The notes under the pieces were generated by a model. It did not search any database and was not told the origin of the DNA. It saw only the letters and a program-made list of their open reading frames with translations. The position numbers and the translations under genes were made by a program. From Bacteroidales bacterium (lineage in GTDB: Bacteria; Bacteroidota; Bacteroidia; Bacteroidales; GWA2-32-17), in assembly GCA_013314715.1 (NCBI GenBank), contig JABUFC010000013.1:1-64000 (forward strand): 64,000 nucleotides of DNA. The letters run 5' to 3'. This document shows positions 1 through 64,000 of this stretch, in pieces (the stretch's first letter is position 1; every line of letters starts with the position of its first letter).

Positions 1-137
1 AGTTACACATTGCTTCTTTTTTATCATTTAGATTGTTCTAATGTAATAGATAAAAAGCAATACAAATAATTAAAATAAATTTGAAATTTTTATCACAATA
101 AACGAGTACGTTTTTTAGTTTTGCAAAGGGATCATAG

Positions 138-167
138 TTGTAAATTAAATAATTATGTGTACCTTTG
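138..167 (+). promoter_or_regulatory. Promoter of the DEAD-box helicase gene
   Basis: A perfect Bacteroidota -7 box, TACCTTTG, lies at 160-167. A -33 TTG lies at 138-140, 19 bases upstream, the usual distance. Transcription would start near 173 and leave a leader of about 80 bases before the ATG at 255. Confidence 0.6.
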
Positions 168-202
168 TATCGAAATTGGCGGTTTTTTGATTTTGCTCTT
201 TG

Positions 203-241
203 CCGGTGCGCTTAATATGCAGGATCGGGATTACGCGCCGG
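203..241 (+). promoter_or_regulatory. Structured GC-rich 5' leader hairpin of the helicase mRNA
   Basis: CCGGTGCG at 203-210 pairs with CGCGCCGG at 234-241: eight pairs with one G-U, closing a 23-base loop. The stem is GC-rich in an otherwise very AT-rich intergenic region and ends 13 bases before the ATG. DEAD-box helicase genes are often cold-induced and regulated through their leaders; that this hairpin acts so is inference. Confidence 0.45.
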
Positions 242-254
242 AAATTATTATTAC

Positions 255-1964
255 ATGAATACATTTAAAGAAACAGGTCTGCTTCCTGAGCTATTAAAAG
301 CAGTTAAAGCATTAAATTTTGAAATTCCAATGCCCGTTCAACAACGAGTTATTCCCGAAATTTTAAACAACGACCGCGACATGGTTGCGTTAGCACAAAC
401 AGGAACAGGAAAAACGGCTGCCTTTGGCTTACCGCTTATCCATCGTCTTAATTTTGTTCAAAACGACCCGCAGGTTATTATTTTAAGCCCAACCCGTGAG
501 CTTTGCACACAAATCGCAAAAGACTTGGAAGGCTACGGACAATTTTTAGCCAATTTTTCAGTGCTTGCCGTATATGGTGGTTCCAGCATCGAAAATCAAA
601 TTCGGGCGCTAAAAAATGGCGTTCATATCATTGTTGCTACGCCAGGACGCATGAACGACCTAATACGCAGAAAAAAAGTTAATCTTAGCAACATTAACAC
701 CATTGTCCTTGATGAAGCAGATGAAATGCTCAACATGGGATTTTCTGAAGATTTGAATACCATTTTAAATCTTATTCCTCAACCTCGCAGAGTTTTGCTT
801 TTTTCGGCTACTATGCCTAACGAAATCGCTAATATCGCATCGAGATATATGCACGATCCTATTGAAATTACTGTTGGTACAAGAAATGCCGGAACAGAAA
901 ACGTTAAACATCATTATTACGTTGTAAATGCAAAAGATCGTTATCTGGCGTTAAAAAGAATAGTTGATTTTTATCCCGATATTTATGGTATTATCTTTTG
1001 CCGAACAAGACAAGAAACCGCAGAAGTAGCCGAAAAACTCATGAAAGATGGCTACAATGCCGATGCACTTCATGGCGATTTATCGCAAGCACAACGCGAT
1101 TATGTGATGAATAAGTTTAGAAACAAAAATTTGCAAATGCTGGTTGCTACAGATGTTGCTGCTCGCGGATTAGATGTTGATAATCTTAGCCATATCATTA
1201 ATTACAACCTTCCTGACGATAACGAAATTTATACGCATCGCAGTGGTAGAACGGGTAGGGCATATCAAAGCGGAATATCCATTTCTATTGTACACTCACG
1301 CGAACAACATCGTATTCATCAGTTAGAAAACATCATTAAGCAAAAATTTGAACACAAAAGCGTTCCCAGTGGTGTAGATATTTGCAAAAAACAACTCTAT
1401 CACCTCATTCAAAAAATGGAAAATGTTGAAGTAAACGAAAGTGAGATCAATCCTTTTATTCCTGAAGTGTTAAAGAAAACAGAACATTTAGAAAAAGAAG
1501 AAGTGATTAAACGCTTTCTATCGCTTGAATTTAATCGCTTTTTAGAATACTATAAGAATGCCCCGGATTTAAATGTTCATGAACATAAACGTGGTGAAGA
1601 CAGAGACCGTAACTTTGACGAACGGCGATCCGGTAATGGTTTTACAGCTCTTCGTATTTCTGTTGGAACAATGGATGGTTTAACGGTTCCAAAACTTATA
1701 GGTATGGTTAACGATTTTTCGAAAAATCGAAAAATAAAAATAGGTAAGGCAAATATTAATTCAATATTTACCATTTTTGAAGTCGAAAGTGCTTCTGTTG
1801 ATGAAGTTTTAAACAGCCTTCAAGGTAAAGTATATGCAGGTCGTGATTTGGCAATTAAAATAGCATCAAACCGAGATCAACCAAATAACAAGCGAAAAAG
1901 ATTTAACGAAAAAAAATCAAAACCTAATTTAAGTAATAAAAATTATAGGACTAATAAATACTAA
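255..1964 (+). CDS. deaD: DEAD-box ATP-dependent RNA helicase (DeaD/DbpA type)
   Basis: Unwinds structured RNA, probably during ribosome assembly and at low temperature. Helicase core motifs are in order: the Q-motif region near residues 22-30, Walker A AQTGTGKT at 47-54, PTREL near 80, DEAD at 153-156, SAT near 182, and the C-terminal domain with ARGLDV and HRSGRTGR. After a charged linker (about 395-460) comes a DbpA-type RNA-binding fold (about 465-540), starting at GFTALRISVG. The last 30 residues are Lys/Asn-rich, a common basic tail. At 569 aa it is normal for bacterial DeaD/CsdA proteins. It stands alone behind its own promoter and structured leader. deaD is given by family; csdA or dbpA are possible alternatives. 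Confidence 0.93.
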   Translation: MNTFKETGLLPELLKAVKALNFEIPMPVQQRVIPEILNNDRDMVALAQTGTGKTAAFGLPLIHRLNFVQNDPQVIILSPTRELCTQIAKDLEGYGQFLANFSVLAVYGGSSIENQIRALKNGVHIIVATPGRMNDLIRRKKVNLSNINTIVLDEADEMLNMGFSEDLNTILNLIPQPRRVLLFSATMPNEIANIASRYMHDPIEITVGTRNAGTENVKHHYYVVNAKDRYLALKRIVDFYPDIYGIIFCRTRQETAEVAEKLMKDGYNADALHGDLSQAQRDYVMNKFRNKNLQMLVATDVAARGLDVDNLSHIINYNLPDDNEIYTHRSGRTGRAYQSGISISIVHSREQHRIHQLENIIKQKFEHKSVPSGVDICKKQLYHLIQKMENVEVNESEINPFIPEVLKKTEHLEKEEVIKRFLSLEFNRFLEYYKNAPDLNVHEHKRGEDRDRNFDERRSGNGFTALRISVGTMDGLTVPKLIGMVNDFSKNRKIKIGKANINSIFTIFEVESASVDEVLNSLQGKVYAGRDLAIKIASNRDQPNNKRKRFNEKKSKPNLSNKNYRTNKY

Positions 1965-2024
1965 TGAGTTGAGTAATTATTATTTATTCTTACAAGCCCA
2001 AATTCTGAACTCTTGGTTAATATT

Positions 2025-2086
2025 TTTGTTTTTCATTTTTTTTTTCTAAGTTTGTAACCCTTATTCTGCAATAAGCGTAATAAGGG
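2025..2086 (+). promoter_or_regulatory. Promoter and leader hairpin of the chaperone-usher-like locus
   Basis: A TTTG at 2025-2028 and a -7 box TAAGTTTG at 2047-2054 are separated by 18 bases. Directly downstream, CCCTTATT at 2058-2065 and AATAAGGG at 2079-2086 form a perfect 8-bp inverted repeat around a 13-base loop. Depending on the exact start it lies in the 5' untranslated region or overlaps the start site. The ATG follows at 2102. It could be an mRNA hairpin or a protein-binding site. Confidence 0.5.
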
Positions 2087-2101
2087 CAAAAATAACAAAC
2101 A

Positions 2102-2965
2102 ATGAAAAGAATAATTTTCCTACTTTCAATAAGTTTTTGTTTAAATTTATTGAACGCACAAAATGACAGTATTCGTTCTCAACGTCCTATTATTCCTGAT
2201 TCTGCTTTTAAAGATATGGGTGTATCAGTCTCCCCTTCGAGCTTTCATTTAAATATTACCCCTGGTAAATCAGTAGTAAAAGAAATCAAGGTTAAAAATG
2301 ATACTAAAAAAACGACTAAATTTAATGTTGGCTTTAATGACTTTGAAATGAGTAACCTAGGCAAGCCGATAACACCTACACAAAAAGAGTGTAAGTATTG
2401 TTTATCGCGTTATATAAGTGCTAGCCCTTCATATTTTGAGTTAAAACCAGGCGATGAGGTAAAGGTAAAGTTAAATATTGCCATTCCAGATAGTGATGAT
2501 GCTTATCGTGCTTTATGGACAATTGTAACAATAGATCAGGTGGTCGATCGTCCGCCTTTAGATTTAGAGCCACATCCTAACCGTCTTTCTATGGGAGTGA
2601 TTCCTTCTATTGGATTTGGAGTTTATGTTTATCAAAATCCTCCTAATGTTAAAATAAATAAAATTAATATTGAAAAATTTCAATATACCGAAAAAGATGG
2701 GAAAAGGTATTTCGATTTAAAAGTTAAAAATATAGGAGATGGTATTAGTTATTGTAGTTCATATGTGTCACTTACTAATTTAAATACTGGCGAACAAAAA
2801 AAAGTAAACGTAAAAAATTTCACCATTTTACCCCAGTTTATTAGAGATTTTAAAATAGATTTACCTACGAATTTGTTGCCAGGCAAATATTCGGCAGTTG
2901 GAGTTGTTGATTTTGGAAACGAAGAAGAAATGATAGCTGCTCAAGCTGATTTTGAAATCAAATAA
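2102..2965 (+). CDS. PapD-like periplasmic chaperone of a putative fimbrial locus
   Basis: A 287-aa secreted protein with a signal peptide (MKRIIFLLSISFCLNLLNAQ). Two Ig-like beta domains follow, about residues 38-150 and 180-287. The first begins with VSVSPSSFHLNITPGKS and later has SPSYFELKPGDEVKVKL. This is the pattern of periplasmic pilus chaperones and of DUF916-type proteins: an N-terminal edge strand, then a P-x-x-F-x-L-x-P-G strand. A CKYC pair near residue 98 could form a disulfide. It is first in a run of four same-strand genes ending in an usher-like barrel, which supports a role in holding unfolded subunits. The fold is my reading of the pattern; no family match was run. Other periplasmic Ig-fold proteins could look similar. 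Confidence 0.6.
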   Translation: MKRIIFLLSISFCLNLLNAQNDSIRSQRPIIPDSAFKDMGVSVSPSSFHLNITPGKSVVKEIKVKNDTKKTTKFNVGFNDFEMSNLGKPITPTQKECKYCLSRYISASPSYFELKPGDEVKVKLNIAIPDSDDAYRALWTIVTIDQVVDRPPLDLEPHPNRLSMGVIPSIGFGVYVYQNPPNVKINKINIEKFQYTEKDGKRYFDLKVKNIGDGISYCSSYVSLTNLNTGEQKKVNVKNFTILPQFIRDFKIDLPTNLLPGKYSAVGVVDFGNEEEMIAAQADFEIK

Positions 2966-3067
2966 TAAAAAATTGAAACATTTTGTAAAATATTAAAGTA
3001 TAAAAGCATAGTTTAACCCTAAAATTAATGAAAAAAATAATAGTTATAGAAAATAAAAACGATATAG

Positions 3068-3129
3068 TTCAATGGAATGTGAAGCACATGCCATTGAAAA
3101 GCGTTACAACTACGCTTAGTATAGTTGTA
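3068..3129 (+). other. Two tandem hairpins between the chaperone and first subunit genes
   Basis: Hairpin one (3068-3098): TTCAATGG and CCATTGAA enclose ATGTG and CACAT around a 3-base loop, 13 pairs with one A/G mismatch. Hairpin two (3105-3129): TACAACTA and TAGTTGTA, 8 pairs with a 9-base loop. Neither is followed by a T-run, so they are unlikely to be simple terminators. They sit in the 227-base gap before the abundant-looking subunit gene and may mark mRNA processing or protect the subunit message. Confidence 0.5.
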
Positions 3130-3192
3130 AAAACAATATTTATTAAATTTTTTAATTTAAAATCACTTAATGTTTAACTAAATTTTTTATCT

Positions 3193-3966
3193 ATGAAAAA
3201 AGTTTTTGGATTAATGGTAGGCATGTTCCTACTTTCTGGTTTAACATTCGGCCAGTTAATTGACGAAAAGAATGTAACCGTTACCATGGATTTGCAACCA
3301 GTTTTGCAACTCCACATGACAACCCCTGATCAAATTGATTTCACTTTTGATGAAATCAAAGATTACTATGGTGGTATTATTAAGTATGCTGCTACTATTT
3401 TAAAAGTTTCTTCTTCTGTTAGCTGGGATTTATATGCTGTAGGTACTTCACAAGGTGGTCAGTTTTGGGATCAACAAGTTAGTTACAGCAATGGTGGTGG
3501 TGCTAATTCAATTGCAAATATTCCGTTAAGTGCCCTTGAATTACATCAGTATGAACCTAACCAATATGATGTTAACGCTACTGGTACACAAACAGACTAC
3601 AGTGCTACATTTGCTCCTGCACAGACTTTAGCAGTTGGAGTAAATAGCATTTATTACAGTGCTACTCCTTACACTATTCCCGGGGCTGATCAAAAATACA
3701 TTCAAGGTCATAATGGTACTATTGCTGGTCAAGATGGTGCACCTGGTGGTAGTTATTTATCTTCTATTGCTCCTTCTGGAACATTTAGCGATTATTATTT
3801 CACTATTGACTATCGTATTTTACCTGGTTTGCCAGCCATTTTCCCAAATGCAGGGTTAAATGATGGTACTGCTGAAGACATTGTTTCGGTTAATGGTGTT
3901 AGCACTTATGCAGAACCAGGTGTTTATACTATGAATGTTAAATATATCTTATTAGAAGATCAATAG
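3193..3966 (+). CDS. Secreted fimbrial-subunit-like protein, paralogue 1
   Basis: 257 aa with a signal peptide ending LTFGQ near residue 21. No Por/T9SS C-terminal sorting domain is present. It shares three landmarks with the next gene: IDFTFDEIKDYYGGI (IDFTFSDMQKYISGI there), FTIDYRILPG (FNIDYRIIPG) and a C-terminal PGVYTMNVKYILLE (PGVYQITIHFCLEE). The two are therefore paralogous beta-rich secreted proteins. The position between a PapD-like chaperone and an usher-like barrel suggests a polymerising subunit. It is followed at once by a strong terminator and preceded by two hairpins, as would suit the most abundant product. I recognise no named family, and the pilin role is inference. Confidence 0.6.
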   Translation: MKKVFGLMVGMFLLSGLTFGQLIDEKNVTVTMDLQPVLQLHMTTPDQIDFTFDEIKDYYGGIIKYAATILKVSSSVSWDLYAVGTSQGGQFWDQQVSYSNGGGANSIANIPLSALELHQYEPNQYDVNATGTQTDYSATFAPAQTLAVGVNSIYYSATPYTIPGADQKYIQGHNGTIAGQDGAPGGSYLSSIAPSGTFSDYYFTIDYRILPGLPAIFPNAGLNDGTAEDIVSVNGVSTYAEPGVYTMNVKYILLEDQ

Positions 3967-3980
3967 TATTTCTTTTTAAT

Positions 3981-4019
3981 AAAGGGTTATTCTTTTTGGA
4001 ATAACCCTTTATTTTTTTG
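3981..4019 (+). terminator. Intrinsic terminator or attenuator inside the fimbria-like locus
   Basis: A perfect 12-bp stem (AAAGGGTTATTC at 3981-3992, GAATAACCCTTT at 3999-4010) with a 6-base loop is followed by ATTTTTTTG. It begins 14 bases after the stop of subunit 1 and ends only 3 bases before the ATG of subunit 2 at 4023. No promoter is evident in between, so read-through probably sets a lower level of subunit 2 and the usher. Confidence 0.8.
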
Positions 4020-4022
4020 TGT

Positions 4023-4661
4023 ATGAAAAAAATAATTTTCATAATATCACTAATTTTTGTGTCCAAAGTAATCGAAGCTCAGCTTTGTAACAATGTTACA
4101 ACAGCCAATTGTAGCGATGCTATTGCTGGAACTAGTCGATTTTATATGTCAACTTCTGGAAATATCGATTTCACTTTTTCCGATATGCAAAAATATATTT
4201 CGGGAATTACTTACAGTGGCTCTACTCAGCTTCGATTAAAGATAGATGAGATTGTTCCTGGTGCCTGCAAGTGGAAATTGATGATGTATATCGATAATAA
4301 TAATCACTTGCCGGCTAACGAATGGGAACCATTAGTTACATATGGAACCTCAGGAAATATTCCCGAACTAGATTTAATACAAGTTAAGGTATATAATGGT
4401 TGTGGTACTCCTTATCAAAATGGCGTTTATCAGATATTTGCAGGAAATACACAATACGATATTTTAGAAATAATACGCGATCCTCAGCCTTTACATCCAG
4501 CAGGTTCTTGCGATGGCACAGAAATTAATAGTGCCGGAAGTTATTTAACTGATTATAATGAATTTACTTTTAATATAGATTATAGAATAATTCCGGGATT
4601 TAGTCATCGCCCTGGAGTATATCAAATAACAATACATTTTTGTTTAGAAGAAGTTCCATAA
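4023..4661 (+). CDS. Secreted fimbrial-subunit-like protein, paralogue 2
   Basis: 212 aa starting at MKKIIFIISL; a TTG two codons upstream is also open but the ATG is preferred. The signal peptide ends near IEAQ. It is the shorter paralogue of the preceding gene, sharing the IDFTF...GI, NIDYRIIPG and C-terminal PGVYQITI motifs. It has more cysteines, including CNNVTTANC near the mature N-terminus and single ones in the body, so a disulfide-stabilised minor or tip subunit is conceivable. It is translated downstream of the terminator at 3981-4019, which would lower its expression relative to subunit 1. No T9SS sorting domain is visible. Function is inferred from context only. Confidence 0.6.
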   Translation: MKKIIFIISLIFVSKVIEAQLCNNVTTANCSDAIAGTSRFYMSTSGNIDFTFSDMQKYISGITYSGSTQLRLKIDEIVPGACKWKLMMYIDNNNHLPANEWEPLVTYGTSGNIPELDLIQVKVYNGCGTPYQNGVYQIFAGNTQYDILEIIRDPQPLHPAGSCDGTEINSAGSYLTDYNEFTFNIDYRIIPGFSHRPGVYQITIHFCLEEVP

Positions 4662-4687
4662 AAAAATCGGAATATAAAAATAAAAAG

Positions 4688-7600
4688 TTGAGGAAAACTC
4701 TAATAAATATAATTTTTTTAATTTATACTTGCGTTATATGGGCTCAGGAACCTATAAGCGATAGTATTACTGTTAAAAAAGATTCTTTGCCCTCTGTATC
4801 TGTACCCGATACCTCTCAAAATTTAATACCACCAACCACATCGACTATTAGCACTCCTGTTTTAAACCCTGAAAACTCTAATAAATTAGTTACCCGTTTT
4901 GCCAACCAAATAGTTGAATTTAAAAAGGGTGAACTTATTTCTAATGTTTTTATTGTTACAAATAATTTACCTAATGTTCAAAAATTTTATATAGATTTTA
5001 CTATACCTATAGAATGGAAAGTTATTGCGAAAAATCATACATTATATGAACTTCAACCAGGCGATAGCTTAATTATTCCAGTAAATATAATTCCCCGAGA
5101 AAGATTTAAAGGAAATACCCGTTTTATGTTTTATGCTTTTTTGTCTGACGAAAAGGGCAAAAATTTAGGCATGAATTTTTTTTATGGCTTAATAAAGAAA
5201 AATATTCGTTGGGCACTAACAGTGTCTGATAATAAAATATATATACCTAACAAAGTTGAATCAATACCCTTTACTATAGGTGTTGTTAATGAATCAACAG
5301 AAGAACAAGATATTTATTTAACAGCATCTTCGTTTAAGAAAAATATTTTAATTAAAGATTCAACAGACACTAAAGATGCATATTTTCCTATAACTGTAAC
5401 GTTGAAACCTTTTGGTGATACCTTGTTCAATTTTAATTTTCATCGCTTTAAAGAACCTCGAAATTTTCGATTGCTCGATATAGAAGACTATATACCATAT
5501 TCAACCGGTGAAGCAAAAAAATATAGATTAAATTTAAACAGTTATTCACCCAATCCTGCTGAAAATAAAAAATTTAGAACAGGGAATAAAATAGATTTTA
5601 TTGAATTATCCGACACATGGGAGGTTAATAAATATGGAGGCTTGGTAATACCTTTAATTTTTGACGCTAATATGTTTAATTTATTAGGTGATCAGCCCAT
5701 GATGACGGTTAATTTACGAGGTGAAACTTTTTTACGTGATAGCTCAATGCTTACTTATCAAACCCAATTAACTTATTTTTCAAACTATTTTACTACTGTA
5801 CCTTACGAAAATGCTCTATATAATTTGGGATATTATCATAAAAAGTTTTATATACAGTTTGGGAATGTTAGTTCGGGTTTAATAGGGACGTATCAAACCG
5901 GAAAAGGACTTAGAGGAGAATATTATTTTAATAGAAATCATCGTATTGGAGCATTTTATGTAGCTTCGCCGCAGTTATTTAAATTTATGCCTTCTATTTA
6001 TAGTTATGGTTTAAACCATTTTTATGAGAATAAAATAGTACGCGTAAATACTATTTTGGGTAGAAGTACAGATCAAATTCGTAATACAAATACTGAAATT
6101 GCAACAACCAATGCAAGTTTTAAATTTTTGAAAAGCCACTCATTTGGTATTCGATTGGGGGGTAGTCATTCGGTTCAAAACGATTCAAATTATACCCGTT
6201 TAGGTTATTTATTGGGTTTAAATTATTCGGGTAGCCCAATAAAAAAAATATGGGCACTTAATTTTAATGGGAATTATACTTCTCCATCGTTTGGTGTATT
6301 CTCGAATGAGCGAATAACAGTTAACTTAGGCAATCAGGTGACAATTAAGAAAAAATGGTTGCTTAAACAACAAAGCAATTTATATAGATATAAGCAAAAT
6401 TATTATGGCTTAAGTTACAGCAATTATTTTTTAAATAATCAACTTTTTATAAATAATGCAACACCACAATCAAACCTACTTTATAATCCGTATTTATTTT
6501 ATAATGTTAGTAGAATTTTAGATTTTACGGTTCATTCTCGAGGATTAGGTTTTAATGTAAGTAACTATAAGCTCGATAAAAATGTTCGTTATTTCTTTAA
6601 TATTCGTAGTGGGTATAATCAGGCGATGGACACTATTAACAAAAATTATTTTTTTACACAAGCAGCAGCATTTTTACAAATACGAACATGGTCGTTTTTA
6701 GTTCGTTACAATTTAGGCAATCTAAGTATGTCGAAACAATCGTTTTTTTACAATAGTGCAAAAAATCCTCAAAGTATAGGTTTGTCAACACGTTATCAAT
6801 ATCAGTTTAAAAATCCTTCTTTTGTATATCAACAGTTAGTTAGCTATTCGTATTCGAGTTTTAATGGGAATCAGTTTAATTTTACACCCGAAATAATGTA
6901 TTTTTCAAGAACAGGTTGGCGTTTTAGACTTTTTTCAGAAATAAATTTTTCTAAAAATAAAAAGAATAGTTTACCTGATTATTACTATTTCATGAATCAA
7001 GCCCCTAATGAAGAAATAAAAGAGCCACAATGGAATAGTAATTTTTATTTAGGTATGGGTGTGAGAAAAGAATTTGGAATTCCAATACCATTTGTAAAAC
7101 CTACTCATACGAGCATACAATTTAATGCTTTTTATGATACGAATGGAAACGGAAAGCATGAAGGCAATGAACCCAACTTAGAGAATGTTGTTGTTCGTCT
7201 TAATGGTTGGGAAGTTATGACGAATGAAAATGGGCTTTGCGGACTTAAAAATATTGCCATGGGAGCCTATCCATTGCAAGTTTTTTCTGTAATTGACTTA
7301 AAAGGATGGTTTCCTAATATCTCTGATACTTTAGTTGTAAACAAAAATACAAATAAAGTAAATATACCATTTGTTCGTGGGGTTAAAATTACAGGAAAAG
7401 TCTTTATTCAACGTGATCCCAATTCACCATCAGCAGATTTTAAATTAGATGTGTCGCGAATTAAAATTATTGCAAGTAATCATAAAACTTATACAGCTTT
7501 AACCGATAAAAATGGTTATTATGAACTTTATTTACCTGCAGGAAAATATATTTTAAGTATGGACGAAAGTATATTAGGCAAAAGACTCGAACTTATGCAG

Positions 7601-7726
7601 AATAATTTTGAACTCGAAATAAACGATAAGTTCGATAATTTGTTTATACCATTTTATATTGTTGAGAAGGCAAGAAAACTAAAAGTAATACGTTTTGATA
7701 GTAATGGGAATCGAATAGATGAATAG
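4688..7726 (+). CDS. Usher-like outer-membrane beta-barrel protein
   Basis: About 1,012 aa from a TTG start at 4688, which gives a clean signal peptide (MRKTLINIIFLIYTCVIWAQ). The frame is open to 4640 but that extension overlaps the previous gene. A Ser/Thr/Pro linker is followed by two Ig-like periplasmic domains (about 65-170 and 175-290). Next is a long stretch of alternating aromatic/polar beta strands (about 300-800), as in outer-membrane barrels. The end holds an SdrD-B-like domain with a calcium-loop-type DTNGNGKHEGNEP (about 805-895) and a carboxypeptidase-regulatory-like domain (about 900-985). Barrel plus small C-terminal beta domains recalls PapC/FimD ushers, and the segment NVSSGLIGTYQTGKGLRG resembles the usher barrel start. 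Placement after a chaperone and two subunits supports this. A generic large barrel is the alternative. Confidence 0.55.
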   Translation: MRKTLINIIFLIYTCVIWAQEPISDSITVKKDSLPSVSVPDTSQNLIPPTTSTISTPVLNPENSNKLVTRFANQIVEFKKGELISNVFIVTNNLPNVQKFYIDFTIPIEWKVIAKNHTLYELQPGDSLIIPVNIIPRERFKGNTRFMFYAFLSDEKGKNLGMNFFYGLIKKNIRWALTVSDNKIYIPNKVESIPFTIGVVNESTEEQDIYLTASSFKKNILIKDSTDTKDAYFPITVTLKPFGDTLFNFNFHRFKEPRNFRLLDIEDYIPYSTGEAKKYRLNLNSYSPNPAENKKFRTGNKIDFIELSDTWEVNKYGGLVIPLIFDANMFNLLGDQPMMTVNLRGETFLRDSSMLTYQTQLTYFSNYFTTVPYENALYNLGYYHKKFYIQFGNVSSGLIGTYQTGKGLRGEYYFNRNHRIGAFYVASPQLFKFMPSIYSYGLNHFYENKIVRVNTILGRSTDQIRNTNTEIATTNASFKFLKSHSFGIRLGGSHSVQNDSNYTRLGYLLGLNYSGSPIKKIWALNFNGNYTSPSFGVFSNERITVNLGNQVTIKKKWLLKQQSNLYRYKQNYYGLSYSNYFLNNQLFINNATPQSNLLYNPYLFYNVSRILDFTVHSRGLGFNVSNYKLDKNVRYFFNIRSGYNQAMDTINKNYFFTQAAAFLQIRTWSFLVRYNLGNLSMSKQSFFYNSAKNPQSIGLSTRYQYQFKNPSFVYQQLVSYSYSSFNGNQFNFTPEIMYFSRTGWRFRLFSEINFSKNKKNSLPDYYYFMNQAPNEEIKEPQWNSNFYLGMGVRKEFGIPIPFVKPTHTSIQFNAFYDTNGNGKHEGNEPNLENVVVRLNGWEVMTNENGLCGLKNIAMGAYPLQVFSVIDLKGWFPNISDTLVVNKNTNKVNIPFVRGVKITGKVFIQRDPNSPSADFKLDVSRIKIIASNHKTYTALTDKNGYYELYLPAGKYILSMDESILGKRLELMQNNFELEINDKFDNLFIPFYIVEKARKLKVIRFDSNGNRIDE

Positions 7727-7762
7727 TTTTATTTCAAATTCATGTGTTTAAAAATTTTATCT

Positions 7763-7770
7763 TATTTTTG
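7763..7770 (+). promoter_or_regulatory. -7 box of the efp promoter
   Basis: TATTTTTG matches TAnnTTTG and lies 22 bases before the efp ATG. The -33 element is weak. It would drive efp, the LpxD paralogue and the SpoIIE phosphatase, which are 7 bases apart and then overlapping. Confidence 0.5.
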
Positions 7771-7792
7771 CACCCATAAATGAAAATACATT

Positions 7793-8362
7793 ATGGCAAC
7801 AACAGCAGATTTTAAAAACGGTTTGTACATTATTTTTAATGGCGACATTTACACTATTGTTGAATTTCAACATGTTAAACCTGGCAAAGGAGGCGCTTTT
7901 GTTCGTACAAAGCTTAAAAATTTAAAAAATGGTCGCGTAATAGAAAACACATTTAATGCCGGTGTTAAGATAGATTTAGCTAATGTTGAACGTCGTGCAT
8001 ACCAATATCTTTACAACGATGATATGGGATATTATTTTATGCACAACGATACTTTTGAACAAATAAGCATACCAAAAGAAATGATTGACGAACCAGGCTT
8101 GTTAAAAGAAGGTTTACAAGTATATATTGCTTTCGATGTTGATACGGATAGCCCACTCACTTGCGAATTGCCTCCATCTGTTACTTTAGAAGTAGTATAT
8201 ACCGAACCTGGACTCAAAGGCGATACCGCATCGTCAACGGCTTTGAAACCAGCAAAATTAGAAACGGGCTTAGAAGTAAAAGTCCCATTGTTTATCAATA
8301 CCGGTGATGTTATAAAGGTAGATACACGCACACTTGATTATTTAGAGCGAGTAAAAAAATAA
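7793..8362 (+). CDS. efp: Translation elongation factor P
   Basis: Binds between the P and E sites and relieves ribosome stalling at polyproline. 189 aa with the usual three beta-barrel domains: KOW-like (about 1-65), central OB (about 67-128) and C-terminal OB (about 130-187). The tip loop reads KPGKGG with Lys32 at the position modified by EpmA-type systems. The C-terminal signature is seen around NTGDVIKVDTRTLDYLERV. First gene of a likely three-gene unit. No anomaly. Confidence 0.97.
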   Translation: MATTADFKNGLYIIFNGDIYTIVEFQHVKPGKGGAFVRTKLKNLKNGRVIENTFNAGVKIDLANVERRAYQYLYNDDMGYYFMHNDTFEQISIPKEMIDEPGLLKEGLQVYIAFDVDTDSPLTCELPPSVTLEVVYTEPGLKGDTASSTALKPAKLETGLEVKVPLFINTGDVIKVDTRTLDYLERVKK

Positions 8363-8369
8363 ATATTTT

Positions 8370-9308
8370 ATGAAACTTGACCGCACTTATACTCTTGGCG
8401 AAATTGCCGAATGGCTAGAACTTCAATATTCTGGTGATAAAAATATTAAAATTACGGGTATAAGTGATGTTTATCATGCTAATTATGGCGATATTACCTT
8501 TGCTGATAATTTAAAGTATTTTGAATTAGCCAATAATAGTAACGCATCGGTTATTATTGTTCAGGATAATACGTTGGATTCGAATACCAAAGGAATTATT
8601 TATTGTTTCGATGCTTTTGAAACTTACAATAAATTAGCTACATTTTTTTTTCCTTTTAAAACGCAAGATGTAAATATACACCCCAATGCTCAAATTGGCG
8701 AAACCTCTTATCTTTTCCCTAATGTGTTTATAAGCGATCAGGTTGTTATTGGCGAAAATTGTATTATTTATCCGAATGTGGTTATTTATGGACCTTGTAT
8801 TATTGGGAATAATGTAACCATAAATGCTGGAGCAATTATTGGGTCCGATGCGTTTTATTACAAAAAATCAGAAAAAAAACACTTTAAATTACAATCAGTA
8901 GGATCTGTAATAATTGAAGATAATGTAGAAATTGGTGCTAAAACAACCATAGATAAAGGACTGGGCGGAACTACTATTATCGGCGAAGGTACCAAAATTG
9001 GGAATTCTGTTCAAATTGGTTTTGATACTAAAATTGGTAAAAACTGCTTCATCGCTGCTCAAACAGGTATTGCGTCGAATGTAATTATAGAAGACGATGT
9101 AGTGATTTGGGGACAAGTCGGGGTTTCGAAAAATGTTATGATAGGCAAAGAAGCTATTATTTTAGGACAAAGTGGAGTTACAAAATCGGTTGAAGGAGGA
9201 AAGATTTATTTTGGACTACCTGCCTCTGAATCACGCGAAAAAATGCGTGAGTTGGCTTATATTAAGCAAATACCAGAACTTATTAAACTGTTAAGCGAAC
9301 GATTATGA
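8370..9308 (+). CDS. LpxD-family left-handed beta-helix protein lacking catalytic histidines
   Basis: 312 aa with the LpxD layout: a uridine-binding-like N-terminal domain (about 1-95) and hexapeptide repeats (about 100-285). A true LpxD with IGHNVEIG (His241) is at 54.5-55.6 kb. Here the aligned position reads IGFDTKIG, with Phe218 in place of the catalytic histidine. The second conserved histidine, in GHLRI of the other copy, is Asn in SKNVMI. So it probably does not acylate UDP-3-O-acylglucosamine, or does so differently. It starts 7 bases after efp and overlaps the phosphatase gene by ATGA, so the three are probably cotranscribed. Often annotated as LpxD; I would call it an LpxD paralogue of unknown substrate. 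Confidence 0.8.
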   Translation: MKLDRTYTLGEIAEWLELQYSGDKNIKITGISDVYHANYGDITFADNLKYFELANNSNASVIIVQDNTLDSNTKGIIYCFDAFETYNKLATFFFPFKTQDVNIHPNAQIGETSYLFPNVFISDQVVIGENCIIYPNVVIYGPCIIGNNVTINAGAIIGSDAFYYKKSEKKHFKLQSVGSVIIEDNVEIGAKTTIDKGLGGTTIIGEGTKIGNSVQIGFDTKIGKNCFIAAQTGIASNVIIEDDVVIWGQVGVSKNVMIGKEAIILGQSGVTKSVEGGKIYFGLPASESREKMRELAYIKQIPELIKLLSERL

Positions 9309-10531
9309 CCGAAAAGGCATCACTAAAACGCTTGCAACTGTCCAATTTTAAATTGGAAGCCTTGTTAAGCATTACGCTATCTATTAACGAAAACTTGTCT
9401 ACTCAGGCACTTTTATCGAAATATGAAAATATTATTCGTAACGATTTAGGTATTGGTAAATTAGTGCTTTTTAATTACAATAAAAAATGGCAATGTCTTC
9501 TTGCTTCTGGTGTTAAAGACGATCAATATCTTTCAATTCAAGTTGAGAGCGACTTGTTACCATATAGAGAAATTACAAATTTAACTGTTTCTGAAAATCC
9601 TAAATTACATGGTTTTGATATCGTAATACCTGTTTTTCATAAGTCGATACCTTTAGCTTATGTATTGTTGGGCGATATTGAAGAAGAACGTGACGGCATT
9701 AGCCCTATTATTAAACATTTAAATTTTTTTCAAACACTCACCAATATATTAGTAGTTGCTATTGAAAATAAGCGTTTATATACCGAAAATATACAACAAG
9801 AAAGTATTAAGAAAGAATTAGATTTGGCTCGACAAATGCAAAGCATGTTAATACCAAATCCCGATACGCTTCCAAAAGACAATTTATTATTCGTAACTTC
9901 ATATTATCAACCTCATTATGAGGTAGGTGGCGATTATTACGACTTTTTTTATTTAAACGAAAACGAAGTCGGATTTTGTATTGCTGACGTTTCAGGAAAA
10001 GGAATTTCGGCCGCCTTATTAATGTCAAATTTTCAAGCTTCGCTAAGAGCTTTATTTACTTCTGATATTCAACTTAATCAGCTTATTTGTCGTTTAAATG
10101 CTATTGTAAATAAAAATACTAAGGGCGAAAAGTTTATTACAGCTTTTATTGGAAAATATAATATTCATAATCGCACAATGACTTTTGTAAATGCCGGACA
10201 TAATCCTCCTTTATTATATCTTGTCAATCATGAATATCAATATTTAAAAATAGGTTGTGCCGGATTAGGAATGTTGCCAGAAATTCCAAAAATCAATATT
10301 GGCGAAATAGAAATTCCCCAAAAATCAAAGCTAATTTGTTATACAGATGGTCTTGTAGAAATGGAAAATGAAAAGCACGAAGAATTTGGCACAAAAGAAA
10401 TGGAGCAATTAGTTGCTAAAGAAGAAAATCTCGATTTATTTATTTGGAAAATCATACAACGAGTGAATGTATATAGAGGCAAAATGCCTTTCTTTGATGA
10501 CATTTCATTACTTTGTATAGAATTTAAATAA
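9305..10531 (+). CDS. SpoIIE/RsbU-type PP2C serine phosphatase with GAF-like sensor
   Basis: 408 aa, cytoplasmic. Residues about 20-165 look like a GAF sensor. A helical linker (IKKELDLARQMQSMLIP) leads into the PP2C/SpoIIE domain (about 190-408). Its metal-binding landmarks are EVGGDYYDFF near 205-214, ADVSGKG, NAGHNPP, CYTDGLVE and the terminal FFDDISLL. Such phosphatases usually dephosphorylate an anti-sigma-antagonist (STAS) protein in partner-switching. No STAS or anti-sigma gene is visible nearby, so the partner is unknown. It overlaps the preceding LpxD-like gene by four bases. A peptide gene begins 46 bases downstream under its own promoter. Confidence 0.9.
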   Translation: MTEKASLKRLQLSNFKLEALLSITLSINENLSTQALLSKYENIIRNDLGIGKLVLFNYNKKWQCLLASGVKDDQYLSIQVESDLLPYREITNLTVSENPKLHGFDIVIPVFHKSIPLAYVLLGDIEEERDGISPIIKHLNFFQTLTNILVVAIENKRLYTENIQQESIKKELDLARQMQSMLIPNPDTLPKDNLLFVTSYYQPHYEVGGDYYDFFYLNENEVGFCIADVSGKGISAALLMSNFQASLRALFTSDIQLNQLICRLNAIVNKNTKGEKFITAFIGKYNIHNRTMTFVNAGHNPPLLYLVNHEYQYLKIGCAGLGMLPEIPKINIGEIEIPQKSKLICYTDGLVEMENEKHEEFGTKEMEQLVAKEENLDLFIWKIIQRVNVYRGKMPFFDDISLLCIEFK

Positions 10532-10537
10532 TATTTT

Positions 10538-10565
10538 TTTGTTTTTTTAATTTTTTGTATTTTTG
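10538..10565 (+). promoter_or_regulatory. Promoter of the small peptide gene
   Basis: The -7 box TATTTTTG lies at 10558-10565 with TTTG at 10538-10541, a slightly short 16-base spacing. The start site would fall only a few bases before the peptide ATG at 10578, giving a nearly leaderless transcript. The region is T-rich, so a chance match is possible. Confidence 0.4.
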
Positions 10566-10577
10566 TTTAAAAAAAGT

Positions 10578-10712
10578 ATGAAAAGTCAATCTTATATTCA
10601 GAATAAAGAACCTTGGGAAGAACCTCAGGTTTTAGAACTTTCGGTTAAAAATTCTCAAGAAGGTGGTTATACAGCCGATGATGGCTCTGCTGCTCCATCT
10701 GTTAGTGCATGA
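10578..10712 (+). CDS. 44-residue RiPP-leader-like peptide
   Basis: A short frame of 44 codons ending at TGA 10710-10712. It begins MKSQSYIQNKEPWEEP, continues QVLELSVKNSQEGG and ends with a small-residue, Ser/Ala-rich tail (YTADDGSAAPSVSA). The layout resembles leader peptides of Bacteroidota RiPP precursors: an aromatic residue, acidic residues, P-x-[VL]-x-x-L, then a GG before a short core. The GG could be a cleavage site. A matching promoter box lies upstream and the large adhesin gene follows after 19 bases. No radical-SAM enzyme, cyclase or peptidase-type transporter is in the window, so maturation is unknown. No family match was run; it could instead be a small regulatory or surface-anchoring peptide. 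Confidence 0.55.
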   Translation: MKSQSYIQNKEPWEEPQVLELSVKNSQEGGYTADDGSAAPSVSA

Positions 10713-10731
10713 AAATTAAAATCAACTAATT

Positions 10732-13700
10732 ATGAAAACATTTTTGCTTTTTATAACAGCTTTTATTTTTGTGTCTATATTAAAAGCTCAACATAACGAC
10801 CTTTTGTGGGTGAATCAAATCTCTGGAAATGGCAATAGTAAGCCTACTGCTGTGATTGAAGATGCCAGCGGTAATTTATATGTGATAGGTAATTACACCC
10901 AAACAATATCGCAAGGTACTTATACATTCACTTCTGCAGGGGGGCAGGATATTTATGTGGGCAAGTACAATTCTCAAGGGCAAGTACAGTGGTTGATTTC
11001 TATTGGGGGAAGCTCTGCCGAAAATGCCTACGGCATTGCCTTAAGCCCTGATGGAAATAGTGTTTATATCGGTGGACAATTTCAAAGCAATAACTGCAAC
11101 TTTGGCGGTACAACCTTAGCTACTTCAGGATTGAATGATGTTTTTCTGGCTAAATATAATGCCAGTAATGGAACCCTTGTTTGGGCAATAAAATCCGCTT
11201 ATGGAACCAATCAACAAATTATTGGACATTTAAATGTTGATAATCAAGGTAATGTAATACAAATTGGTAAATATATTGCTGATGTTACTTTTTATGGTGG
11301 AACGACTACTTTAACTTCTCTATATAGCGGTATTCAACAAAATTACATATCAAAATTCGATCAAGATGGAAATCTTTTATGGGCAAAAACATTTAAGGGA
11401 AATAATAATAATTCTTTACTAAGAACAGCTACTTCTGATAATAATTCTTACTATTTCAGCGGGCAATTTACCGATAGTCTTTATTTAGATGCTTTCGCTC
11501 TTAATAGTACTTCTTCCACTCGAGATATGGTTTTGTTTCGTACAGATTTAAATGGTAATGTGCAGTGGGTTCGTAAAGTTACAGGAAGTGGTGATGAGTT
11601 TTTATATCGTCATTATACCGATTTTTCGAGCTATCAATATGTGGCAGGATATTACGCAAGTCCAACTCTTACAATCGATTCTACATCTAGCGATGTTTCA
11701 CTTAAAATTTGCCCCAATCAAGGAAGTAACGACATTTTAGTGGCATGCTATGCTTTTGATGGTACCCTGCAATGGGTTCGAAATTATGGTTCAACGGGTG
11801 ATGATAAAGCAACAGGAGTTTATGCTAATGCCGAACATGCCATATTTACTGGATCTTATACCGGAAACATTACCTTTGGTTCATATAACCTTACAAACAA
11901 TAGTACCGATGCTTTTATGCTCGAAACCGATAGAAATGGTAATGTCTTAGGTGTTAATAATGCTTGGGGAACCGGCAATGATTATTGTGAAAACGGAAAA
12001 ATAAATGCCAATAATGCCAATACTTTTGTCGGATATTTTTACTCAGGAACTTTCAATATTGGTAATAAAACATTGACAAACGGAACACCAGCTACTACCG
12101 ATATGTTTATGGCAAAATATGGTAAAATAAACATCGCATTTACTACTACCAATAATGTTTGCTTTGGAGACCATATTGGAAGCATTGATGTAACTGTATC
12201 GGGCGATGGTACTGCTCCTTATACCTATGCATGGTCTGGTCCAAATGGTTTTACTTCTTCTGATGAAGATATTAGCAATCTTTATGCAGGTTGGTATAAA
12301 GTTACAGTTACCGATGCCAATAATGCTCAAAAAGTAGATTCTACATATATTTCAGAAGGAACTGCAATGGCTTTGGTGTTTAATACTCAAAGCACTTCAT
12401 GTTATGGGGTAAACGATGGTTCTATCAATTTAACCGTAACGGGTGGAGCTTCGCCCTATACCTACAACTGGAGTACGGGTAGTACGCAAGAAGATATTAA
12501 TGGTTTGGCACCAGGGTGGTATTATGTTACCGTTACCGATGCCAATAATTGCACTAAAAACGATTCGACGAAAGTGCTTTCTGCTCAACCTATAATTATT
12601 AGCGAATTAATTACACCCCCTTCTTGTACGCCCGGAAATGATGGCTCTATAGATTTATCAATAAACGGTGGAACACCAAATTATTCATTTATATGGTCAA
12701 ACGGACAAACCACTGAAGATATTATTAATATTTCTGCAGGTAACTTTAGTGTTACTGTAACCGATGCTAATAACTGTAGCAGTATAAAATCTTTTAATGT
12801 TGCTAATCCGCTTGCTCCAAGTATTAGTTATATTGTAAATGCACCTTCGTGCAATCCAGGAAACGATGGTACTATTGATTTAATTATTAGTGGTGGTACC
12901 ATACCCTTTACGTATGTTTGGGATAATGGAAGCAATTCCGAAGATTTATCAGGTCTTTCTGCTGGAAATTATAGTGTAACTGTAGTAGATAATAATAATT
13001 GTTCGTCCGTTGCAAGTAATATTATTGTTCCTATTAGCAATACGCCTTCTTTAACCACCATAATTCAAAAACCGGGTTGCAATCCTGGCAATGACGGCTC
13101 TATTGACTTAATTGTATATAATGGTACTGCACCATTTACTTATAATTGGAATAATGGAGCAACGACCGAAGATATTTCTAATCTTGCTGCCGGAAATTAT
13201 AGCGTAACGGTAACAGATAATAAAAATTGTACGGCAGTTCAAAGTGTAACATTAACCATCGATTCACCGGTTGTTAATATCACTTATCATGGAAATACAA
13301 CTTTCTGCGAAGGTGATAGTCTAATGCTTTATGCTACCAATGGTTCTAACTTAACTTACGAATGGTATAATGGTTCTACTTCCATTATCAACAGTAATAC
13401 ACCGATATTACCAGCCTACAACAGTGGGAATTACTATGTTGTTGCAACCAATAGTGTAGGTTGTAAAGGCTATTCTGATACGGTTACCATTACTGTAAAT
13501 CCAAAGCCCAATATTACCATCAATGCTTCATCAAATTTTATTTGCGAAGGGACTCCTATACTTTTAACTGCTAATGGTGGGGTTTCATATTTATGGAGCA
13601 ATAGTTCTACTACTAATCCCATAACGGTTATACCAACTTCAACTACAACTTATGCAGTAACCGGCACCGATGCAAATGGGTGCTTTAATGTAGCTCAAGT

Positions 13701-16023
13701 AGCTATTACTGTTAATGCCAATCCTTCTATTGCAGGTGCCATTACACACGAAACATGTGCTGCCAATACAGGAGCTATTGATTTAACTATTACCGGAGGA
13801 AATGCACCATATTCTTTTATTTGGTCTAATTCAGCAACGACTGAAGATTTAAGTAACATTGCTGCCGGAAATTATGCCGTAACAGTTACTTCTGCTACAA
13901 ATTGTACTTCTACATATACAGCGGTAGTAAATGCCTTTGTACCTTTATCGGCGACTATTAATACGCATACCATGGTTCTTTTCTGCTCAAATGTGGCAAA
14001 TGGCGAAGTTCATGTTACAGCAACCAATGGAAGTCAGCCTTATAGTTATCAGTGGTCTAATGGTGTTACTACTTCGTACAATAATCAAATTGGTGTTGGA
14101 ACAACTTATGTAACGGTTACCGATCAATGTAATACAACTGTTGTAGATTCTATTGTAGCTACAAGTTTACCACCTATGCAAGCAAGCATTATAAACAGTT
14201 CTCCTGCTTCTTGTTCTACTAGCGCCAATGGAACAGCCGAAGTTAGTGCAAGTTCGGGTATTGCTCCTTATACGTATGTGTGGTCAAATTCTATTAGCAC
14301 CACTAATATTGCAAACGATTTACCTGTAGGATGGCAATATGTAACAGTTTCTGATTATTGTAGCAGCATTGTCGATTCTGTAGAAATAACTTCACTACCT
14401 CCTATGCAAGCTTCGATTTCTTTCTCTGCCCCTGTTTCTTGTGTCGGTTTAAACAATGGCTTAGCTATGGTTTCCATTACCGATGGTGTAGCTCCTTTTT
14501 CGTTTGTATGGTCAAATGGTGAAAATACGCAAACAGCAACTCAATTACCACAAGGTCTTAATAGTGTAACGGTTACCGATGCTTGTGGATGGGTTGTTTT
14601 ATCGGTGAATACAGGATTGCAAAATCCAATGAGTTTAAGTATGGGAACTCCTACACCTGTTTCTTGTATAAATAGCTCCAATGGTAGTGCAACTATTAAT
14701 GTTTACGATGGTGCCGGTCCATTTACTTATGTTTGGTCGTCGGGCGATACATTGGCAACAGCTACTCATTTAACCTATGGATGGAATTACGTTACGGTTA
14801 CCGATGCTTGTTCTACATTGACCGACTCGGTTAATATTGACGTAATACCACCGGTTCAGGCAGATATTACTTTTACAGTGGATGCTTCTTGCTCCAATAG
14901 TAATGATGGAAAGGCAACGGTAAATGTTCAAAATGGTGTTGCACCCTTTACTTATGCTTGGTCTAATTCAAGTAGTACCTCGAATGTAGCCTTAGATTTG
15001 CATCCTGGATGGAATTATGTAACGGTTACCGATCAATGTGGTAGCTCTGTCGATTCTGTTGAAATAAGCTATAAAATGCCTTTACAGGCGATTATTTCGT
15101 ATAATCAAGCAACAGATTGTGTTTATGATAGTACAGGTATGGTTATTGTTACTCCTGCCTATGGCGTACAGCCTTATTCGTATGCTTGGAGTTATGGAAC
15201 TGATACCGATAGTATTTTACAAAATTTACCCGTAGGAAATTATTTTGTTACGGTAAGCGATTTTTGTGGAAGTGTTGTTGTTCCGTTTAGTGTAAGCAAT
15301 AAAACACCCTTATCAATTGATTATCAAAAAGAAAATGTTTCGTGTTTTGGAAATAATAACGGTTCAATCGTATTAATACCTCAAAATGGTGTTGCCCCTT
15401 ATACATATGTATGGCAAAATAGCATTGAAACGGACTCAATACGAACAAATTTATCTGCGGGTATCTATAAATTTACGATTACCGATAAATGTGGTAGTGT
15501 ATCTGATTCTGTAATTATTCGTCAACCAGGACAACTATCGGCTTCGGCTTTGGTTACTAATGTCTCATTCGAAGGATTGAGTGATGGCAAAGTAGATTTG
15601 CTGGTATTTGGTGGAACACAGCCCTATTCGTACAATTGGTCAAATGGCGCTGTTACAGAAGATATTTCAAATATAATTGCTGGGACTTATTATGTTACTA
15701 TAAGCGATGACAATGGTTGTATATTAATCGATTCTGTGGTTGTTAATAGTGAAGGTAAGCATATAGAAATTTATAATTCGTTTACTCCTAATGGTGATGG
15801 TAAAAACGATGTTTGGAATATTAAATATATACAAGCATTTCCAAATTGTGAAGTATTAATTTATGACCAATGGGGCGTAAAAGTTTTTGAATCGAATGGT
15901 TATGCCACACCATGGGATGGGAAAAAAGGTGGAAAAGACTTACCAGCTGCAACATATTATTATGTAATAGATTTAAATGATGGAAGCCAACCATTAACTG
16001 GTTCGGTAACGATAATAAAATAA
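10732..16023 (+). CDS. Giant T9SS surface adhesin: SBBP propeller, SprB repeats, CHU_C sorting domain
   Basis: 1,763 aa. A signal peptide (MKTFLLFITAFIFVSILKAQ) is followed by SBBP-type beta-propeller repeats (about 25-465) of the form W-V-K-x-x-G-S-G-D. From about 470 to 1665 there are SprB repeats of 70-80 residues, each with GG-x-x-PY-x-Y-x-WSNG...G-x-Y-x-VTVTD. Two Ig-like segments with conserved cysteines interrupt them near 845-1000. The last 85 residues carry the gliding-motility-associated C-terminal domain (SFTPNGDGKNDVW ... GVKVFESNG ... PWDGK), which targets the protein to type IX secretion. It is probably a cell-surface adhesin of the SprB kind. No PorP/SprF gene is adjacent, unlike the adhesin at 44.7-49.4 kb. 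A leader-like peptide gene sits immediately upstream. Confidence 0.93.
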   Translation: MKTFLLFITAFIFVSILKAQHNDLLWVNQISGNGNSKPTAVIEDASGNLYVIGNYTQTISQGTYTFTSAGGQDIYVGKYNSQGQVQWLISIGGSSAENAYGIALSPDGNSVYIGGQFQSNNCNFGGTTLATSGLNDVFLAKYNASNGTLVWAIKSAYGTNQQIIGHLNVDNQGNVIQIGKYIADVTFYGGTTTLTSLYSGIQQNYISKFDQDGNLLWAKTFKGNNNNSLLRTATSDNNSYYFSGQFTDSLYLDAFALNSTSSTRDMVLFRTDLNGNVQWVRKVTGSGDEFLYRHYTDFSSYQYVAGYYASPTLTIDSTSSDVSLKICPNQGSNDILVACYAFDGTLQWVRNYGSTGDDKATGVYANAEHAIFTGSYTGNITFGSYNLTNNSTDAFMLETDRNGNVLGVNNAWGTGNDYCENGKINANNANTFVGYFYSGTFNIGNKTLTNGTPATTDMFMAKYGKINIAFTTTNNVCFGDHIGSIDVTVSGDGTAPYTYAWSGPNGFTSSDEDISNLYAGWYKVTVTDANNAQKVDSTYISEGTAMALVFNTQSTSCYGVNDGSINLTVTGGASPYTYNWSTGSTQEDINGLAPGWYYVTVTDANNCTKNDSTKVLSAQPIIISELITPPSCTPGNDGSIDLSINGGTPNYSFIWSNGQTTEDIINISAGNFSVTVTDANNCSSIKSFNVANPLAPSISYIVNAPSCNPGNDGTIDLIISGGTIPFTYVWDNGSNSEDLSGLSAGNYSVTVVDNNNCSSVASNIIVPISNTPSLTTIIQKPGCNPGNDGSIDLIVYNGTAPFTYNWNNGATTEDISNLAAGNYSVTVTDNKNCTAVQSVTLTIDSPVVNITYHGNTTFCEGDSLMLYATNGSNLTYEWYNGSTSIINSNTPILPAYNSGNYYVVATNSVGCKGYSDTVTITVNPKPNITINASSNFICEGTPILLTANGGVSYLWSNSSTTNPITVIPTSTTTYAVTGTDANGCFNVAQVAITVNANPSIAGAITHETCAANTGAIDLTITGGNAPYSFIWSNSATTEDLSNIAAGNYAVTVTSATNCTSTYTAVVNAFVPLSATINTHTMVLFCSNVANGEVHVTATNGSQPYSYQWSNGVTTSYNNQIGVGTTYVTVTDQCNTTVVDSIVATSLPPMQASIINSSPASCSTSANGTAEVSASSGIAPYTYVWSNSISTTNIANDLPVGWQYVTVSDYCSSIVDSVEITSLPPMQASISFSAPVSCVGLNNGLAMVSITDGVAPFSFVWSNGENTQTATQLPQGLNSVTVTDACGWVVLSVNTGLQNPMSLSMGTPTPVSCINSSNGSATINVYDGAGPFTYVWSSGDTLATATHLTYGWNYVTVTDACSTLTDSVNIDVIPPVQADITFTVDASCSNSNDGKATVNVQNGVAPFTYAWSNSSSTSNVALDLHPGWNYVTVTDQCGSSVDSVEISYKMPLQAIISYNQATDCVYDSTGMVIVTPAYGVQPYSYAWSYGTDTDSILQNLPVGNYFVTVSDFCGSVVVPFSVSNKTPLSIDYQKENVSCFGNNNGSIVLIPQNGVAPYTYVWQNSIETDSIRTNLSAGIYKFTITDKCGSVSDSVIIRQPGQLSASALVTNVSFEGLSDGKVDLLVFGGTQPYSYNWSNGAVTEDISNIIAGTYYVTISDDNGCILIDSVVVNSEGKHIEIYNSFTPNGDGKNDVWNIKYIQAFPNCEVLIYDQWGVKVFESNGYATPWDGKKGGKDLPAATYYYVIDLNDGSQPLTGSVTIIK

Positions 16024-16042
16024 ACAAAAACGTTATATAAAT

Positions 16043-16080
16043 AAAATGCCCACCTTAAATCAAGTGGGCATTTTATTTTT
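16043..16080. terminator. Bidirectional terminator between the adhesin and the atp operon
   Basis: AAAATGCCCAC at 16043-16053 pairs with GTGGGCATTTT at 16064-16074, an 11-bp stem with a 10-base loop, followed by ATTTTT. The stem is also flanked by A-rich sequence on the left, so it can work for the atp operon arriving on the minus strand (atpG ends at 16094). Confidence 0.85.
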
Positions 16081-16093
16081 AATGTAATAAGAA

Positions 16094-16984
16094 TTATCCT
16101 TTTAAAGCATTGGCACCGCTTACAATTTCTAATATTTCTTTTGTAATAGCAGCTTGACGAGCTTTATTATAATTAAGACGTAGTTCGTATAACATTTCTG
16201 TAGCGTTTTCGGTCGCTTTATGCATAGCTGTCATACGAGCACCATTTTCAGCGGTTACACTATCAAGTAAAATTTTATATACCTGTGATTTTAAACTAAG
16301 TGGAAGTATTTCTGTAAGAATTTCTGTATGATTGGGTTCAAAAATATAATTCTTTAAAAATTTGTCATCCGATTTTATTTTATTTTCTTGTGATGGTATT
16401 ACAGGAAGAAATACTTCGGGTGTAATGATTTGTACAGCTGCATTTTTAAACCGATTGTAAAAAAAGATAATTTTATCGTATTGTTGTTCGTCATATAATT
16501 GCATAAGTGATTCGGCCAATATAACCGATTTTTCGTATGTAACATTTTCTACAAAGTGTGTGTCGTGTTTATAGAGGGTAATATTTTTATTCTTGAGCAT
16601 ATCGTATCCTTTTTTTCCAATGCAATAAAGGTGTACATTGCCTTTAGCATTTAGTTCTTCGTATTGCTCATGAATGTAATGATTTATTTGACGAACTAAA
16701 TTGGAATTGAATGCTCCGCAAAGACCTTTATTTGAAGTTACTAATACAAATAAAACTTTATTTACAGGACGAGATTTGATATATGAAATTTCAATATCGT
16801 CCTGAATAGATTTAGTAACTTCGCCCATAATTTGCTGCAATCGATTTACATAAGGGCGCATTTTAATAATAGCGTCTTGTGTTTTACGAAGTTTTGCAGC
16901 CGATACCATTTTCATGGCACTGGTTATTTGCCGGGTCGATATTACGGAGTTAATTCTAATTCGTATGTCTTTTAAATTAGGCAT
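16094..16984 (-). CDS. atpG: ATP synthase F1 gamma subunit
   Basis: Central rotor stalk that couples proton flow to catalysis in F1. 296 aa. The N-terminal helix begins MPNLKDIRIRINSVISTRQI, with TSAMKMVSAAKLRK next. The C-terminal helix carries the family signature ENATEMLYELRLNYNKARQA and ITKEILEIVSGA. The insertion around residues 190-225 is slightly longer than in E. coli, as is common in this phylum. Last gene of the atpBEFHAG run, 9 bases after atpA. atpD and atpC do not follow; in Bacteroidota they usually form a separate locus. Confidence 0.97.
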   Translation of the reverse strand: MPNLKDIRIRINSVISTRQITSAMKMVSAAKLRKTQDAIIKMRPYVNRLQQIMGEVTKSIQDDIEISYIKSRPVNKVLFVLVTSNKGLCGAFNSNLVRQINHYIHEQYEELNAKGNVHLYCIGKKGYDMLKNKNITLYKHDTHFVENVTYEKSVILAESLMQLYDEQQYDKIIFFYNRFKNAAVQIITPEVFLPVIPSQENKIKSDDKFLKNYIFEPNHTEILTEILPLSLKSQVYKILLDSVTAENGARMTAMHKATENATEMLYELRLNYNKARQAAITKEILEIVSGANALKG

Positions 16985-16993
16985 ATTATCTAA

Positions 16994-18574
16994 CTAAGCT
17001 TTAAAACGTGCACTTATTTCTTTAGCAACATTTTCAAGAACACTGGTAATGGTATCGTCAATAATTCCATTACGAAGTTGTTCTAAAATATTAGCGTGTT
17101 TATTTCGCATGTAATCTAAGAATTCTTGTTCAAAATCTTTAACTTTTTTAACAGGTACATCGCGAAGTAAACCTTTGGTTCCACAATAAATAATAGCAAT
17201 TTGTTCTTCGACGGGTACTGGTGAGAACTGTTTTTGTTTAAGTATTTCAACATTTTTTGCACCTTTGTCGAGAATGGCTTTTGTAGAAGCATCTAAGTCG
17301 CTCCCGAATTTTGCAAATGCTTCGAGTTCGCGGAATTGTGCTTGATCAATTTTGAGGGTACCAGCAACTTTTTTCATGGCTTTAATTTGGGCGTTACCTC
17401 CTACACGTGATACTGATATACCAACGTTGATAGCTGGACGAATACCTGCATTAAATAAATTTGATTCTAAGTAAATTTGTCCGTCGGTAATAGAAATTAC
17501 GTTTGTAGGAATATAGGCCGATACGTCACCAGCTTGAGTTTCTATAACGGGTAATGCGGTTAACGATCCGCCTCCTTTTACTATTGAACGTATGGATTCA
17601 GGGATGTCGTTCATTTGACGTGCTACTTCGTCTGATTCGATGATTTTAGCTGCACGCTCTAATAAGCGAGAGTGGAGATAAAAAATGTCGCCAGGGTAGG
17701 CTTCGCGGCCTGGTGGACGACGGAGAAGAAGAGAAACTTCACGATACGAAACGGCTTGCTTAGATAAGTCGTCGTAAACAATTAAAGCATGACGTCCGGT
17801 ATCGCGGAAAAACTCACCGATAGCGCAACCTGCGTAAGGGGCAAAAAATTGCATAGCAGCTGGGTCGCTGGCAGTGGCTTCTACTATAATGGTATAGTCC
17901 ATAGCTCCGTATTGTTCCAATGTTTTGGCAATATTGGCAACAGTAGAGCCTTTTTGTCCAACGGCCACGTAAATGCAAATAACTGGCTTCCCTTTTTCGA
18001 AATTTTCGCGTTGATTGATAATGGTATCAATAGCAATTGCCGTTTTTCCAGTTTGACGGTCGCCAATAATAAGCTCACGTTGTCCACGACCAATGGGAAT
18101 CATTGCATCGATAGCCTTTATCCCTGTTTGGAGTGGTTCTTTTACTGGTTGACGAAAAATAACACCTGGAGCTTTGCGTTCAAAGGGCATTTCGTATAAG
18201 TCGCCCGTAATGGGACCCTTGCCATCAACAGGCTCACCAATGGTATTGATAACTCTACCAAGAAGACTTTCGCCTACGCGAATGGAGGCAATGGTATTTA
18301 AACGGCGTACTTTATCCCCTTCTTTGATACCTTCGGAGGCACCGAGTAATACTATACCTACATTATCTTCTTCGAGGTTTAAGGCAATGCCTTTGACACC
18401 ATTTTCAAATTCAACCATTTCGTTTGCTTGTACGTTATTCAATCCATAAGCGCGAACAATGCCGTCGCCGGCTTGAATAACATAACCTATTTCGTTGTAA
18501 TCAATCTGCGTTTTTAATCCTTGCAGTTGATTCTTTAATAATTGTGATATTTCACCCGGTTTTATTTCTGCCAT
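16994..18574 (-). CDS. atpA: ATP synthase F1 alpha subunit
   Basis: Non-catalytic nucleotide-binding subunit of F1. 526 aa, normal length. N-terminal beta-barrel (about 25-95), Walker A GDRQTGKT at 171-178, Walker B region ending [10 protein letters not shown], and the alpha/beta signature [14 protein letters not shown]. It lies 6 bases after atpH and 9 before atpG, all on the minus strand. No anomaly. Confidence 0.98.
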
Positions 18575-18580
18575 ATACGT

Positions 18581-19132
18581 TTATTTTATCATAGATGTAT
18601 TTATCAGATTCTTTTTTACTTTTTGAAGTTGTGTTTTTACACTTGCATCATATTCTTTGTCGTCTAATTGTAGTATAAATCCACCAACAATAGATTCATC
18701 TGTTTTATTTTCTAAAAGGACTGTTTTGTTGAGCATTGTTTGTAGTTTTTCTTTAAATGAAGTAAGCATTGTTTCGTTTGCCTTAAGGGTGGTAATAAGG
18801 TTTGCTGAAACCGTATTATTATATTGTAAGTAAAGTGCGTGATAATTGCGAATAATGTCGCTCAAACGATTTTCGCGGCGATGTGTTGTTAATAAATCTA
18901 AAAAACGAAGGGTTAATGGTTGTAATTGATTATTGAACACTGATATAAAAAAGTCTTTTTTTTCTGATGGTTTTAAAATAGGTGTGTTTAAAAAGAATAC
19001 AAAATCGGTATTTTCTGCAATTAATTGTTGCAATATGAGCATATCGTTTTTTACTTGTTCTACAACATTCTCTTCAACGGCAGTTGTGAACAATGCTTTT
19101 GCATATCTAGTTGCAATTTTTCCGTAATTCAT
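18581..19132 (-). CDS. atpH: ATP synthase F1 delta subunit (OSCP)
   Basis: Part of the peripheral stalk joining F1 to subunit b. 183 aa. The N-terminal helical bundle starts MNYGKIATRYAKALF. The C-terminal region holds the OSCP-type GGFILQLDDKEYDASVKTQL. It lies 4 bases after atpF. Sequence conservation is low, as usual for delta, and the position in the operon supports the call. Confidence 0.95.
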   Translation of the reverse strand: MNYGKIATRYAKALFTTAVEENVVEQVKNDMLILQQLIAENTDFVFFLNTPILKPSEKKDFFISVFNNQLQPLTLRFLDLLTTHRRENRLSDIIRNYHALYLQYNNTVSANLITTLKANETMLTSFKEKLQTMLNKTVLLENKTDESIVGGFILQLDDKEYDASVKTQLQKVKKNLINTSMIK

Positions 19133-19136
19133 AGCT

Positions 19137-19631
19137 TTAGTTTATATGTATGTCGTTTAGTAAGCTATCGATGTATTCTTTTTGTTTATTTTCGTTGCTA
19201 AGTTCTTTACGAATAATTTTTTCGGCTATAAGAACAGAAAATTCGGCAATTTGGTTACGAATTTCGTTCATAGCTTGATTTTTTTCGTTTTCAATGGTAG
19301 CTTCAGCATTTTTTAAAATTTTATTTGCTTCGTTTGCGGCAGCCATTTTGGCATCGGAAATGATTTTTTCTTTCATTTCACGAGCTTCTTTAATAATTGT
19401 GTCAGCTTGTTTGCGGGCTTCGGCTACAATTTGTTCATTATTGGCTTGTAATTTGAGCATTTCGGCTTTTGCTTCTTCGGCGGCTTTTAAGGCTTTGTCG
19501 ATACTCTCCTCGCGTTCATGAAGCGTTTTTAGAATGGGTTTCCATGCAAATTTGCCTAAAATAAACAATAGGATACTAAAAGCTATTAGCATCCAAAAGA
19601 CTAATCCTATTCCTGGTGTTACTAGTTGCAT
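19137..19631 (-). CDS. atpF: ATP synthase F0 b subunit
   Basis: Peripheral-stalk subunit anchored in the membrane. 164 aa. One membrane helix (about 8-28, GLVFWMLIAFSILLFILGKF) is followed by the typical FAWKPILKTLHEREESI and a long Ala/Glu/Lys-rich coiled coil to the C-terminus. It is separated from atpE by an 83-base gap containing a hairpin terminator, the only such gap inside the operon. Confidence 0.96.
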   Translation of the reverse strand: MQLVTPGIGLVFWMLIAFSILLFILGKFAWKPILKTLHEREESIDKALKAAEEAKAEMLKLQANNEQIVAEARKQADTIIKEAREMKEKIISDAKMAAANEANKILKNAEATIENEKNQAMNEIRNQIAEFSVLIAEKIIRKELSNENKQKEYIDSLLNDIHIN

Positions 19632-19673
19632 AGTTATTATTTTTTTATTTCTTTCATTTAATTACCTAATATT

Positions 19674-19706
19674 AAAAAATAGGGAGAGAGCCAACCGCTC
19701 TTTCCC
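19674..19706 (-). terminator. Partial terminator between atpE and atpF
   Basis: Read on the minus strand, GGGAAAGAGC pairs with GCTCTCTCCC (one G-U) around a 5-base loop and is followed by TATTTTTTAA. It lies just after the atpE stop. Since atpF-H-A-G follow without a visible new promoter, it probably terminates only part of the transcripts and raises the yield of the multicopy c subunit. Confidence 0.7.
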
Positions 19707-19714
19707 ATATTTTT

Positions 19715-19972
19715 TTAAATAAAAAGAATTAATAGACAAACAACAATAGCAAAAAATGCAACTCCTTCGATAAGAGCAGCAGCTACAATCATATTCGAAC
19801 GAATGTCGCCAGCTACTTCGGGTTGACGTGATATGGCTTGCATTGCATTACCGCCAATGTTGCCAATTCCTAAACCTGCACCGATAACAGCAATGCCAGC
19901 ACCGATACCGGCTCCCATTTTTGCTAAAGCTACGTTTGCTAATGCTTGTAAAATAACAGTTAATGTAATCAT
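19715..19972 (-). CDS. atpE: ATP synthase F0 c subunit
   Basis: Forms the membrane rotor ring. 85 aa, two hydrophobic helices joined by the polar loop RQPE (49-52). Helix 1 is Gly-rich (MGAGIGAGIAVIGAGLGIG). The ion-carrying residue is Glu69 in AALIEGVAFF. The residue after it is Gly, not Ser or Thr as in sodium-binding rings, so proton coupling is likely. It lies 12 bases after atpB and is followed by a partial terminator. Confidence 0.97.
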   Translation of the reverse strand: MITLTVILQALANVALAKMGAGIGAGIAVIGAGLGIGNIGGNAMQAISRQPEVAGDIRSNMIVAAALIEGVAFFAIVVCLLILFI

Positions 19973-19984
19973 AAAATATATAAT

Positions 19985-21100
19985 TTAGTGGGTTTCAGCA
20001 TGATTATGATGTTCTTCAACGGCCATTCCAAAGAATATTGCCGACAGAAGAGTGAAAACATAGGCTTGAATAAAAGCTACCAATAATTCTAATAAAGACA
20101 TAAAAACAGCGAAAGTTACAGAAAGAACTGAAATGCCGTATCCTAAGCCTACATTCATAGAACCAAAAATAAATATTAAGCTGAAGAAACCAAGTGCAAT
20201 GATATGTCCTGCAGTGATGTTTGCAAATAAACGGACCATCAATACAAAAGGTTTGGTAAAGACTCCGATAAGTTCGATAATAGGCATTAAAGGAAGCGGA
20301 ATTTTTAACCACCAAGGAACACCAGGAGCATTGAAAATATGTAACCAATAATATTTATTTGCGCTAAAGGTTGTGATAAAAAATGTAAATAATGCTAATA
20401 CCATGGTAACTGCTATGTTGCCAGTTAAATTAACTCCGCCTGGGAAAATAGGTATTAAACCCATGAGGTTAGAAAAGAAAATAAAAAAGAAAACAGTTAA
20501 AAGGTAGGGCATAAATTTAGTGTATTTATGTCCTAGTGATGGCTTGGCAATGTCATCGCGCACAAACAAGATAAGGGGTTCAACCCAGGAGGCTATTTTT
20601 TTAGGTGCTTTATTTGGATTTTTCTTGTAATAATTAGCCGTTGAGATAAATACGAGTAGAAGCAACAAAGCAATTATAATTAATTCAACCACGTTTTTAG
20701 TAATAGATAAATCGAGTGGAAGTTTTGCATTGCCATCTATTTCATTATTTTCATCGACTTCAACAATTTTTCCTTTAAAATTACCTTCTTTGCAAAGCAT
20801 TAAGCCATTATGGGGTTCATGACCATGATGAAACGATGAAGATAAAAAGAAATGCCATTTTTGTTGTTTATAGCTATAAACAATAATGGGAAGCGGTATA
20901 CTAATATGGGTTTCTCCGAGTGTGGCAATATGCCATTCGTGATCGTCTAATATGTGGTCAATGATGAATTCGCCTGGTTTAAAATTGCTTGTTTCATGAG
21001 TTGTAGAATCTATTTTTTCTTCGTTTGCAAATACACAATTTAAGGATAGAAACATTGAAAAGATGAACGATATAACTAAAATCAAGCGTTTATTCCACAT
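19985..21100 (-). CDS. atpB: ATP synthase F0 a subunit
   Basis: Membrane stator subunit forming the proton half-channels. About 371 aa from ATG 21100 (MWNKRLILVISF). The frame is open upstream to a TTG at 21127, but a -7 box lies exactly there, so the ATG is the better start. A cleavable-looking signal sequence and a periplasmic N-terminal domain of about 110 residues precede the core, as is common in Bacteroidota. The core starts near residue 135 and has the conserved helix with the essential Arg in PFVLMVRLFANITAGHI. The tail is His-rich (EEHHNHAETH). First gene of the operon; atpI is not seen upstream. Confidence 0.95.
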   Translation of the reverse strand: MWNKRLILVISFIFSMFLSLNCVFANEEKIDSTTHETSNFKPGEFIIDHILDDHEWHIATLGETHISIPLPIIVYSYKQQKWHFFLSSSFHHGHEPHNGLMLCKEGNFKGKIVEVDENNEIDGNAKLPLDLSITKNVVELIIIALLLLLVFISTANYYKKNPNKAPKKIASWVEPLILFVRDDIAKPSLGHKYTKFMPYLLTVFFFIFFSNLMGLIPIFPGGVNLTGNIAVTMVLALFTFFITTFSANKYYWLHIFNAPGVPWWLKIPLPLMPIIELIGVFTKPFVLMVRLFANITAGHIIALGFFSLIFIFGSMNVGLGYGISVLSVTFAVFMSLLELLVAFIQAYVFTLLSAIFFGMAVEEHHNHAETH

Positions 21101-21124
21101 GAAAATTCTCGTTTTTTTATTGCT

Positions 21125-21155
21125 CAAAAATAATGAGAATTCTTTTTAAAACAAA
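21125..21155 (-). promoter_or_regulatory. Promoter of the atp operon
   Basis: On the minus strand, TTTG (21155-21152) and TATTTTTG (21132-21125) are 19 bases apart, a full match to the phylum consensus. Transcription would start about 18 bases before the ATG at 21100. This decides the start of atpB, because a TTG start at 21127 would lie inside the promoter. Confidence 0.7.
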
Positions 21156-21290
21156 ACGATAAACATTTTTTATTTTACCGTAAAAATAGCAATTAAAGCT
21201 CTTTTTTTAGTTTTTCACTCATTTATTTACTTTAAGACGTGTAAAATGAATGTGTATCAGCTTTTTTATATATAATTAACCGGAGATTTT

Positions 21291-23158
21291 TTAGAAATCA
21301 TTAAAAATAGCATAGATATATGGATTACCGCTTTCTATTTTAATGCTTATTCTTTTTAATAATGCATTTACTTTATTTTGGTTCCAAAAATATGTTCTTA
21401 AAGTTGAATAGTATGAATAATTTTTTATATCGGTCATTCGAATTGTTAAAAAAATGCTTGTTTTTTCGTTTTGATTTAAAAATTGTTTTGATGATGCTCC
21501 TTTCCAAAGTAATAAAGAATCGTTTTGGTTTTTTAGTTCACAAACCAACGTGCCCTCGTTTTTTAGCGAATCTATATCTAATCGAATGTGTATAATATCA
21601 TGTCGGCATAATGGTAATTCTTTAAAATTAATTTCTATCAATGGTCCATATTCCTGTTGGTTTGACAACCGATAACCGTTATTTTTTTTACACAAACTCT
21701 CGTATTGGGTAAAGTTTATTTCTTTTTCATACTTATATAACTTTTTCGATGTATTTTTATTAGAAAATACATACCATTCGTAAGCAAAACCACTCGATTT
21801 TTTTACGAAATAAGGATAATATTTTTGAACAATGTCCAAGAAATTCAAATTTGTTACACCAACATGTGAGCATGCTATGTAATTGGTTTTTAAATTTGCT
21901 ATGTATAATTCCCAGTTTTTTTCGTTAAAACCATCGTATGAATATAATGCACATGGAATTGGGTGATGATATTTAACGGCATAATAATTTAAAAAAAACG
22001 GTTCATAACCGTCAATTAATAGTGTTACAGGCTTTTTTAGAGAATCGATTAAGGCGATTTGTCTTTTGGCAATGGCATCATATCCTTGATTATAAAAGAA
22101 CGAATAATATTCTCGTTTAAAAATCAAAGTCGTTGTATTTATCATCATAATTATAATCACAACTATAAGGCTTTTTGTTTTGTTCCAATTGGGCATGAAC
22201 GATAAAACAAAGAGCAAGAAAAAAGGGAACGAAAAAATTAGTACCGAATATTGTAAAATAGGTTTTTTGTAAACCGAATAATAAAAACCAAACAAGAGCG
22301 GAATCATAAACCAAAAAAATGATATCAATATCCATTTTCGGTTTATGTTGGGTTTAAAACGAAAATATTGTATTACGCTGTAAACAAATAGCATTAAAAA
22401 CAATGCCAATGCCCACTCTGAAAAATGAAATATAAATTGAAAATAACTTACAAAAAATTCATAATTGGGCTTGGGTAACCAATTCAATCCTCCTAACGAT
22501 AACTGATGTAAACTAATGGAGAGGTGTGGTAAAAACAACAAAATTGCTCTTAAATTTAGCCATGCATAATTCCAAAACCTATTTTTAGAAATTAGAAACA
22601 ATCCTGTAAAAGCAATTAAAACTGCTTGTAATAATGAAAAATAATGATTATATGCACTAAGAACGGTGAAAATAATATAAGCCCATGAAATAAACCATTT
22701 TGCTGGATTTTTTTTAGCCATTGAGTCCAAAAAAAAGTCATACCCAAAACAAAAAACAACCCCGAGGCATAAGGGCGGGCAATTTGGCTATACATAATAG
22801 TAAATTGTAGCGTTGTCATCCATGTTGAAGCAATGATTCCTACTGTTTCCGAAAACCATTCTTTACCTATACGATAAATCAGATATATGGAAGCGATACC
22901 CATTAATAGAAATGGCAATTTTACAATCCATTCGTTATAGCTAAACCAGTGAACCCAATAAAACAAGAAAATCTGTATTAAGGCAGGATGACCGTCGTTG
23001 TAAACTCCTTTTTCAATGAGTTCTGAAAAAGAAGAATAAAAAGTTCTATTTAGAGCACTGAGTTCATCTAATGTATAGGGAATATCAAAAAATCGATAAA
23101 AACGAAGTAGGATGGCAACTAATAAAATTAATACTATAATAACGCCATTTTTTTTCAT
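21291..23158 (-). pseudogene. GT39-type membrane glycosyltransferase, interrupted by one frameshift
   Basis: Two overlapping frames make one polytopic membrane protein of about 620 residues. The first part (from ATG 23158) has the opening of the GT39/ArnT family: a membrane helix, RFYRFFDIPYTLDELSALNR with the Asp-Glu pair of the first periplasmic loop, NDGHPAL, and SQIARPYASG. The second part continues from LDSMAKKNPAKWF with further helices and a soluble C-terminal domain. The break is in a run of eight T (minus strand; 22729-22736): nine T would join the frames as MTFFLDSMAKK. This may be a sequencing or assembly error, a real disruption, or slippage. The family transfers sugars from polyprenyl-phosphate donors in the periplasm. 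The acceptor is unknown. Confidence 0.75.
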
Positions 23159-23225
23159 ATTGAGGAGCTAAAAATAGATATAAAAAGTTTAAAACTTACA
23201 AAAAAATTAATTAATCGACATGTAA

Positions 23226-25013
23226 TTAGTTAGAGGTAATTTCAAAACGTTTTAAAATTTCATCGTCGTTAAATTCTTTTGATAACGAAAGAATAACATC
23301 TTGAGGCACATTGTATAAGTCGAGTAAAATAAGTCCATCGAGTGCGTCGTTAAAAAGTGGATCTATGTTAAAACCTAAAATACGAGCATTAAGTTTAAGA
23401 TATTTCTTTAGTAGTACAGGTATTTTAACATTGTTAACTTCGATTTCTTCAATTAATTTATCCAGATCGCCCAAATCATCATTTGTGGTCGAAAGCAAAA
23501 TATCTGTATCAATTTCGGGTAAATGCGGTTCAAAACCGGTTCTAGGATGAACATAATTTTTGTAATCGTTTTCGAAATAATATTTTTGAATAAACGCTGT
23601 AATAAGTGCCTTAGATGCTTTACTATAACTATTGCTAATGCTTACAGGTCCAATGAGATAGCGATATTCTTTGTTTTTTAATAAAAAATAAAGTATGCCT
23701 TTCCATAGTAAAAATAAGGGGAGCGGTTTTTGCTGATAATCAATTGTAATAAACGAACGTCCTAGTTCTAGAGATTGTTTTAATATAGGAAAAAAAGCTT
23801 CTTCGATATAAAACAGGGTTTGAATATAAAATCCTTTTATGCCGTATTTGCTAAAAATGTCGTTACCTTTTCCAATTCGATAAGCTCCAACGATGCTTTT
23901 TTTATCGTCATCCCATATGAATAAATGATAATAATATAAATCAAACTCATCGAGGTCGATACTCTTATTGGTTCCTTCTTTTACTTGTCTGAACGTAATT
24001 TCACGTTGACGTCCAATTTCGTAAATAACATTGGGAATGGCTATGGCGGGGGCACAAAATACTTTAAACTGACTAATTTTGAACAAAAAATAATCTTTAC
24101 TTAGGTTATTAATTTCGTTGATTAAAACATTGTTATCAATAGGGGGGACAATTTCTTGAGGATTAGACGATGATTTTAGCGAAGGGAAAAATTGATTTAC
24201 GTTGAGAGCAGAACCAAGCGCATAAGTTTTAACTCGTAAAAAACGTCCTAATTGTGAAATACTTTCAAATGATTGAATAAGTTCAGGTTTAATTATTTTA
24301 CCGATTCTACATTGTATTTGAATATTGTTTCTAAAAAAAAGTTCTTGAGGTAATGCATGGGTTCGGTGTAAACGTATAAATTTTGGAAGCCATTTAACAT
24401 ACCAAGGTTCGGCAATTTCGCTAATAAAAACGGGAATAACGGGCACATTTGCTTTTTTAATAAACTTAATGGCATTGTATTGCCATTGATGGTCTGTTAC
24501 CATTTTATGGTGATGTTGAAACGACGCTACTTCGCCGGCAGGAAATAAAATAATGCATCCTCCTTCGTTTAAATGTTGAAAAGCAGTTTTAGAGCCTTTT
24601 ATTCGATATTCTTTGGGGTCATTGTCGTTAAGGGTATCCATGGGTAAAATAAGATCTTTTAAAGGCTTTATCATTCGAAGACTATGACTTGCCATTATTT
24701 TAACGTCAGTTCGTTGAATGCTAAAAATTTTATATAAAATTAGTCCATCTATTCCACCAAAAGGATGGTTGGCTATAACTATAAAAGGACCTTGGGTTGG
24801 AATACGGTTTAAATCTTGGGTATTAAATGTAAATCGAATGTTTGCTTTGTTTAAAATAGCTTGAATAAATGTTTCGCTGTTATCTTGCTCGTGTTCGGCA
24901 TAAAATTGATTGATTTGCTTTACCTTTGTTGATTGTATTAAAATTTTAAAAAAGCCTTTTTTGCCAATGTTTTTGAATATTATTTTAAACAATTCGCGGT
25001 TTGATATCAACAT
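23226..25013 (-). CDS. OlsF-like bifunctional acyltransferase (PlsC-like plus GNAT)
   Basis: 595 aa with two acyltransferase modules. The N-terminal half (about 60-270) is a PlsC-like O-acyltransferase with ANHPFGGIDG at 81-90; the His-Asp spacing is one longer than in PlsC, as seen in this subfamily. LFPAGEVASF is the second motif. The C-terminal half (about 310-500) is a hemolysin/OlsB-type N-acyltransferase with YEIGRQREITFRQ and VGAYRIGKGNDI. The fusion matches OlsF of ornithine-lipid synthesis and related glycine-lipid synthases of Bacteroidota: N-acylation of an amino acid, then O-acylation of the 3-hydroxy fatty acid. Which amino acid is used cannot be told from sequence. It lies upstream of the broken glycosyltransferase gene, 67 bases apart. 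Confidence 0.75.
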   Translation of the reverse strand: MLISNRELFKIIFKNIGKKGFFKILIQSTKVKQINQFYAEHEQDNSETFIQAILNKANIRFTFNTQDLNRIPTQGPFIVIANHPFGGIDGLILYKIFSIQRTDVKIMASHSLRMIKPLKDLILPMDTLNDNDPKEYRIKGSKTAFQHLNEGGCIILFPAGEVASFQHHHKMVTDHQWQYNAIKFIKKANVPVIPVFISEIAEPWYVKWLPKFIRLHRTHALPQELFFRNNIQIQCRIGKIIKPELIQSFESISQLGRFLRVKTYALGSALNVNQFFPSLKSSSNPQEIVPPIDNNVLINEINNLSKDYFLFKISQFKVFCAPAIAIPNVIYEIGRQREITFRQVKEGTNKSIDLDEFDLYYYHLFIWDDDKKSIVGAYRIGKGNDIFSKYGIKGFYIQTLFYIEEAFFPILKQSLELGRSFITIDYQQKPLPLFLLWKGILYFLLKNKEYRYLIGPVSISNSYSKASKALITAFIQKYYFENDYKNYVHPRTGFEPHLPEIDTDILLSTTNDDLGDLDKLIEEIEVNNVKIPVLLKKYLKLNARILGFNIDPLFNDALDGLILLDLYNVPQDVILSLSKEFNDDEILKRFEITSN

Positions 25014-25085
25014 ATGCTCAGTTATAAATATTGAATTTTCAAAGATGGCAAATTTGGTACTAATTTCAAAACCAGAAGTTAAGAT

Positions 25086-25862
25086 ATGATTAAATTTAAC
25101 TCAAAACTTAAAATCTTATTAGACGTCTATTTTGAACGATATAATCAACCTGATTTTATTACTGACGATCCCATTCAAGTTCCACATTCTTTTTCAAAGA
25201 AGGAAGATATAGAAATAGCCGCCTTTTTTACTTGTATTATGGCGTGGGGTAAAAGAAAACAAATTATTAACAATGCTTACAAGCTTATGGCTATAATGAA
25301 TAATAGCCCATTCGATTATATTATGTCTTTTAATAATGAAATGTTGCAACAACTTTCTAATTTTAAACATCGTACGATCAATGGGAATGATATTGTTAAT
25401 CTGGTTCTCGCTTTAAAACATATCTATAAAAATCAAGGTGGATTAGAATCTTTTTTTACTCAAGAATTTAAAAAAAATAATAATCTTTTTGATTCATTGA
25501 CCTTGTTGTATGATTTTGTTTTGAATTATACCCAAGATAGACATACAACGAAACACATTTCGAATGTAAAAAACAATTCTGCTGCCAAAAAGCTAAATCT
25601 TTTTCTTCGTTGGATGGTTCGAAAAGATGCTAATGGAGTTGACTTTGGATTGTGGCAAAATATTCCTATATCATCGCTTTATATACCATTAGATGTACAT
25701 GTGTCAGAAATGGCAAGGCATTTGGGTTTATTAACCCGTATGCAAAACGATTGGAAGGCAGTGGTAGAACTTACTCAAAATCTTCGTCAATTCGACCAAA
25801 ACGATCCTATAAAATACGATTATGCTTTGTTTGGTATGGGATTAGAGCGTTTTAAAATATAA
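25086..25862 (+). CDS. TIGR02757 family protein (DUF2400)
   Basis: 258 aa, soluble, probably cytoplasmic. Conserved features are PHSFSKKEDIEIAAFFTCIM, AWGKRKQI, SPFDYI near residue 75, a central LNLFLRWMVRKD and the C-terminal LDVHVSEMARHLGLL and DPIKYDYALFGMG. The C-terminal half resembles helix-hairpin-helix base-excision DNA glycosylase folds, and a link to DNA repair has been suggested for such proteins, but the activity is not known. Single-gene unit, divergent from the acyltransferase gene. Full length. Confidence 0.88.
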   Translation: MIKFNSKLKILLDVYFERYNQPDFITDDPIQVPHSFSKKEDIEIAAFFTCIMAWGKRKQIINNAYKLMAIMNNSPFDYIMSFNNEMLQQLSNFKHRTINGNDIVNLVLALKHIYKNQGGLESFFTQEFKKNNNLFDSLTLLYDFVLNYTQDRHTTKHISNVKNNSAAKKLNLFLRWMVRKDANGVDFGLWQNIPISSLYIPLDVHVSEMARHLGLLTRMQNDWKAVVELTQNLRQFDQNDPIKYDYALFGMGLERFKI

Positions 25863-25866
25863 ATAT

Positions 25867-26367
25867 TTAGGAGTTTCGATTGAGAATTTTAATACTTAAT
25901 CCTTTTTGTGTTGACCAGCCCGATTGGTCGGTAAGCATAATTAAAAAATGATAATCGCCTTCGTCAAAGAGTCCGTTTTCATTATTGGCAGGAATGGTTA
26001 TTGAAAGATTAGGCTCGTATTGTTTTAGACCAGCAGGAATTGCGTAATCTTGGATAAATGAATAAGGGTTGATAGGTGTTTTGATAGGATCTGAATTACA
26101 AGTTGTTGCTTCCGTGCTATGTGAATGATGGTCAAAATTTTGGTGAATGTCGATACTGAACGATCCTAACTCAACATTATCGCTAAACAAAACTTTAAAA
26201 TTAAAAGTTTCACCAAAATACAATGTATCGCAGTTTAATGGAAAGGCATCTTGAATAGAAAAATCAATATTAGGCTTTTGTTTGTCAATGACTTCTTTCT
26301 CTTTATTACACGAAAAAAATATAATAGTAGTAGAAAGTAAAAATATCACAAGTTGAATATTTTTCAT
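25867..26367 (-). CDS. DUF4625 lipoprotein with histidine-rich segment
   Basis: 166 aa with a lipoprotein signal: a hydrophobic stretch ending IIFFSC, with Cys20 as the lipidation site. One Ig-like DUF4625 domain fills the rest. A segment near residues 76-85 reads IHQNFDHHSHS, four histidines in eight residues, suggesting metal binding. C-terminal GDYHFLIMLTDQSGWST is typical of the family. Last gene of a minus-strand run behind a Fur-family regulator and a TonB receptor, so it probably sits in the outer membrane or periplasm and helps metal uptake. The metal is not proven. Confidence 0.8.
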   Translation of the reverse strand: MKNIQLVIFLLSTTIIFFSCNKEKEVIDKQKPNIDFSIQDAFPLNCDTLYFGETFNFKVLFSDNVELGSFSIDIHQNFDHHSHSTEATTCNSDPIKTPINPYSFIQDYAIPAGLKQYEPNLSITIPANNENGLFDEGDYHFLIMLTDQSGWSTQKGLSIKILNRNS

Positions 26368-26423
26368 ATGTAATTTATTTTTAAATTAAGGTCAGAACTT
26401 ATCTCGTTATTTTGACGATATGG

Positions 26424-26891
26424 CTATTTCATAATATTAAAATTGTTATTCATAATGATAGAAGAAAGGGTATCCGTTGGTTGCTTTATTTGTATTTCAG
26501 ACTCTACCGAAGATTGATTTCCGTTCATGTCGGAAACTATAAAATGCAAATGGTATTGGCCTGTATCTGTAAGGTTTGTAGGCATGTCAATGTGTTTATG
26601 AAATTCAGCGTTTTTTAAACCTGCAAATTCAGAATAAGTAGAATCGAAATACCATGATTTTGTGTGCTCAGAATGAATTTCAATTTTTACAATATTGATT
26701 TTTGCTTCGGCTTCAATATCTGCCTCTAGATGAAAGTCAGAACCAATGTAGCCAATTTTACTATTATCCAAACCGACTTCTTTAAGCCTAATTTGAGGTT
26801 TGGTTATTTCAGTTTTGTTTTCTTTTTTACAGGCATTAAAAATAACTATGCCCATGGTTGCAATAACGATTAAAAGGTTTTTCATATTCAT
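26424..26891 (-). CDS. DUF4625 lipoprotein, second paralogue
   Basis: 155 aa; either of two in-frame ATGs (26891 or 26885) may start it. The lipobox is IVIFNAC, with Cys21, followed by KKENK. One Ig-like DUF4625 domain: GSDFHLEADIEAEAKINIVKI near 50-70, IDMPTNLTDTGQYHLHFIVSD near 112-132. It shares the domain with the next gene but lacks the dense His cluster, having scattered histidines (IEIHSEHTK, EFHKHI). It lies 10 bases after the TonB receptor and 56 before its paralogue. Probably an accessory lipoprotein of the metal-uptake operon. Confidence 0.8.
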   Translation of the reverse strand: MNMKNLLIVIATMGIVIFNACKKENKTEITKPQIRLKEVGLDNSKIGYIGSDFHLEADIEAEAKINIVKIEIHSEHTKSWYFDSTYSEFAGLKNAEFHKHIDMPTNLTDTGQYHLHFIVSDMNGNQSSVESEIQIKQPTDTLSSIIMNNNFNIMK

Positions 26892-26901
26892 AAAGTTTAA
26901 A

Positions 26902-29322
26902 TTAATTTTGCTTAGACTTATTTAAATTGCTTGAAAATGGAATAGTAATATTTATTACAATATTTCGTCCAGGTTCAGGAACGTTAATCAATCTATAAAA
27001 GCTGGTATGGTTAAAATATTTGGTGTTGAGTATATTTTGTATTTGAAAAGAAAAAATAACAAGATGGTTATTAAAGTATAAATTACTTCCTAAACTAAGA
27101 TTCAAAAGTTGGTAACCTTGTGTAATCTCTTCGGGAGGGACAATCTCTTTTTGCGTTGATGTTAGTTTATAGTCGAGTGAGCAATATAAATTTTCTGCAA
27201 ATTTCAGTCTATCTTTTTTGAATTTAAGGTTAAACAATATAGAGGCAGGTGGCGAAAAAGGTAAATTATATCCTTTTTTTTCTCCCGACATTTGTTGTGA
27301 GTGGACATACTCGGCAATTACACCTAGTTGTATATTGGGTATTATTTCATAATGGCTATGAAATTCACTTCCATACCTTAGTACTTCGCTTTCGGTATAA
27401 TAAAAAACTTGATTGCCATTGCCATAAAGTCGGTCGTATTGGGCTGAAGGATTAAGATAAATATAATGGGTAAAATAGTTTACAAAAGGAGATATTTCAA
27501 AAGCAAATTTTTTATTTCTATATTCTATGGCAGCATCAATTTGGTACGATATTTCTGGCGATAAATTAGGATTTCCTACTTCAAAACTAAAATGATGATA
27601 ATTTACTCCATTTGCAGCTAGCTCTTTTGCATCTGGAATTCTGAAGCTTTTTCCTCCATTGATTTTAAATATTAAGTTTTCAAGATTATGAATATATCCT
27701 ATTGACCAAGAAGTGTTGTAAAAATGTTTTTTCAATTCGTTAGATCTTTGTAAGTATGACCACAAAGTATAGTTTTCGTTAGGGCTTTTAAACCAATCGT
27801 AATAGCTTTCTGTATGCAAAAAACTATAATCATAACGAATACCAAAATGCAAAATACTTTTATTTGAAAAATAATATTTAGTATAAGCGTAGCTACCAAT
27901 AGTAAATTGGCTAAATTCCGGAATAATAAAGCTTCGTCCATCAATTTTATTCTTTTGAAATTGATAATTGATGCCTGTTGTAATCGTTGTTTTTTCGTTT
28001 AAATAAAAGGTAGGTTTTAAGTTAGCAGAATAAATGTATTTATCTAATTGCAATTCAAGATCGGAAGGAAAAGGTAGGCTGTCGGGAAAAGTAGCGGGCA
28101 TAAAACCATGATTTACATAAGTACTCCATTCTTGCCTAAAGTTTCTCTGAAATCCAAAGTCGGTTTCTATTTTATAATGAGATCGATTCCATTGACTTTT
28201 ATTAATAATTTTAAAATGATTAACTTGATGATAAGGATACAAAATGTCTCGACCTGATTTGTCGTGTAACAAAGTATCAACATTACGTGGTTCTATGCCG
28301 TGTGCATTGGCAAAAAAGCCGCTTTTATTATATATATTACTTATAAAAAGCTTTGTTGTAAACTTATGTTGAATAATTCCTAAAGTATAATGAATATTTT
28401 GTTCATTGCCGGCTGTATTTCTTAATTGTTGTTTATATAATGCCGCTCTATACGAATAAATATCAATACTGTCAGTGGGTACTTTATAATCACCATAATT
28501 AATGAGGGTAGTGCGTAAATTCATAAAAAGACTTTTTTTTCGACCAGAAATTAAGATCGACGAGCCCATTAAATTATTATTTGATTTGCCAATAAGGTCA
28601 AGTATTACATTAATAGAATTATTGAGTGGAATTTTATTTTGTTTAATGTCGATAATTCCGCCAATGGCATCGGAGCCATACATGATCGAAACAGGTCCTT
28701 TAATAATTTCAATGGTTTCGGCATTATATTGGTCTATTTCAAGTCCATGATCGGCACCCCATTGTTGTCCTTCATGTTTAACGCCATTTTCAACTACTAC
28801 TACTCGGTTAAACCCAAGCCCCCGAATAACTGGCTTTGATTGCCCCGTGCCAATATCGATAGTGGTAATACCTGCAAGGCGTTCGAGAGAGTTCATTAAA
28901 CTTCCACCTATATTTTGTTTTAAATATTGATTGTTAACTATTTCTAGGTTTAGCGACTCTTCTTTTTCTCGTTTTTCAAAAGACAAATCATTTATTACAA
29001 CTTCTTGTAAGCTTATAGTTGACGGTTTCATCTCAATATCATAATAGATATCATGATTAACTAGTATAGTGTCAATTATGGTTTTGTAGCTAATATGAGA
29101 AATGTTAATTATGTATTGACCTTTTTCCAAATTATAAATAGTAAAATAACCGTCTCTATTAGTAAATGTTCCATGAAACGTATTTTGAAGAAAAATAGAA
29201 ACACCCGATAATGGTTGTTTTTTTTCATCTAAAATTCTACCACTAAGAGTGAATGTATTTTGACTATATGTGTAAGTTAGACCCATAGCGAAATATAGTA
29301 TGAGTGGAATTAATATTTTCAT
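26902..29322 (-). CDS. TonB-dependent outer-membrane receptor, probable zinc uptake
   Basis: 806 aa. A signal peptide is followed by a CarboxypepD_reg-like domain (about 22-105, SGRILDEKKQPLSGVSIFL), a plug domain (about 110-235, with PVIRGLGFNRVVVVENGVKH and GPVSIMYGSDAIGGII) and a 22-strand-type barrel to the C-terminus (VFSFQIQNILNTKY...). The plug segment GQQWGADHGLEID resembles ZnuD-type zinc receptors. It starts 2 bases after the Fur-family gene and precedes two DUF4625 lipoproteins, so expression is probably controlled by that regulator. Energy would come from ExbBD-TonB, encoded at 52.6-54.4 kb. The substrate is inference. Confidence 0.88.
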   Translation of the reverse strand: MKILIPLILYFAMGLTYTYSQNTFTLSGRILDEKKQPLSGVSIFLQNTFHGTFTNRDGYFTIYNLEKGQYIINISHISYKTIIDTILVNHDIYYDIEMKPSTISLQEVVINDLSFEKREKEESLNLEIVNNQYLKQNIGGSLMNSLERLAGITTIDIGTGQSKPVIRGLGFNRVVVVENGVKHEGQQWGADHGLEIDQYNAETIEIIKGPVSIMYGSDAIGGIIDIKQNKIPLNNSINVILDLIGKSNNNLMGSSILISGRKKSLFMNLRTTLINYGDYKVPTDSIDIYSYRAALYKQQLRNTAGNEQNIHYTLGIIQHKFTTKLFISNIYNKSGFFANAHGIEPRNVDTLLHDKSGRDILYPYHQVNHFKIINKSQWNRSHYKIETDFGFQRNFRQEWSTYVNHGFMPATFPDSLPFPSDLELQLDKYIYSANLKPTFYLNEKTTITTGINYQFQKNKIDGRSFIIPEFSQFTIGSYAYTKYYFSNKSILHFGIRYDYSFLHTESYYDWFKSPNENYTLWSYLQRSNELKKHFYNTSWSIGYIHNLENLIFKINGGKSFRIPDAKELAANGVNYHHFSFEVGNPNLSPEISYQIDAAIEYRNKKFAFEISPFVNYFTHYIYLNPSAQYDRLYGNGNQVFYYTESEVLRYGSEFHSHYEIIPNIQLGVIAEYVHSQQMSGEKKGYNLPFSPPASILFNLKFKKDRLKFAENLYCSLDYKLTSTQKEIVPPEEITQGYQLLNLSLGSNLYFNNHLVIFSFQIQNILNTKYFNHTSFYRLINVPEPGRNIVINITIPFSSNLNKSKQN

Positions 29323-29324
29323 TT

Positions 29325-29729
29325 TTAAGCTGTTTTACATTTATTGCAGATACCTTTAATAATCAGATCTGAATCTTTAATAGTATAGCCGTTCGGTAAT
29401 TTAGGCGGTTCAAAAGGAACGGTTTCTAAACATTCAACCATGTTGCATTGATTGCAATAAAAATGCACATGCTTTATTTTATTGTTAATGGTGTTATTTA
29501 AAGCATATCGAATATTTTTATTATCGATAATAATTTTGTGTAATATATTTTTTTCTACAAGAGTTTTAAAAGATCGATAAAATGTTGTCCGATCATAATG
29601 CCCTGCTAAACGTTCGCATATTTCATTTTCAGATAAGGTCCTTTTTGTAGATAGAAAAACATCAATAATGCCTTCTCTACAGCTTGTGCGTCTTAATCGA
29701 TGATTAGCTAAAATTTCAGATGCTTCCAT
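29325..29729 (-). CDS. Fur-family metal-responsive repressor, probably Zur-like
   Basis: About 134 aa from ATG 29729 (MEASEILANHRLRR). The frame is open to 29765, but that would run through the promoter and operator. Winged helix (about 1-75) with DRTTFYRSFKTLVEK as the recognition region. Dimerisation and metal-binding domain (about 80-134) with KHVHFYC (His87, His89, Cys92), CNQC (92, 95) and CNKC (128, 131), so a structural zinc site is intact. It directly precedes a ZnuD-like receptor by 2 bases. A palindrome at its own promoter suggests autoregulation. Zur is favoured by context; Fur is the alternative. Confidence 0.85.
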   Translation of the reverse strand: MEASEILANHRLRRTSCREGIIDVFLSTKRTLSENEICERLAGHYDRTTFYRSFKTLVEKNILHKIIIDNKNIRYALNNTINNKIKHVHFYCNQCNMVECLETVPFEPPKLPNGYTIKDSDLIIKGICNKCKTA

Positions 29730-29749
29730 AAATGCAATATTGTTTAAAA

Positions 29750-29770
29750 TGCAACAATGTTGCAAATATA
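29750..29770 (-). promoter_or_regulatory. Promoter and operator of the metal-uptake operon
   Basis: The palindrome TGCAAC-AAT-GTTGCA occupies 29750-29764 and overlaps the minus-strand -7 box TATATTTG at 29770-29763. A repressor bound there would block the promoter. The only regulator in the operon is the Fur-family protein, the likely ligand. A second imperfect half (TGCAATATTG) lies at 29733-29742. Confidence 0.65.
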
Positions 29771-29877
29771 AATAAAAAAAACGATATGAAATATATTATA
29801 GGCTTATATTTATTTTTTAACTTAAATTAACAATTCGTGTCGAAAAAAAAGTGGTTAAGGAATAAATACAAAACCTT

Positions 29878-32010
29878 TTATAGAAAATCATAAAAATATT
29901 GGGTGACTTTTTTCATTAAATGAATTCGGTCTTTGCCTCGAACATTATGTGGATGTTTGGGATATATAAAATAATCGACTAAAATGCCCTTTTTTATGCA
30001 TTGTTCAATGAAGGCTAAGCTGTGTTGTAAAACAACGGTGTCGTCAATATACCCATGAATAATAAGTAGTTTACCTTTTAAATTTTTAGCTTTATTGAGT
30101 AAGCTTGTTTTTTCGTAGCCTTCGGGATTTTCTTGAGGTGTATCCATGTAACGTTCGCCATACATTATTTCGTAATATTTCCAATCTATTACAGGTCCAC
30201 CAGCAACTCCAACTTTGAAAACTTCGGGGTAGGTAGTCATAAGGGTGGTTGTCATAAAGCCGCCATAACTCCAACCGTGAACGCCTATTCGTTTTTCATC
30301 GACAAAACCTTGTTTTATAAGATGTTTTACAAATTCCATTTGGTCTTGAGCTTCATTAACTCCACATTGACGATGGATACAGCTTTCGAACTCAAAGCCT
30401 CTATTGGCAGAGCCTCTATTATCAATGGTGGCAACAATATATCCTTGTTGAGCCATATAAAAGTCCCAAAGTGGCGCACCACTTAGCCATTCGTCTTGAA
30501 CTAACTGAGCATGAGGACCACCATAAACATACAATATTAGAGGATATTTTTTTGCTGGGTCGAAATTCAATGGTTTTATTATACGTCCATATAAATCGGT
30601 TTTACCATCGGCTGCTTTAATCGTGTCGAGTTTTAATTCGGGCATAGCATAGTCGCTTAAAGAATTTTTGCCTTCTAAAATGGTTCGGATTTTTTTTCCA
30701 TAAGCATCGTTTAAGTTGATGGTTTTCGGTGTGTTTAGGTTGCTGTATTTATCAATAAAAAACGAAAAATTATCGTTGAAAATAGGTTCGTGACAACCTC
30801 TTTCAGGAGTGAGTCGTTTCATTTCTCCATTGTCAATGTTTACGCTATATACCTGACGCTCTAATGCGGTTGGGTTAGTGGATATAAAGTAAATAGAACG
30901 AGTTTTGGATTGATAACCTAGATAGTCTATTACTGCCCAATTGCCCTTAGTTATTTGTTTTAAGAGCGTTCCATCGGTTTTATATAAATAAAAATGGTTG
31001 TAACCATTGCGTTGACTTTGCCATATAAATTGGTCGTTTGAGATAAAAATAGCGGGATGTAAGGGTTCTACATAACGGTCGTTTTTTTCTTCAAATAAAG
31101 TTTTAACCCATTCGCCTGTTTGTGCATTGTACATATTAAATTTCATGTGATTTTGTTCGCGGTTTAAAACGGCTATGCATATATATTGATCGTCGGGGGT
31201 CCATGTTATGTTTGTTAAATATTGTTCTTTAGGTTCACCTGTTTTTAGGTAGATAATATTTTTAGTTTCGGTATTAAAAACGCCGACTAAAACTTCGTGG
31301 CTTTTCATACCAGCCATAGGATAACGAATGGGTTTTTCGGTTGCAATTCTTGTTGAAATATCAACGATTGGGTATTGGGTTACCATGCTTTCGTCCATAC
31401 GGTAAAATGCTAAAAGTTTACCACTGTTGCTCCAAAATATGCCTTTTTCTATTCCAAATTCATTGCGGTGAACCGATTTGCCATAAACAATCCCTTTATT
31501 TGTTTCGTTACTTATAGCTACTTTATTGCCGTTGGGATATTGAACCCAAAGATTATTTTCAATAGTATATGCCGCCATTTTGCTTTTGTAATGAAGTTCT
31601 ATATTATCGGCCGTGTCAGGAAGAGATAAGAATGTCAAAACTTTATTAGCCTTTAAATCGATTTCGGCTATTTTGTTGGAATTTTTTATCCAACAAATAT
31701 CTTTGGTTGTCCATCGGTATTCAGGAAAAACTACAAAGCTATTAAAGGCACTATCATGTGTAATTTCAAATAATGAATTGCCATTAATAGCCATTATTTC
31801 TTTTGCATTTTTTATAGATTGCTGATATAAATTTGCTCCTTTGCTATAAGTAAAAATATCGTTGGTTCGCCATCCAATATTATACAAATCGTTGGCATAC
31901 ATCGTTCTATAGGCTCCAATAACGGCGTCGTCAATGGTTAGCATTTTGTTTTGTGACTTTGTTATAGAGCAAACAAAAACAACTAATAAAATTAAAATTA
32001 TTTTCTTCAT
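29878..32010 (-). CDS. Prolyl dipeptidyl peptidase IV-like serine peptidase (S9B)
   Basis: Cleaves X-Pro (or X-Ala) dipeptides from peptide N-termini in the periplasm. 710 aa. Signal peptide (MKKIILILLVVFVCSITKS), an eight-bladed beta-propeller (about 30-470, with YRWTTKDICWI and MDESMVTQYPIVDIST), then the alpha/beta-hydrolase domain. The nucleophile is Ser581 in GWSYGG, the aspartate is in GYIDDTV and the histidine in KHPHNV. The substrate-binding Glu pair of DPP-IV may lie in FRRMDES-type residues, seen here as FYRMDES. Length is standard. It is divergent from the VanX-like gene with only 24 bases between the two start codons. Confidence 0.92.
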   Translation of the reverse strand: MKKIILILLVVFVCSITKSQNKMLTIDDAVIGAYRTMYANDLYNIGWRTNDIFTYSKGANLYQQSIKNAKEIMAINGNSLFEITHDSAFNSFVVFPEYRWTTKDICWIKNSNKIAEIDLKANKVLTFLSLPDTADNIELHYKSKMAAYTIENNLWVQYPNGNKVAISNETNKGIVYGKSVHRNEFGIEKGIFWSNSGKLLAFYRMDESMVTQYPIVDISTRIATEKPIRYPMAGMKSHEVLVGVFNTETKNIIYLKTGEPKEQYLTNITWTPDDQYICIAVLNREQNHMKFNMYNAQTGEWVKTLFEEKNDRYVEPLHPAIFISNDQFIWQSQRNGYNHFYLYKTDGTLLKQITKGNWAVIDYLGYQSKTRSIYFISTNPTALERQVYSVNIDNGEMKRLTPERGCHEPIFNDNFSFFIDKYSNLNTPKTINLNDAYGKKIRTILEGKNSLSDYAMPELKLDTIKAADGKTDLYGRIIKPLNFDPAKKYPLILYVYGGPHAQLVQDEWLSGAPLWDFYMAQQGYIVATIDNRGSANRGFEFESCIHRQCGVNEAQDQMEFVKHLIKQGFVDEKRIGVHGWSYGGFMTTTLMTTYPEVFKVGVAGGPVIDWKYYEIMYGERYMDTPQENPEGYEKTSLLNKAKNLKGKLLIIHGYIDDTVVLQHSLAFIEQCIKKGILVDYFIYPKHPHNVRGKDRIHLMKKVTQYFYDFL

Positions 32011-32052
32011 ATCTTTGTAATTTACAAATTGAAAATGTGGCTTTCAAAGATA
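32010..32052. promoter_or_regulatory. Face-to-face -7 boxes between two divergent genes
   Basis: TATCTTTG occurs on the plus strand at 32010-32017 and on the minus strand at 32052-32045. The first would serve the VanX-like gene (ATG 32035), the second the DPP-IV gene (ATG 32010). Each box lies at or within the start of the other gene, so the two transcripts would overlap. Neither has a convincing -33 element. Confidence 0.4.
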
Positions 32053-33162
32053 TATCATTTATATCAAATTTTACCTGCAATCTTGCTTGTTTTTTATAAC
32101 AACTTTACACCTTTGCCTCTAAAATCAAACGTCCAAAATAATATTTTGGGAGCGATGCAAGCAAAAACTCATGTGTCTCATCCATATTGTTTTAGATATA
32201 TAACAGAGAGCGAATTAGAGAAAATATATAAAGGCTACGGTTTAGTTGATGTTAAAAGTTTAGATAGTACTATTGTTGTTGATTTACGTTATGCTAGTAA
32301 TTATAATTTTTTAGGACGGAACCTGTATGGTGAAATTCAGAAAGCTTATTTACAGAAAGAAGTTGCAATAAAACTCTCAAAGGCATCGCAATTGTTGCGC
32401 AATGAGAATGCATCCTTAAGATTGGTAGTTTTAGATGCTGCTCGCCCACTTTCGATACAACAACAAATGTGGACAGATGTGAACTTGCCCAATGGCAATA
32501 AGGAAAAATTTGTTGCAAGTCCTTATATCGGTTCATTACATAATTTTGGAGCTGCTGTAGATGTTACTCTTTGCAATCAAAATGGAAGTTATTTGGACAT
32601 GGGGACCTCGTTCGATTCATTTTCTGATACTGCATATACCATTAACGAAGAAGGTTTGCTTAGGGTGGGCAAGTTGACACAAACCCAATATCAAAATCGA
32701 AAACTTTTGCGTAAAATTATGATGGCAGCCGGTTTTTATCCTATTGAAACCGAATGGTGGCATTTTAATGCTTGTTCGCGAAATTATGCTAAGGCTCACT
32801 ACCCAATTATAGTTTCGCATATATATGCCGAAAATCCTTTACTAATAAATAAAGCAAAAGAGCCACCCGTTTTAGCCGATATTTCGATGCTAAAAGTTGA
32901 ATTTAGAATTCAAATTTTAACTTCTGTAAATGCCTATTCATCTAAAGACTCACGATTTAAACGTTTAAAAGTGGATTGGTATAAACAAGATAATTTGTAT
33001 AAATATACAACAGGACATTATAACAACCTTGAAAAAGCTTTGGCTGATTTAGAACAAATAAAGGCAAAAGGCTTTAACGATGCATTTATTGTTGCCTTTA
33101 ATAATAAACATGAGCGTATAAGTATAAAAGATGCTGTAGAATTATTGCACAGTAAAGATTAA
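32035..33162 (+). CDS. VanX/DdpX-type D-Ala-D-Ala dipeptidase (M15D) with SPOR-like tail
   Basis: About 375 aa from the ATG at 32035; a TTG at 32029 is also open. An N-terminal hydrophobic segment acts as signal or anchor. The M15D domain (about 50-260) has the zinc motifs SLHNFGAAVDVTL (near 165-177) and ETEWWHFN (near 238-245), which supply the His, Asp, Glu and His of the VanX active site. A C-terminal segment (about 285-365; EFRIQILTSVNAYS...) looks like a SPOR domain, which binds glycan strands lacking stem peptides. Such enzymes hydrolyse D-Ala-D-Ala; lone chromosomal copies usually serve cell-wall turnover, not vancomycin resistance. No vanA or vanH is nearby. Confidence 0.85.
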   Translation: MWLSKIYHLYQILPAILLVFYNNFTPLPLKSNVQNNILGAMQAKTHVSHPYCFRYITESELEKIYKGYGLVDVKSLDSTIVVDLRYASNYNFLGRNLYGEIQKAYLQKEVAIKLSKASQLLRNENASLRLVVLDAARPLSIQQQMWTDVNLPNGNKEKFVASPYIGSLHNFGAAVDVTLCNQNGSYLDMGTSFDSFSDTAYTINEEGLLRVGKLTQTQYQNRKLLRKIMMAAGFYPIETEWWHFNACSRNYAKAHYPIIVSHIYAENPLLINKAKEPPVLADISMLKVEFRIQILTSVNAYSSKDSRFKRLKVDWYKQDNLYKYTTGHYNNLEKALADLEQIKAKGFNDAFIVAFNNKHERISIKDAVELLHSKD

Positions 33163-35057
33163 TGAGATTTTGAATTACGTTGAATTCGATATAATAAACG
33201 TTCGTAGTAAAGCGATTTTTCTATATTTTGGTGTTGTTTAAAATATCGACTTAAGCCATATAATAAATTTGGGTTATTGGGATTTTTGCTAATAGCTTTT
33301 TCCCATTGGGCAACAGCATGGACAGTATCGCCCGAAAGTAAAAAATAATTTCCTTCGTTAATATAAGGTATATCCGAATTTGTATCTTTGATTTTTATTA
33401 AATTGTTTATTGTATATGCTGAATCTTTTATGTTTAAACTAAAATAAAGGTTTGCTAAATCGTTCATAATATAAATATTGTTAGAGTCGATAATAATCGC
33501 CTTATTCAATAATCGAAGTGCTTCATTATTCTTTTTATGCTTTATTTTAACACGAGCTAAATTGTATAGTGCTTCTGAGTAGTTGTTGTTTATACAAATA
33601 GCTTTTTTGAACCAATAAGTTGCAAGCGAATCATTTTGGGCATATGTAAAATATACCAATCCTAAATTATTCATGGCAGCATAATAATTGGGGTAAATAT
33701 CGATGGCTTTTTTATAGTGTTTAATAATTGTATCGATAATATTTGAGTTTATTTTATTCCCTATTTGAACTTGTGTGTTTACTTTGTTCATTAGCATTGT
33801 TGCAAAACTCGCATTGGCTTTAGCCGATTCATTAAGTTTAGGCATATCAGTCCTTAATAAGGTTTCAGTATCTTTCCATTCACCGTTTCGTTTAATGCAG
33901 TAAATGCCAAATAACAAAGCAATAAATGTAAAGACAAGTGTGTAACGTTTTTTAATTATGGTAATAAAACAAACACCAGCAATAATAAACCCTAATGATG
34001 CTGTATAAACTAAACGTTCGGCTACAATTCCATTTATTGGGATAAAAAAATTCGAGAAAGGAACAATGCTTACCCAGAACCATATTATGCCCCATGTTAA
34101 AATAGCAGATTTTTGTCTTTTTTTTAATAGAAAGTAAATGCTAGTTATTAAACAAACAACAAAAACAATTTGATTTAGTGTAATGGTATCAGGTATATTT
34201 ATCGTTTTGTATCCATAATAGTAGCTAAGCGGATATGGAAAGATGAGTTTAACGATGTAAAATCCCATACTCTCGGCGCTTAATAAATATTTGGCAAAGT
34301 GAGAATGAATTTCATGAAGAGGATTTTCAAAGTAAAAAAGTATTTTATCTTCTGTTGGAAGTATCCATGATGGAAGTTTATATAAAATCCATGCTCCTAT
34401 AAATACAATAATAAAGTGAACAAGAATTGGCCATCGGACATTAAAATTTTTATAAAAAAATAAAGTTATGGGAGTTAATAATAGAAATACCATTCCGTTT
34501 TCTTTTGTTAGTATAGAAAGCCATGTAAATAATGCCGAAAAAACAAGTTTTATCCATTTTTGAGTATCAATATACTGAATAGCTGTGCTTATTGCAGCTA
34601 TTCCAAATAGAAATGCAAGAAGCTCTTCTCTGTTTTTTAAACTCGCGACTACTTCGGTATGAATGGGATGGATTGCAAACAGCAGGCTTGTCCACCAAAT
34701 TATTTTATCATTATTTGGAAATATTTTATTGAGTAATAGATATAACCATACTATGGTAATTATATATAGCAGTAAATTAATTAAATGACTTAAAAATGGT
34801 TTTTCGCCCCATAACTGGGATTCAATAAAAAAAGTTGTTCTTGCAATTGGACGATATCCAAATGTATTATCCTTTTCCTGCCAATAATGTGTAGTAAATA
34901 TTTCTTTAATGCCACTAAAACCTTGATGGCTTGATTTCTGAACAACAAAGTTGTCGTCAAAACTATAATGGTTCCATAGTGTATTAGCAAAAACAGCAAC
35001 TGTTATACACAATAATAAGATAAAGGGTTTGTTTTTAAATACTTTTTTTGAAAACAT
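33159..35057 (-). CDS. Polytopic membrane protein with C-terminal TPR repeats (TMTC/DUF1736-like)
   Basis: About 632 aa from ATG 35057. The first 390 residues hold roughly ten membrane helices, with the GT39/TMTC-like opening loop (WNHYSFDDNFVVQKS and IFTTHYW...YRPIARTTFFIES) and a loop HPIHTEVVASLKNREELLAF characteristic of TMTC/DUF1736 proteins. The C-terminal 230 residues are TPR repeats of 34 residues (NYYAAMNNLGLVYF, SEALYNLARVKIK). Eukaryotic TMTC proteins are O-mannosyltransferases; the bacterial role is unproven. It ends 4 bases inside the convergent dipeptidase gene. Confidence 0.75.
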   Translation of the reverse strand: MFSKKVFKNKPFILLLCITVAVFANTLWNHYSFDDNFVVQKSSHQGFSGIKEIFTTHYWQEKDNTFGYRPIARTTFFIESQLWGEKPFLSHLINLLLYIITIVWLYLLLNKIFPNNDKIIWWTSLLFAIHPIHTEVVASLKNREELLAFLFGIAAISTAIQYIDTQKWIKLVFSALFTWLSILTKENGMVFLLLTPITLFFYKNFNVRWPILVHFIIVFIGAWILYKLPSWILPTEDKILFYFENPLHEIHSHFAKYLLSAESMGFYIVKLIFPYPLSYYYGYKTINIPDTITLNQIVFVVCLITSIYFLLKKRQKSAILTWGIIWFWVSIVPFSNFFIPINGIVAERLVYTASLGFIIAGVCFITIIKKRYTLVFTFIALLFGIYCIKRNGEWKDTETLLRTDMPKLNESAKANASFATMLMNKVNTQVQIGNKINSNIIDTIIKHYKKAIDIYPNYYAAMNNLGLVYFTYAQNDSLATYWFKKAICINNNYSEALYNLARVKIKHKKNNEALRLLNKAIIIDSNNIYIMNDLANLYFSLNIKDSAYTINNLIKIKDTNSDIPYINEGNYFLLSGDTVHAVAQWEKAISKNPNNPNLLYGLSRYFKQHQNIEKSLYYERLLYRIQRNSKSH

Positions 35058-35140
35058 TGACAAATATACAAGAAGAATATATTATAACAAAATTAACAAA
35101 ATTTAAATTATCATAATTAGAATGAATCTAAATAAATAGT

Positions 35141-35148
35141 TAATTTTG
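35141..35148 (+). promoter_or_regulatory. -7 box of the second TonB-receptor gene
   Basis: TAATTTTG matches TAnnTTTG, 11 bases before the ATG at 35160. No clear -33 element is seen. The leader would be very short. Confidence 0.45.
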
Positions 35149-35159
35149 CAAAAAAAAAT

Positions 35160-37535
35160 ATGTTAAAATTTATACTTATATTATTATTTCCTTTATCACT
35201 TTGGGCACAAAAAGGTAGAATAGAAGGACGTATAGTTCAAAAGAACAACGAACCTATTCCTTTTGCAAATGTTGTAATAATTGGTACATCGATAGGTGCT
35301 TCGAGCGATTTTGATGGTAAATTTATTATTACAGCTCTTGAACCAGGCTTTTATAAACTTCAAATTAGTTCGGTTGGACATAAAACTCTTATAACACAAG
35401 ATATTCAAGTTATAACGAACAAAACAACTTATATGGATTTTACGTTAGAAGAACAAAGTTATAATTTAAATCAAATAGAGGTAACAGCCGAACGCTTTGT
35501 TAAGAAAGAAGAAAGCCCTGTTTCAATGCGAAGCATAGGAATTTCGGAAATAGAAAATAGTGCTGGTGCCAATCGCGATATAGCTCGTATCATACAAAAT
35601 TATCCGGGTGTAGCAGCTTTCCCTGTTGCCAATCGCAACGATATTATTGTTAGAGGTGGGGCTACTAACGAAAGTCGCTATTTTGTTGATGATGTCGAAA
35701 TTCCTTATATTAATCATTTTGCTACTCAAGGAGCATCTGGGGGGACCAATGGAATTATTAATGCAGACCTTATACGTGATGTTAACTTTTATGCAGGTGC
35801 ATTCCCAGCTAATAAATACAATGCATTAAGTGGTGTATTCGATTTTAAAACGGTAGATGGAAATCCCGATAAAACAAGGTATAGAGCAACTATTGGAGCA
35901 TCAGAAATATCATTAACTGCCGATGGACCATTAACCGATAAAGCTACGTATATATTATCGCTTCGACGCTCGTACTTACAATTTCTTTTTAAAGCTTTAG
36001 GACTTCCATTTTTGCCAACTTTTAACGATTATCAAACCAAAGTGCGTTATCGAATCAATAATAAAAATGAAATAACCTTTTTAAGTATTGGGGCATTAGA
36101 TCAAATGAAGCTTGACACCAAAATTAAAAATCCAACAGAAGAACAACGTTATATTTTGAATTTTTTGCCCGTTTTTGAACAATGGAATTATGCTATTGGA
36201 ACTGTATATAAACATTACGAAGAAAATGGATATTCAACCTTAGTAATTAGCAGAAACATGTTAAATAATAGTCAATATAAATATTTTAATAATACTAAAA
36301 CCGAAGCTAATAAACTTATTGATTACAAAAGTCAAGAACAAGAAAATAAATTTCGATTCGAAAAATATTTTATTCAAAATGGTTTAAAAATAAATGCAGG
36401 AATACAAGGAGAATATGCCACTTATGATGTAAACAACTATCAAAAAATTTTTTATTCTGGGCAAATCGATACATTGGTATTTAATTCTTCTTTATCATTA
36501 TTTAAGTATGGTATATATGGACAACTATCAAAAAATTTCTTGTCTGAACGTTTGAGTTTATCAATAGGTGTCAGAACCGATGCCACTCCATATAGTTCAA
36601 GCACTCATAATCCCTTAAAACAGTTATCGCCTCGAGTATCTGCTTCGTATGAATTAACAGAAAAATGGAGCATTAATGCTAATTGGGGAAATTATTATCA
36701 ATTGCCATCTTATACCATTCTTGGTTATAAAGATAAAAATGGAATTTTTGTTAATAAACAAAATGGGATTCGGTATATACAGGCTAATCATTATATATTA
36801 GGTTTTTCGTTTTTACCGAATAAATTAACAAAGCATTCCCTCGAGGGTTTTTATAAAGAATACAAAAACTATCCCTTTTTATTGAACGATTCTATTAGTC
36901 TGGCATTTAAGCCTATTGATTATGGTTTCGTTGGCAACGAACCGGTTACATCTACTTCAGTTGGTAGGGCGTATGGAATAGAATATTTATTGCAAACAAC
37001 ATTGTTAAAAAACTTAAATCTAACCTTATCTTATACTTTTGCTGTTAGTGAGTTTAAAAACAAACAACAAAAATACAGACCTACTTCGTGGGATAACCGA
37101 CATATTTTGAATTTAACAGCGAATAAGAAATTTAGTAAAAATTGGAACGTTGCACTTAAATGGCGATTTGCTGGAGGACTCCCTTATACACCTTATGATT
37201 TAGAGCGTTCGTCACAAATTGCAGCATGGGATATACAAAATCGTCCATATTTTGACTTCGATAACATAAATGGACGTCGATTTAAATCATTTCATCAGTT
37301 AGATGTTAGAGTTGAGAAAAGATATACTTTGAAAAAAACTGAATTACGACTTTATTTAGATGTTCAAAATATTTATAACTTTAAATCAGAGGAACTTCCA
37401 CGAATTACCAATTTAGATCAGAACGGTAACATTATGATCGATCCAAATAATTCAAGTCGTTACTTATTACGAGAAGTGCCTTCGTCGGGTTCGGGAACTA
37501 TATTGCCAACCATTGGAATTATTTTTAATTTTTAA
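35160..37535 (+). CDS. TonB-dependent outer-membrane receptor with CarboxypepD_reg domain
   Basis: 791 aa. Signal peptide (MLKFILILLFPLSLWAQ), CarboxypepD_reg-like domain (about 20-105; EGRIVQKNNEPIPFANVVI), plug (about 115-235; NDIIVRGGATNESRYFVDDVEIP, ALSGVFDFKT) and a beta-barrel ending in GTILPTIGIIFNF with a terminal Phe, as barrels normally do. The substrate is not evident. The next gene, 3 bases downstream, encodes a secreted DUF2271-like protein and probably acts with it. It has its own -7 box and is divergent from the TPR gene. Confidence 0.88.
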   Translation: MLKFILILLFPLSLWAQKGRIEGRIVQKNNEPIPFANVVIIGTSIGASSDFDGKFIITALEPGFYKLQISSVGHKTLITQDIQVITNKTTYMDFTLEEQSYNLNQIEVTAERFVKKEESPVSMRSIGISEIENSAGANRDIARIIQNYPGVAAFPVANRNDIIVRGGATNESRYFVDDVEIPYINHFATQGASGGTNGIINADLIRDVNFYAGAFPANKYNALSGVFDFKTVDGNPDKTRYRATIGASEISLTADGPLTDKATYILSLRRSYLQFLFKALGLPFLPTFNDYQTKVRYRINNKNEITFLSIGALDQMKLDTKIKNPTEEQRYILNFLPVFEQWNYAIGTVYKHYEENGYSTLVISRNMLNNSQYKYFNNTKTEANKLIDYKSQEQENKFRFEKYFIQNGLKINAGIQGEYATYDVNNYQKIFYSGQIDTLVFNSSLSLFKYGIYGQLSKNFLSERLSLSIGVRTDATPYSSSTHNPLKQLSPRVSASYELTEKWSINANWGNYYQLPSYTILGYKDKNGIFVNKQNGIRYIQANHYILGFSFLPNKLTKHSLEGFYKEYKNYPFLLNDSISLAFKPIDYGFVGNEPVTSTSVGRAYGIEYLLQTTLLKNLNLTLSYTFAVSEFKNKQQKYRPTSWDNRHILNLTANKKFSKNWNVALKWRFAGGLPYTPYDLERSSQIAAWDIQNRPYFDFDNINGRRFKSFHQLDVRVEKRYTLKKTELRLYLDVQNIYNFKSEELPRITNLDQNGNIMIDPNNSSRYLLREVPSSGSGTILPTIGIIFNF

Positions 37536-37538
37536 AAA

Positions 37539-38267
37539 ATGAATATGAGAGCTATTTTTTTTACATGGCTAATGACTATTGCTATTTCGGTTTTATCACA
37601 AAACAAAAACGAACCATTATTCTTTAAAACAAACCCTCAAGGGAGTGGACAAAAATTAACGATTGCATTGACCAAAGGGAGTAAATATAACCATCCTTTG
37701 TTAGCCATATGGCTAACCACAACCGAAGGAAAATACATACAAACTTTATATGTTTCGCAATCGATAGCAAAGGGGATTTACGAACATGGAAAATCGGAAC
37801 AAGGAAAATGGTTCCCGGGTGAGCATCGCCGTCCTGCCGCACTACCATATTGGGCTTTTTCAAGAGGTGTTCGTGAAGCAGATGGATTATATTTGCCGAC
37901 ACCACAACACCCAATTCCAGATACTTATACTGGGGCTACGCCTCAAAACCATTTCGTGCTCGAAACAAGGTTAGATAAACCTATTCAAGGTAAAGCAATA
38001 CTTTGGTTAGAAATCAATCAACCCTTCGATTTCAACGATTATTGGCATAATCAAAAGTTTCCAGATAACAATCAATACAGAACTTCTGGACAACCCAGTT
38101 TGGTTTATGCCGTCATCGTCGATTTTAATAGTCCTATTAAAGAGTATTATTTAAATCCGATGGGGCATGGACACCCCACAGGTGAAGATGGAACATTATT
38201 TACCGATTTGACAACATTAACGTCAGCTTTAAAAATTGTAGAAAAAATTAAAATTCAATTTGAATAG
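37539..38267 (+). CDS. Secreted protein, DUF2271-like
   Basis: 242 aa with a signal peptide ending ISVLSQ; the start may be 37539 or the ATG at 37545. The body resembles DUF2271: HPLLAIWLTTTEGKYIQTLYVS (a V-W-[IL]-E-x-x-x-G-x-x-V-x-T-L pattern) followed by KWFPGEHRRPAALPYWAFSRG. A late segment NPMGHGHPTGEDG is rich in Gly and His. Family function is unknown; some members occur beside PepSY or TonB genes linked to iron. Here it sits 3 bases after a TonB receptor and was probably cotranscribed with it. The family assignment is from pattern memory only. Confidence 0.6.
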   Translation: MNMRAIFFTWLMTIAISVLSQNKNEPLFFKTNPQGSGQKLTIALTKGSKYNHPLLAIWLTTTEGKYIQTLYVSQSIAKGIYEHGKSEQGKWFPGEHRRPAALPYWAFSRGVREADGLYLPTPQHPIPDTYTGATPQNHFVLETRLDKPIQGKAILWLEINQPFDFNDYWHNQKFPDNNQYRTSGQPSLVYAVIVDFNSPIKEYYLNPMGHGHPTGEDGTLFTDLTTLTSALKIVEKIKIQFE

Positions 38268-38291
38268 TTTTTAATTTTTTATTTACCTTTG
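38259..38291 (+). promoter_or_regulatory. Promoter of the Yip1-like gene and smpB
   Basis: TTTG at 38259-38262 and TACCTTTG at 38284-38291 are 21 bases apart. The ATG at 38306 follows closely. The first element overlaps the end of the preceding gene. Confidence 0.5.
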
Positions 38292-38305
38292 AGAAAAAAA
38301 TGATT

Positions 38306-38902
38306 ATGGATATAAATGCTTTTATCAATCGTACCAAAAACTTAATTGTTAAACCTGAAGAAGAATGGAAAACCATTGAAGCTGAACAAACCAAAGCTTC
38401 AGTAGTATTTAGCAATTTTGTATTACCTTATTTAGTGCTAAATTTTATAGCGTCTATTTTAGGAAGCTTTTTGTTTGCTGGTAGGATTTTGTTTTATAAT
38501 CCTATATATTATGGCATTGCTACTGCATTGACTTCCTTTTTGGTATATGTAATTGTACTTTTTGTAACTCCTGTTATTATTAAAGCTTTAGCATCATCTT
38601 TTGGAACCGAGGTAGATAAAGATAAGGCATTTAAATTAGTGGCTTATTCGTTTGTTCCTTCTTATATAATAGGAATTTTGGTCGGTATTTTGCCCTTATT
38701 AGGTATTTTAGGAATTTTAGGTTTGTATTCATTATATGTATTGTGGCATGGCTTTGGCTCTTTACTTCATACTCCCGAAGATAAAAAAGTTGGATTTTTT
38801 ATTGTAAGTATCTTAATTATTATTGGAGAATATTTAATATTAGGCTTTATTTTAGGGGCTATTTTATTGGGATTAATTGCTGGAAGTTTTTATATGATGT
38901 AA
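38306..38902 (+). CDS. Yip1-domain inner-membrane protein
   Basis: About 198 aa. A short cytosolic start, MDINAFINRTKNLIVKPEEEWKTIEAEQ, with the F-x-x-R-x-x-x-L-I-x-x-P-x-x-E-W pattern of bacterial Yip1 proteins, precedes five hydrophobic segments (about 33-58, 70-95, 110-140, 142-160, 172-195). The role of bacterial Yip1 proteins is unknown. It is followed after 8 bases by smpB. Confidence 0.75.
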   Translation: MDINAFINRTKNLIVKPEEEWKTIEAEQTKASVVFSNFVLPYLVLNFIASILGSFLFAGRILFYNPIYYGIATALTSFLVYVIVLFVTPVIIKALASSFGTEVDKDKAFKLVAYSFVPSYIIGILVGILPLLGILGILGLYSLYVLWHGFGSLLHTPEDKKVGFFIVSILIIIGEYLILGFILGAILLGLIAGSFYMM

Positions 38903-38910
38903 TACTGTAA

Positions 38911-39366
38911 ATGAGCAAAGAGAAAATAATTGCTAAAAACAAAAAAGCATATTTTTTATACGAAATTGTAGAGGTTTTTACAGCAGGTATTGTACTTACA
39001 GGAAGCGAAATTAAGTCTATTCGTGCAGGTAAAGTTAATTTTGTTGATTCGTATGCGATACTTATAAATGGCGAATTAATTTTAAAAGGCTTACATATTG
39101 CACCATATGAGCATGGTGGATATGCTAACCACGAACCAACACGCGACAGGAAATTGTTGTTGACAAAAAGCGAAATAAACAGAATTAATAGAAAAGTTAC
39201 AGAAAAAGGATTGACGTTAGTTCCTTTATCTTGTTTTATTTCTGAAAAAGGTTATGCAAAGCTCGAAATAGCTATTGTTAAAGGTAAAAAGGCATTCGAT
39301 AAACGTGAATCAATTAAAAAGAAGGATAACGCTCGCGATACAGAACGTAATTTAAGCGATTATTGA
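38911..39366 (+). CDS. smpB: SsrA-binding protein SmpB
   Basis: Delivers tmRNA to stalled ribosomes for trans-translation. 151 aa with the OB-fold core: NKKAYFLYEIVEVFTAGIVL, TGSEIKSIRAGKVNFVDSYA, and HIAPYEHGGYANHEPTRDRKLLL. The basic C-terminal tail (KGKKAFDKRESIKKKD...) enters the ribosomal A site. Normal length. It overlaps the convergent OMP gene by 7 bases. The tmRNA gene is not in the window. Confidence 0.97.
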   Translation: MSKEKIIAKNKKAYFLYEIVEVFTAGIVLTGSEIKSIRAGKVNFVDSYAILINGELILKGLHIAPYEHGGYANHEPTRDRKLLLTKSEINRINRKVTEKGLTLVPLSCFISEKGYAKLEIAIVKGKKAFDKRESIKKKDNARDTERNLSDY

Positions 39367-40751
39367 TCGAAGAAGTAATCGTTCAACTCGTAAATATCTT
39401 CAATAGTTAAGTTAGTTTGCATATCGAAAAATTTATCGATAGCTATGTTTATTTCTTCTACTGAAATATAACCATCGTTGTTTAAGTCAATGGGTTTAAA
39501 CTTAGCAGGCATTTCTTCGTAAGAGCGTTTGAATTTTTTGGTTTTTGATTTTTCGGGACAAAGTGATGGAAAATAATCGCAAAGGTTTTCCATAGGAACG
39601 GCATTAGGTGGGTTCGAAAGAGCAATAAGTTCATCTTCGGTATAAGTTACACCTTTAAGATTTACAAGTGCATTTTTCTTCGATTCGGGTTCGTCGTCTC
39701 TGTAATCGGGAATTCCGTCGGCATCTTTGTCTATGGGGCATCCTTTGGTATCTACTTTCGTATTAACAGGGGTTTCGGGACATTCGTCCCAAAGGTCAAT
39801 GACTCCATCGCCATCTTCATCTTCTTTGTCGAGCATTGCAAAATCAACATCGCCAAAATGACTTTCCATTGGGGTTAGTTTTGGAGGGCTAAACAAATCG
39901 TATGAAATAGTAAAATAAGTAAATAAAAAATGATCGCCTTTTTTATCTCCTTTTCGCGAGCCTTCGCCTTTATTGCTTACATTATCAATGTTGTCGTTAA
40001 AAGTAAAATGATAGCTAACACCAACTTTGGCTTTAAGCCTATGGGTATATTTATATTCTAAGCTAAAATCGATAGGAAATGCGATGGCCACTTGTGGATA
40101 TTTACCAACCCCATCAAGGTTCAATTCGCGGAGATCGGTTTCGTATTTATAATCACGATGAAGCATTATGCTGGTAAGTTCGTTGCCTTGGTTTTCGTCA
40201 ACATTGCGAATAGTCCCATCGCTCCAATAATGATATAAATTTCCATTGGCATCGTATAAATCAGCCTTCGAATTAAATTCAAAAGATTCAATACCTATTG
40301 CTATTGTGGGAAGCAGACGAGATGGCTTTTTAATGAGGTGAAGGAAATTGTATTGTGCCATAGCGCCGCCTATTAAAGCATCGGTTTGAAAGTTGATAAA
40401 TCGGCCTTCGGTTTGGGTGTTTCCTGTCATTTTTCCATATATAACATTAAAGCGAAGGTCGAAATATTTGTTGATGGTGCGTGAAATTACAAAATTCCAC
40501 GCTCCTCTTCCTACGGTTGGGTGTGTTGAATAATTGTCGCGGACATCGCCTATAAAAGTGAAAAATCCTCGTCCAATACCAATAATAGGTTTATAAACAA
40601 GTTTTTCGGGTTGGGGTGTTGTGTCGAGTAAAATATATTCATAAGGGCTGGGACCTTTAAACATATTAGAATCAATAGGCTCTTCTTGGGCATATAACAA
40701 TGTTGTTGTTAAAACAAAAAAAAGTATGAAACCTATTGAATATTTTTGCAT
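39360..40751 (-). CDS. Outer-membrane barrel protein with thrombospondin-3 and EF-hand repeats
   Basis: 463 aa. Signal peptide (to about LLYAQ), a beta-barrel-like region (about 45-290) of aromatic-rich strands, then DEDGDGVIDLWDECPETP and DKDADGIPDYRDDEPE (about 315-360), calcium-binding thrombospondin-type-3 repeats of the kind found in OmpA-family proteins. Unlike OmpA no peptidoglycan-binding domain follows. Instead the C-terminus carries an EF-hand-like loop, DLNNDGYISVEEI (about 424-436). It is probably an outer-membrane structural protein; function unknown. Convergent with smpB. Confidence 0.75.
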   Translation of the reverse strand: MQKYSIGFILFFVLTTTLLYAQEEPIDSNMFKGPSPYEYILLDTTPQPEKLVYKPIIGIGRGFFTFIGDVRDNYSTHPTVGRGAWNFVISRTINKYFDLRFNVIYGKMTGNTQTEGRFINFQTDALIGGAMAQYNFLHLIKKPSRLLPTIAIGIESFEFNSKADLYDANGNLYHYWSDGTIRNVDENQGNELTSIMLHRDYKYETDLRELNLDGVGKYPQVAIAFPIDFSLEYKYTHRLKAKVGVSYHFTFNDNIDNVSNKGEGSRKGDKKGDHFLFTYFTISYDLFSPPKLTPMESHFGDVDFAMLDKEDEDGDGVIDLWDECPETPVNTKVDTKGCPIDKDADGIPDYRDDEPESKKNALVNLKGVTYTEDELIALSNPPNAVPMENLCDYFPSLCPEKSKTKKFKRSYEEMPAKFKPIDLNNDGYISVEEINIAIDKFFDMQTNLTIEDIYELNDYFFDQ

Positions 40752-40805
40752 TTGTATAAATTTTCAACTTTTATACGCAAAGATACAACGAAAGTTTTAT
40801 TTTTT

Positions 40806-42185
40806 TTACTGTATCCATTTTTGATTTGCTATCATGAGTGCTTCTTGAACAGTAATACGTGTCCCGTTATTGTAGGCCGATACAAAAGCATCGTGAATGG
40901 GAGTGTTTTGCCATATTTGAATGCGTTTGTCTCTGGCTTCCTTATATAATCCAAAGGAGCCAACAGTGTATTTGTGCCAACCTTCGTGTTGTTCTACTTG
41001 TACAGGTTCATTAATATTAAAAGTTTTGAAGTAATAGCGTGGGTTAACAGGTTTATGCCCTGCTGCTATTTGAACTCTAAACTTTATGCCAGTTTCGGGA
41101 ATATTGATTTGTTGATTGTTTTTATTTTGTTTCGATTGTTTTTGAGTATTATTTTGATTGGAGGTGTTATTAACTACCATGGATTCATTATTCTTATTTT
41201 TTTGTATTGTATTGTTATTTAAATTTTGTTGATTATTTTTATTGTTTGTATTAATTTGAGCGGTTTCGTTATTATTACTGATATTGATTTGATTAACTCG
41301 TTGTTGTTTTTGTTCATTCACAGATGCCATAATGGCTGAATTTAAAAATTCGCGATTTTGAATGGATTTAATTTTTGTTGCTTCGTTTTCAATATATGAT
41401 AAAGAGCCCGTTAGGTTGGGCATTTCGCTTACACCATCTTTGGGAGTGAGTTTATAAGACACAATAAATTGCTTTTGTGGAGGAAGTGACATCCATAAAA
41501 ATTTTACAGTATTGTCTTTAAAAGAAAAGATAGCTTCATTATTTTCGATGGCGGTAGCGGTATAGCCTTCAGGGATTTTTTCTTGAATTTTAGCAAACTT
41601 GTCGCGAGGTAAATTGGCTGTATTTACAAGTAAACTAACTATTATTTCATTGTTAGTCCTTTCTACTTGTCGATAACAGAAAATATTATCTAGCTGAAAA
41701 TCATTAGAGGCTTGGGTTTGAATGGTGTCTTGAGCTTGATTGTTATTAGCTAGATATCCAGTTGGTCTGATAATAACCGATACAGTGGGAGATTCTACAT
41801 TTTTACGTTCGTTGTTTTCGATATAACTAAAAATTCCTGTTAAAAAGAGAGGACCTTCTGCTGTGGGGTCAATGTTGATTTTGTAAGAGAATGTAATTTG
41901 ACTATCCCTTGGCAAGCTAAGCCAGCCCACTATGATTCTTTGATCTTTAAAGGTAAAATCACCACTCGGAATGTTTAATGCTTCGGCAGTATATCCTACA
42001 GGCAAATTTTGTTGATAGCGTGCAAAACTATTAACATTACCTTTATTTATAGTAACTTGAATAATGATAGATGAGCCTACTACCGCTTCTTCAGGTGCCT
42101 GAATAGAAACCGATACAGGATCTTGAAACAGTGATAATATTAAAAAGCCAATAAAATTAAATATGTAAAATAAATATTTTATCAT
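40806..42185 (-). CDS. Secreted protein with two Ig-like repeats, Asn/Gln linker and SPOR domain
   Basis: About 459 aa from ATG 42185. A signal peptide is followed by two homologous domains (about 20-140 and 165-285). Both contain [QE]-x-[LI]-P-x-G-Y-T-A, then F-x-F-K-D, [LW]-x-SLP, and LTG-x-x-SYIEN. Next is a 75-residue low-complexity linker rich in Asn and Gln, then a SPOR-like domain (about 365-455; IKFRVQIAAGHKP and GWHKYTVGSFGLYKEARDKR). The SPOR domain suggests binding to septal peptidoglycan. The repeated domain resembles no family I can name. It probably has its own promoter within the 230-base gap upstream. Confidence 0.65.
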   Translation of the reverse strand: MIKYLFYIFNFIGFLILSLFQDPVSVSIQAPEEAVVGSSIIIQVTINKGNVNSFARYQQNLPVGYTAEALNIPSGDFTFKDQRIIVGWLSLPRDSQITFSYKINIDPTAEGPLFLTGIFSYIENNERKNVESPTVSVIIRPTGYLANNNQAQDTIQTQASNDFQLDNIFCYRQVERTNNEIIVSLLVNTANLPRDKFAKIQEKIPEGYTATAIENNEAIFSFKDNTVKFLWMSLPPQKQFIVSYKLTPKDGVSEMPNLTGSLSYIENEATKIKSIQNREFLNSAIMASVNEQKQQRVNQINISNNNETAQINTNNKNNQQNLNNNTIQKNKNNESMVVNNTSNQNNTQKQSKQNKNNQQINIPETGIKFRVQIAAGHKPVNPRYYFKTFNINEPVQVEQHEGWHKYTVGSFGLYKEARDKRIQIWQNTPIHDAFVSAYNNGTRITVQEALMIANQKWIQ

Positions 42186-42191
42186 TAACAA

Positions 42192-42421
42192 TAGTTAAGA
42201 CTAAGTTTTAGTTTCAAATGTAAATATTATATTTGAATGTATCATTTTTTTACAAAAAAATATTAACAATTGTTGATAAATAATGTTCATAACTTGCAAT
42301 GTTCATATTTTATGAGCAATACAAAAGTATTAAAAAATTGTTAATAAGTCAAATTATTAACCATATATTTGAACATTTTTTCTTAAAAACAAAAAAATGA
42401 ACGTCAAATTTTAATGAAAGG
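42192..42421 (-). promoter_or_regulatory. AT-rich intergenic region with candidate -7 boxes and a terminator
   Basis: Minus-strand boxes TACATTTG (42222-42215) and TACTTTTG (42329-42322) could start the downstream SPOR gene; neither has a good -33. GTTAATAA and TTATTAAC (42340-42361) form an 8-bp hairpin followed on the minus strand by AATTTTTTAA, a weak intrinsic terminator for the PD40/PKD gene upstream. No gene is seen here. Confidence 0.45.
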
Positions 42422-43807
42422 TTATTCGTTTTTTATTACTTCAAATGTTTTAATTGCACATTTTTTTATTTCAACATTATTATTGTCGATGGCGATATAA
42501 CCCAATTTGACGGTATAAGTGCCCGGTTTTTTGAAAATTCTTTCGCAGGTTTGTCCGGTAGCTTTATAGCCATCGCTAAACATCCAAACATATTGCTTAA
42601 TGTTTCCATTCGGTAAGTATGATTCTTGTCCGTCAAAAACAACTTTTTGGCCTATAAAAATGGTATCGGGATGTGTAATATAGGGTTGAATAGGTTTTTC
42701 GAGCAACATGTCGTAGTTAGCTACTTCTTGTATTTCATTTGAAATAGTATCAATCATAATAAGCGTAACATGATAGTTGCCATAATCGTTAAAACAGTGG
42801 TCAGCTTCCCATCCATTGACTTGGGTGCTGTCTCCAAAATTCCATTGGTAAATAACAGGCAACGTATCGAGATATTGCGAAGTTTCGTCTAAAAAGTGAT
42901 AACAAAGGTTCTTTTCGATCATGGTATCGCATTGTTCAAAGATGGGTAAATTTGAATAAAACCGATATATATCATCGGTTTTTTTACGGTCAGATGAGAA
43001 AAATCCTTTTTCAAAACTCGAGTCGCAAAAAAATGAAATATCATTGGCAGTAGAATTAATAGGTTCGGGAAGTACAGTAGCAGGTTGCCATTGCAAATTT
43101 TCTTGTTCTGAGAAGTAAATATCAAATTTTTTAGTGCTATCGCGATTCGATGAAAAATATAAACGATTAGCAATTAAATAAGGATAGATTTCGTCTTTGG
43201 CAGAGTTAATGGCTTTGCCTAAATTGATGGGTGTATCCCATGTGGTATCTTTTTTCTCAGAAACATAAAGGTCAAAACCACCATATCCACCGGGCATATC
43301 CGATGAAAAATACAAAAAACGACCATCGGGAGAAAGACTTGGGTGTCCTAATCGATAATAATTATTGTTGTATGGAAAAGCTTTAACAATAGGTGGAAAA
43401 CCATGACTGAAATCATAGAAGAATAGACCTACAGGTGCCTTGTGTTTTTTACCACCTTTAATATAAAAATTCTGACTTACTACAAAAGTATCGCCCCAAG
43501 CAATAGCCGGACCATCGTGAAAAGTGGTATTGATGTAATGAAGCATGGAGTCAATGCTAGTTTTTACAATTTTATCATTTTGAAGATAATAAACATCGTA
43601 AAAAAATTTATTATCGCTGGTTTTGGTGCTTTGAATGGCAGTTGTTTTTTTATTGCTGGTATAAATCAACCCGTTTTTATAAATAAAGGGAGCTATCTCG
43701 CTGTAATCGTTCGTGTTTATTGATTCATGAATGACTTCTATGTACGATTGTGCTTCTCCAAAAAGAAAGCTAAACACAAAAAACGCTATAATACCTACCC
43801 TTATCAT
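42422..43807 (-). CDS. PD40 beta-propeller plus PKD-domain envelope protein
   Basis: 461 aa. The signal peptide ends GEAQ. WD40-like PD40 repeats follow (about 100-285), with the signatures GHPSLSPDGRFLYFSSDMPGG, LIANRLYFSSNRDS and DISFFCDSSFEKGFFSSDRK. Two PKD-like domains are C-terminal (about 315-375, with YQWNFGDSTQVNGWEADHCF, and about 380-458, with YVWMFSDGYKATGQTCERIF). PorE and related T9SS proteins combine PD40 with other domains but end in an OmpA domain, absent here. It is third in the run adhesin, PorP/SprF, this gene, with 2 bases to the PorP gene, so it may take part in export or anchoring of that adhesin. Confidence 0.75.
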   Translation of the reverse strand: MIRVGIIAFFVFSFLFGEAQSYIEVIHESINTNDYSEIAPFIYKNGLIYTSNKKTTAIQSTKTSDNKFFYDVYYLQNDKIVKTSIDSMLHYINTTFHDGPAIAWGDTFVVSQNFYIKGGKKHKAPVGLFFYDFSHGFPPIVKAFPYNNNYYRLGHPSLSPDGRFLYFSSDMPGGYGGFDLYVSEKKDTTWDTPINLGKAINSAKDEIYPYLIANRLYFSSNRDSTKKFDIYFSEQENLQWQPATVLPEPINSTANDISFFCDSSFEKGFFSSDRKKTDDIYRFYSNLPIFEQCDTMIEKNLCYHFLDETSQYLDTLPVIYQWNFGDSTQVNGWEADHCFNDYGNYHVTLIMIDTISNEIQEVANYDMLLEKPIQPYITHPDTIFIGQKVVFDGQESYLPNGNIKQYVWMFSDGYKATGQTCERIFKKPGTYTVKLGYIAIDNNNVEIKKCAIKTFEVIKNE

Positions 43808-43809
43808 CG

Positions 43810-44724
43810 TTAAAAGAATCTTGTTGAATAAACATTGTATTGCCTGATGAGTTCGTATCTCAGAACAATTTCATTCGATCCTGTGGTTACTTTTTGTAAG
43901 GGAGAAGTTGTAAAATCATGGGCATAACCCAATCGTAATTGTTTATTGATTTGATATTCCATTGAGAAAACCAAAGCATCGGCTGTGCGAACGGAAACTC
44001 CTAATGATAACGTATTCATTACAATAACCGACAAGTTTAAATCAATCTGACCATCGTTTTTAATAGCTTTAAAAAAGAACGATGGATGAAGTTGAATGTC
44101 TTTACCTAAATTAAAAACAAAACCGGATGCTAAATATGAAGTTAATGCTTTGGTATTGATGCTATCGTAAGCTTGCAATGAATTATAGCCAAAAGAAGAG
44201 AGTAGAGGTAAAGAATAAGAGAAATAAAAATGTGGAGCATAATAATAAATTCCAAAGCCTGCATCAAATTTTGTTTGATGAAAAACCACTCCGTCAAAAA
44301 CTTGATCGTTGGGTTGGTTGGTTTTTACTTGTGAGAGGTCTGCTTTAAATGAGGTAATTCCCGTTTTTAAGCCAAAAGCAAGGTTTCGTTTGCCTTCTTT
44401 CATGCGAATACGGTAAACATAATTTACACCTAAGCCTGTAAAGCGGCTAACACCTATTTTATCGTTAAATGCAATGAATCCTGCGGCTAAGTTTAACTTT
44501 TTTAATGGAGTATGAAAGCCAAAATTCATGGTTCGAGGTGCGCCTTCTAAACCTGTCCATTGCTGGCGAGCCATAAGATTGGCTGAAAAAACTTCGCGAC
44601 TACCGGCATAGGCAGGGTTTATTATTTGTCCGTTCATGTAAAATTGGCTTAACGATTGAAAATATTGACTTTTTCCAATCATTGTAAGGCATAGTATTCC
44701 ATATAGTAATAGCCACTTTCTCAT
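43810..44724 (-). CDS. PorP/SprF-family type IX secretion membrane protein
   Basis: 304 aa outer-membrane barrel. Signal peptide, then the family opening FYMNGQIINPAYAGSREVFSANLMARQ, the conserved N-P-A-x-A-G-S and R-x-Q-W signature, with WTGLEGAPRTMNFGFHTPL next. The C-terminal strand pattern QLRLGYAHDFTTSPL is typical too. Such proteins (SprF for SprB) are dedicated partners that help a neighbouring T9SS adhesin reach or stay on the surface. It overlaps the adhesin gene by 4 bases and precedes the PD40/PKD gene by 2. Confidence 0.92.
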   Translation of the reverse strand: MRKWLLLYGILCLTMIGKSQYFQSLSQFYMNGQIINPAYAGSREVFSANLMARQQWTGLEGAPRTMNFGFHTPLKKLNLAAGFIAFNDKIGVSRFTGLGVNYVYRIRMKEGKRNLAFGLKTGITSFKADLSQVKTNQPNDQVFDGVVFHQTKFDAGFGIYYYAPHFYFSYSLPLLSSFGYNSLQAYDSINTKALTSYLASGFVFNLGKDIQLHPSFFFKAIKNDGQIDLNLSVIVMNTLSLGVSVRTADALVFSMEYQINKQLRLGYAHDFTTSPLQKVTTGSNEIVLRYELIRQYNVYSTRFF

Positions 44725-47700
44725 CGTTTCAAAATAATGTAACCACTTGCTTTTACTTTGTTGTTTTTCTGAACTATGTAAAAATAGGTGTCGTCAGGTA
44801 ACACATGACTGTTTAAATCTTTACCATCCCAGTCGTTGGCATATGGTTCTTTTTCGTAAACCACATTTCCCCATCTATTGAAAACTGTGAGTTTATAATT
44901 GTCAGTTGGTTCAATTCCATGAATTACGAAGTGGTCGTTTGTACCATCACCATTGGGCGAGAATCCTTCAGGGATAAATAGGCTTTTCAGCTCTATGGCA
45001 ATATCATCGAAAACAACGGGACAGTTGCCATTTGAAACTGTCCATCTAAGTATATTAATTCCTTCGGCGAAATTGCTTACAGTGGTATTTGGATTATGAA
45101 GATCTGAAAATGTAGCTTGTCCTTCAATTACTTGCCATGTGCCTTGTCCTGTATTGGGGATAGAGGCTTGCATCGTAATGGGGATGTTCTCTGAAATAAT
45201 TATATCGGGTCCGGCATTGGGGATTTGTGGTGGTTCATAAAAAGTAAGTTGTATATGATTCGTATCTATACAAGGTCCATTTTTTACTTCCCAGATCAGT
45301 GTGAAAGTTCCGTAGTTAGAGCTTTGAACTTGTGCATTAGGATGATGTATGTCGTTAATGCCGATATGGGTAGGAACGGTCCAAGTTCCTATGCCGGGTG
45401 AAGGATTTTGAGCTTGTAAAGTAGCACTGTTTCCGCACAATTCCATACTTGAGGCATGGGCACTAACAGGGCTAAAACCATGAATAATAATACTATCGGT
45501 TGGAATAGTACCATTACATCCACTGGCATCACTAAGTTGAGTGATAGATATGATATACAAAGGTTGATTGATGTTAATGGTGTATTCAGAATCGGCTTGT
45601 GTTTGGTTAACATTATAAATCGTTCCGTTTACAGTAAATTGAATATTCCAAGGTGAAGTTCCATCTATATGGGTATGAATATGTACCCATAAATTGGGCG
45701 TTAAACAGAGGCTGTCGTTTTCAACTAAAGAGTAACTTATAGAAGGTGGTACATTACCGATAATGCTTATTTCGTTGCTGTTTGAACTGCAATTGCCAAT
45801 TTGAATAATACGACGATATTGTTTTTGTCCAATAGCGAAGTTTGGTAAGTAACAAGCAGAAGTTGCACCTGGAATGTTTTCCCAATTGCCATTGTTAAGC
45901 CATTGCCATTGATAGCTTACGTTTTGACCTTGAGTATTTACTACTTCGATAATGGTATCCATAGGTGCACCTTCGCAGAAATGGGTGTGCTCAATAGATA
46001 TTTGATTGTTAGGTAAAATAATGGGATAAATAGCAAACGTATTACTGGTATCGATGCAAACACCAGAAGTTACGATTCGAGCATAAAAAGTAGTATCGAA
46101 AATAGCAGGTGTGCTGTATGCTTGGAATTGATTAGGTCCCAAAGCAGAATTCCAGTTGATAGAGTCTTGACTTTGAACCCAATGATAAGTATAGCTTCCT
46201 GAACCACCAGCAGGGTTTACGTTAATACTACCAAGCCAAACAACAGAACCTTGACATACATGAGCTGTACTACCAAGTCCTAACGTCGATTGTATAAGAT
46301 TTCCAATAATTGGAGGGAGTAAATCAATAGTTACAACATTACTGGTGTCGAAGCATCCATCTTGTTCAACAATGCGGCGGTAGTAATAATAACGATGCGA
46401 AGAATAATCATTTAAAGTAAAAGTAGCAAAGACCGTTGTATCGGGTAATAGTTCCCATTGATTTAAATCGTAGCTGATTTGCCAAATAAAATGCAAAGTT
46501 CCTATTGCTCCGCTTACAACACCATCGATATTACCTTGGGCAAAACCACAATATTGTTTAATGGTGTCAATATTATTTATATAGATATGGTTAGCTGTAA
46601 GAGTGTTGATTTTATATAAAGTTATAATATTCGATGAATCGACACATCCATTAAAATAAACAACACGTTTGAATCGAACCATATTGTTAAATGGTGGAGG
46701 GGTAATAATATAACTCGTTATGCCTGTATTTGTCCATCCACTACCAGTATTCATTAGCCATTGATAAGTATATCCGTTTTCATTATTCCCTTCAATAGGT
46801 AGAGGGGTTTCGTTCGCACAATAAACGGAATCGGCTGTATAAATTTGATTGTTGATGGTAGTAACATCAATATGAACGGTATTGCTGGTATCGCTACATC
46901 CACCACCTAAGATAACTCGCTTGAAATAACTACTTGATGTTGCTATCCAGTTATAATTTTGGTTATAGTTTATATTGGGTGCTGCATACCAATCGAAGCC
47001 ATTAGGGCTATATTTCCATTGATATGAAATGGTGCCAGCTCCTGAAGGGACAGAACCAGTAATAGTTATACTGTCGTTTGCACATGCTTGACTTTGGGTT
47101 AGTGAAATATTGTTGTTTTGCAATTGCGTTGTATAACTAATCGTTTTAGAAATTGTAATACTGCAATTATGAGCATCGGTAACTGTGATAACATAGTTGC
47201 CAGCACATAAATTATTTAAATTAGCAGGATTGATAGTGTAAGGCGATGTGCCTCCTATGGGAGATACAGTAATGGAACCATTGCACGAATACGAACAACT
47301 AGTATTGGTAATAGTGGTATTTATGGTAAGCGGTTGTGGTTGTGTAATAGTTACAGAATTATTAACCGTACAACTATGGCTATCATAAACGGTTACATTG
47401 TATGTTGTTGCTGATAATCCTGTTGCTGTTTGATTTGCTTGGCCATTGCTCCAATGGTAAGTATATGGTGGAACTCCGCCCGATGCAGAAACGGTGGCGG
47501 TACCATTATTACCGCCATTGCATAATACATTTGTTTGGCTTATGGATGAAGTTAAAATCGGTGGTTGGTTAATTAAAATAGTATCAATAACCGAGCATCC
47601 CATATTATCCGATATGGTTACTGTATATGTGCCTGCTGTAACATTATTTATAGAGTGAGTTGTGTTACCATTACTCCAATTATAGGAATAAGAGCCAGAA

Positions 47701-49370
47701 CCTCCGGTAACTGAAATGTCTGCACTCCCTGTGTTTTGTCCATAGCAGTTTACATGATTGATTTGAATGTTTAATTGTAAGGGGACGACCGTAATAGTAA
47801 CTACATTGCTTGTGTCGTTTTCAATAACACTACCATCAGACGACAAAACGATTCGTCTAAAGTAGGTTGTTTGTGATAAAGGTGATGGCTGATAATTGGC
47901 TTGATTATTCACTCCTGGACAATTATTCCAAGTGGTTTGATTGGTACTGCATTGCCATAAGTAAGATGTATAAAAAGGCGATTCATCACCTGTTAACATA
48001 TGAGGCTGGATTCCCGGACAAACCGAATGATTGGAACCGATGATGTTATTACTGAGCAAACAATTTAAACGTAATTGAAAGTTATTTGTTGCCATTCCAT
48101 TAGCTCCGTCAGTGCCTTTGTATAATGATGAACAAGCATTGCCTGCTAAGCCTTTTGAAACATTAATAGTAGGTGAAGGACCACTAAATGTAGAATAATA
48201 AACAACGCCTCCGCCTCCACCACCACCCGAGCCACGGCAAGTTATGTTATTGCTGCTACCTCCGTTACCGCCCAGAGCATTAAGCAAAATATTTCCATTA
48301 ATAATTGGAGATATAAATACAACCGAACCACCTCCTCCGCCACCACCGGCACTTTCGTAAGTGGTAACTAGATTCACCGATTCGCCATTTGCTGTAATTT
48401 GCTTATTGTTAGCTACAATGTTATTAGCGATAATGATAATAATTCCACCACCATTTCCACCTTTGGTAACGTCGTTAGAGTATTGTTCGTAAGTTCCGGT
48501 TCCACCACCTCCACCCATAAATAATTTTTGAGCAACGGTACCTGTGGTACTTAGAATATTTAATCCTCCAATACCTCCATAGTTTTGATTTACCAAAATA
48601 CAAGCATCACTTTCTCTACCTCCGTTACCACCTGCTCCGGCATTACTACCTCCTCCTCCAGCCGAATTGATGCCATTACCGCCTCCACCTCCATTGATAA
48701 ATTTTCCTCTTCCTCTAGCAAAATTTAATGGAAGTTGAGCGATACCTTCGCCTTTTAATCCAGCAGAATCATAACCATTTACGGTATAATAATAACTGTA
48801 TATGCCACCGCTAGCCTCGTTTGAACATTTATTAAGCGAGTTGATTACAGGTGAATTCGCTCCTCTAAAACCTTTTCCGGTAACATCTATATTGGCGTTA
48901 AGGGTTAGTGTACCATTAACAAACATTACTAAAATTCCTCCTTTTGTACCATCCCACGGGTCGCAAGTGAGGGTAGTATTTACGGTTGCGTTTGTGTAAG
49001 TTTTTACTTTAACGACTTGAAATAAATTATCATCATAATTGTTTAATAGTGGGCAAGAAAGTGTAATGATTTTATTGACTCCGTCAATGGATTGAATGAT
49101 TGAAAAATCGTAGTTTCCTGCATTTCCAATGTTAAGAATATCTCCAAATGAGCTATTATTGGTGAGGACAGGAATAGCTCCTTGAGCTTGATAAATCAAA
49201 ATAGTGTCGTTTACACTAAATAATGCAATTTGATTGATTTTTAACTGAGTTGAACTTATTTGGTGTATACCCGAAGCATAGCTATTGATTACGCCTCCAA
49301 TGATTGCATTTTGTGCCTTTAAAAGAAAAGGCAAAAGAAAAATCACTATGAAAAAAAAGTATTTTTTCAT
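44721..49370 (-). CDS. Large T9SS adhesin with glycine-rich region, SprB repeats and CHU_C domain
   Basis: 1,549 aa. Signal peptide (...LLPFLLKAQ). An N-terminal beta domain (about 20-200) is followed by a glycine-rich region (about 200-410) with several runs of five to seven Gly. SprB-type repeats lie at about 530-757 (GGSGSYSYNWSNG, GGVPPYTYHWSNG, GGTSPYTINPA). Ig-like modules of about 95 residues with the pattern Y-Q-W...R-R-[IV]-[IV]...DTSN run from about 760 to 1230. The C-terminal gliding-motility domain (from about 1460, GFSPNGDGTNDHFVI, VYEKEPYANDWDGK) directs type IX export. It is transcribed with its PorP/SprF partner. A cell-surface adhesin is likely; its ligand is unknown. Confidence 0.93.
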   Translation of the reverse strand: MKKYFFFIVIFLLPFLLKAQNAIIGGVINSYASGIHQISSTQLKINQIALFSVNDTILIYQAQGAIPVLTNNSSFGDILNIGNAGNYDFSIIQSIDGVNKIITLSCPLLNNYDDNLFQVVKVKTYTNATVNTTLTCDPWDGTKGGILVMFVNGTLTLNANIDVTGKGFRGANSPVINSLNKCSNEASGGIYSYYYTVNGYDSAGLKGEGIAQLPLNFARGRGKFINGGGGGNGINSAGGGGSNAGAGGNGGRESDACILVNQNYGGIGGLNILSTTGTVAQKLFMGGGGGTGTYEQYSNDVTKGGNGGGIIIIIANNIVANNKQITANGESVNLVTTYESAGGGGGGGSVVFISPIINGNILLNALGGNGGSSNNITCRGSGGGGGGGVVYYSTFSGPSPTINVSKGLAGNACSSLYKGTDGANGMATNNFQLRLNCLLSNNIIGSNHSVCPGIQPHMLTGDESPFYTSYLWQCSTNQTTWNNCPGVNNQANYQPSPLSQTTYFRRIVLSSDGSVIENDTSNVVTITVVPLQLNIQINHVNCYGQNTGSADISVTGGSGSYSYNWSNGNTTHSINNVTAGTYTVTISDNMGCSVIDTILINQPPILTSSISQTNVLCNGGNNGTATVSASGGVPPYTYHWSNGQANQTATGLSATTYNVTVYDSHSCTVNNSVTITQPQPLTINTTITNTSCSYSCNGSITVSPIGGTSPYTINPANLNNLCAGNYVITVTDAHNCSITISKTISYTTQLQNNNISLTQSQACANDSITITGSVPSGAGTISYQWKYSPNGFDWYAAPNINYNQNYNWIATSSSYFKRVILGGGCSDTSNTVHIDVTTINNQIYTADSVYCANETPLPIEGNNENGYTYQWLMNTGSGWTNTGITSYIITPPPFNNMVRFKRVVYFNGCVDSSNIITLYKINTLTANHIYINNIDTIKQYCGFAQGNIDGVVSGAIGTLHFIWQISYDLNQWELLPDTTVFATFTLNDYSSHRYYYYRRIVEQDGCFDTSNVVTIDLLPPIIGNLIQSTLGLGSTAHVCQGSVVWLGSINVNPAGGSGSYTYHWVQSQDSINWNSALGPNQFQAYSTPAIFDTTFYARIVTSGVCIDTSNTFAIYPIILPNNQISIEHTHFCEGAPMDTIIEVVNTQGQNVSYQWQWLNNGNWENIPGATSACYLPNFAIGQKQYRRIIQIGNCSSNSNEISIIGNVPPSISYSLVENDSLCLTPNLWVHIHTHIDGTSPWNIQFTVNGTIYNVNQTQADSEYTININQPLYIISITQLSDASGCNGTIPTDSIIIHGFSPVSAHASSMELCGNSATLQAQNPSPGIGTWTVPTHIGINDIHHPNAQVQSSNYGTFTLIWEVKNGPCIDTNHIQLTFYEPPQIPNAGPDIIISENIPITMQASIPNTGQGTWQVIEGQATFSDLHNPNTTVSNFAEGINILRWTVSNGNCPVVFDDIAIELKSLFIPEGFSPNGDGTNDHFVIHGIEPTDNYKLTVFNRWGNVVYEKEPYANDWDGKDLNSHVLPDDTYFYIVQKNNKVKASGYIILKR

Positions 49371-50728
49371 TGTAAGGTTTTAATCCAATTAGTTAGGTCA
49401 AAGTTATCAAAATTACCTGAACTCATGAGCAAAATTACAACATTCTTTTGAATAGACGAAGATAAATAATCAAACAGTTGCCTCGATTGACTAAAAATTT
49501 TTAGATTTGTTGATTTAAAGCCACTTTGAATGTCATCGGGTTGTAAGTCAGGTAGTTTTTTTAGTGCTAAAGCGTGTGGATTAAAATAAACAATGGCTTC
49601 GTCGCTAAAATTCATGCTGCCTGCATATTGAGGTAAAAAGTTTTTTTGTAAACTACTATAAGTATGCAATTCGAGGCATGCAATGAGTTTTTCTTCATGA
49701 TAAATAGACTTTATTGCTTGTATAGTAGCTTTAACTTTGGAGGGAGCATGGGCAAAATCGATGAATACAGTAATGTTTTTTTCTTTGTTGAAGTACAATT
49801 TTTGTAAACGTTTATTAGCACCTTCGAAAGTTGAGATAGCAGCATAAAAATCTTTATCGCTAATACCGAGTTCGTTGCAGACAAATTTTGCTCCTTGTAT
49901 GTTTTGTAAATTATGATTTCCAAAAATATTTATAGGCACTTTTTGGTCATTAACCATTAAGAAGGTTTGTTGATTTTCAACAATAGCATCGTGTTCTTTG
50001 TAGGGGATTGATTTTATATCGTTTCGAAGTTGTTGGGCAATTTTTTGCAATTCGTTATCGCCTTGATACCAAACAAGCGAACCCTGAGGTTCAATAAGAT
50101 CGGTAAAAATTTTAAATTGCTCAATGTATTTTTCAAAAGTTGGAAATACATTCATGTGGTCCCAAGCGATTCCGGTTATAAGAGCTATATGGGGCTTGTA
50201 AAGATGAAATTTAGGGCGCAAGTCGAATGGGGCTGTAAGGTACTCATCTCCTTCAAAAACCATGATGGGTGCATCGTCCGAGAGCGATACCATGCGTTCA
50301 AAACCTTTTATCTGTGCACCAACCATGTAATCAAATTTTAATTGGCAATGTTTTAATACATGCAGAATCATGGAAGTAATAGTTGTTTTACCATGACTAC
50401 CACCAATGACGACTCTTTTTTTATGTTTAGCATGTTCGTATAAAAATTCGGGATAGGAGAAATATTTTATTTGAAGTTCTTGTGTTTTTAAAAGTTCTGG
50501 ATTGTCGGGTCTGGCATGCATGCCGACAATAACTACATCGATTTGTCGATTAATTTTGTCGGGAAACCACCCCCAGGCTTCGGGCAAAAGACCAGCATTT
50601 TTAAGTCTCGTGTATGAGGGTTCAAAAATTTCGTCATCGCTTCCGGTTACTTTATGACCTTTTTTTGCTAAGTCTAAAGCTAAGTTGTGCATCGCACTTC
50701 CACCAATAGCTATAAAATGATACCACAT
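49367..50728 (-). CDS. mpl: UDP-N-acetylmuramate:L-Ala-gamma-D-Glu-meso-DAP ligase
   Basis: Recycles cell-wall tripeptide by ligating it to UDP-MurNAc. 453 aa, a Mur-ligase. N-terminal Rossmann domain (YHFIAIGGSAMHNLA), ATP loop GGSHGKTT at 109-116, central VFEGDEYLTAPFD and GIAWDHMNVFPTFE, and the C-terminal domain FIDFAHAPSKVKAT. The Mpl-type VGMHARPDNPEL distinguishes it from MurC. Its start overlaps nothing, but its stop overlaps the adhesin start by 4 bases. Divergent from the MBL gene. Confidence 0.93.
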   Translation of the reverse strand: MWYHFIAIGGSAMHNLALDLAKKGHKVTGSDDEIFEPSYTRLKNAGLLPEAWGWFPDKINRQIDVVIVGMHARPDNPELLKTQELQIKYFSYPEFLYEHAKHKKRVVIGGSHGKTTITSMILHVLKHCQLKFDYMVGAQIKGFERMVSLSDDAPIMVFEGDEYLTAPFDLRPKFHLYKPHIALITGIAWDHMNVFPTFEKYIEQFKIFTDLIEPQGSLVWYQGDNELQKIAQQLRNDIKSIPYKEHDAIVENQQTFLMVNDQKVPINIFGNHNLQNIQGAKFVCNELGISDKDFYAAISTFEGANKRLQKLYFNKEKNITVFIDFAHAPSKVKATIQAIKSIYHEEKLIACLELHTYSSLQKNFLPQYAGSMNFSDEAIVYFNPHALALKKLPDLQPDDIQSGFKSTNLKIFSQSRQLFDYLSSSIQKNVVILLMSSGNFDNFDLTNWIKTLQ

Positions 50729-50788
50729 AAAATAAATTATAATTTTAGTAATTTTAAGCCAAAAATTTTGTTAAAAGTACCAAAAAAT

Positions 50789-51631
50789 ATGAAGCTAACA
50801 ATCATTGAAACCGAAAATTTTAAAGTAGATGGCGGCGCTATGTTTGGAGTTATTCCCAAGTCGATGTGGCAAAAGGTGTATCCGGCTGATGAGAATAATA
50901 TGTGTAATTTGGCTAATCGCTTGTTATTGATTGAAATTAAAGACAGAAAAATATTGGTTGATGCCGGTATTGGCAATAAACACGATGATAAATTTCTTTC
51001 GCATATATATGTTAATGGCGAAGGTAATTTGCTTAAGTCACTAGCGAATAATGGTTTTTCTACTGCTGATATTACCGATGTTGTTTTTACCCATTTACAT
51101 TGGGATCATTGTGCTGGTGCTACTTATTACAATAGCAATAGAGAATTATGCCTTACTTTTCCTAATGCACAATATTGGGTCAGTAAAAGCCAATGGGAGT
51201 GGGCACTTAATCCGAATGCTCGCGAAAAAGCTGCCTTTCAAAATGAAAATCTTATTCCACTTCAACAAAGTGGTAGGTTGAATTTGATTGAACATAATAC
51301 AGTTTTATACGACAATATTGAGCTACGAATATACGATGGTCACACTATGGGCATGATTTCGCTTATACTTCATAACAATAATTCTGTATTAGCGGTTCCG
51401 GCCGATTTAATTCCTACTGCTGCACATATTCCATTACCATGGATCTCGGCATATGATATACAACCGATGCAATTGTTAAAAGAAAAAAACGATTTCTTAA
51501 ACGAAGCATGGGAAAAACAGTGGATATTATTTTTTGAGCACGATATTCATACTGAATGCTGTACACTCGATAAGACAAACAAAGGAATAAAAGCAAAAGA
51601 TTTTCTTCCTTTATCAGCCGTAAAATTATGA
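50789..51631 (+). CDS. Metallo-beta-lactamase-fold hydrolase
   Basis: About 280 aa from the ATG at 50789 (MKLTIIETENF). The frame is open to 50687, but that extension overlaps mpl and looks non-coding. Zinc ligands: THLHWDHCAG (His102, His104, Asp106, His107), a downstream DGHTMGMI histidine, ADLIPTAAH with its Asp, and a late FEHDIH. The pattern fits lactonase or glyoxalase II-like hydrolases. The substrate is unknown. Its stop overlaps the next gene by ATGA, so the two are cotranscribed. Confidence 0.85.
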   Translation: MKLTIIETENFKVDGGAMFGVIPKSMWQKVYPADENNMCNLANRLLLIEIKDRKILVDAGIGNKHDDKFLSHIYVNGEGNLLKSLANNGFSTADITDVVFTHLHWDHCAGATYYNSNRELCLTFPNAQYWVSKSQWEWALNPNAREKAAFQNENLIPLQQSGRLNLIEHNTVLYDNIELRIYDGHTMGMISLILHNNNSVLAVPADLIPTAAHIPLPWISAYDIQPMQLLKEKNDFLNEAWEKQWILFFEHDIHTECCTLDKTNKGIKAKDFLPLSAVKL

Positions 51632-52557
51632 ATAAAGAAAAAGTTAATCCCACCGAAGTTTTATCGTGGGTAGATGGAAAAATAAAGTCGTCTAATCGAT
51701 TATTGTTTATAGAGAACGCTATTTGGCAACCCGGAAATGAACGAAAAGAAAGGCTATTGTTGCAATATATTAATGCTATAGCCAACCAAGGAGGAGGAAC
51801 AATTGTGTTTGGTTTACAGACTTACCGTCGTAGGGCACATAATATTATTGGTATTGACAAAAATGAAGGTTCAGAATTTTGGTTAAAAACTCTCATTAAA
51901 ACAAATATATCGCCTGTAATAGAGAATATTGACATCTATTCGCTTCGCATAAATGACAAAAACCTGTTAGTTCTTACGATTGAATCGAACGATGCCCCGT
52001 ATATGATTATAGACGATGGTTTTTATGGATGGAATGATATAAAACCACGGAAATTACTCGAACAAGAGATTCGTCAGTTATACCAAAACAGTCATAAGCC
52101 TCAACTCGAGTATGTAGGAGTGATTAATACGCAAGGGGTGGCCTTATTAGAAAATGGTATCCCGACTTCTATTCAGTTTTATCCTAAGTTTCTTATTCGA
52201 AATGCCGGAACTGCTCCCGAAAAAGATTATAAAGTAGAATTTTGGTTTCCTTCATCGCTAACAGATGCTAATTTTAGTCCTTTACAGCAATATTTTCATC
52301 GTTTAGATGGGGTTTACTCTGTTTTTTCTATTCCTGGCAAAACAACCCTTTTTCAGGATGAAGTATATACTATTGCCGAAGCGAAATTAACTGTTCACAT
52401 CGAAAATATAGAAGATTTTTTAGAGCACGACTTTCTCATTCATTTATTTTATTCTAAAGGGAAAAAAACATATCGATTCAAGCTTTCTGAAACCTTTCAT
52501 TATCAAAAGCAAAAAATATTAAATGATAATGTTTTTAAACAAAAATTCTTAGAATAA
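51628..52557 (+). CDS. AlbA_2/Schlafen-type putative DNA-binding protein
   Basis: 309 aa. Residues about 22-150 match the AlbA_2 domain of Schlafen-like proteins: FIENAIWQPGNERKERLLLQYINAIANQGGG is cut short here to its core pattern, E-x-K-x-x-x-L-L-x-x-I-x-A-x-A-N-x-x-G-G-x-x-x-x-G, followed by GIDKNEG and a strand LLVLTIESNDAPYMI. The C-terminal half (about 155-309) is beta-rich with no family I recognise. Such proteins are often annotated as transcriptional regulators or ATP-binding proteins, with weak experimental basis. It overlaps the MBL gene by 4 bases and is convergent with tonB after 8 bases. Confidence 0.7.
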   Translation: MNKEKVNPTEVLSWVDGKIKSSNRLLFIENAIWQPGNERKERLLLQYINAIANQGGGTIVFGLQTYRRRAHNIIGIDKNEGSEFWLKTLIKTNISPVIENIDIYSLRINDKNLLVLTIESNDAPYMIIDDGFYGWNDIKPRKLLEQEIRQLYQNSHKPQLEYVGVINTQGVALLENGIPTSIQFYPKFLIRNAGTAPEKDYKVEFWFPSSLTDANFSPLQQYFHRLDGVYSVFSIPGKTTLFQDEVYTIAEAKLTVHIENIEDFLEHDFLIHLFYSKGKKTYRFKLSETFHYQKQKILNDNVFKQKFLE

Positions 52558-52565
52558 TGTTTATT

Positions 52566-53321
52566 TTATTGTAAGCTAAATTTATACGTAATGGTTCCTC
52601 GTTGTAATTCGGGAGCATCGGGCTTTGCGTCGAATTTGGCTTTCATGGCAGCACTATAAGCAGCATCCAGATAGGGTTTAGATAGTATAGTTGTACCTTT
52701 AATTCCTGCATTTGCTTTTACAACGGTGCCCGTTCGATCTACAAAAATTTCGACGACTACTTTACCTTGTTCATTACCTGGATAGGTTGGTCTTGGTAAG
52801 CCTCCTTTAAGGCCTCTTCCTCCAAGGCTATATGAATTGCCTCCACCATCGGGACTTCCGTGATGGCTAAGTGCATTGGGATCTCCATTCGGATTGCCTT
52901 GGTTGCCAATGCCATTCCCTTCGCCTTCACTTTGGCTATTTGTATTTTGATTTCCAGGGAAAAGAGCATTCTGATTAATGGTTCTTTGTGTCTCTTGAGT
53001 TTGGGTAGTTTGATTATTAACAGGTTCTGTTTGTTTAGGTTTTTTGTTTTGATTTGTTTTTATGGCAACGGCTTCTTCAAAATCTTGTGTTATATTACTT
53101 TCTTCAGTATTTTGTGGATTTGATTGCATTTGTTGTGTTTGTTGCGAAGGTTCCATATTGCCACTTCCATCTTCGGTTGTACCAAAATTAACGAGTATCC
53201 CTTTTTCGCCAGGGAGTGGGAGTGGGGTATGTAAGCCAAGTAATATAAGAAGAGCTACCACTATTCCATGAAAGAGAATGGTAACGATTAAGCTACTTTT
53301 ATTGATCGATGAAGTGCTCAT
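52566..53321 (-). CDS. tonB: TonB-family energy transducer
   Basis: 251 aa. One N-terminal membrane helix (about 10-32, SLIVTILFHGIVVALLILLG), a 140-residue periplasmic spacer rich in Gln, Asn and Gly instead of the classical Pro/Lys, and a C-terminal TonB-like domain (about 165-250; GKVVVEIFVDRTGTVVKANA, AAYSAAMKAKFDAKP). It links the ExbB-ExbD motor to outer-membrane receptors such as the two in this window. It follows exbD by 2 bases. The shorter symbol is by family. Confidence 0.88.
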   Translation of the reverse strand: MSTSSINKSSLIVTILFHGIVVALLILLGLHTPLPLPGEKGILVNFGTTEDGSGNMEPSQQTQQMQSNPQNTEESNITQDFEEAVAIKTNQNKKPKQTEPVNNQTTQTQETQRTINQNALFPGNQNTNSQSEGEGNGIGNQGNPNGDPNALSHHGSPDGGGNSYSLGGRGLKGGLPRPTYPGNEQGKVVVEIFVDRTGTVVKANAGIKGTTILSKPYLDAAYSAAMKAKFDAKPDAPELQRGTITYKFSLQ

Positions 53322-53323
53322 TA

Positions 53324-53731
53324 TTACTGTGGTTGTGTAGCTAATATTAGTTTATACTTATTGTTTTTAGCAATATTCATTACTTTAACTACTTCTTCAA
53401 TTGGTACAGTTCTGTCGGCATGAAGCGAAATGGTTGGGGCTTCGTCTGGATTTGTTACTGTACCTAGTTTTTGTTGTAAAACAGATTCTAAGTTTTCGAT
53501 ACCGACATTTTCTGTTTCTACATAAAATTGTAAATCGGCAGTAATAGAAATGGTTGTAATAGGTTTATTGGCTTGCACCTGACTATTGCTTCGGGGTAGT
53601 AATAATTTAAGTGCATTGGGCGAAATAAGTGTGGATGTTATCATAAAAAATATAAGTAATAGGAATACTAAATCAGACATGGTCGATGTGCTGAATTCGG
53701 TACTTACTTTATTGCGTGAACGAATGGCCAT
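53324..53731 (-). CDS. exbD: Biopolymer transport protein ExbD
   Basis: 135 aa. One membrane helix (about 17-38) carrying the essential Asp in STMSDLVFLLLIFFMITST, then a periplasmic domain ending VVKVMNIAKNNKYKLILATQ. It couples the proton gradient with ExbB to drive TonB. It lies 6 bases after exbB and 2 before tonB. Confidence 0.94.
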   Translation of the reverse strand: MAIRSRNKVSTEFSTSTMSDLVFLLLIFFMITSTLISPNALKLLLPRSNSQVQANKPITTISITADLQFYVETENVGIENLESVLQQKLGTVTNPDEAPTISLHADRTVPIEEVVKVMNIAKNNKYKLILATQPQ

Positions 53732-53737
53732 ATCAAA

Positions 53738-54418
53738 TTATTTTACAGGTTCATTTAGTAAATCCATAAATTCAGTAGTACTGCGTTCGAGTTGATATAC
53801 AAGGTTTTCGATGCGAACAACAAGATAGTTATATGCGATATAAGCAATAATACCAACAATAAGCCCTCCCACAGTGGTAACCATAGCTTCGTAAATACCA
53901 CTTGAAAGAAGGGTAATATCGATGTTGTTGCCTGCATTGGCCATGTTGTAAAATGCTTTTACCATACCGGTTACCGTACCTAAAAAACCAAGCATAGGCG
54001 AGGCACCAGCAGCTGTAGCTAGAATGGCAATACTTTTTTCGAGATTGGCAACTTCGAGTTTGCCAACATTTTCTACTGCTGCATTTATGTCGTTGAGTGG
54101 ACGTCCTATGCGGTTGATCCCTTTTTCAATCATACGTGAAAGAGGCGAATTTTGAGCTTTACATAAGGCTAGAGCATTATCTATTTTTCCGTCAAGGATA
54201 TATTCGCGAATGTTGTCCATAAATTTGTCGTCTTTTTTGTTTGCATTTCGAATAGCAATAAAACGATCGACAAATACATAAATAGTAATAATACTGATTA
54301 TTCCTAAGACAATCATAATCCAGCCACCTTTTAGGGCTAGGTCCCATAACGAAAGCGTTAGTTCTCCTTGAGCTGGAACAGTTCCAGCAGCTGTAGTTGT
54401 AATCTGCAAAAACATCAT
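53738..54418 (-). CDS. exbB: MotA/TolQ/ExbB proton channel protein
   Basis: 226 aa; the start may also be the second ATG at 54415. Three membrane helices (about 33-55, 130-155, 170-200). The family core is NLEKSIAILATAAGASPMLG, FLGTVTGMVKAF and EAMVTTVGGLIVGIIAYIAY, with the conserved Thr residues of the channel. First gene of exbB-exbD-tonB. A 123-base gap without an obvious promoter separates it from lpxD upstream on the same strand. Confidence 0.94.
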   Translation of the reverse strand: MMFLQITTTAAGTVPAQGELTLSLWDLALKGGWIMIVLGIISIITIYVFVDRFIAIRNANKKDDKFMDNIREYILDGKIDNALALCKAQNSPLSRMIEKGINRIGRPLNDINAAVENVGKLEVANLEKSIAILATAAGASPMLGFLGTVTGMVKAFYNMANAGNNIDITLLSSGIYEAMVTTVGGLIVGIIAYIAYNYLVVRIENLVYQLERSTTEFMDLLNEPVK

Positions 54419-54541
54419 ACCTCGATAGAATTAAAGTTTAAATAATTGCACTAAAATAAGCATGAAGTAATAACGCAGTAATAGGTTAAAATATTATTTA
54501 TTAACATTCAATTGTTGAATGTAGATTTACTTTTAAAGTAG

Positions 54542-55570
54542 TTATTTATTATTGAATTCTTTAATAAGCTGATCGAGTTGTTCAATTTTTTGTGGTAAAT
54601 GTTTAAAATGTACATATGATTTTTGATAATCTTTAATAGCAAAGGCTGGTGAGCCTTGTAAAATAATGCCTTTTTCTGTAACATTAGAACCGATACCCGA
54701 TTGAGCAGCTATTTTTACTTCATCAGCAATTCTTAAATGGCCAGCGATGCCAACTTGTCCGCCAATCATACAATATTTGCCAATTTTGGTCGATCCAGAA
54801 ACACCACTTTGAGCAGCAATGACGGTTCCTTCGCCAATTTCTACATTATGTCCGATTTGAATGAGATTGTCTAATTTTACCCATTTGCGAATGATGGTAC
54901 TTCCCATGGTGGCTCTATCGATGGTTGTGTTGGCTCCTATTTCAACATAATCTTCTATAACTACATTGCCTAACTGAGGGACTTTTTTGTTTGAGTGGTC
55001 GTTGGCAGTAAATCCAAATCCATCGGCTCCTATTACTGAGTTTGCATGAATAATGCAGTGGTTACCTATTACACAATCTTTATATATTCTAACACCAGAA
55101 TGAATAATAGTGTTTTCGCCAATAATTACATTTTCGCCAATAAAAACATTTGGATATATTTTTGCATTGTTGTGAATAATGGCATTTTTAGAAATATAAG
55201 AAAAAGCACCTATATATACCTTATTGCATAATTTTGCGCTCGTATGAATATACGATGGATATTCTATTCCAGTTGGATGGTGTTCGGTTTCTTTTTGGCA
55301 TATTTCGAGTAATTGAGCAAAAGCTTTGTAAGCGTCGTTTACACGAATTAGAGTACATTCAACTGGATGAGATGGAGTAAAATTATTATTAATTAAAACA
55401 ATGCTCGATTGAGTCTGATATAAATATTTTTCGTACTGGAGATTGGACAAAAAAGAAAGACAACCCTTTTTGCCTTCTTCAATTTTAGCAACTGAGTCAA
55501 CTTCTATATTCTCATCACCCTCAACAGTGCCATTCAGCATTTCAGCTATTTGTTTTGCTGTGAGCTTCAT
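54542..55570 (-). CDS. lpxD: UDP-3-O-acylglucosamine N-acyltransferase
   Basis: Third step of lipid A synthesis. 342 aa from ATG 55570 (MKLTAKQIAEMLNG). The frame runs open to 55684 but overlaps the HD gene, and a -7 box sits at 55587-55594 within that extension. N-terminal uridine-binding domain (about 1-98), hexapeptide left-handed beta-helix (about 105-310) and C-terminal helix. The catalytic His241 is in IGHNVEIG, and the second His is in GHLRIADE. This is the functional copy, in contrast to the paralogue at 8.4-9.3 kb. Confidence 0.95.
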   Translation of the reverse strand: MKLTAKQIAEMLNGTVEGDENIEVDSVAKIEEGKKGCLSFLSNLQYEKYLYQTQSSIVLINNNFTPSHPVECTLIRVNDAYKAFAQLLEICQKETEHHPTGIEYPSYIHTSAKLCNKVYIGAFSYISKNAIIHNNAKIYPNVFIGENVIIGENTIIHSGVRIYKDCVIGNHCIIHANSVIGADGFGFTANDHSNKKVPQLGNVVIEDYVEIGANTTIDRATMGSTIIRKWVKLDNLIQIGHNVEIGEGTVIAAQSGVSGSTKIGKYCMIGGQVGIAGHLRIADEVKIAAQSGIGSNVTEKGIILQGSPAFAIKDYQKSYVHFKHLPQKIEQLDQLIKEFNNK

Positions 55571-55586
55571 TTTTATGTTTTTTTTA

Positions 55587-55594
55587 CAAAAGTA
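55587..55594 (-). promoter_or_regulatory. -7 box of lpxD
   Basis: TACTTTTG on the minus strand, 16 bases before the lpxD ATG at 55570. No clear -33. It supports the internal start and allows lpxD to be expressed apart from the HD gene. Confidence 0.45.
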
Positions 55595-55619
55595 CGATGA
55601 TTTTTTGGAATAAAAAAGG

Positions 55620-56849
55620 TTATTCTTTGCATTCGGGTATAAAACATAGAAAGTACTTAACAACATTTTTCGAAAGCACATCAATATTTAAAATATCAGA
55701 AGCATCGGCAATATCTAATAACTTACCATTTTTATATAAAATGTTGATTTTATTGTCGTGAGTGCTGTAGGCATGATTTTCGGCCGAATCGGAAAAAACA
55801 AGGAAACTGGCTTCTTCTTCGCTAATGTTTAAAAAGGTTTTGGCTTTTTTACGGTATAGGGATATTTTGTTTTCATCGTGAGGTTGGCGTTGAATTTCAA
55901 CTTTAAAAAGTTTACGTTCGATAAAACGCTTTGATAAAAACGAAAGAATTTTATCGTCTGATTGTGCCCATTGTTTAATCCATACTGAAACTTCGGCATC
56001 GTCAATTTGAGCAAAAAATTCAAGCCACTGAGGCTCCATTATTAAATCTTCGTATTGCAATTGATTCGCCCAAAAGGTGTGTAATAATTTTGGAAGTGTC
56101 AATTTGTTTTGACGAAACAGAAATTTTGCACGTCTTAATATTGATAGCAACATAAGTTCGGCAGCCAATACTGTTTTGTGCAAATATACTTGCCAGTACA
56201 TAAGTCGTCGGGCAATTAAAAATTTTTCAATGGAGTAAATGCCTTTTTCTTCAACAGCTAAACTGTCGTTAGAAACCGTAAGCATTTTAATAATTCTTTC
56301 TGTGCCAATAACTCCTTCGGAAACACCGGTAAAAAAGCTATCGCGTTTTAGGTAATCAAGACGGTCCATATCGAGTTGACTGGAAATAAGTTGATGGAGA
56401 AAACGCTTTGAATATAAATTTTTAATGATGTCGATAGCCTTGTCTAAACCACCTTCTAGTTCTTTGTTGAGGTGACACATGAATGCGTAGGTGAGTTGTT
56501 CGTGCTTAATACCTTGTATAATAGTTCCTTCTAATGTATGAGAAAATGGACCATGTCCAATATCGTGAAGTAAAATTGCTAATAATACCGCTTCTGATTC
56601 GGATTCGGTAATGTCAATGCCTTTTGATTTTAATACTTCGATCGCTTGTTGTGTTAAAAAGTAGGCTCCTAAGGAGTGTTGAAAACGAGTATGCATAGCA
56701 CCTGGATAAACATAGTAAGCCATGCCCAGTTGTTTTATATTTCTAAGTCGCTGAAACCAACGATGACTAACAATATATGAGCCCTTTCCAGCTGGCATTT
56801 CGATAAAACCGTGTACGGGGTCGTTGACAATCTTAATTTTATGTTCCAT
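55620..56849 (-). CDS. HD-domain phosphohydrolase (SAMHD1/dGTPase-like, COG1078)
   Basis: 409 aa, cytoplasmic. The metal-binding residues are His58 in RFQHSLGAYF, the HD pair at 95-96 in LHDIGHGPFSHTLEG, and the Asp in QLDMDRLDYLKRD. The N-terminal VNDPVHGFIEMP and RRLRNIKQLGMAYYVYPG-like stretch are standard for this family. Members hydrolyse dNTPs to nucleosides and triphosphate; the true substrate here is not shown. It stops 49 bases before lpxD on the same strand. Confidence 0.9.
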   Translation of the reverse strand: MEHKIKIVNDPVHGFIEMPAGKGSYIVSHRWFQRLRNIKQLGMAYYVYPGAMHTRFQHSLGAYFLTQQAIEVLKSKGIDITESESEAVLLAILLHDIGHGPFSHTLEGTIIQGIKHEQLTYAFMCHLNKELEGGLDKAIDIIKNLYSKRFLHQLISSQLDMDRLDYLKRDSFFTGVSEGVIGTERIIKMLTVSNDSLAVEEKGIYSIEKFLIARRLMYWQVYLHKTVLAAELMLLSILRRAKFLFRQNKLTLPKLLHTFWANQLQYEDLIMEPQWLEFFAQIDDAEVSVWIKQWAQSDDKILSFLSKRFIERKLFKVEIQRQPHDENKISLYRKKAKTFLNISEEEASFLVFSDSAENHAYSTHDNKINILYKNGKLLDIADASDILNIDVLSKNVVKYFLCFIPECKE

Positions 56850-57017
56850 ATGCTTCTTTTAAATTATACAAAGTTCATTATTTTTAGGCGAATAAGCAAT
56901 GTTTTTGAAAAAAAATAAAAATTTTAAAATTTAAAATTATTTTTGAAATACGAAACATTTTAAAATATGAAACGTAAAATTTTATAGAAAAGGCTTTTAA
57001 CCCTAAAATAATTTACA

Positions 57018-57224
57018 ATGATGCTAGATTTTTCTAAAATGATTTTAACAAAAGTAAGTTTCGATCCAAAGCTTTTCCACAAAGAGCTCAGAAAATTGTT
57101 ATTGTGGTTAGGTGACGACCGCGATGAAGTAGAAAGTCTTTATGAGTGGTGCAATGAGAATTATGGCGATATTTATGGCGAAATTATCTCAGAAGAATTT
57201 AAAAATTTTGGTTATCTTGATTAG
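57018..57224 (+). CDS. Small acidic hypothetical protein
   Basis: 68 aa. Predicted helical, acidic C-terminal half: LWLGDDRDEVESLYEWCNE followed by a Tyr/Gly/Asp-rich tail. The N-terminus (MMLDFSKMILTKVSFDP) contains a possible amphipathic helix. Codon use fits the neighbours and a strong terminator follows 38 bases downstream, so it is probably real. No family or function is recognised. Confidence 0.65.
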   Translation: MMLDFSKMILTKVSFDPKLFHKELRKLLLWLGDDRDEVESLYEWCNENYGDIYGEIISEEFKNFGYLD

Positions 57225-57262
57225 CTTTGGACGATAAAACTATTTTTGTTATTACTATTTAC

Positions 57263-57294
57263 CGGGATGCCAGTAAAGAGGCATCCCGTTTGTT
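57263..57294. terminator. Bidirectional terminator between convergent genes
   Basis: CGGGATGCC (57263-57271) and GGCATCCCG (57280-57288) form a perfect 9-bp stem with an 8-base loop, followed by TTTGTTTTT. It separates the small protein gene from the esterase gene, which converge on it. Confidence 0.85.
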
Positions 57295-57295
57295 T

Positions 57296-58411
57296 TTATT
57301 GAACTTCTATTTTTTGTTTATATATCTTATCTTTAGAGTATATTTTTATGATATAAAATCCCGATTTTAAGTTATTTATTTCTAAAAATTTTTTTTCACT
57401 TTTCCATGTTTCTTTTTTTATTTTTATTCCCGTTAAGGTTTCTATTTCAATAATAATAGGATATTTTAATTTTGCTAAGTTCTTAAAATATAATTGGTTT
57501 GATGCAGGATTGGGATAAGCGAATGTGGGATTTATTTCTATGTTTTCAATATTTTCATAAGTGAGATAAAATTTTCGAAAAAAATTCCAGATTTCAATAG
57601 CATAATCAATATCGTTGGCAGGATAATAGAGCCACTGATGATCGGCTCCAATTGCTTTGAAAAAAGCGACATCGGCCTTATGTTGTTCGCTATTATAATA
57701 ATACGATTCAATTGTTATGCTGTCGGATATAATGTTTGGATATGTATAAAACTCATAATGAGTGTCGCATTGGTTGTTTTGTACCCAAAATTGAACCGTT
57801 GCTTCGGCGTTAAGTCCATATTGATTGGAAGAGTATGATACTTGCGAATCGTTGGTGCCATGGAAATGTGCAATAGGAACGTTACGTGAGGGATTACAAT
57901 TTAAACTTGCACCAATCGTGCCTGCTACCGATGCTATTGCTGCTACCATATTAGCTTTTTCGCATGCCATACGTTGCGACATAAATCCACCCATCGAAAA
58001 ACCACAAAAATAAATTTTCTGTGTATTAATATTAAAATGATTTCTAAGACTATCGATGATTGCCAATAAAAAGCCAACATCGTCCACATTCGAATTTAAA
58101 ATAAATCCCATATAACTCGCTCCCGAATTCCAAGCTGTACCAGCAATGCTGTTAAGTGCTTCGGGATAAATAGTTATAAAACCAGCCGTATCGCCGATAT
58201 GATGCATACCAATATTTTGAAAATTATTGATATTATCGCCTAATCCATGTAAACAAAATACAACAGGAACAGGATTTTGTGGGTTATATGGATGAGGAAC
58301 ATATTGTAGGTATTTTCGAGTTTGACCACCAAAGTTCATCGTTATTAATTGTTGCGAAAAAAGATGATAGTGAAATAAGCCCAAAATCAAAAAAAATACA
58401 AATTTCTTCAT
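57296..58411 (-). CDS. T9SS-sorted esterase (PHB depolymerase/feruloyl esterase-like)
   Basis: 371 aa. Signal peptide (to LFSQ near 20), an alpha/beta-hydrolase of the LpqC/CE1 type (about 28-280) and a T9SS type A sorting domain at the C-terminus (about 295-371; PTFAYPNPASNQLYF, LKSGFYIIKIYSKDKIYKQKI). Family features: VVFCLHGLGDN, nucleophile Ser139 in GFSMGG, GTNDSQVSY with the acid, and ADHQWLY with the histidine. It probably cleaves ester bonds in polyesters or polysaccharide decorations after export. Substrate not known. Confidence 0.85.
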   Translation of the reverse strand: MKKFVFFLILGLFHYHLFSQQLITMNFGGQTRKYLQYVPHPYNPQNPVPVVFCLHGLGDNINNFQNIGMHHIGDTAGFITIYPEALNSIAGTAWNSGASYMGFILNSNVDDVGFLLAIIDSLRNHFNINTQKIYFCGFSMGGFMSQRMACEKANMVAAIASVAGTIGASLNCNPSRNVPIAHFHGTNDSQVSYSSNQYGLNAEATVQFWVQNNQCDTHYEFYTYPNIISDSITIESYYYNSEQHKADVAFFKAIGADHQWLYYPANDIDYAIEIWNFFRKFYLTYENIENIEINPTFAYPNPASNQLYFKNLAKLKYPIIIEIETLTGIKIKKETWKSEKKFLEINNLKSGFYIIKIYSKDKIYKQKIEVQ

Positions 58412-58425
58412 ACAAAAAATTTTTT

Positions 58426-58457
58426 CAAATTTAATAACTAAATCGATTCAGTCAAAA
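58426..58457 (-). promoter_or_regulatory. Promoter of the esterase gene
   Basis: On the minus strand TTTG (58457-58454) and TAAATTTG (58433-58426) are 20 bases apart, 15 bases before the ATG at 58411. Confidence 0.55.
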
Positions 58458-58567
58458 AAAATATTTAAGAAAAAAATGTGAATCAAATGTTTCACAACAT
58501 AAAAATTCAAAATGTTTTGTAGTAACTTCGAAGCGTAAAAATCTAATATTTAAGTCTTAAAAGCACT

Positions 58568-60409
58568 ATGGCAAAACGAAAAATTCAATTTAGTCTTGTG
58601 TATCGTGATATGTGGCAATCGTCGGGCAAATATGTTCCACGTATTGATCAACTTAAAAAAATAGCTCCTGTAATTATTGATATGGGATGTTTTTCGCGTA
58701 TTGAAACGAATGGAGGTGCTTTTGAACAAGTGAATTTGCTATATGGTGAAAATCCCAATCAAGTGGTTCGCGAATGGGTAAAACCTTTTAACGAAGCGGG
58801 TATTCAGACTCACATGCTTGAGCGAGCATTGAATGGTATTCGCATGTTCCCTGTTCCAGCCGATGTAAGAAGGCTTATGTATAAAGTTAAAAAAGCACAG
58901 GGAGTAGATATTGCCCGTTCATTTTGCGGATTAAACGACTATAGAAACCTTGAATTATCAATAAAATATGCTAAAGAGGCCGGAATGATTTCTCAGGCTG
59001 CTTTGTCTATTACTCATAGTCCTGTTCATACGATTGAACATTATATGGGAGTAGTTGATAAAGCAGTTGAATATGGAACAGACGAAATCTGTTTAAAAGA
59101 TATGGCTGGTGTTGGGCGCCCTGTGTTTTTGGGCAAATTGGTGACTGAAATTAAAAGAAAATACCCACATATTAAAGTCCAGTATCACGGGCATTCGGGA
59201 CCAGGTTTATCTATGGCTTCAACACTCGAAGTGGCAAAGGCAGGAGCCGACTATATTGATGTTGCCATGGAACCTTTGTCGTGGGGAATGGTTCACCCCG
59301 ATGTAATTTCAGTACGCGAAATGTTGCACGATGCTGGTTTTGAAGTTCCCGAGATTAATATGACTGCCTATATGGAAGCCCGACGATTAAATCAGGAATT
59401 TATAGATGAGTGGTTAGGACTATTTATCGATTCAAAAAACCGTTATATGTCGTCGTTGCTTTTAGGTTGTGGGTTGCCAGGTGGAATGATGGGAAGTATG
59501 ATGGCCGATTTGAGAGGAGTTTTAGATGGCATCAATAATACGTTAAAAAATGCAGGTAAACCTACTTTAACACAAGATCAGATGCTTGTCAAATTGTTTG
59601 ATGAAGTTGCTTATGTTTGGCCTAAATTAGGCTATCCTCCATTGGTTACACCTTTTAGTCAATATGTTAAAAATGTTGCCTTGTTAAATGTTATGTTTAT
59701 GTTACAAGGCAAAGAGCGTTATCAAATGATCGACAAAAATACTTGGGATATGATTTTAGGTAAAGCTGGTAAGCTACCTGGCGAATTAGCACCTGAAATT
59801 ATTGAATTAGCTCAAAAACAAGGAATGGAATTTTATACTGGAACGCCTCAAGATGCTTATCCCGATGAATTGGATAAATACCGGAAGCAAATGGCTGACA
59901 ATGGATGGGATGTTGGACAAGACGAAGAAGAACTTTTTGAATTAGCTATGCACGAACGTCAATACCTTGATTATAAAAGTGGATTAGCTAAAAAACGCTT
60001 CGAAGAAGAAGTTCAAAAAGCTCGTCAGTTGCTTGCTACCTCAAATCAAACACAAGTTAATGTTGAGAAAAAAGAAACGGCTAAATCTACTCAGGTGCAA
60101 ACTGTTGTCGATTTGCCTAACGATGCCAATCATAAACATTTAGTTGCACCTATTAAAGGTAAAGTTGTTTTTGGATTTCACGAGATTATTGAAGATAAGT
60201 TTGTTAAAGTGGGCGATAGCGTTAAAAAAGGTGAGCGTATTTGTTACATATATTCCGAATTATTTCAAGGATTCGAAGAAATTACTGCACCCGAAGATGG
60301 GGTTATTACCCATATTGTTGTAAAACAGGGTTCATCTGTTAAAAAGGGTGAAACATTAGTGGTTATTAAAGTTAATCAACCTGCCGAGATAGAAAAAAAA
60401 GTTTCTTAA
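58568..60409 (+). CDS. OadA/PycB-type carboxyltransferase with biotinyl-like domain lacking the lysine
   Basis: 613 aa. HMGL-like TIM barrel (about 5-285): RDMWQSSG at the position of the family's RDxHQS, the metal/carbamyl Lys in CLKDMAG (near 177), and HGHSGPG for the HxH ligands. The conserved carboxyltransferase domain follows (about 300-470; LLGCGLPGGMMGSM, PLVTPFSQYVKNVA). A linker and a barrel-sandwich domain (525-601) end the protein. There the biotinylated motif, normally A-M-K-M, is replaced by SELFQGFEEI (563-572) without Lys. So it may not carry biotin itself. Such proteins act in pyruvate carboxylase, oxaloacetate decarboxylase or methylmalonyl-CoA systems. pckA follows after 10 bases, pointing to oxaloacetate metabolism. 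Confidence 0.8.
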   Translation: MAKRKIQFSLVYRDMWQSSGKYVPRIDQLKKIAPVIIDMGCFSRIETNGGAFEQVNLLYGENPNQVVREWVKPFNEAGIQTHMLERALNGIRMFPVPADVRRLMYKVKKAQGVDIARSFCGLNDYRNLELSIKYAKEAGMISQAALSITHSPVHTIEHYMGVVDKAVEYGTDEICLKDMAGVGRPVFLGKLVTEIKRKYPHIKVQYHGHSGPGLSMASTLEVAKAGADYIDVAMEPLSWGMVHPDVISVREMLHDAGFEVPEINMTAYMEARRLNQEFIDEWLGLFIDSKNRYMSSLLLGCGLPGGMMGSMMADLRGVLDGINNTLKNAGKPTLTQDQMLVKLFDEVAYVWPKLGYPPLVTPFSQYVKNVALLNVMFMLQGKERYQMIDKNTWDMILGKAGKLPGELAPEIIELAQKQGMEFYTGTPQDAYPDELDKYRKQMADNGWDVGQDEEELFELAMHERQYLDYKSGLAKKRFEEEVQKARQLLATSNQTQVNVEKKETAKSTQVQTVVDLPNDANHKHLVAPIKGKVVFGFHEIIEDKFVKVGDSVKKGERICYIYSELFQGFEEITAPEDGVITHIVVKQGSSVKKGETLVVIKVNQPAEIEKKVS

Positions 60410-60419
60410 TCTTTAAATT

Positions 60420-62057
60420 ATGAGCCAGAATTTAATAAGTGATTTGCAAAAATTAGGTATTAGTAACGTTCAAAAATTGTATTATAATCTTTCGTACGAT
60501 GAGCTTTTTAAACACGAAACCGACGAACAATTAACCGGTTACGAAAAAGGATTTGTTACTAACTTAGGCGCAGTTGCGGTAGATACAGGAATATTTACAG
60601 GACGAAGTCCAAAAGATAAATACATTGTAAAAGATAGCGAAACCGAAAATAAAGTTTGGTGGGCAGGTGCCGGTAAAAAAGGCTCCGATAATAAGCCGAT
60701 TAACGAGGAACAATGGGATTATCTTTTAAATATAGCACAAAAACAATTAAGTGGCAAAAAACTCTATGTAAACGATGTTTATGCAGGGGCAAACCATAAT
60801 ACTCGCCTTAAAATACGTGTTATATCTGAAATAGCATGGGCATCGCATTTTGTTAAAAATATGTTTATCCGTCCTACCGACGAAGAATTAAAAGACTTTG
60901 AACCCGATTTTATTCTATACCATGCATGTAAAGCTGTTAACCCTCGTTGGAAAGAAATGAACATGAACAGCGAAGTCTTTGTGGTTTTTCATTTAACAAA
61001 AAAAATGGCAGTTATTGGTGGTACTTGGTATGGTGGCGAAATTAAAAAAGGTATCTTTACCGTTATGAATTATTTTTTACCCTTAAAAGGTATTGCTGCC
61101 ATGCACTGCTCTGCCAATGTTGGCGAAAAAAATGATACAGCTTTGTTCTTTGGTTTGTCAGGAACCGGTAAAACTACATTATCTACCGACCCTGAACGTA
61201 TGCTAATTGGCGACGATGAACATGGTTGGGACGACGACGGAGTATTTAATTTCGAAGGTGGATGTTATGCTAAGTGTATAAACCTCAATCCCGAAAAAGA
61301 ACCAGATATTTATCATGCCATTAAAAGAGATGCGTTGTTAGAAAATGTTGTTTTTGACCCTAAAACAGGCGAAATTGATTTTAATAGTGCTGCCAAAACA
61401 GAGAATACTCGTGTATCATATCCTATTTATCATATTAAAAATATTGTAACACCGGTTTCGAAAGGACCGCATGCGCAAACGATTATATTTTTGAGTGCCG
61501 ATGCTTTTGGAGTATTGCCACCGGTTGCTATTCTTAGTAAAGATGAAGCCATGTATTATTTTTTAAGCGGCTATACAGCAAAACTTGCAGGAACAGAACG
61601 AGGAATTATAGAGCCTGTGCCTACATTTTCAGCCGCATTTGGAGCCGCATTTTTGCCATTGCACCCTACCGTTTATGCTCAGGTATTAGCAAAAAAAATG
61701 GACGAACACAACACCAAAGCATATTTAGTAAACACCGGTTGGATTGGTGGAGCTTTCGGAACAGGTAAACGTATTGATATTGTTGCTACACGAAATATAA
61801 TTAGAGCTATTTTAAACGGAAGTATTCAGCACGTTGAAACCGAAAAAATGCCTATTTTCAACCTCACCATACCTAAACAATTACCCGGCATCGATAGTAA
61901 ATTATTAAACCCTCGAAATGCTTGGTTAGACGCTTCTGCTTACGATAAACAAGCCAAAATGCTTGCTATTAAGTTTATAGAAAACTTCACAGCCTTTACC
62001 GATAACGATGAAGGTAAGCGATTGGCACAATTTGGACCTATACTAAAATACAACTAA
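60420..62057 (+). CDS. pckA: Phosphoenolpyruvate carboxykinase (ATP)
   Basis: Interconverts oxaloacetate and ATP with PEP, ADP and CO2; first step of gluconeogenesis, or CO2 fixation in fermenting Bacteroidota. 545 aa. Substrate-binding [12 protein letters not shown], kinase-1a loop [11 protein letters not shown] (near 246-256), kinase-2 [13 protein letters not shown], and the Arg-bearing [15 protein letters not shown]. It lies 10 bases downstream of the OadA-like gene and is probably cotranscribed. No anomaly. Confidence 0.97.
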
Positions 62058-62068
62058 ATGCTAAAATA

Positions 62069-62097
62069 TTTGATTTAAAAAATATTTATTACTTTTG
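62069..62097 (+). promoter_or_regulatory. Promoter of the tRNA-Lys gene
   Basis: TTTG at 62069-62072 and TACTTTTG at 62090-62097 are separated by 17 bases. The tRNA starts at 62108. The clearest consensus promoter in the window. Confidence 0.75.
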
Positions 62098-62107
62098 CAC
62101 CACGTTT

Positions 62108-62180
62108 CGGTCCGTAGCTCAGCTGGTAGAGCACGTGACTCTTAATCATGGGGTCGAGGGTTCGATTCCCTCCGGACCGA
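62108..62180 (+). tRNA. tRNA-Lys (anticodon CTT)
   Basis: 73-base cloverleaf: acceptor CGGTCCG with CGGACCG, D stem GCTC/GAGC, anticodon stem CGTGA/TCATG (one G-U) with loop CTCTTAA, T stem GAGGG/CCCTC with loop TTCGATT, and discriminator A. CCA is not encoded. Confidence 0.97.
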
Positions 62181-62190
62181 CTATAAAAAT

Positions 62191-62228
62191 AAGGGGTTTC
62201 AGACGTTTTAAGTTTGAAGCCCTTTTTT
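62191..62228 (+). terminator. Terminator after tRNA-Lys
   Basis: AAGGGGTTTCA and TGAAGCCCTT form an imperfect stem with a bulge, followed by TTTTTTC. It begins 11 bases after the tRNA end. Confidence 0.6.
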
Positions 62229-62278
62229 CATTTGCACACCCTTTACACGCAAAAATATACGGACAGTGTTTTATAGTT

Positions 62279-62377
62279 AAGACCTTTGCAAAACTCCTTT
62301 TTTCTTCTCATGTAATTGAAAATAAGATTGATTTTTTTACGATTACTGTTGTTTTATTCTAATTTTGCAAAGGTCTT
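62279..62377. mobile_element. 99-bp MITE-like element, copy 1
   Basis: The ends are perfect 15-bp inverted repeats: AAGACCTTTGCAAAA at 62279-62293 and TTTTGCAAAGGTCTT at 62363-62377. The interior is AT-rich and non-coding. A nearly identical copy lies at 63338-63436 in the same orientation. The right end also contains TAATTTTG, a match to the promoter -7 box. No transposase with these ends is visible. Confidence 0.75.
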
Positions 62378-62393
62378 GATTTATATTTGCAAC

Positions 62394-62660
62394 ATGTATG
62401 TACGAATTATAACATCACTGAATTCGCTCTCAAAAAGCCGTTCAAATAGTTGAATATGCATGATGGGAATAAAATAAAACAACGTATGGTTCGACATGTA
62501 GGAACTGCACTTAATGATGATGATTTAAAACGGCTCAAACATATCGCCATAGCTTTATGCTTATCGCGACAGTTACAATATCGTATTGTGAGTGTTAGAA
62601 AAGGAAGTCTAATCACAAATTATACGTCAATCGTTGTAAAGTGTACAACTAATTATTTTA
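62394..62660 (+). pseudogene. Decayed transposase N-terminus (IS1634-like)
   Basis: From ATG 62394 the frame reads MYVRIITSLNSLSK. After a shift, AVQIVEY appears near 62435-62455, and after another shift HDGNKIKQRMVRHVGTALND and LKRLKHIAIAL (62459-62560). Joined, they give the N-terminus typical of IS1634/IS4-related transposases (MYVRI...AVQ-[IV]-VEY...G-K-x-K-x-x-x-V-[RK]-H-[IV]-GTA). At least two frameshifts and the loss of the catalytic region make it non-functional. A possible remnant of the C-terminal end, with KKFYQSVGLKRSNIPF and a stop at 62776, follows. The family is from memory of the motif. Confidence 0.65.
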
Positions 62661-62802
62661 CGTGATAAAAAAAATGAATAATCGCTCTGGTATTACGTCA
62701 AATATAACTCAACAAACAAAAAAATTTTATCAATCCGTTGGCTTAAAAAGATCAAATATTCCATTTATGATCGAATAAAGCATTGACATATAATTACTTG
62801 TA

Positions 62803-62827
62803 AAATCATGTAGTGCCTACATGATTT
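62803..62827. repeat. Perfect 11-bp hairpin
   Basis: AAATCATGTAG (62803-62813) and CTACATGATTT (62817-62827) around TGC. No T-run follows. It lies just after the presumed end of the transposase remnant and may be part of that element. Confidence 0.5.
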
Positions 62828-62884
62828 CTTATGTGTTTGTATATCATTTACTTAAATATAATAGGTGGCGAAGTCGTGGGAAGA

Positions 62885-62903
62885 TCCCGAAACAAGTTCG
62901 GGA
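62885..62903. repeat. REP-like palindrome
   Basis: TCCCGAA-ACAAG-TTCGGGA, a 7-bp stem in a GC-richer patch, directly before the 54-bp array. The following TGACG and the array's own hairpins give it the look of a dispersed intergenic repeat. Confidence 0.5.
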
Positions 62904-62960
62904 TGACGAATGGTGAGTGAGTATTGCCTATTTCAAAAGACAACCATACTACCCTCCAAC

Positions 62961-63260
62961 CGTCATGCTGAACTTGTTTTAGCATCTCCTCAAATTACAA
63001 CACTACCTCCCGACCATCATACTGAACTTGTTTCAGCGACTCCTCAAACTACAACACTACCTCCCGACCGTCATACTGAACTTGTTTTAGCATCTCCTCA
63101 AACAACAACACTACCTCCCGACCATCATACTGAACTTGTTTTAGCATCTCCTCAAATTACAACACTACCTCCCGACCGTCATACTGAACTTGTTTTAGCA
63201 TCTCCTCAAACAACAACACTACCTCCCGACCGTCATACTGAACTCGTTTCAGTATCTCCA
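62961..63260. repeat. 54-bp tandem repeat array
   Basis: Five full units begin at 62961, 63015, 63069, 63123 and 63177, and a partial sixth at 63231. A weaker relative lies at 63286-63312. Each unit begins with C[GA]TCAT[GA]CTGAACTTGTTT[TC]AGC, which can fold as a short hairpin, then a linker with ACAACACTACCTCCCGAC. Because 54 is divisible by three a frame stays open across the array, but differences between units are mostly at codon positions 1 and 2, so it is probably not coding. Confidence 0.85.
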
Positions 63261-63337
63261 TAAAACCCAACACTCACCCATAAAACGTCATACTGATTTT
63301 ATTTCAGCATCCAGTCAAAAAACATCATTCACATCAT

Positions 63338-63436
63338 GAAACCTTTGCAAAACTCCTTTTTTCTTCTCATGTAATTGAAAATAAGATTGATTTTTTAACG
63401 ATTACTGTTGTTTTATTCTAATTTTGCAAAGGTCTT
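63338..63436. mobile_element. 99-bp MITE-like element, copy 2
   Basis: Same length and interior as copy 1, with only a few differences: one in the T-run after AAGATTGA and a changed left tip (GAAACC for AAGACC). The right end keeps TTTTGCAAAGGTCTT (63422-63436). Direct orientation relative to copy 1, 960 bases apart, flanking the transposase remnant and the 54-bp array. Confidence 0.75.
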
Positions 63437-63554
63437 ATTTTCTGATTTTTCTAATTTTATAACGCTTAAATAAACATTATTTCTGGAATATAATAATAAA
63501 TATCAATATGTTATTAACAATCACATATTTGCATGTTAATAGCCTTGCAAAGAA
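63437..63554. other. AT-rich spacer with nothing recognised
   Basis: Between MITE copy 2 and the 173-bp array. No open frame, RNA gene or clear inverted repeat is visible. The stretch CCTTGCAAAGAA at 63543-63554 faintly resembles the MITE end. Confidence 0.4.
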
Positions 63555-64000
63555 CTTAATCCTTGTTTTTCCTATTGTAGCAAAAGGATTCGTCCGAATG
63601 CCGACTACAAAAAACACTGCTCAGGAATTTAGTTCGCTTTGACTCCTAAATTCCTATTCGGAACGAAAATGGACCATGTACTTCGACACCCACATTTCCA
63701 AATTTCCTAATTTTCACATTACCATGTCTTAATCCTTGTTTTTCCTATTGTAGCAAAAGGATTCGTCCGAATGCCGACTACAAAAAACACTACTCAGGAA
63801 TTTAGTTCGCTTTGGCTCTTAAATTCCTATTCGGAACGAAAATGGACAATGTACTACGACTACCACATTTCCAAATTTCCTAATTTCCACATTACCATGT
63901 CTTAATTCTTGTTTTTCCTATTGTAGCAAAAGGATTCGTCCGAATGCCGGCTACAAAAAACACTACTCAGGAATTTAGTTCGCTTTAGCTCCTAAATTCC
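63555..64000. repeat. 173-bp tandem repeat with conserved hairpins, cut by the window end
   Basis: Units begin at 63555, 63728 and 63901; the third is cut at 64000 after 100 bases. Units one and two differ at about nine positions. Each unit has a nested stem (TTGTAG with CTACAA enclosing ATTCG-TC-CGAAT) and a second perfect stem (GGAATTTAG with CTAAATTCC in unit one; one change in the second). No open frame crosses the units. The pattern suits a structured repeat expanding by tandem duplication; whether it is transcribed is unknown. Confidence 0.8.

Follow-up and report, generated by a model that had tools for sequence, protein, structure and literature searches.

Type V pili and T9SS are the systems with which Bacteroidota are usually associated; do they also make pili in a manner akin to the chaperone-usher pathway? 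To our knowledge, type V pili have no chaperone or usher gene, and the question is raised by four co-directional genes at 2102-7726 on the + strand of a 64,000-nucleotide stretch of Bacteroidales DNA, here termed the window. They encode a chaperone, P0001 (2102-2965), a shaft subunit, P0002 (3193-3966), a second subunit, P0003 (4023-4661), and a large outer-membrane barrel protein, P0004 (4688-7726). A sequence-only reading had proposed a chaperone-usher-like locus of four same-strand genes, and that is what is found, with its start moved from 2025 to 2102. The signal peptides which it claimed are present on all four proteins, its two paralogous subunits are indeed that (subA versus subB profiles, 99.3% probability), and no T9SS sorting domain matched on either of them, on which ground the possibility that they are T9SS cargo was rejected. 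Chaperone-usher systems have been placed in Proteobacteria, Cyanobacteria and Deinococcus-Thermus, with Bacteroidota not among them (PMC4654587). It is highly probable that the four genes are a donor-strand pilus operon which works like the chaperone-usher pathway, and what they represent is a separate, unannotated variant of chaperone-usher-like pilus systems, prior recognition of which is possible.

The chaperone, its subunits and a hairpin

After its signal peptide P0001 (287 aa) has two beta domains, and its profile matches suggest a periplasmic two-Ig-domain chaperone. The profile is nearer to Gram-positive WxLIP (94%) than to PapD, the match to the K-12 PapD plus Ecp chaperone set being 69% over 195 columns that cover both domains, with reversed controls at 0.3%. 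Its top PDB match is EfmWxLIP1 (E 0.005). Pfam WxLIP_PGBD (PF06030; WxLIP, DUF916-DUF3324) is matched below cut-off at 7.4e-6, with 26.4 bits versus the 27.3 needed, and the PapD_N cut-off is also not reached. A putative donor strand at the end of domain 1, LSMGVIPSIGFGVYVYQ (2585-2635, +), has alternating hydrophobics, with F172 and Q178 invariant in alignment A8, and it aligns with the KNEYxYVVG...RQT stretch of WxLIP. We infer that this stretch is the part of WxLIP whose insertion, as a strand, into WxL has been predicted (PMC10599100).

What would such a chaperone serve? The family profile of P0002 (257 aa) matches PDB entries 9IKK (TLP-2, E 2e-60) and 9IKJ (TLP-1, E 5e-59), each of 16 chains, and the TLP chains align with the family over their full length with the mature N-terminus in register. 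P0002 of the window is 43.4% identical to TLP-2 over 228 aa and, when 393 genomes of the order are queried with TLP-2, this one gives the best match. As judged by these alignments P0002 is a member of the TLP-1/TLP-2 family, whose fibres have been imaged by cryo-EM, though identity is only 43%. We take TLP, in part from the name, to stand for the filaments which CryoSeek obtained from the Tsinghua Lotus Pond; TLP-1 and TLP-2 are probably the pond-water filaments which, according to a 2026 review, are not conclusively identified (PMC12967142).

Mature P0002 begins with an N-terminal extension, QLIDEKNVTVTMDLQPVLQLHMTT (residues 21-44; 3253-3324, +), which is the most conserved mature segment (0.82 versus 0.64 for the core) and is the putative donor strand, the N-terminal strand of the 9IKJ/9IKK protomer being LISEQNVTVTMDLQPVLQL. 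Conservation is also high, 0.81, in the C-terminal strand, TYAEPGVYTMNVKYILLEDQ (3907-3963, +). While this donor-like N-terminal strand is conserved in shaft subunits, it is missing from most second subunits, and the median distance from cleavage site to core motif is 19 residues in the P0003 family versus 30 in that of P0002. In P0003 of the window itself (212 aa) the distance is 31 residues, the stretch being a Cys-containing insertion and not a donor-like strand. Flavobacterium-like relatives of the same class have 340-478-aa proteins in which an extra N-terminal region precedes a C-terminal subunit domain, a FimH-like layout. On such sequence features, which hold at family level, P0003 likely serves as tip or initiator and does without a donor-strand extension.

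Directly 3′ of the shaft gene is a putative attenuator, a 16-bp terminator-like hairpin with a T tail (3978-4013, +). Of 29 loci at which the same gap could be tested, the window among them, 17 have a perfect hairpin plus T there, versus 0.1 expected from mononucleotide shuffles. Together with the N-terminal strand pattern, this is the logic of a pilus operon.

By profile the subunits are unrelated to K-12 pilins. Type V pili share with this system the phylum and, as proposed here, a donor-strand polymer, but no locus protein has a FimA/Mfa family match in Pfam or NCBIfam and that identity was rejected. A CfaB-like N-terminus of P0002, seen by eye, was set aside as it had the support of no family match, and a spore-coat-U search, with a made-up query, gave no match. 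The AlphaFold2 subunit model is of very low confidence (pLDDT 36.6) and a Foldseek search from it is meaningless.

Could the locus instead be what the WxL surface platform of Firmicutes looks like in a diderm, with P0001 staying on WxL-like subunits, a peptidoglycan-tied barrel merely displaying them, and no long fibre? The WxLIP affinity of the chaperone is in keeping with this, as are the OmpA or SPOR tails of barrel relatives, and a two-Ig WxLIP-like protein with two small beta proteins recalls the one WxLIP and two WxL proteins typical of WxL clusters (PMC10599100). The subunits have no match to Pfam WxL (PF13731), subA lacks WxL similarity, and the weak profile similarity of subB alone, with a score of 26.8 versus 16.8 for the best shuffled control, a lenient control since column shuffles destroy the beta pattern, makes homology with WxL suggestive for subB only. 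However, members of the shaft subunit family are multi-chain assemblies in their PDB entries, there are tandem shaft paralogues and the attenuator-like hairpin, the locus has an outer-membrane barrel in addition, and P0001, ending in ...AQADFEIK with no hydrophobic helix, lacks the C-terminal transmembrane helix of WxLIP. A display platform of that type is accordingly unlikely, and a pilus operon is the better reading.

A predicted barrel without a plug

P0004 (1012 aa) has a TTG start; an alternative TTG start at 4640 is possible. Its AlphaFold2 model (pLDDT 79.9) agrees with the earlier description of a barrel with N-terminal domains, there termed Ig, and two C-terminal beta domains: two N-terminal beta-sandwich domains at residues 67-286 (4886-5545, +), in the strand list of the model, are followed by a 26-strand barrel at residues 320-799 (5645-7084, +) and two C-terminal beta domains, SdrD_B-like and CarboxypepD_reg-like by domain matches, at residues 807-993 (7106-7666, +). 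The modelled N-terminal domains are presumed to be where the periplasmic chaperone docks. This N-terminal domain, barrel, two C-terminal domains order is the architecture of ushers, and in a Foldseek search with the model FimD takes ranks 1-6 and PapC rank 10. The alignments span barrel and C-terminal domains, with model residues 319-992 on FimD 138-833, and residues up to 992-994 aligning with FimD 833 and PapC 808. A plain porin was rejected given these usher-like hits and the tie of the gene to chaperone and subunits.

The sequence-only reading had held that a barrel unlike that of ushers would tell against it. On this the model cuts both ways: it has 26 strands and no inserted plug, its longest inter-strand loop being 23 residues, but its domain order and top Foldseek hits are usher-like. 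Is it then a general outer-membrane pore or anchor, with the fibre leaving by another route, e.g., T9SS, and the usher resemblance convergent? MtrB is the best geometric match to the plugless 26-strand barrel (Z 19.8, rmsd 5.0, versus Z 13-15 for FimD), PF00577 (usher) has no match in the genome itself and none over cut-off in 385 genomes of the phylum, and when the profile of the barrel family is matched directly to those of K-12 ushers, the probability is just 1-16%. Against this are the domain order, the subunits being without a T9SS sorting domain, the tight co-conservation of the barrel with chaperone and subunits, and a bridge clade, f141, whose loci alone in the phylum have PF00577 matches, these being below cut-off. 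There, the same chaperone family adjoins the weakly matching proteins, the profile of which matches K-12 ushers at 91%. Because f141 loci thereby join the chaperone family of this locus to plug-bearing ushers, divergence is favoured over pure convergence, and the divergent donor-strand system of the sequence-only reading is upheld as the best explanation; that the barrel is an unrelated pore is very improbable. On the other side, the f141 bridge to P0004-type barrels runs via the C-terminal domains, which are of a common fold type.

Recurrence across the phylum

Conservation of the four genes together in other genomes was looked for and is strong. The full set is in 16 of 22 named Bacteroidota loci, the remaining six being truncated at contig ends, and subunit and barrel genes are at all 13 chaperone-anchored loci from the same class. 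As the set recurs with differing flanking genes and in differing gene orders, it is not due to chance. Some loci have tandem shaft paralogues. Sequence conservation between distant relatives of the locus proteins is low, and though that is what might be expected if secreted beta proteins with no relation to one another simply lay side by side, the co-conservation refutes this reading, which is barely credible. Phylum frequency is taken from the chaperone profile, which tallies 53 of 390 genomes, about one in seven. A barrel profile tally, 323 of 395, was discarded because most matches came from OmpA tails in alignment A1; OmpA or SPOR domains follow the C-terminal beta domains in P0004 relatives.

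A proposed assembly route and its meaning

Type 1 (FimCD), P, archaic Csu and alternative ECP pili have the same gene set with a two-domain periplasmic chaperone, an outer-membrane barrel that has beta domains at both termini, a shaft N-terminal extension mostly absent from the second subunit family, and a hairpin after the shaft gene. They differ in that the usher barrel has 24 strands and a plug, as opposed to 26 modelled strands and none, and in that the locus has no PF00577 match, a chaperone below the PapD_N cut-off and subunits unlike K-12 pilins. By analogy, the signal peptides would take all four proteins to the periplasm, where P0001 may bind each subunit by lending its domain-1 strand of alternating hydrophobics. 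P0004 would be a 26-strand outer-membrane pore with its terminal domains periplasmic, a side suggested by the number of strands being even and by the OmpA/SPOR tails with which relatives bind peptidoglycan, and on these domains chaperone-subunit complexes may dock. P0003, from a family mostly without the extension, would be exported first, as the tip, and P0002 then added repeatedly by what we infer to be donor-strand exchange between subunits, in which its N-terminal strand would take the place of the chaperone's strand in the subunit added before it. The conserved hairpin would keep shaft subunit in excess over tip and usher, and the product would be a helical fibre related to the TLP-1/TLP-2 assemblies. 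As the barrel is plugless, closure at rest must come from elsewhere, and our guess is that the N-terminal domains provide it, or else a chaperone-subunit complex that stays parked.

More tentatively, one may ask if there is a distinct donor-strand pilus lineage throughout the phylum. Its ushers would have 26 strands and no plug, its chaperones would be related to WxLIP, its products would include the pond-water TLP filaments, and through it diderm chaperone-usher pili and Firmicutes WxL clusters would be connected by common descent. All of that together is possible, though somewhat doubtful. For the TLP fibres this locus indicates the likely genes, the likely route of assembly and the likely phylum of the host, and for the pathway cultured hosts exist, Natronoflexus pectinivorans DSM 24179 and Alkalitalea saponilacus DSM 24412. 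A plugless usher raises the question of how so large a pore stays shut. The WxLIP link, if true, would open the origin of chaperone-usher systems to testing, and a second pilus pathway in about one in seven sampled Bacteroidota genomes, as counted by chaperone, would fill a large gap.

A conserved four-gene locus

Between a DEAD-box helicase gene on one side and efp/lpxD on the other, the window has four forward-strand genes, for the secreted chaperone P0001 (2102-2965; 287 aa), the shaft subunit P0002 (3193-3966; 257 aa), a second subunit P0003 (4023-4661; 212 aa) and the usher-like barrel protein P0004 (4688-7726; 1012 aa, TTG start). All four products have the signal peptides claimed by the sequence-only reading and none is named by Pfam or NCBIfam, the nearest matches there being WxLIP_PGBD for P0001 (below cut-off) and SdrD_B/CarboxypepD_reg-like domains for the P0004 C-terminus. 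Two genes downstream of the set is a SpoIIE-like phosphatase candidate (9305-10531), and in relatives' loci L041, L044 and L049 a TPR-SpoIIE gene is directly upstream of the subunit genes, which hints at regulation. A repetitive secreted protein of 1763 aa (10732-16023) has a C-terminus that by eye is of gliding/T9SS type.

The four genes form a conserved unit. Of 22 loci from a scan of named genomes, 16 combine chaperone, subunit(s) and barrel, and the remaining six all start near a contig end; cultured carriers are Natronoflexus pectinivorans DSM 24179 (L069) and Alkalitalea saponilacus DSM 24412 (L071). As gene order differs, the chaperone gene being 5′ or 3′ of the barrel gene and in some cases divergent, shared position alone does not explain the co-occurrence. 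A chaperone-anchored search across 390 genomes sampled from the phylum had matches in 53, and subunit and barrel genes are present in all 13 same-class chaperone loci fetched, so that genome neighbourhood upholds the grouping of the four genes. Outside the class, the subunit profiles did not detect the chaperone's small secreted neighbours, and no large gene adjoins the chaperone gene in L162 and L164. A Deinococcus plasmid locus (L031, 5869-11554) has four genes laid out in a similar way; one encodes a chaperone homologue (E 3e-23), and profiles do not detect the others. In L040, L041, L044, L045, L046 and L049 the chaperone gene has a partner gene of 360-397 aa (MORN_2 repeats in both of those scanned, L044 and L045), and L149, L158 and L057 have nearly identical shaft-subunit copies in tandem.

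Subunits, chaperone and the proposed lending of strands

Against the PDB, the P0002 family profile matches 9ikk_A (TLP-2; E 2e-60) and 9ikj_A (TLP-1; E 5e-59), with alignments that start at the predicted N-terminus of the mature protein and reach its last strand, and both entries, 9IKK and 9IKJ, have 16 chains. With TLP-2 query letters taken from the printed HMMER alignment, no relative collected is closer than window P0002 (43.4% identity, 228 residues), which is also the best match in 393 genomes of the order. To judge by the names, TLP probably refers to Tsinghua Lotus Pond filaments described in CryoSeek, a study that may already have proposed a similar origin for them.

What could serve as donor strand, lent to a neighbouring subunit's fold? 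P0002 residues 21-44 are the best-conserved mature stretch of the family (0.82 versus 0.64; in the broad family 0.53 versus 0.34). By a simple cleavage rule, applied to sequences that are related and not independent, the distance from cleavage site to shared core motif is as a rule 30-31 residues in the P0002 family and a median of 19 in the P0003 family, which implies that P0003-type proteins generally lack the N-terminal extension; window P0003 has 31 residues there, but they are a Cys-containing insertion. Flavobacterium-like loci of the same class encode a 340-478-aa protein with an additional region at its N-terminus; its C-terminal subunit domain begins after the extension, the same layout as in tip adhesins. 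Directly 3′ of the P0002 gene is a 16-bp hairpin with a T tail, and such a hairpin occupies that gap in 17 of the 29 loci that could be tested (window included), against 0.1 expected from mononucleotide shuffles, consistent with over-production of the shaft subunit. We infer that strands are exchanged between subunits.

The P0001 profile matches WxLIP, of the WxLIP/WxL surface protein pairs of Firmicutes, with 94% probability. Against a PapD+Ecp set the figure is 69%, across 195 columns (reversed controls, 0.3%), and against K-12 PapD-type chaperones alone only 1.6%; the profile's top PDB matches are EfmWxLIP1 structures (E 0.005). According to an AlphaFold2 prediction, the WxL fold is completed by a strand from a WxLIP hairpin (PMC10599100), an insertion that would be donor-strand-like; the similarity of the subunits to WxL is only suggestive.

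The barrel and its relation to ushers

The AlphaFold2 model of P0004 (mean pLDDT 79.9) has, from N- to C-terminus, two beta domains, 26 barrel strands with no inserted domain, and two C-terminal beta domains. The top six Foldseek matches are FimD (E 7e-14 at best, with TM-scores of only about 0.25-0.35), and PapC is tenth. In VIA-align the leading match is MtrB, also with 26 strands (Z 19.8, rmsd 5.0), ahead of FimD/PapC (Z 13-15), whose full-length rows cover barrel and C-terminal domains. The modelled geometry is thus nearer MtrB and the architecture nearer ushers: of the usher-like barrel proposed from sequence, domain order and the FimD ranks speak for it, and the missing plug, strand number and closer MtrB geometry against. 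With neither a match to PF00577, the Pfam usher family, nor a plug, P0004 is not placed in the known usher family. C-terminal OmpA domains in nine and SPOR domains in three of 20 P0004 relatives suggest that such barrels are anchored to peptidoglycan, with a periplasmic C-terminus.

Among 385 genomes of the phylum, PF00577 gave four matches, all below cut-off and all in the family f141, each in a large gene adjoining a member of the P0001 chaperone family; some of these loci also have small DUF4402-like proteins close by. The match of the f141 profile to K-12 ushers (91%) covers strands and plug region, and that to the P0004 barrel family (94%) covers the C-terminal domains (reversed controls, 0.2-0.6%); as these domains are common fold types, the latter match counts as support, not proof, that f141 may bridge P0004-type barrels and ushers. 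In the f141 loci L170-L173 the usher candidates bear a plug and mostly end in SPOR tails.

The four-gene set very probably works as a chaperone-usher-like donor-strand pilus system; of the two readings proposed from sequence, a divergent or a convergent donor-strand system, the divergent one is favoured, as a distinct variant whose usher has no plug.
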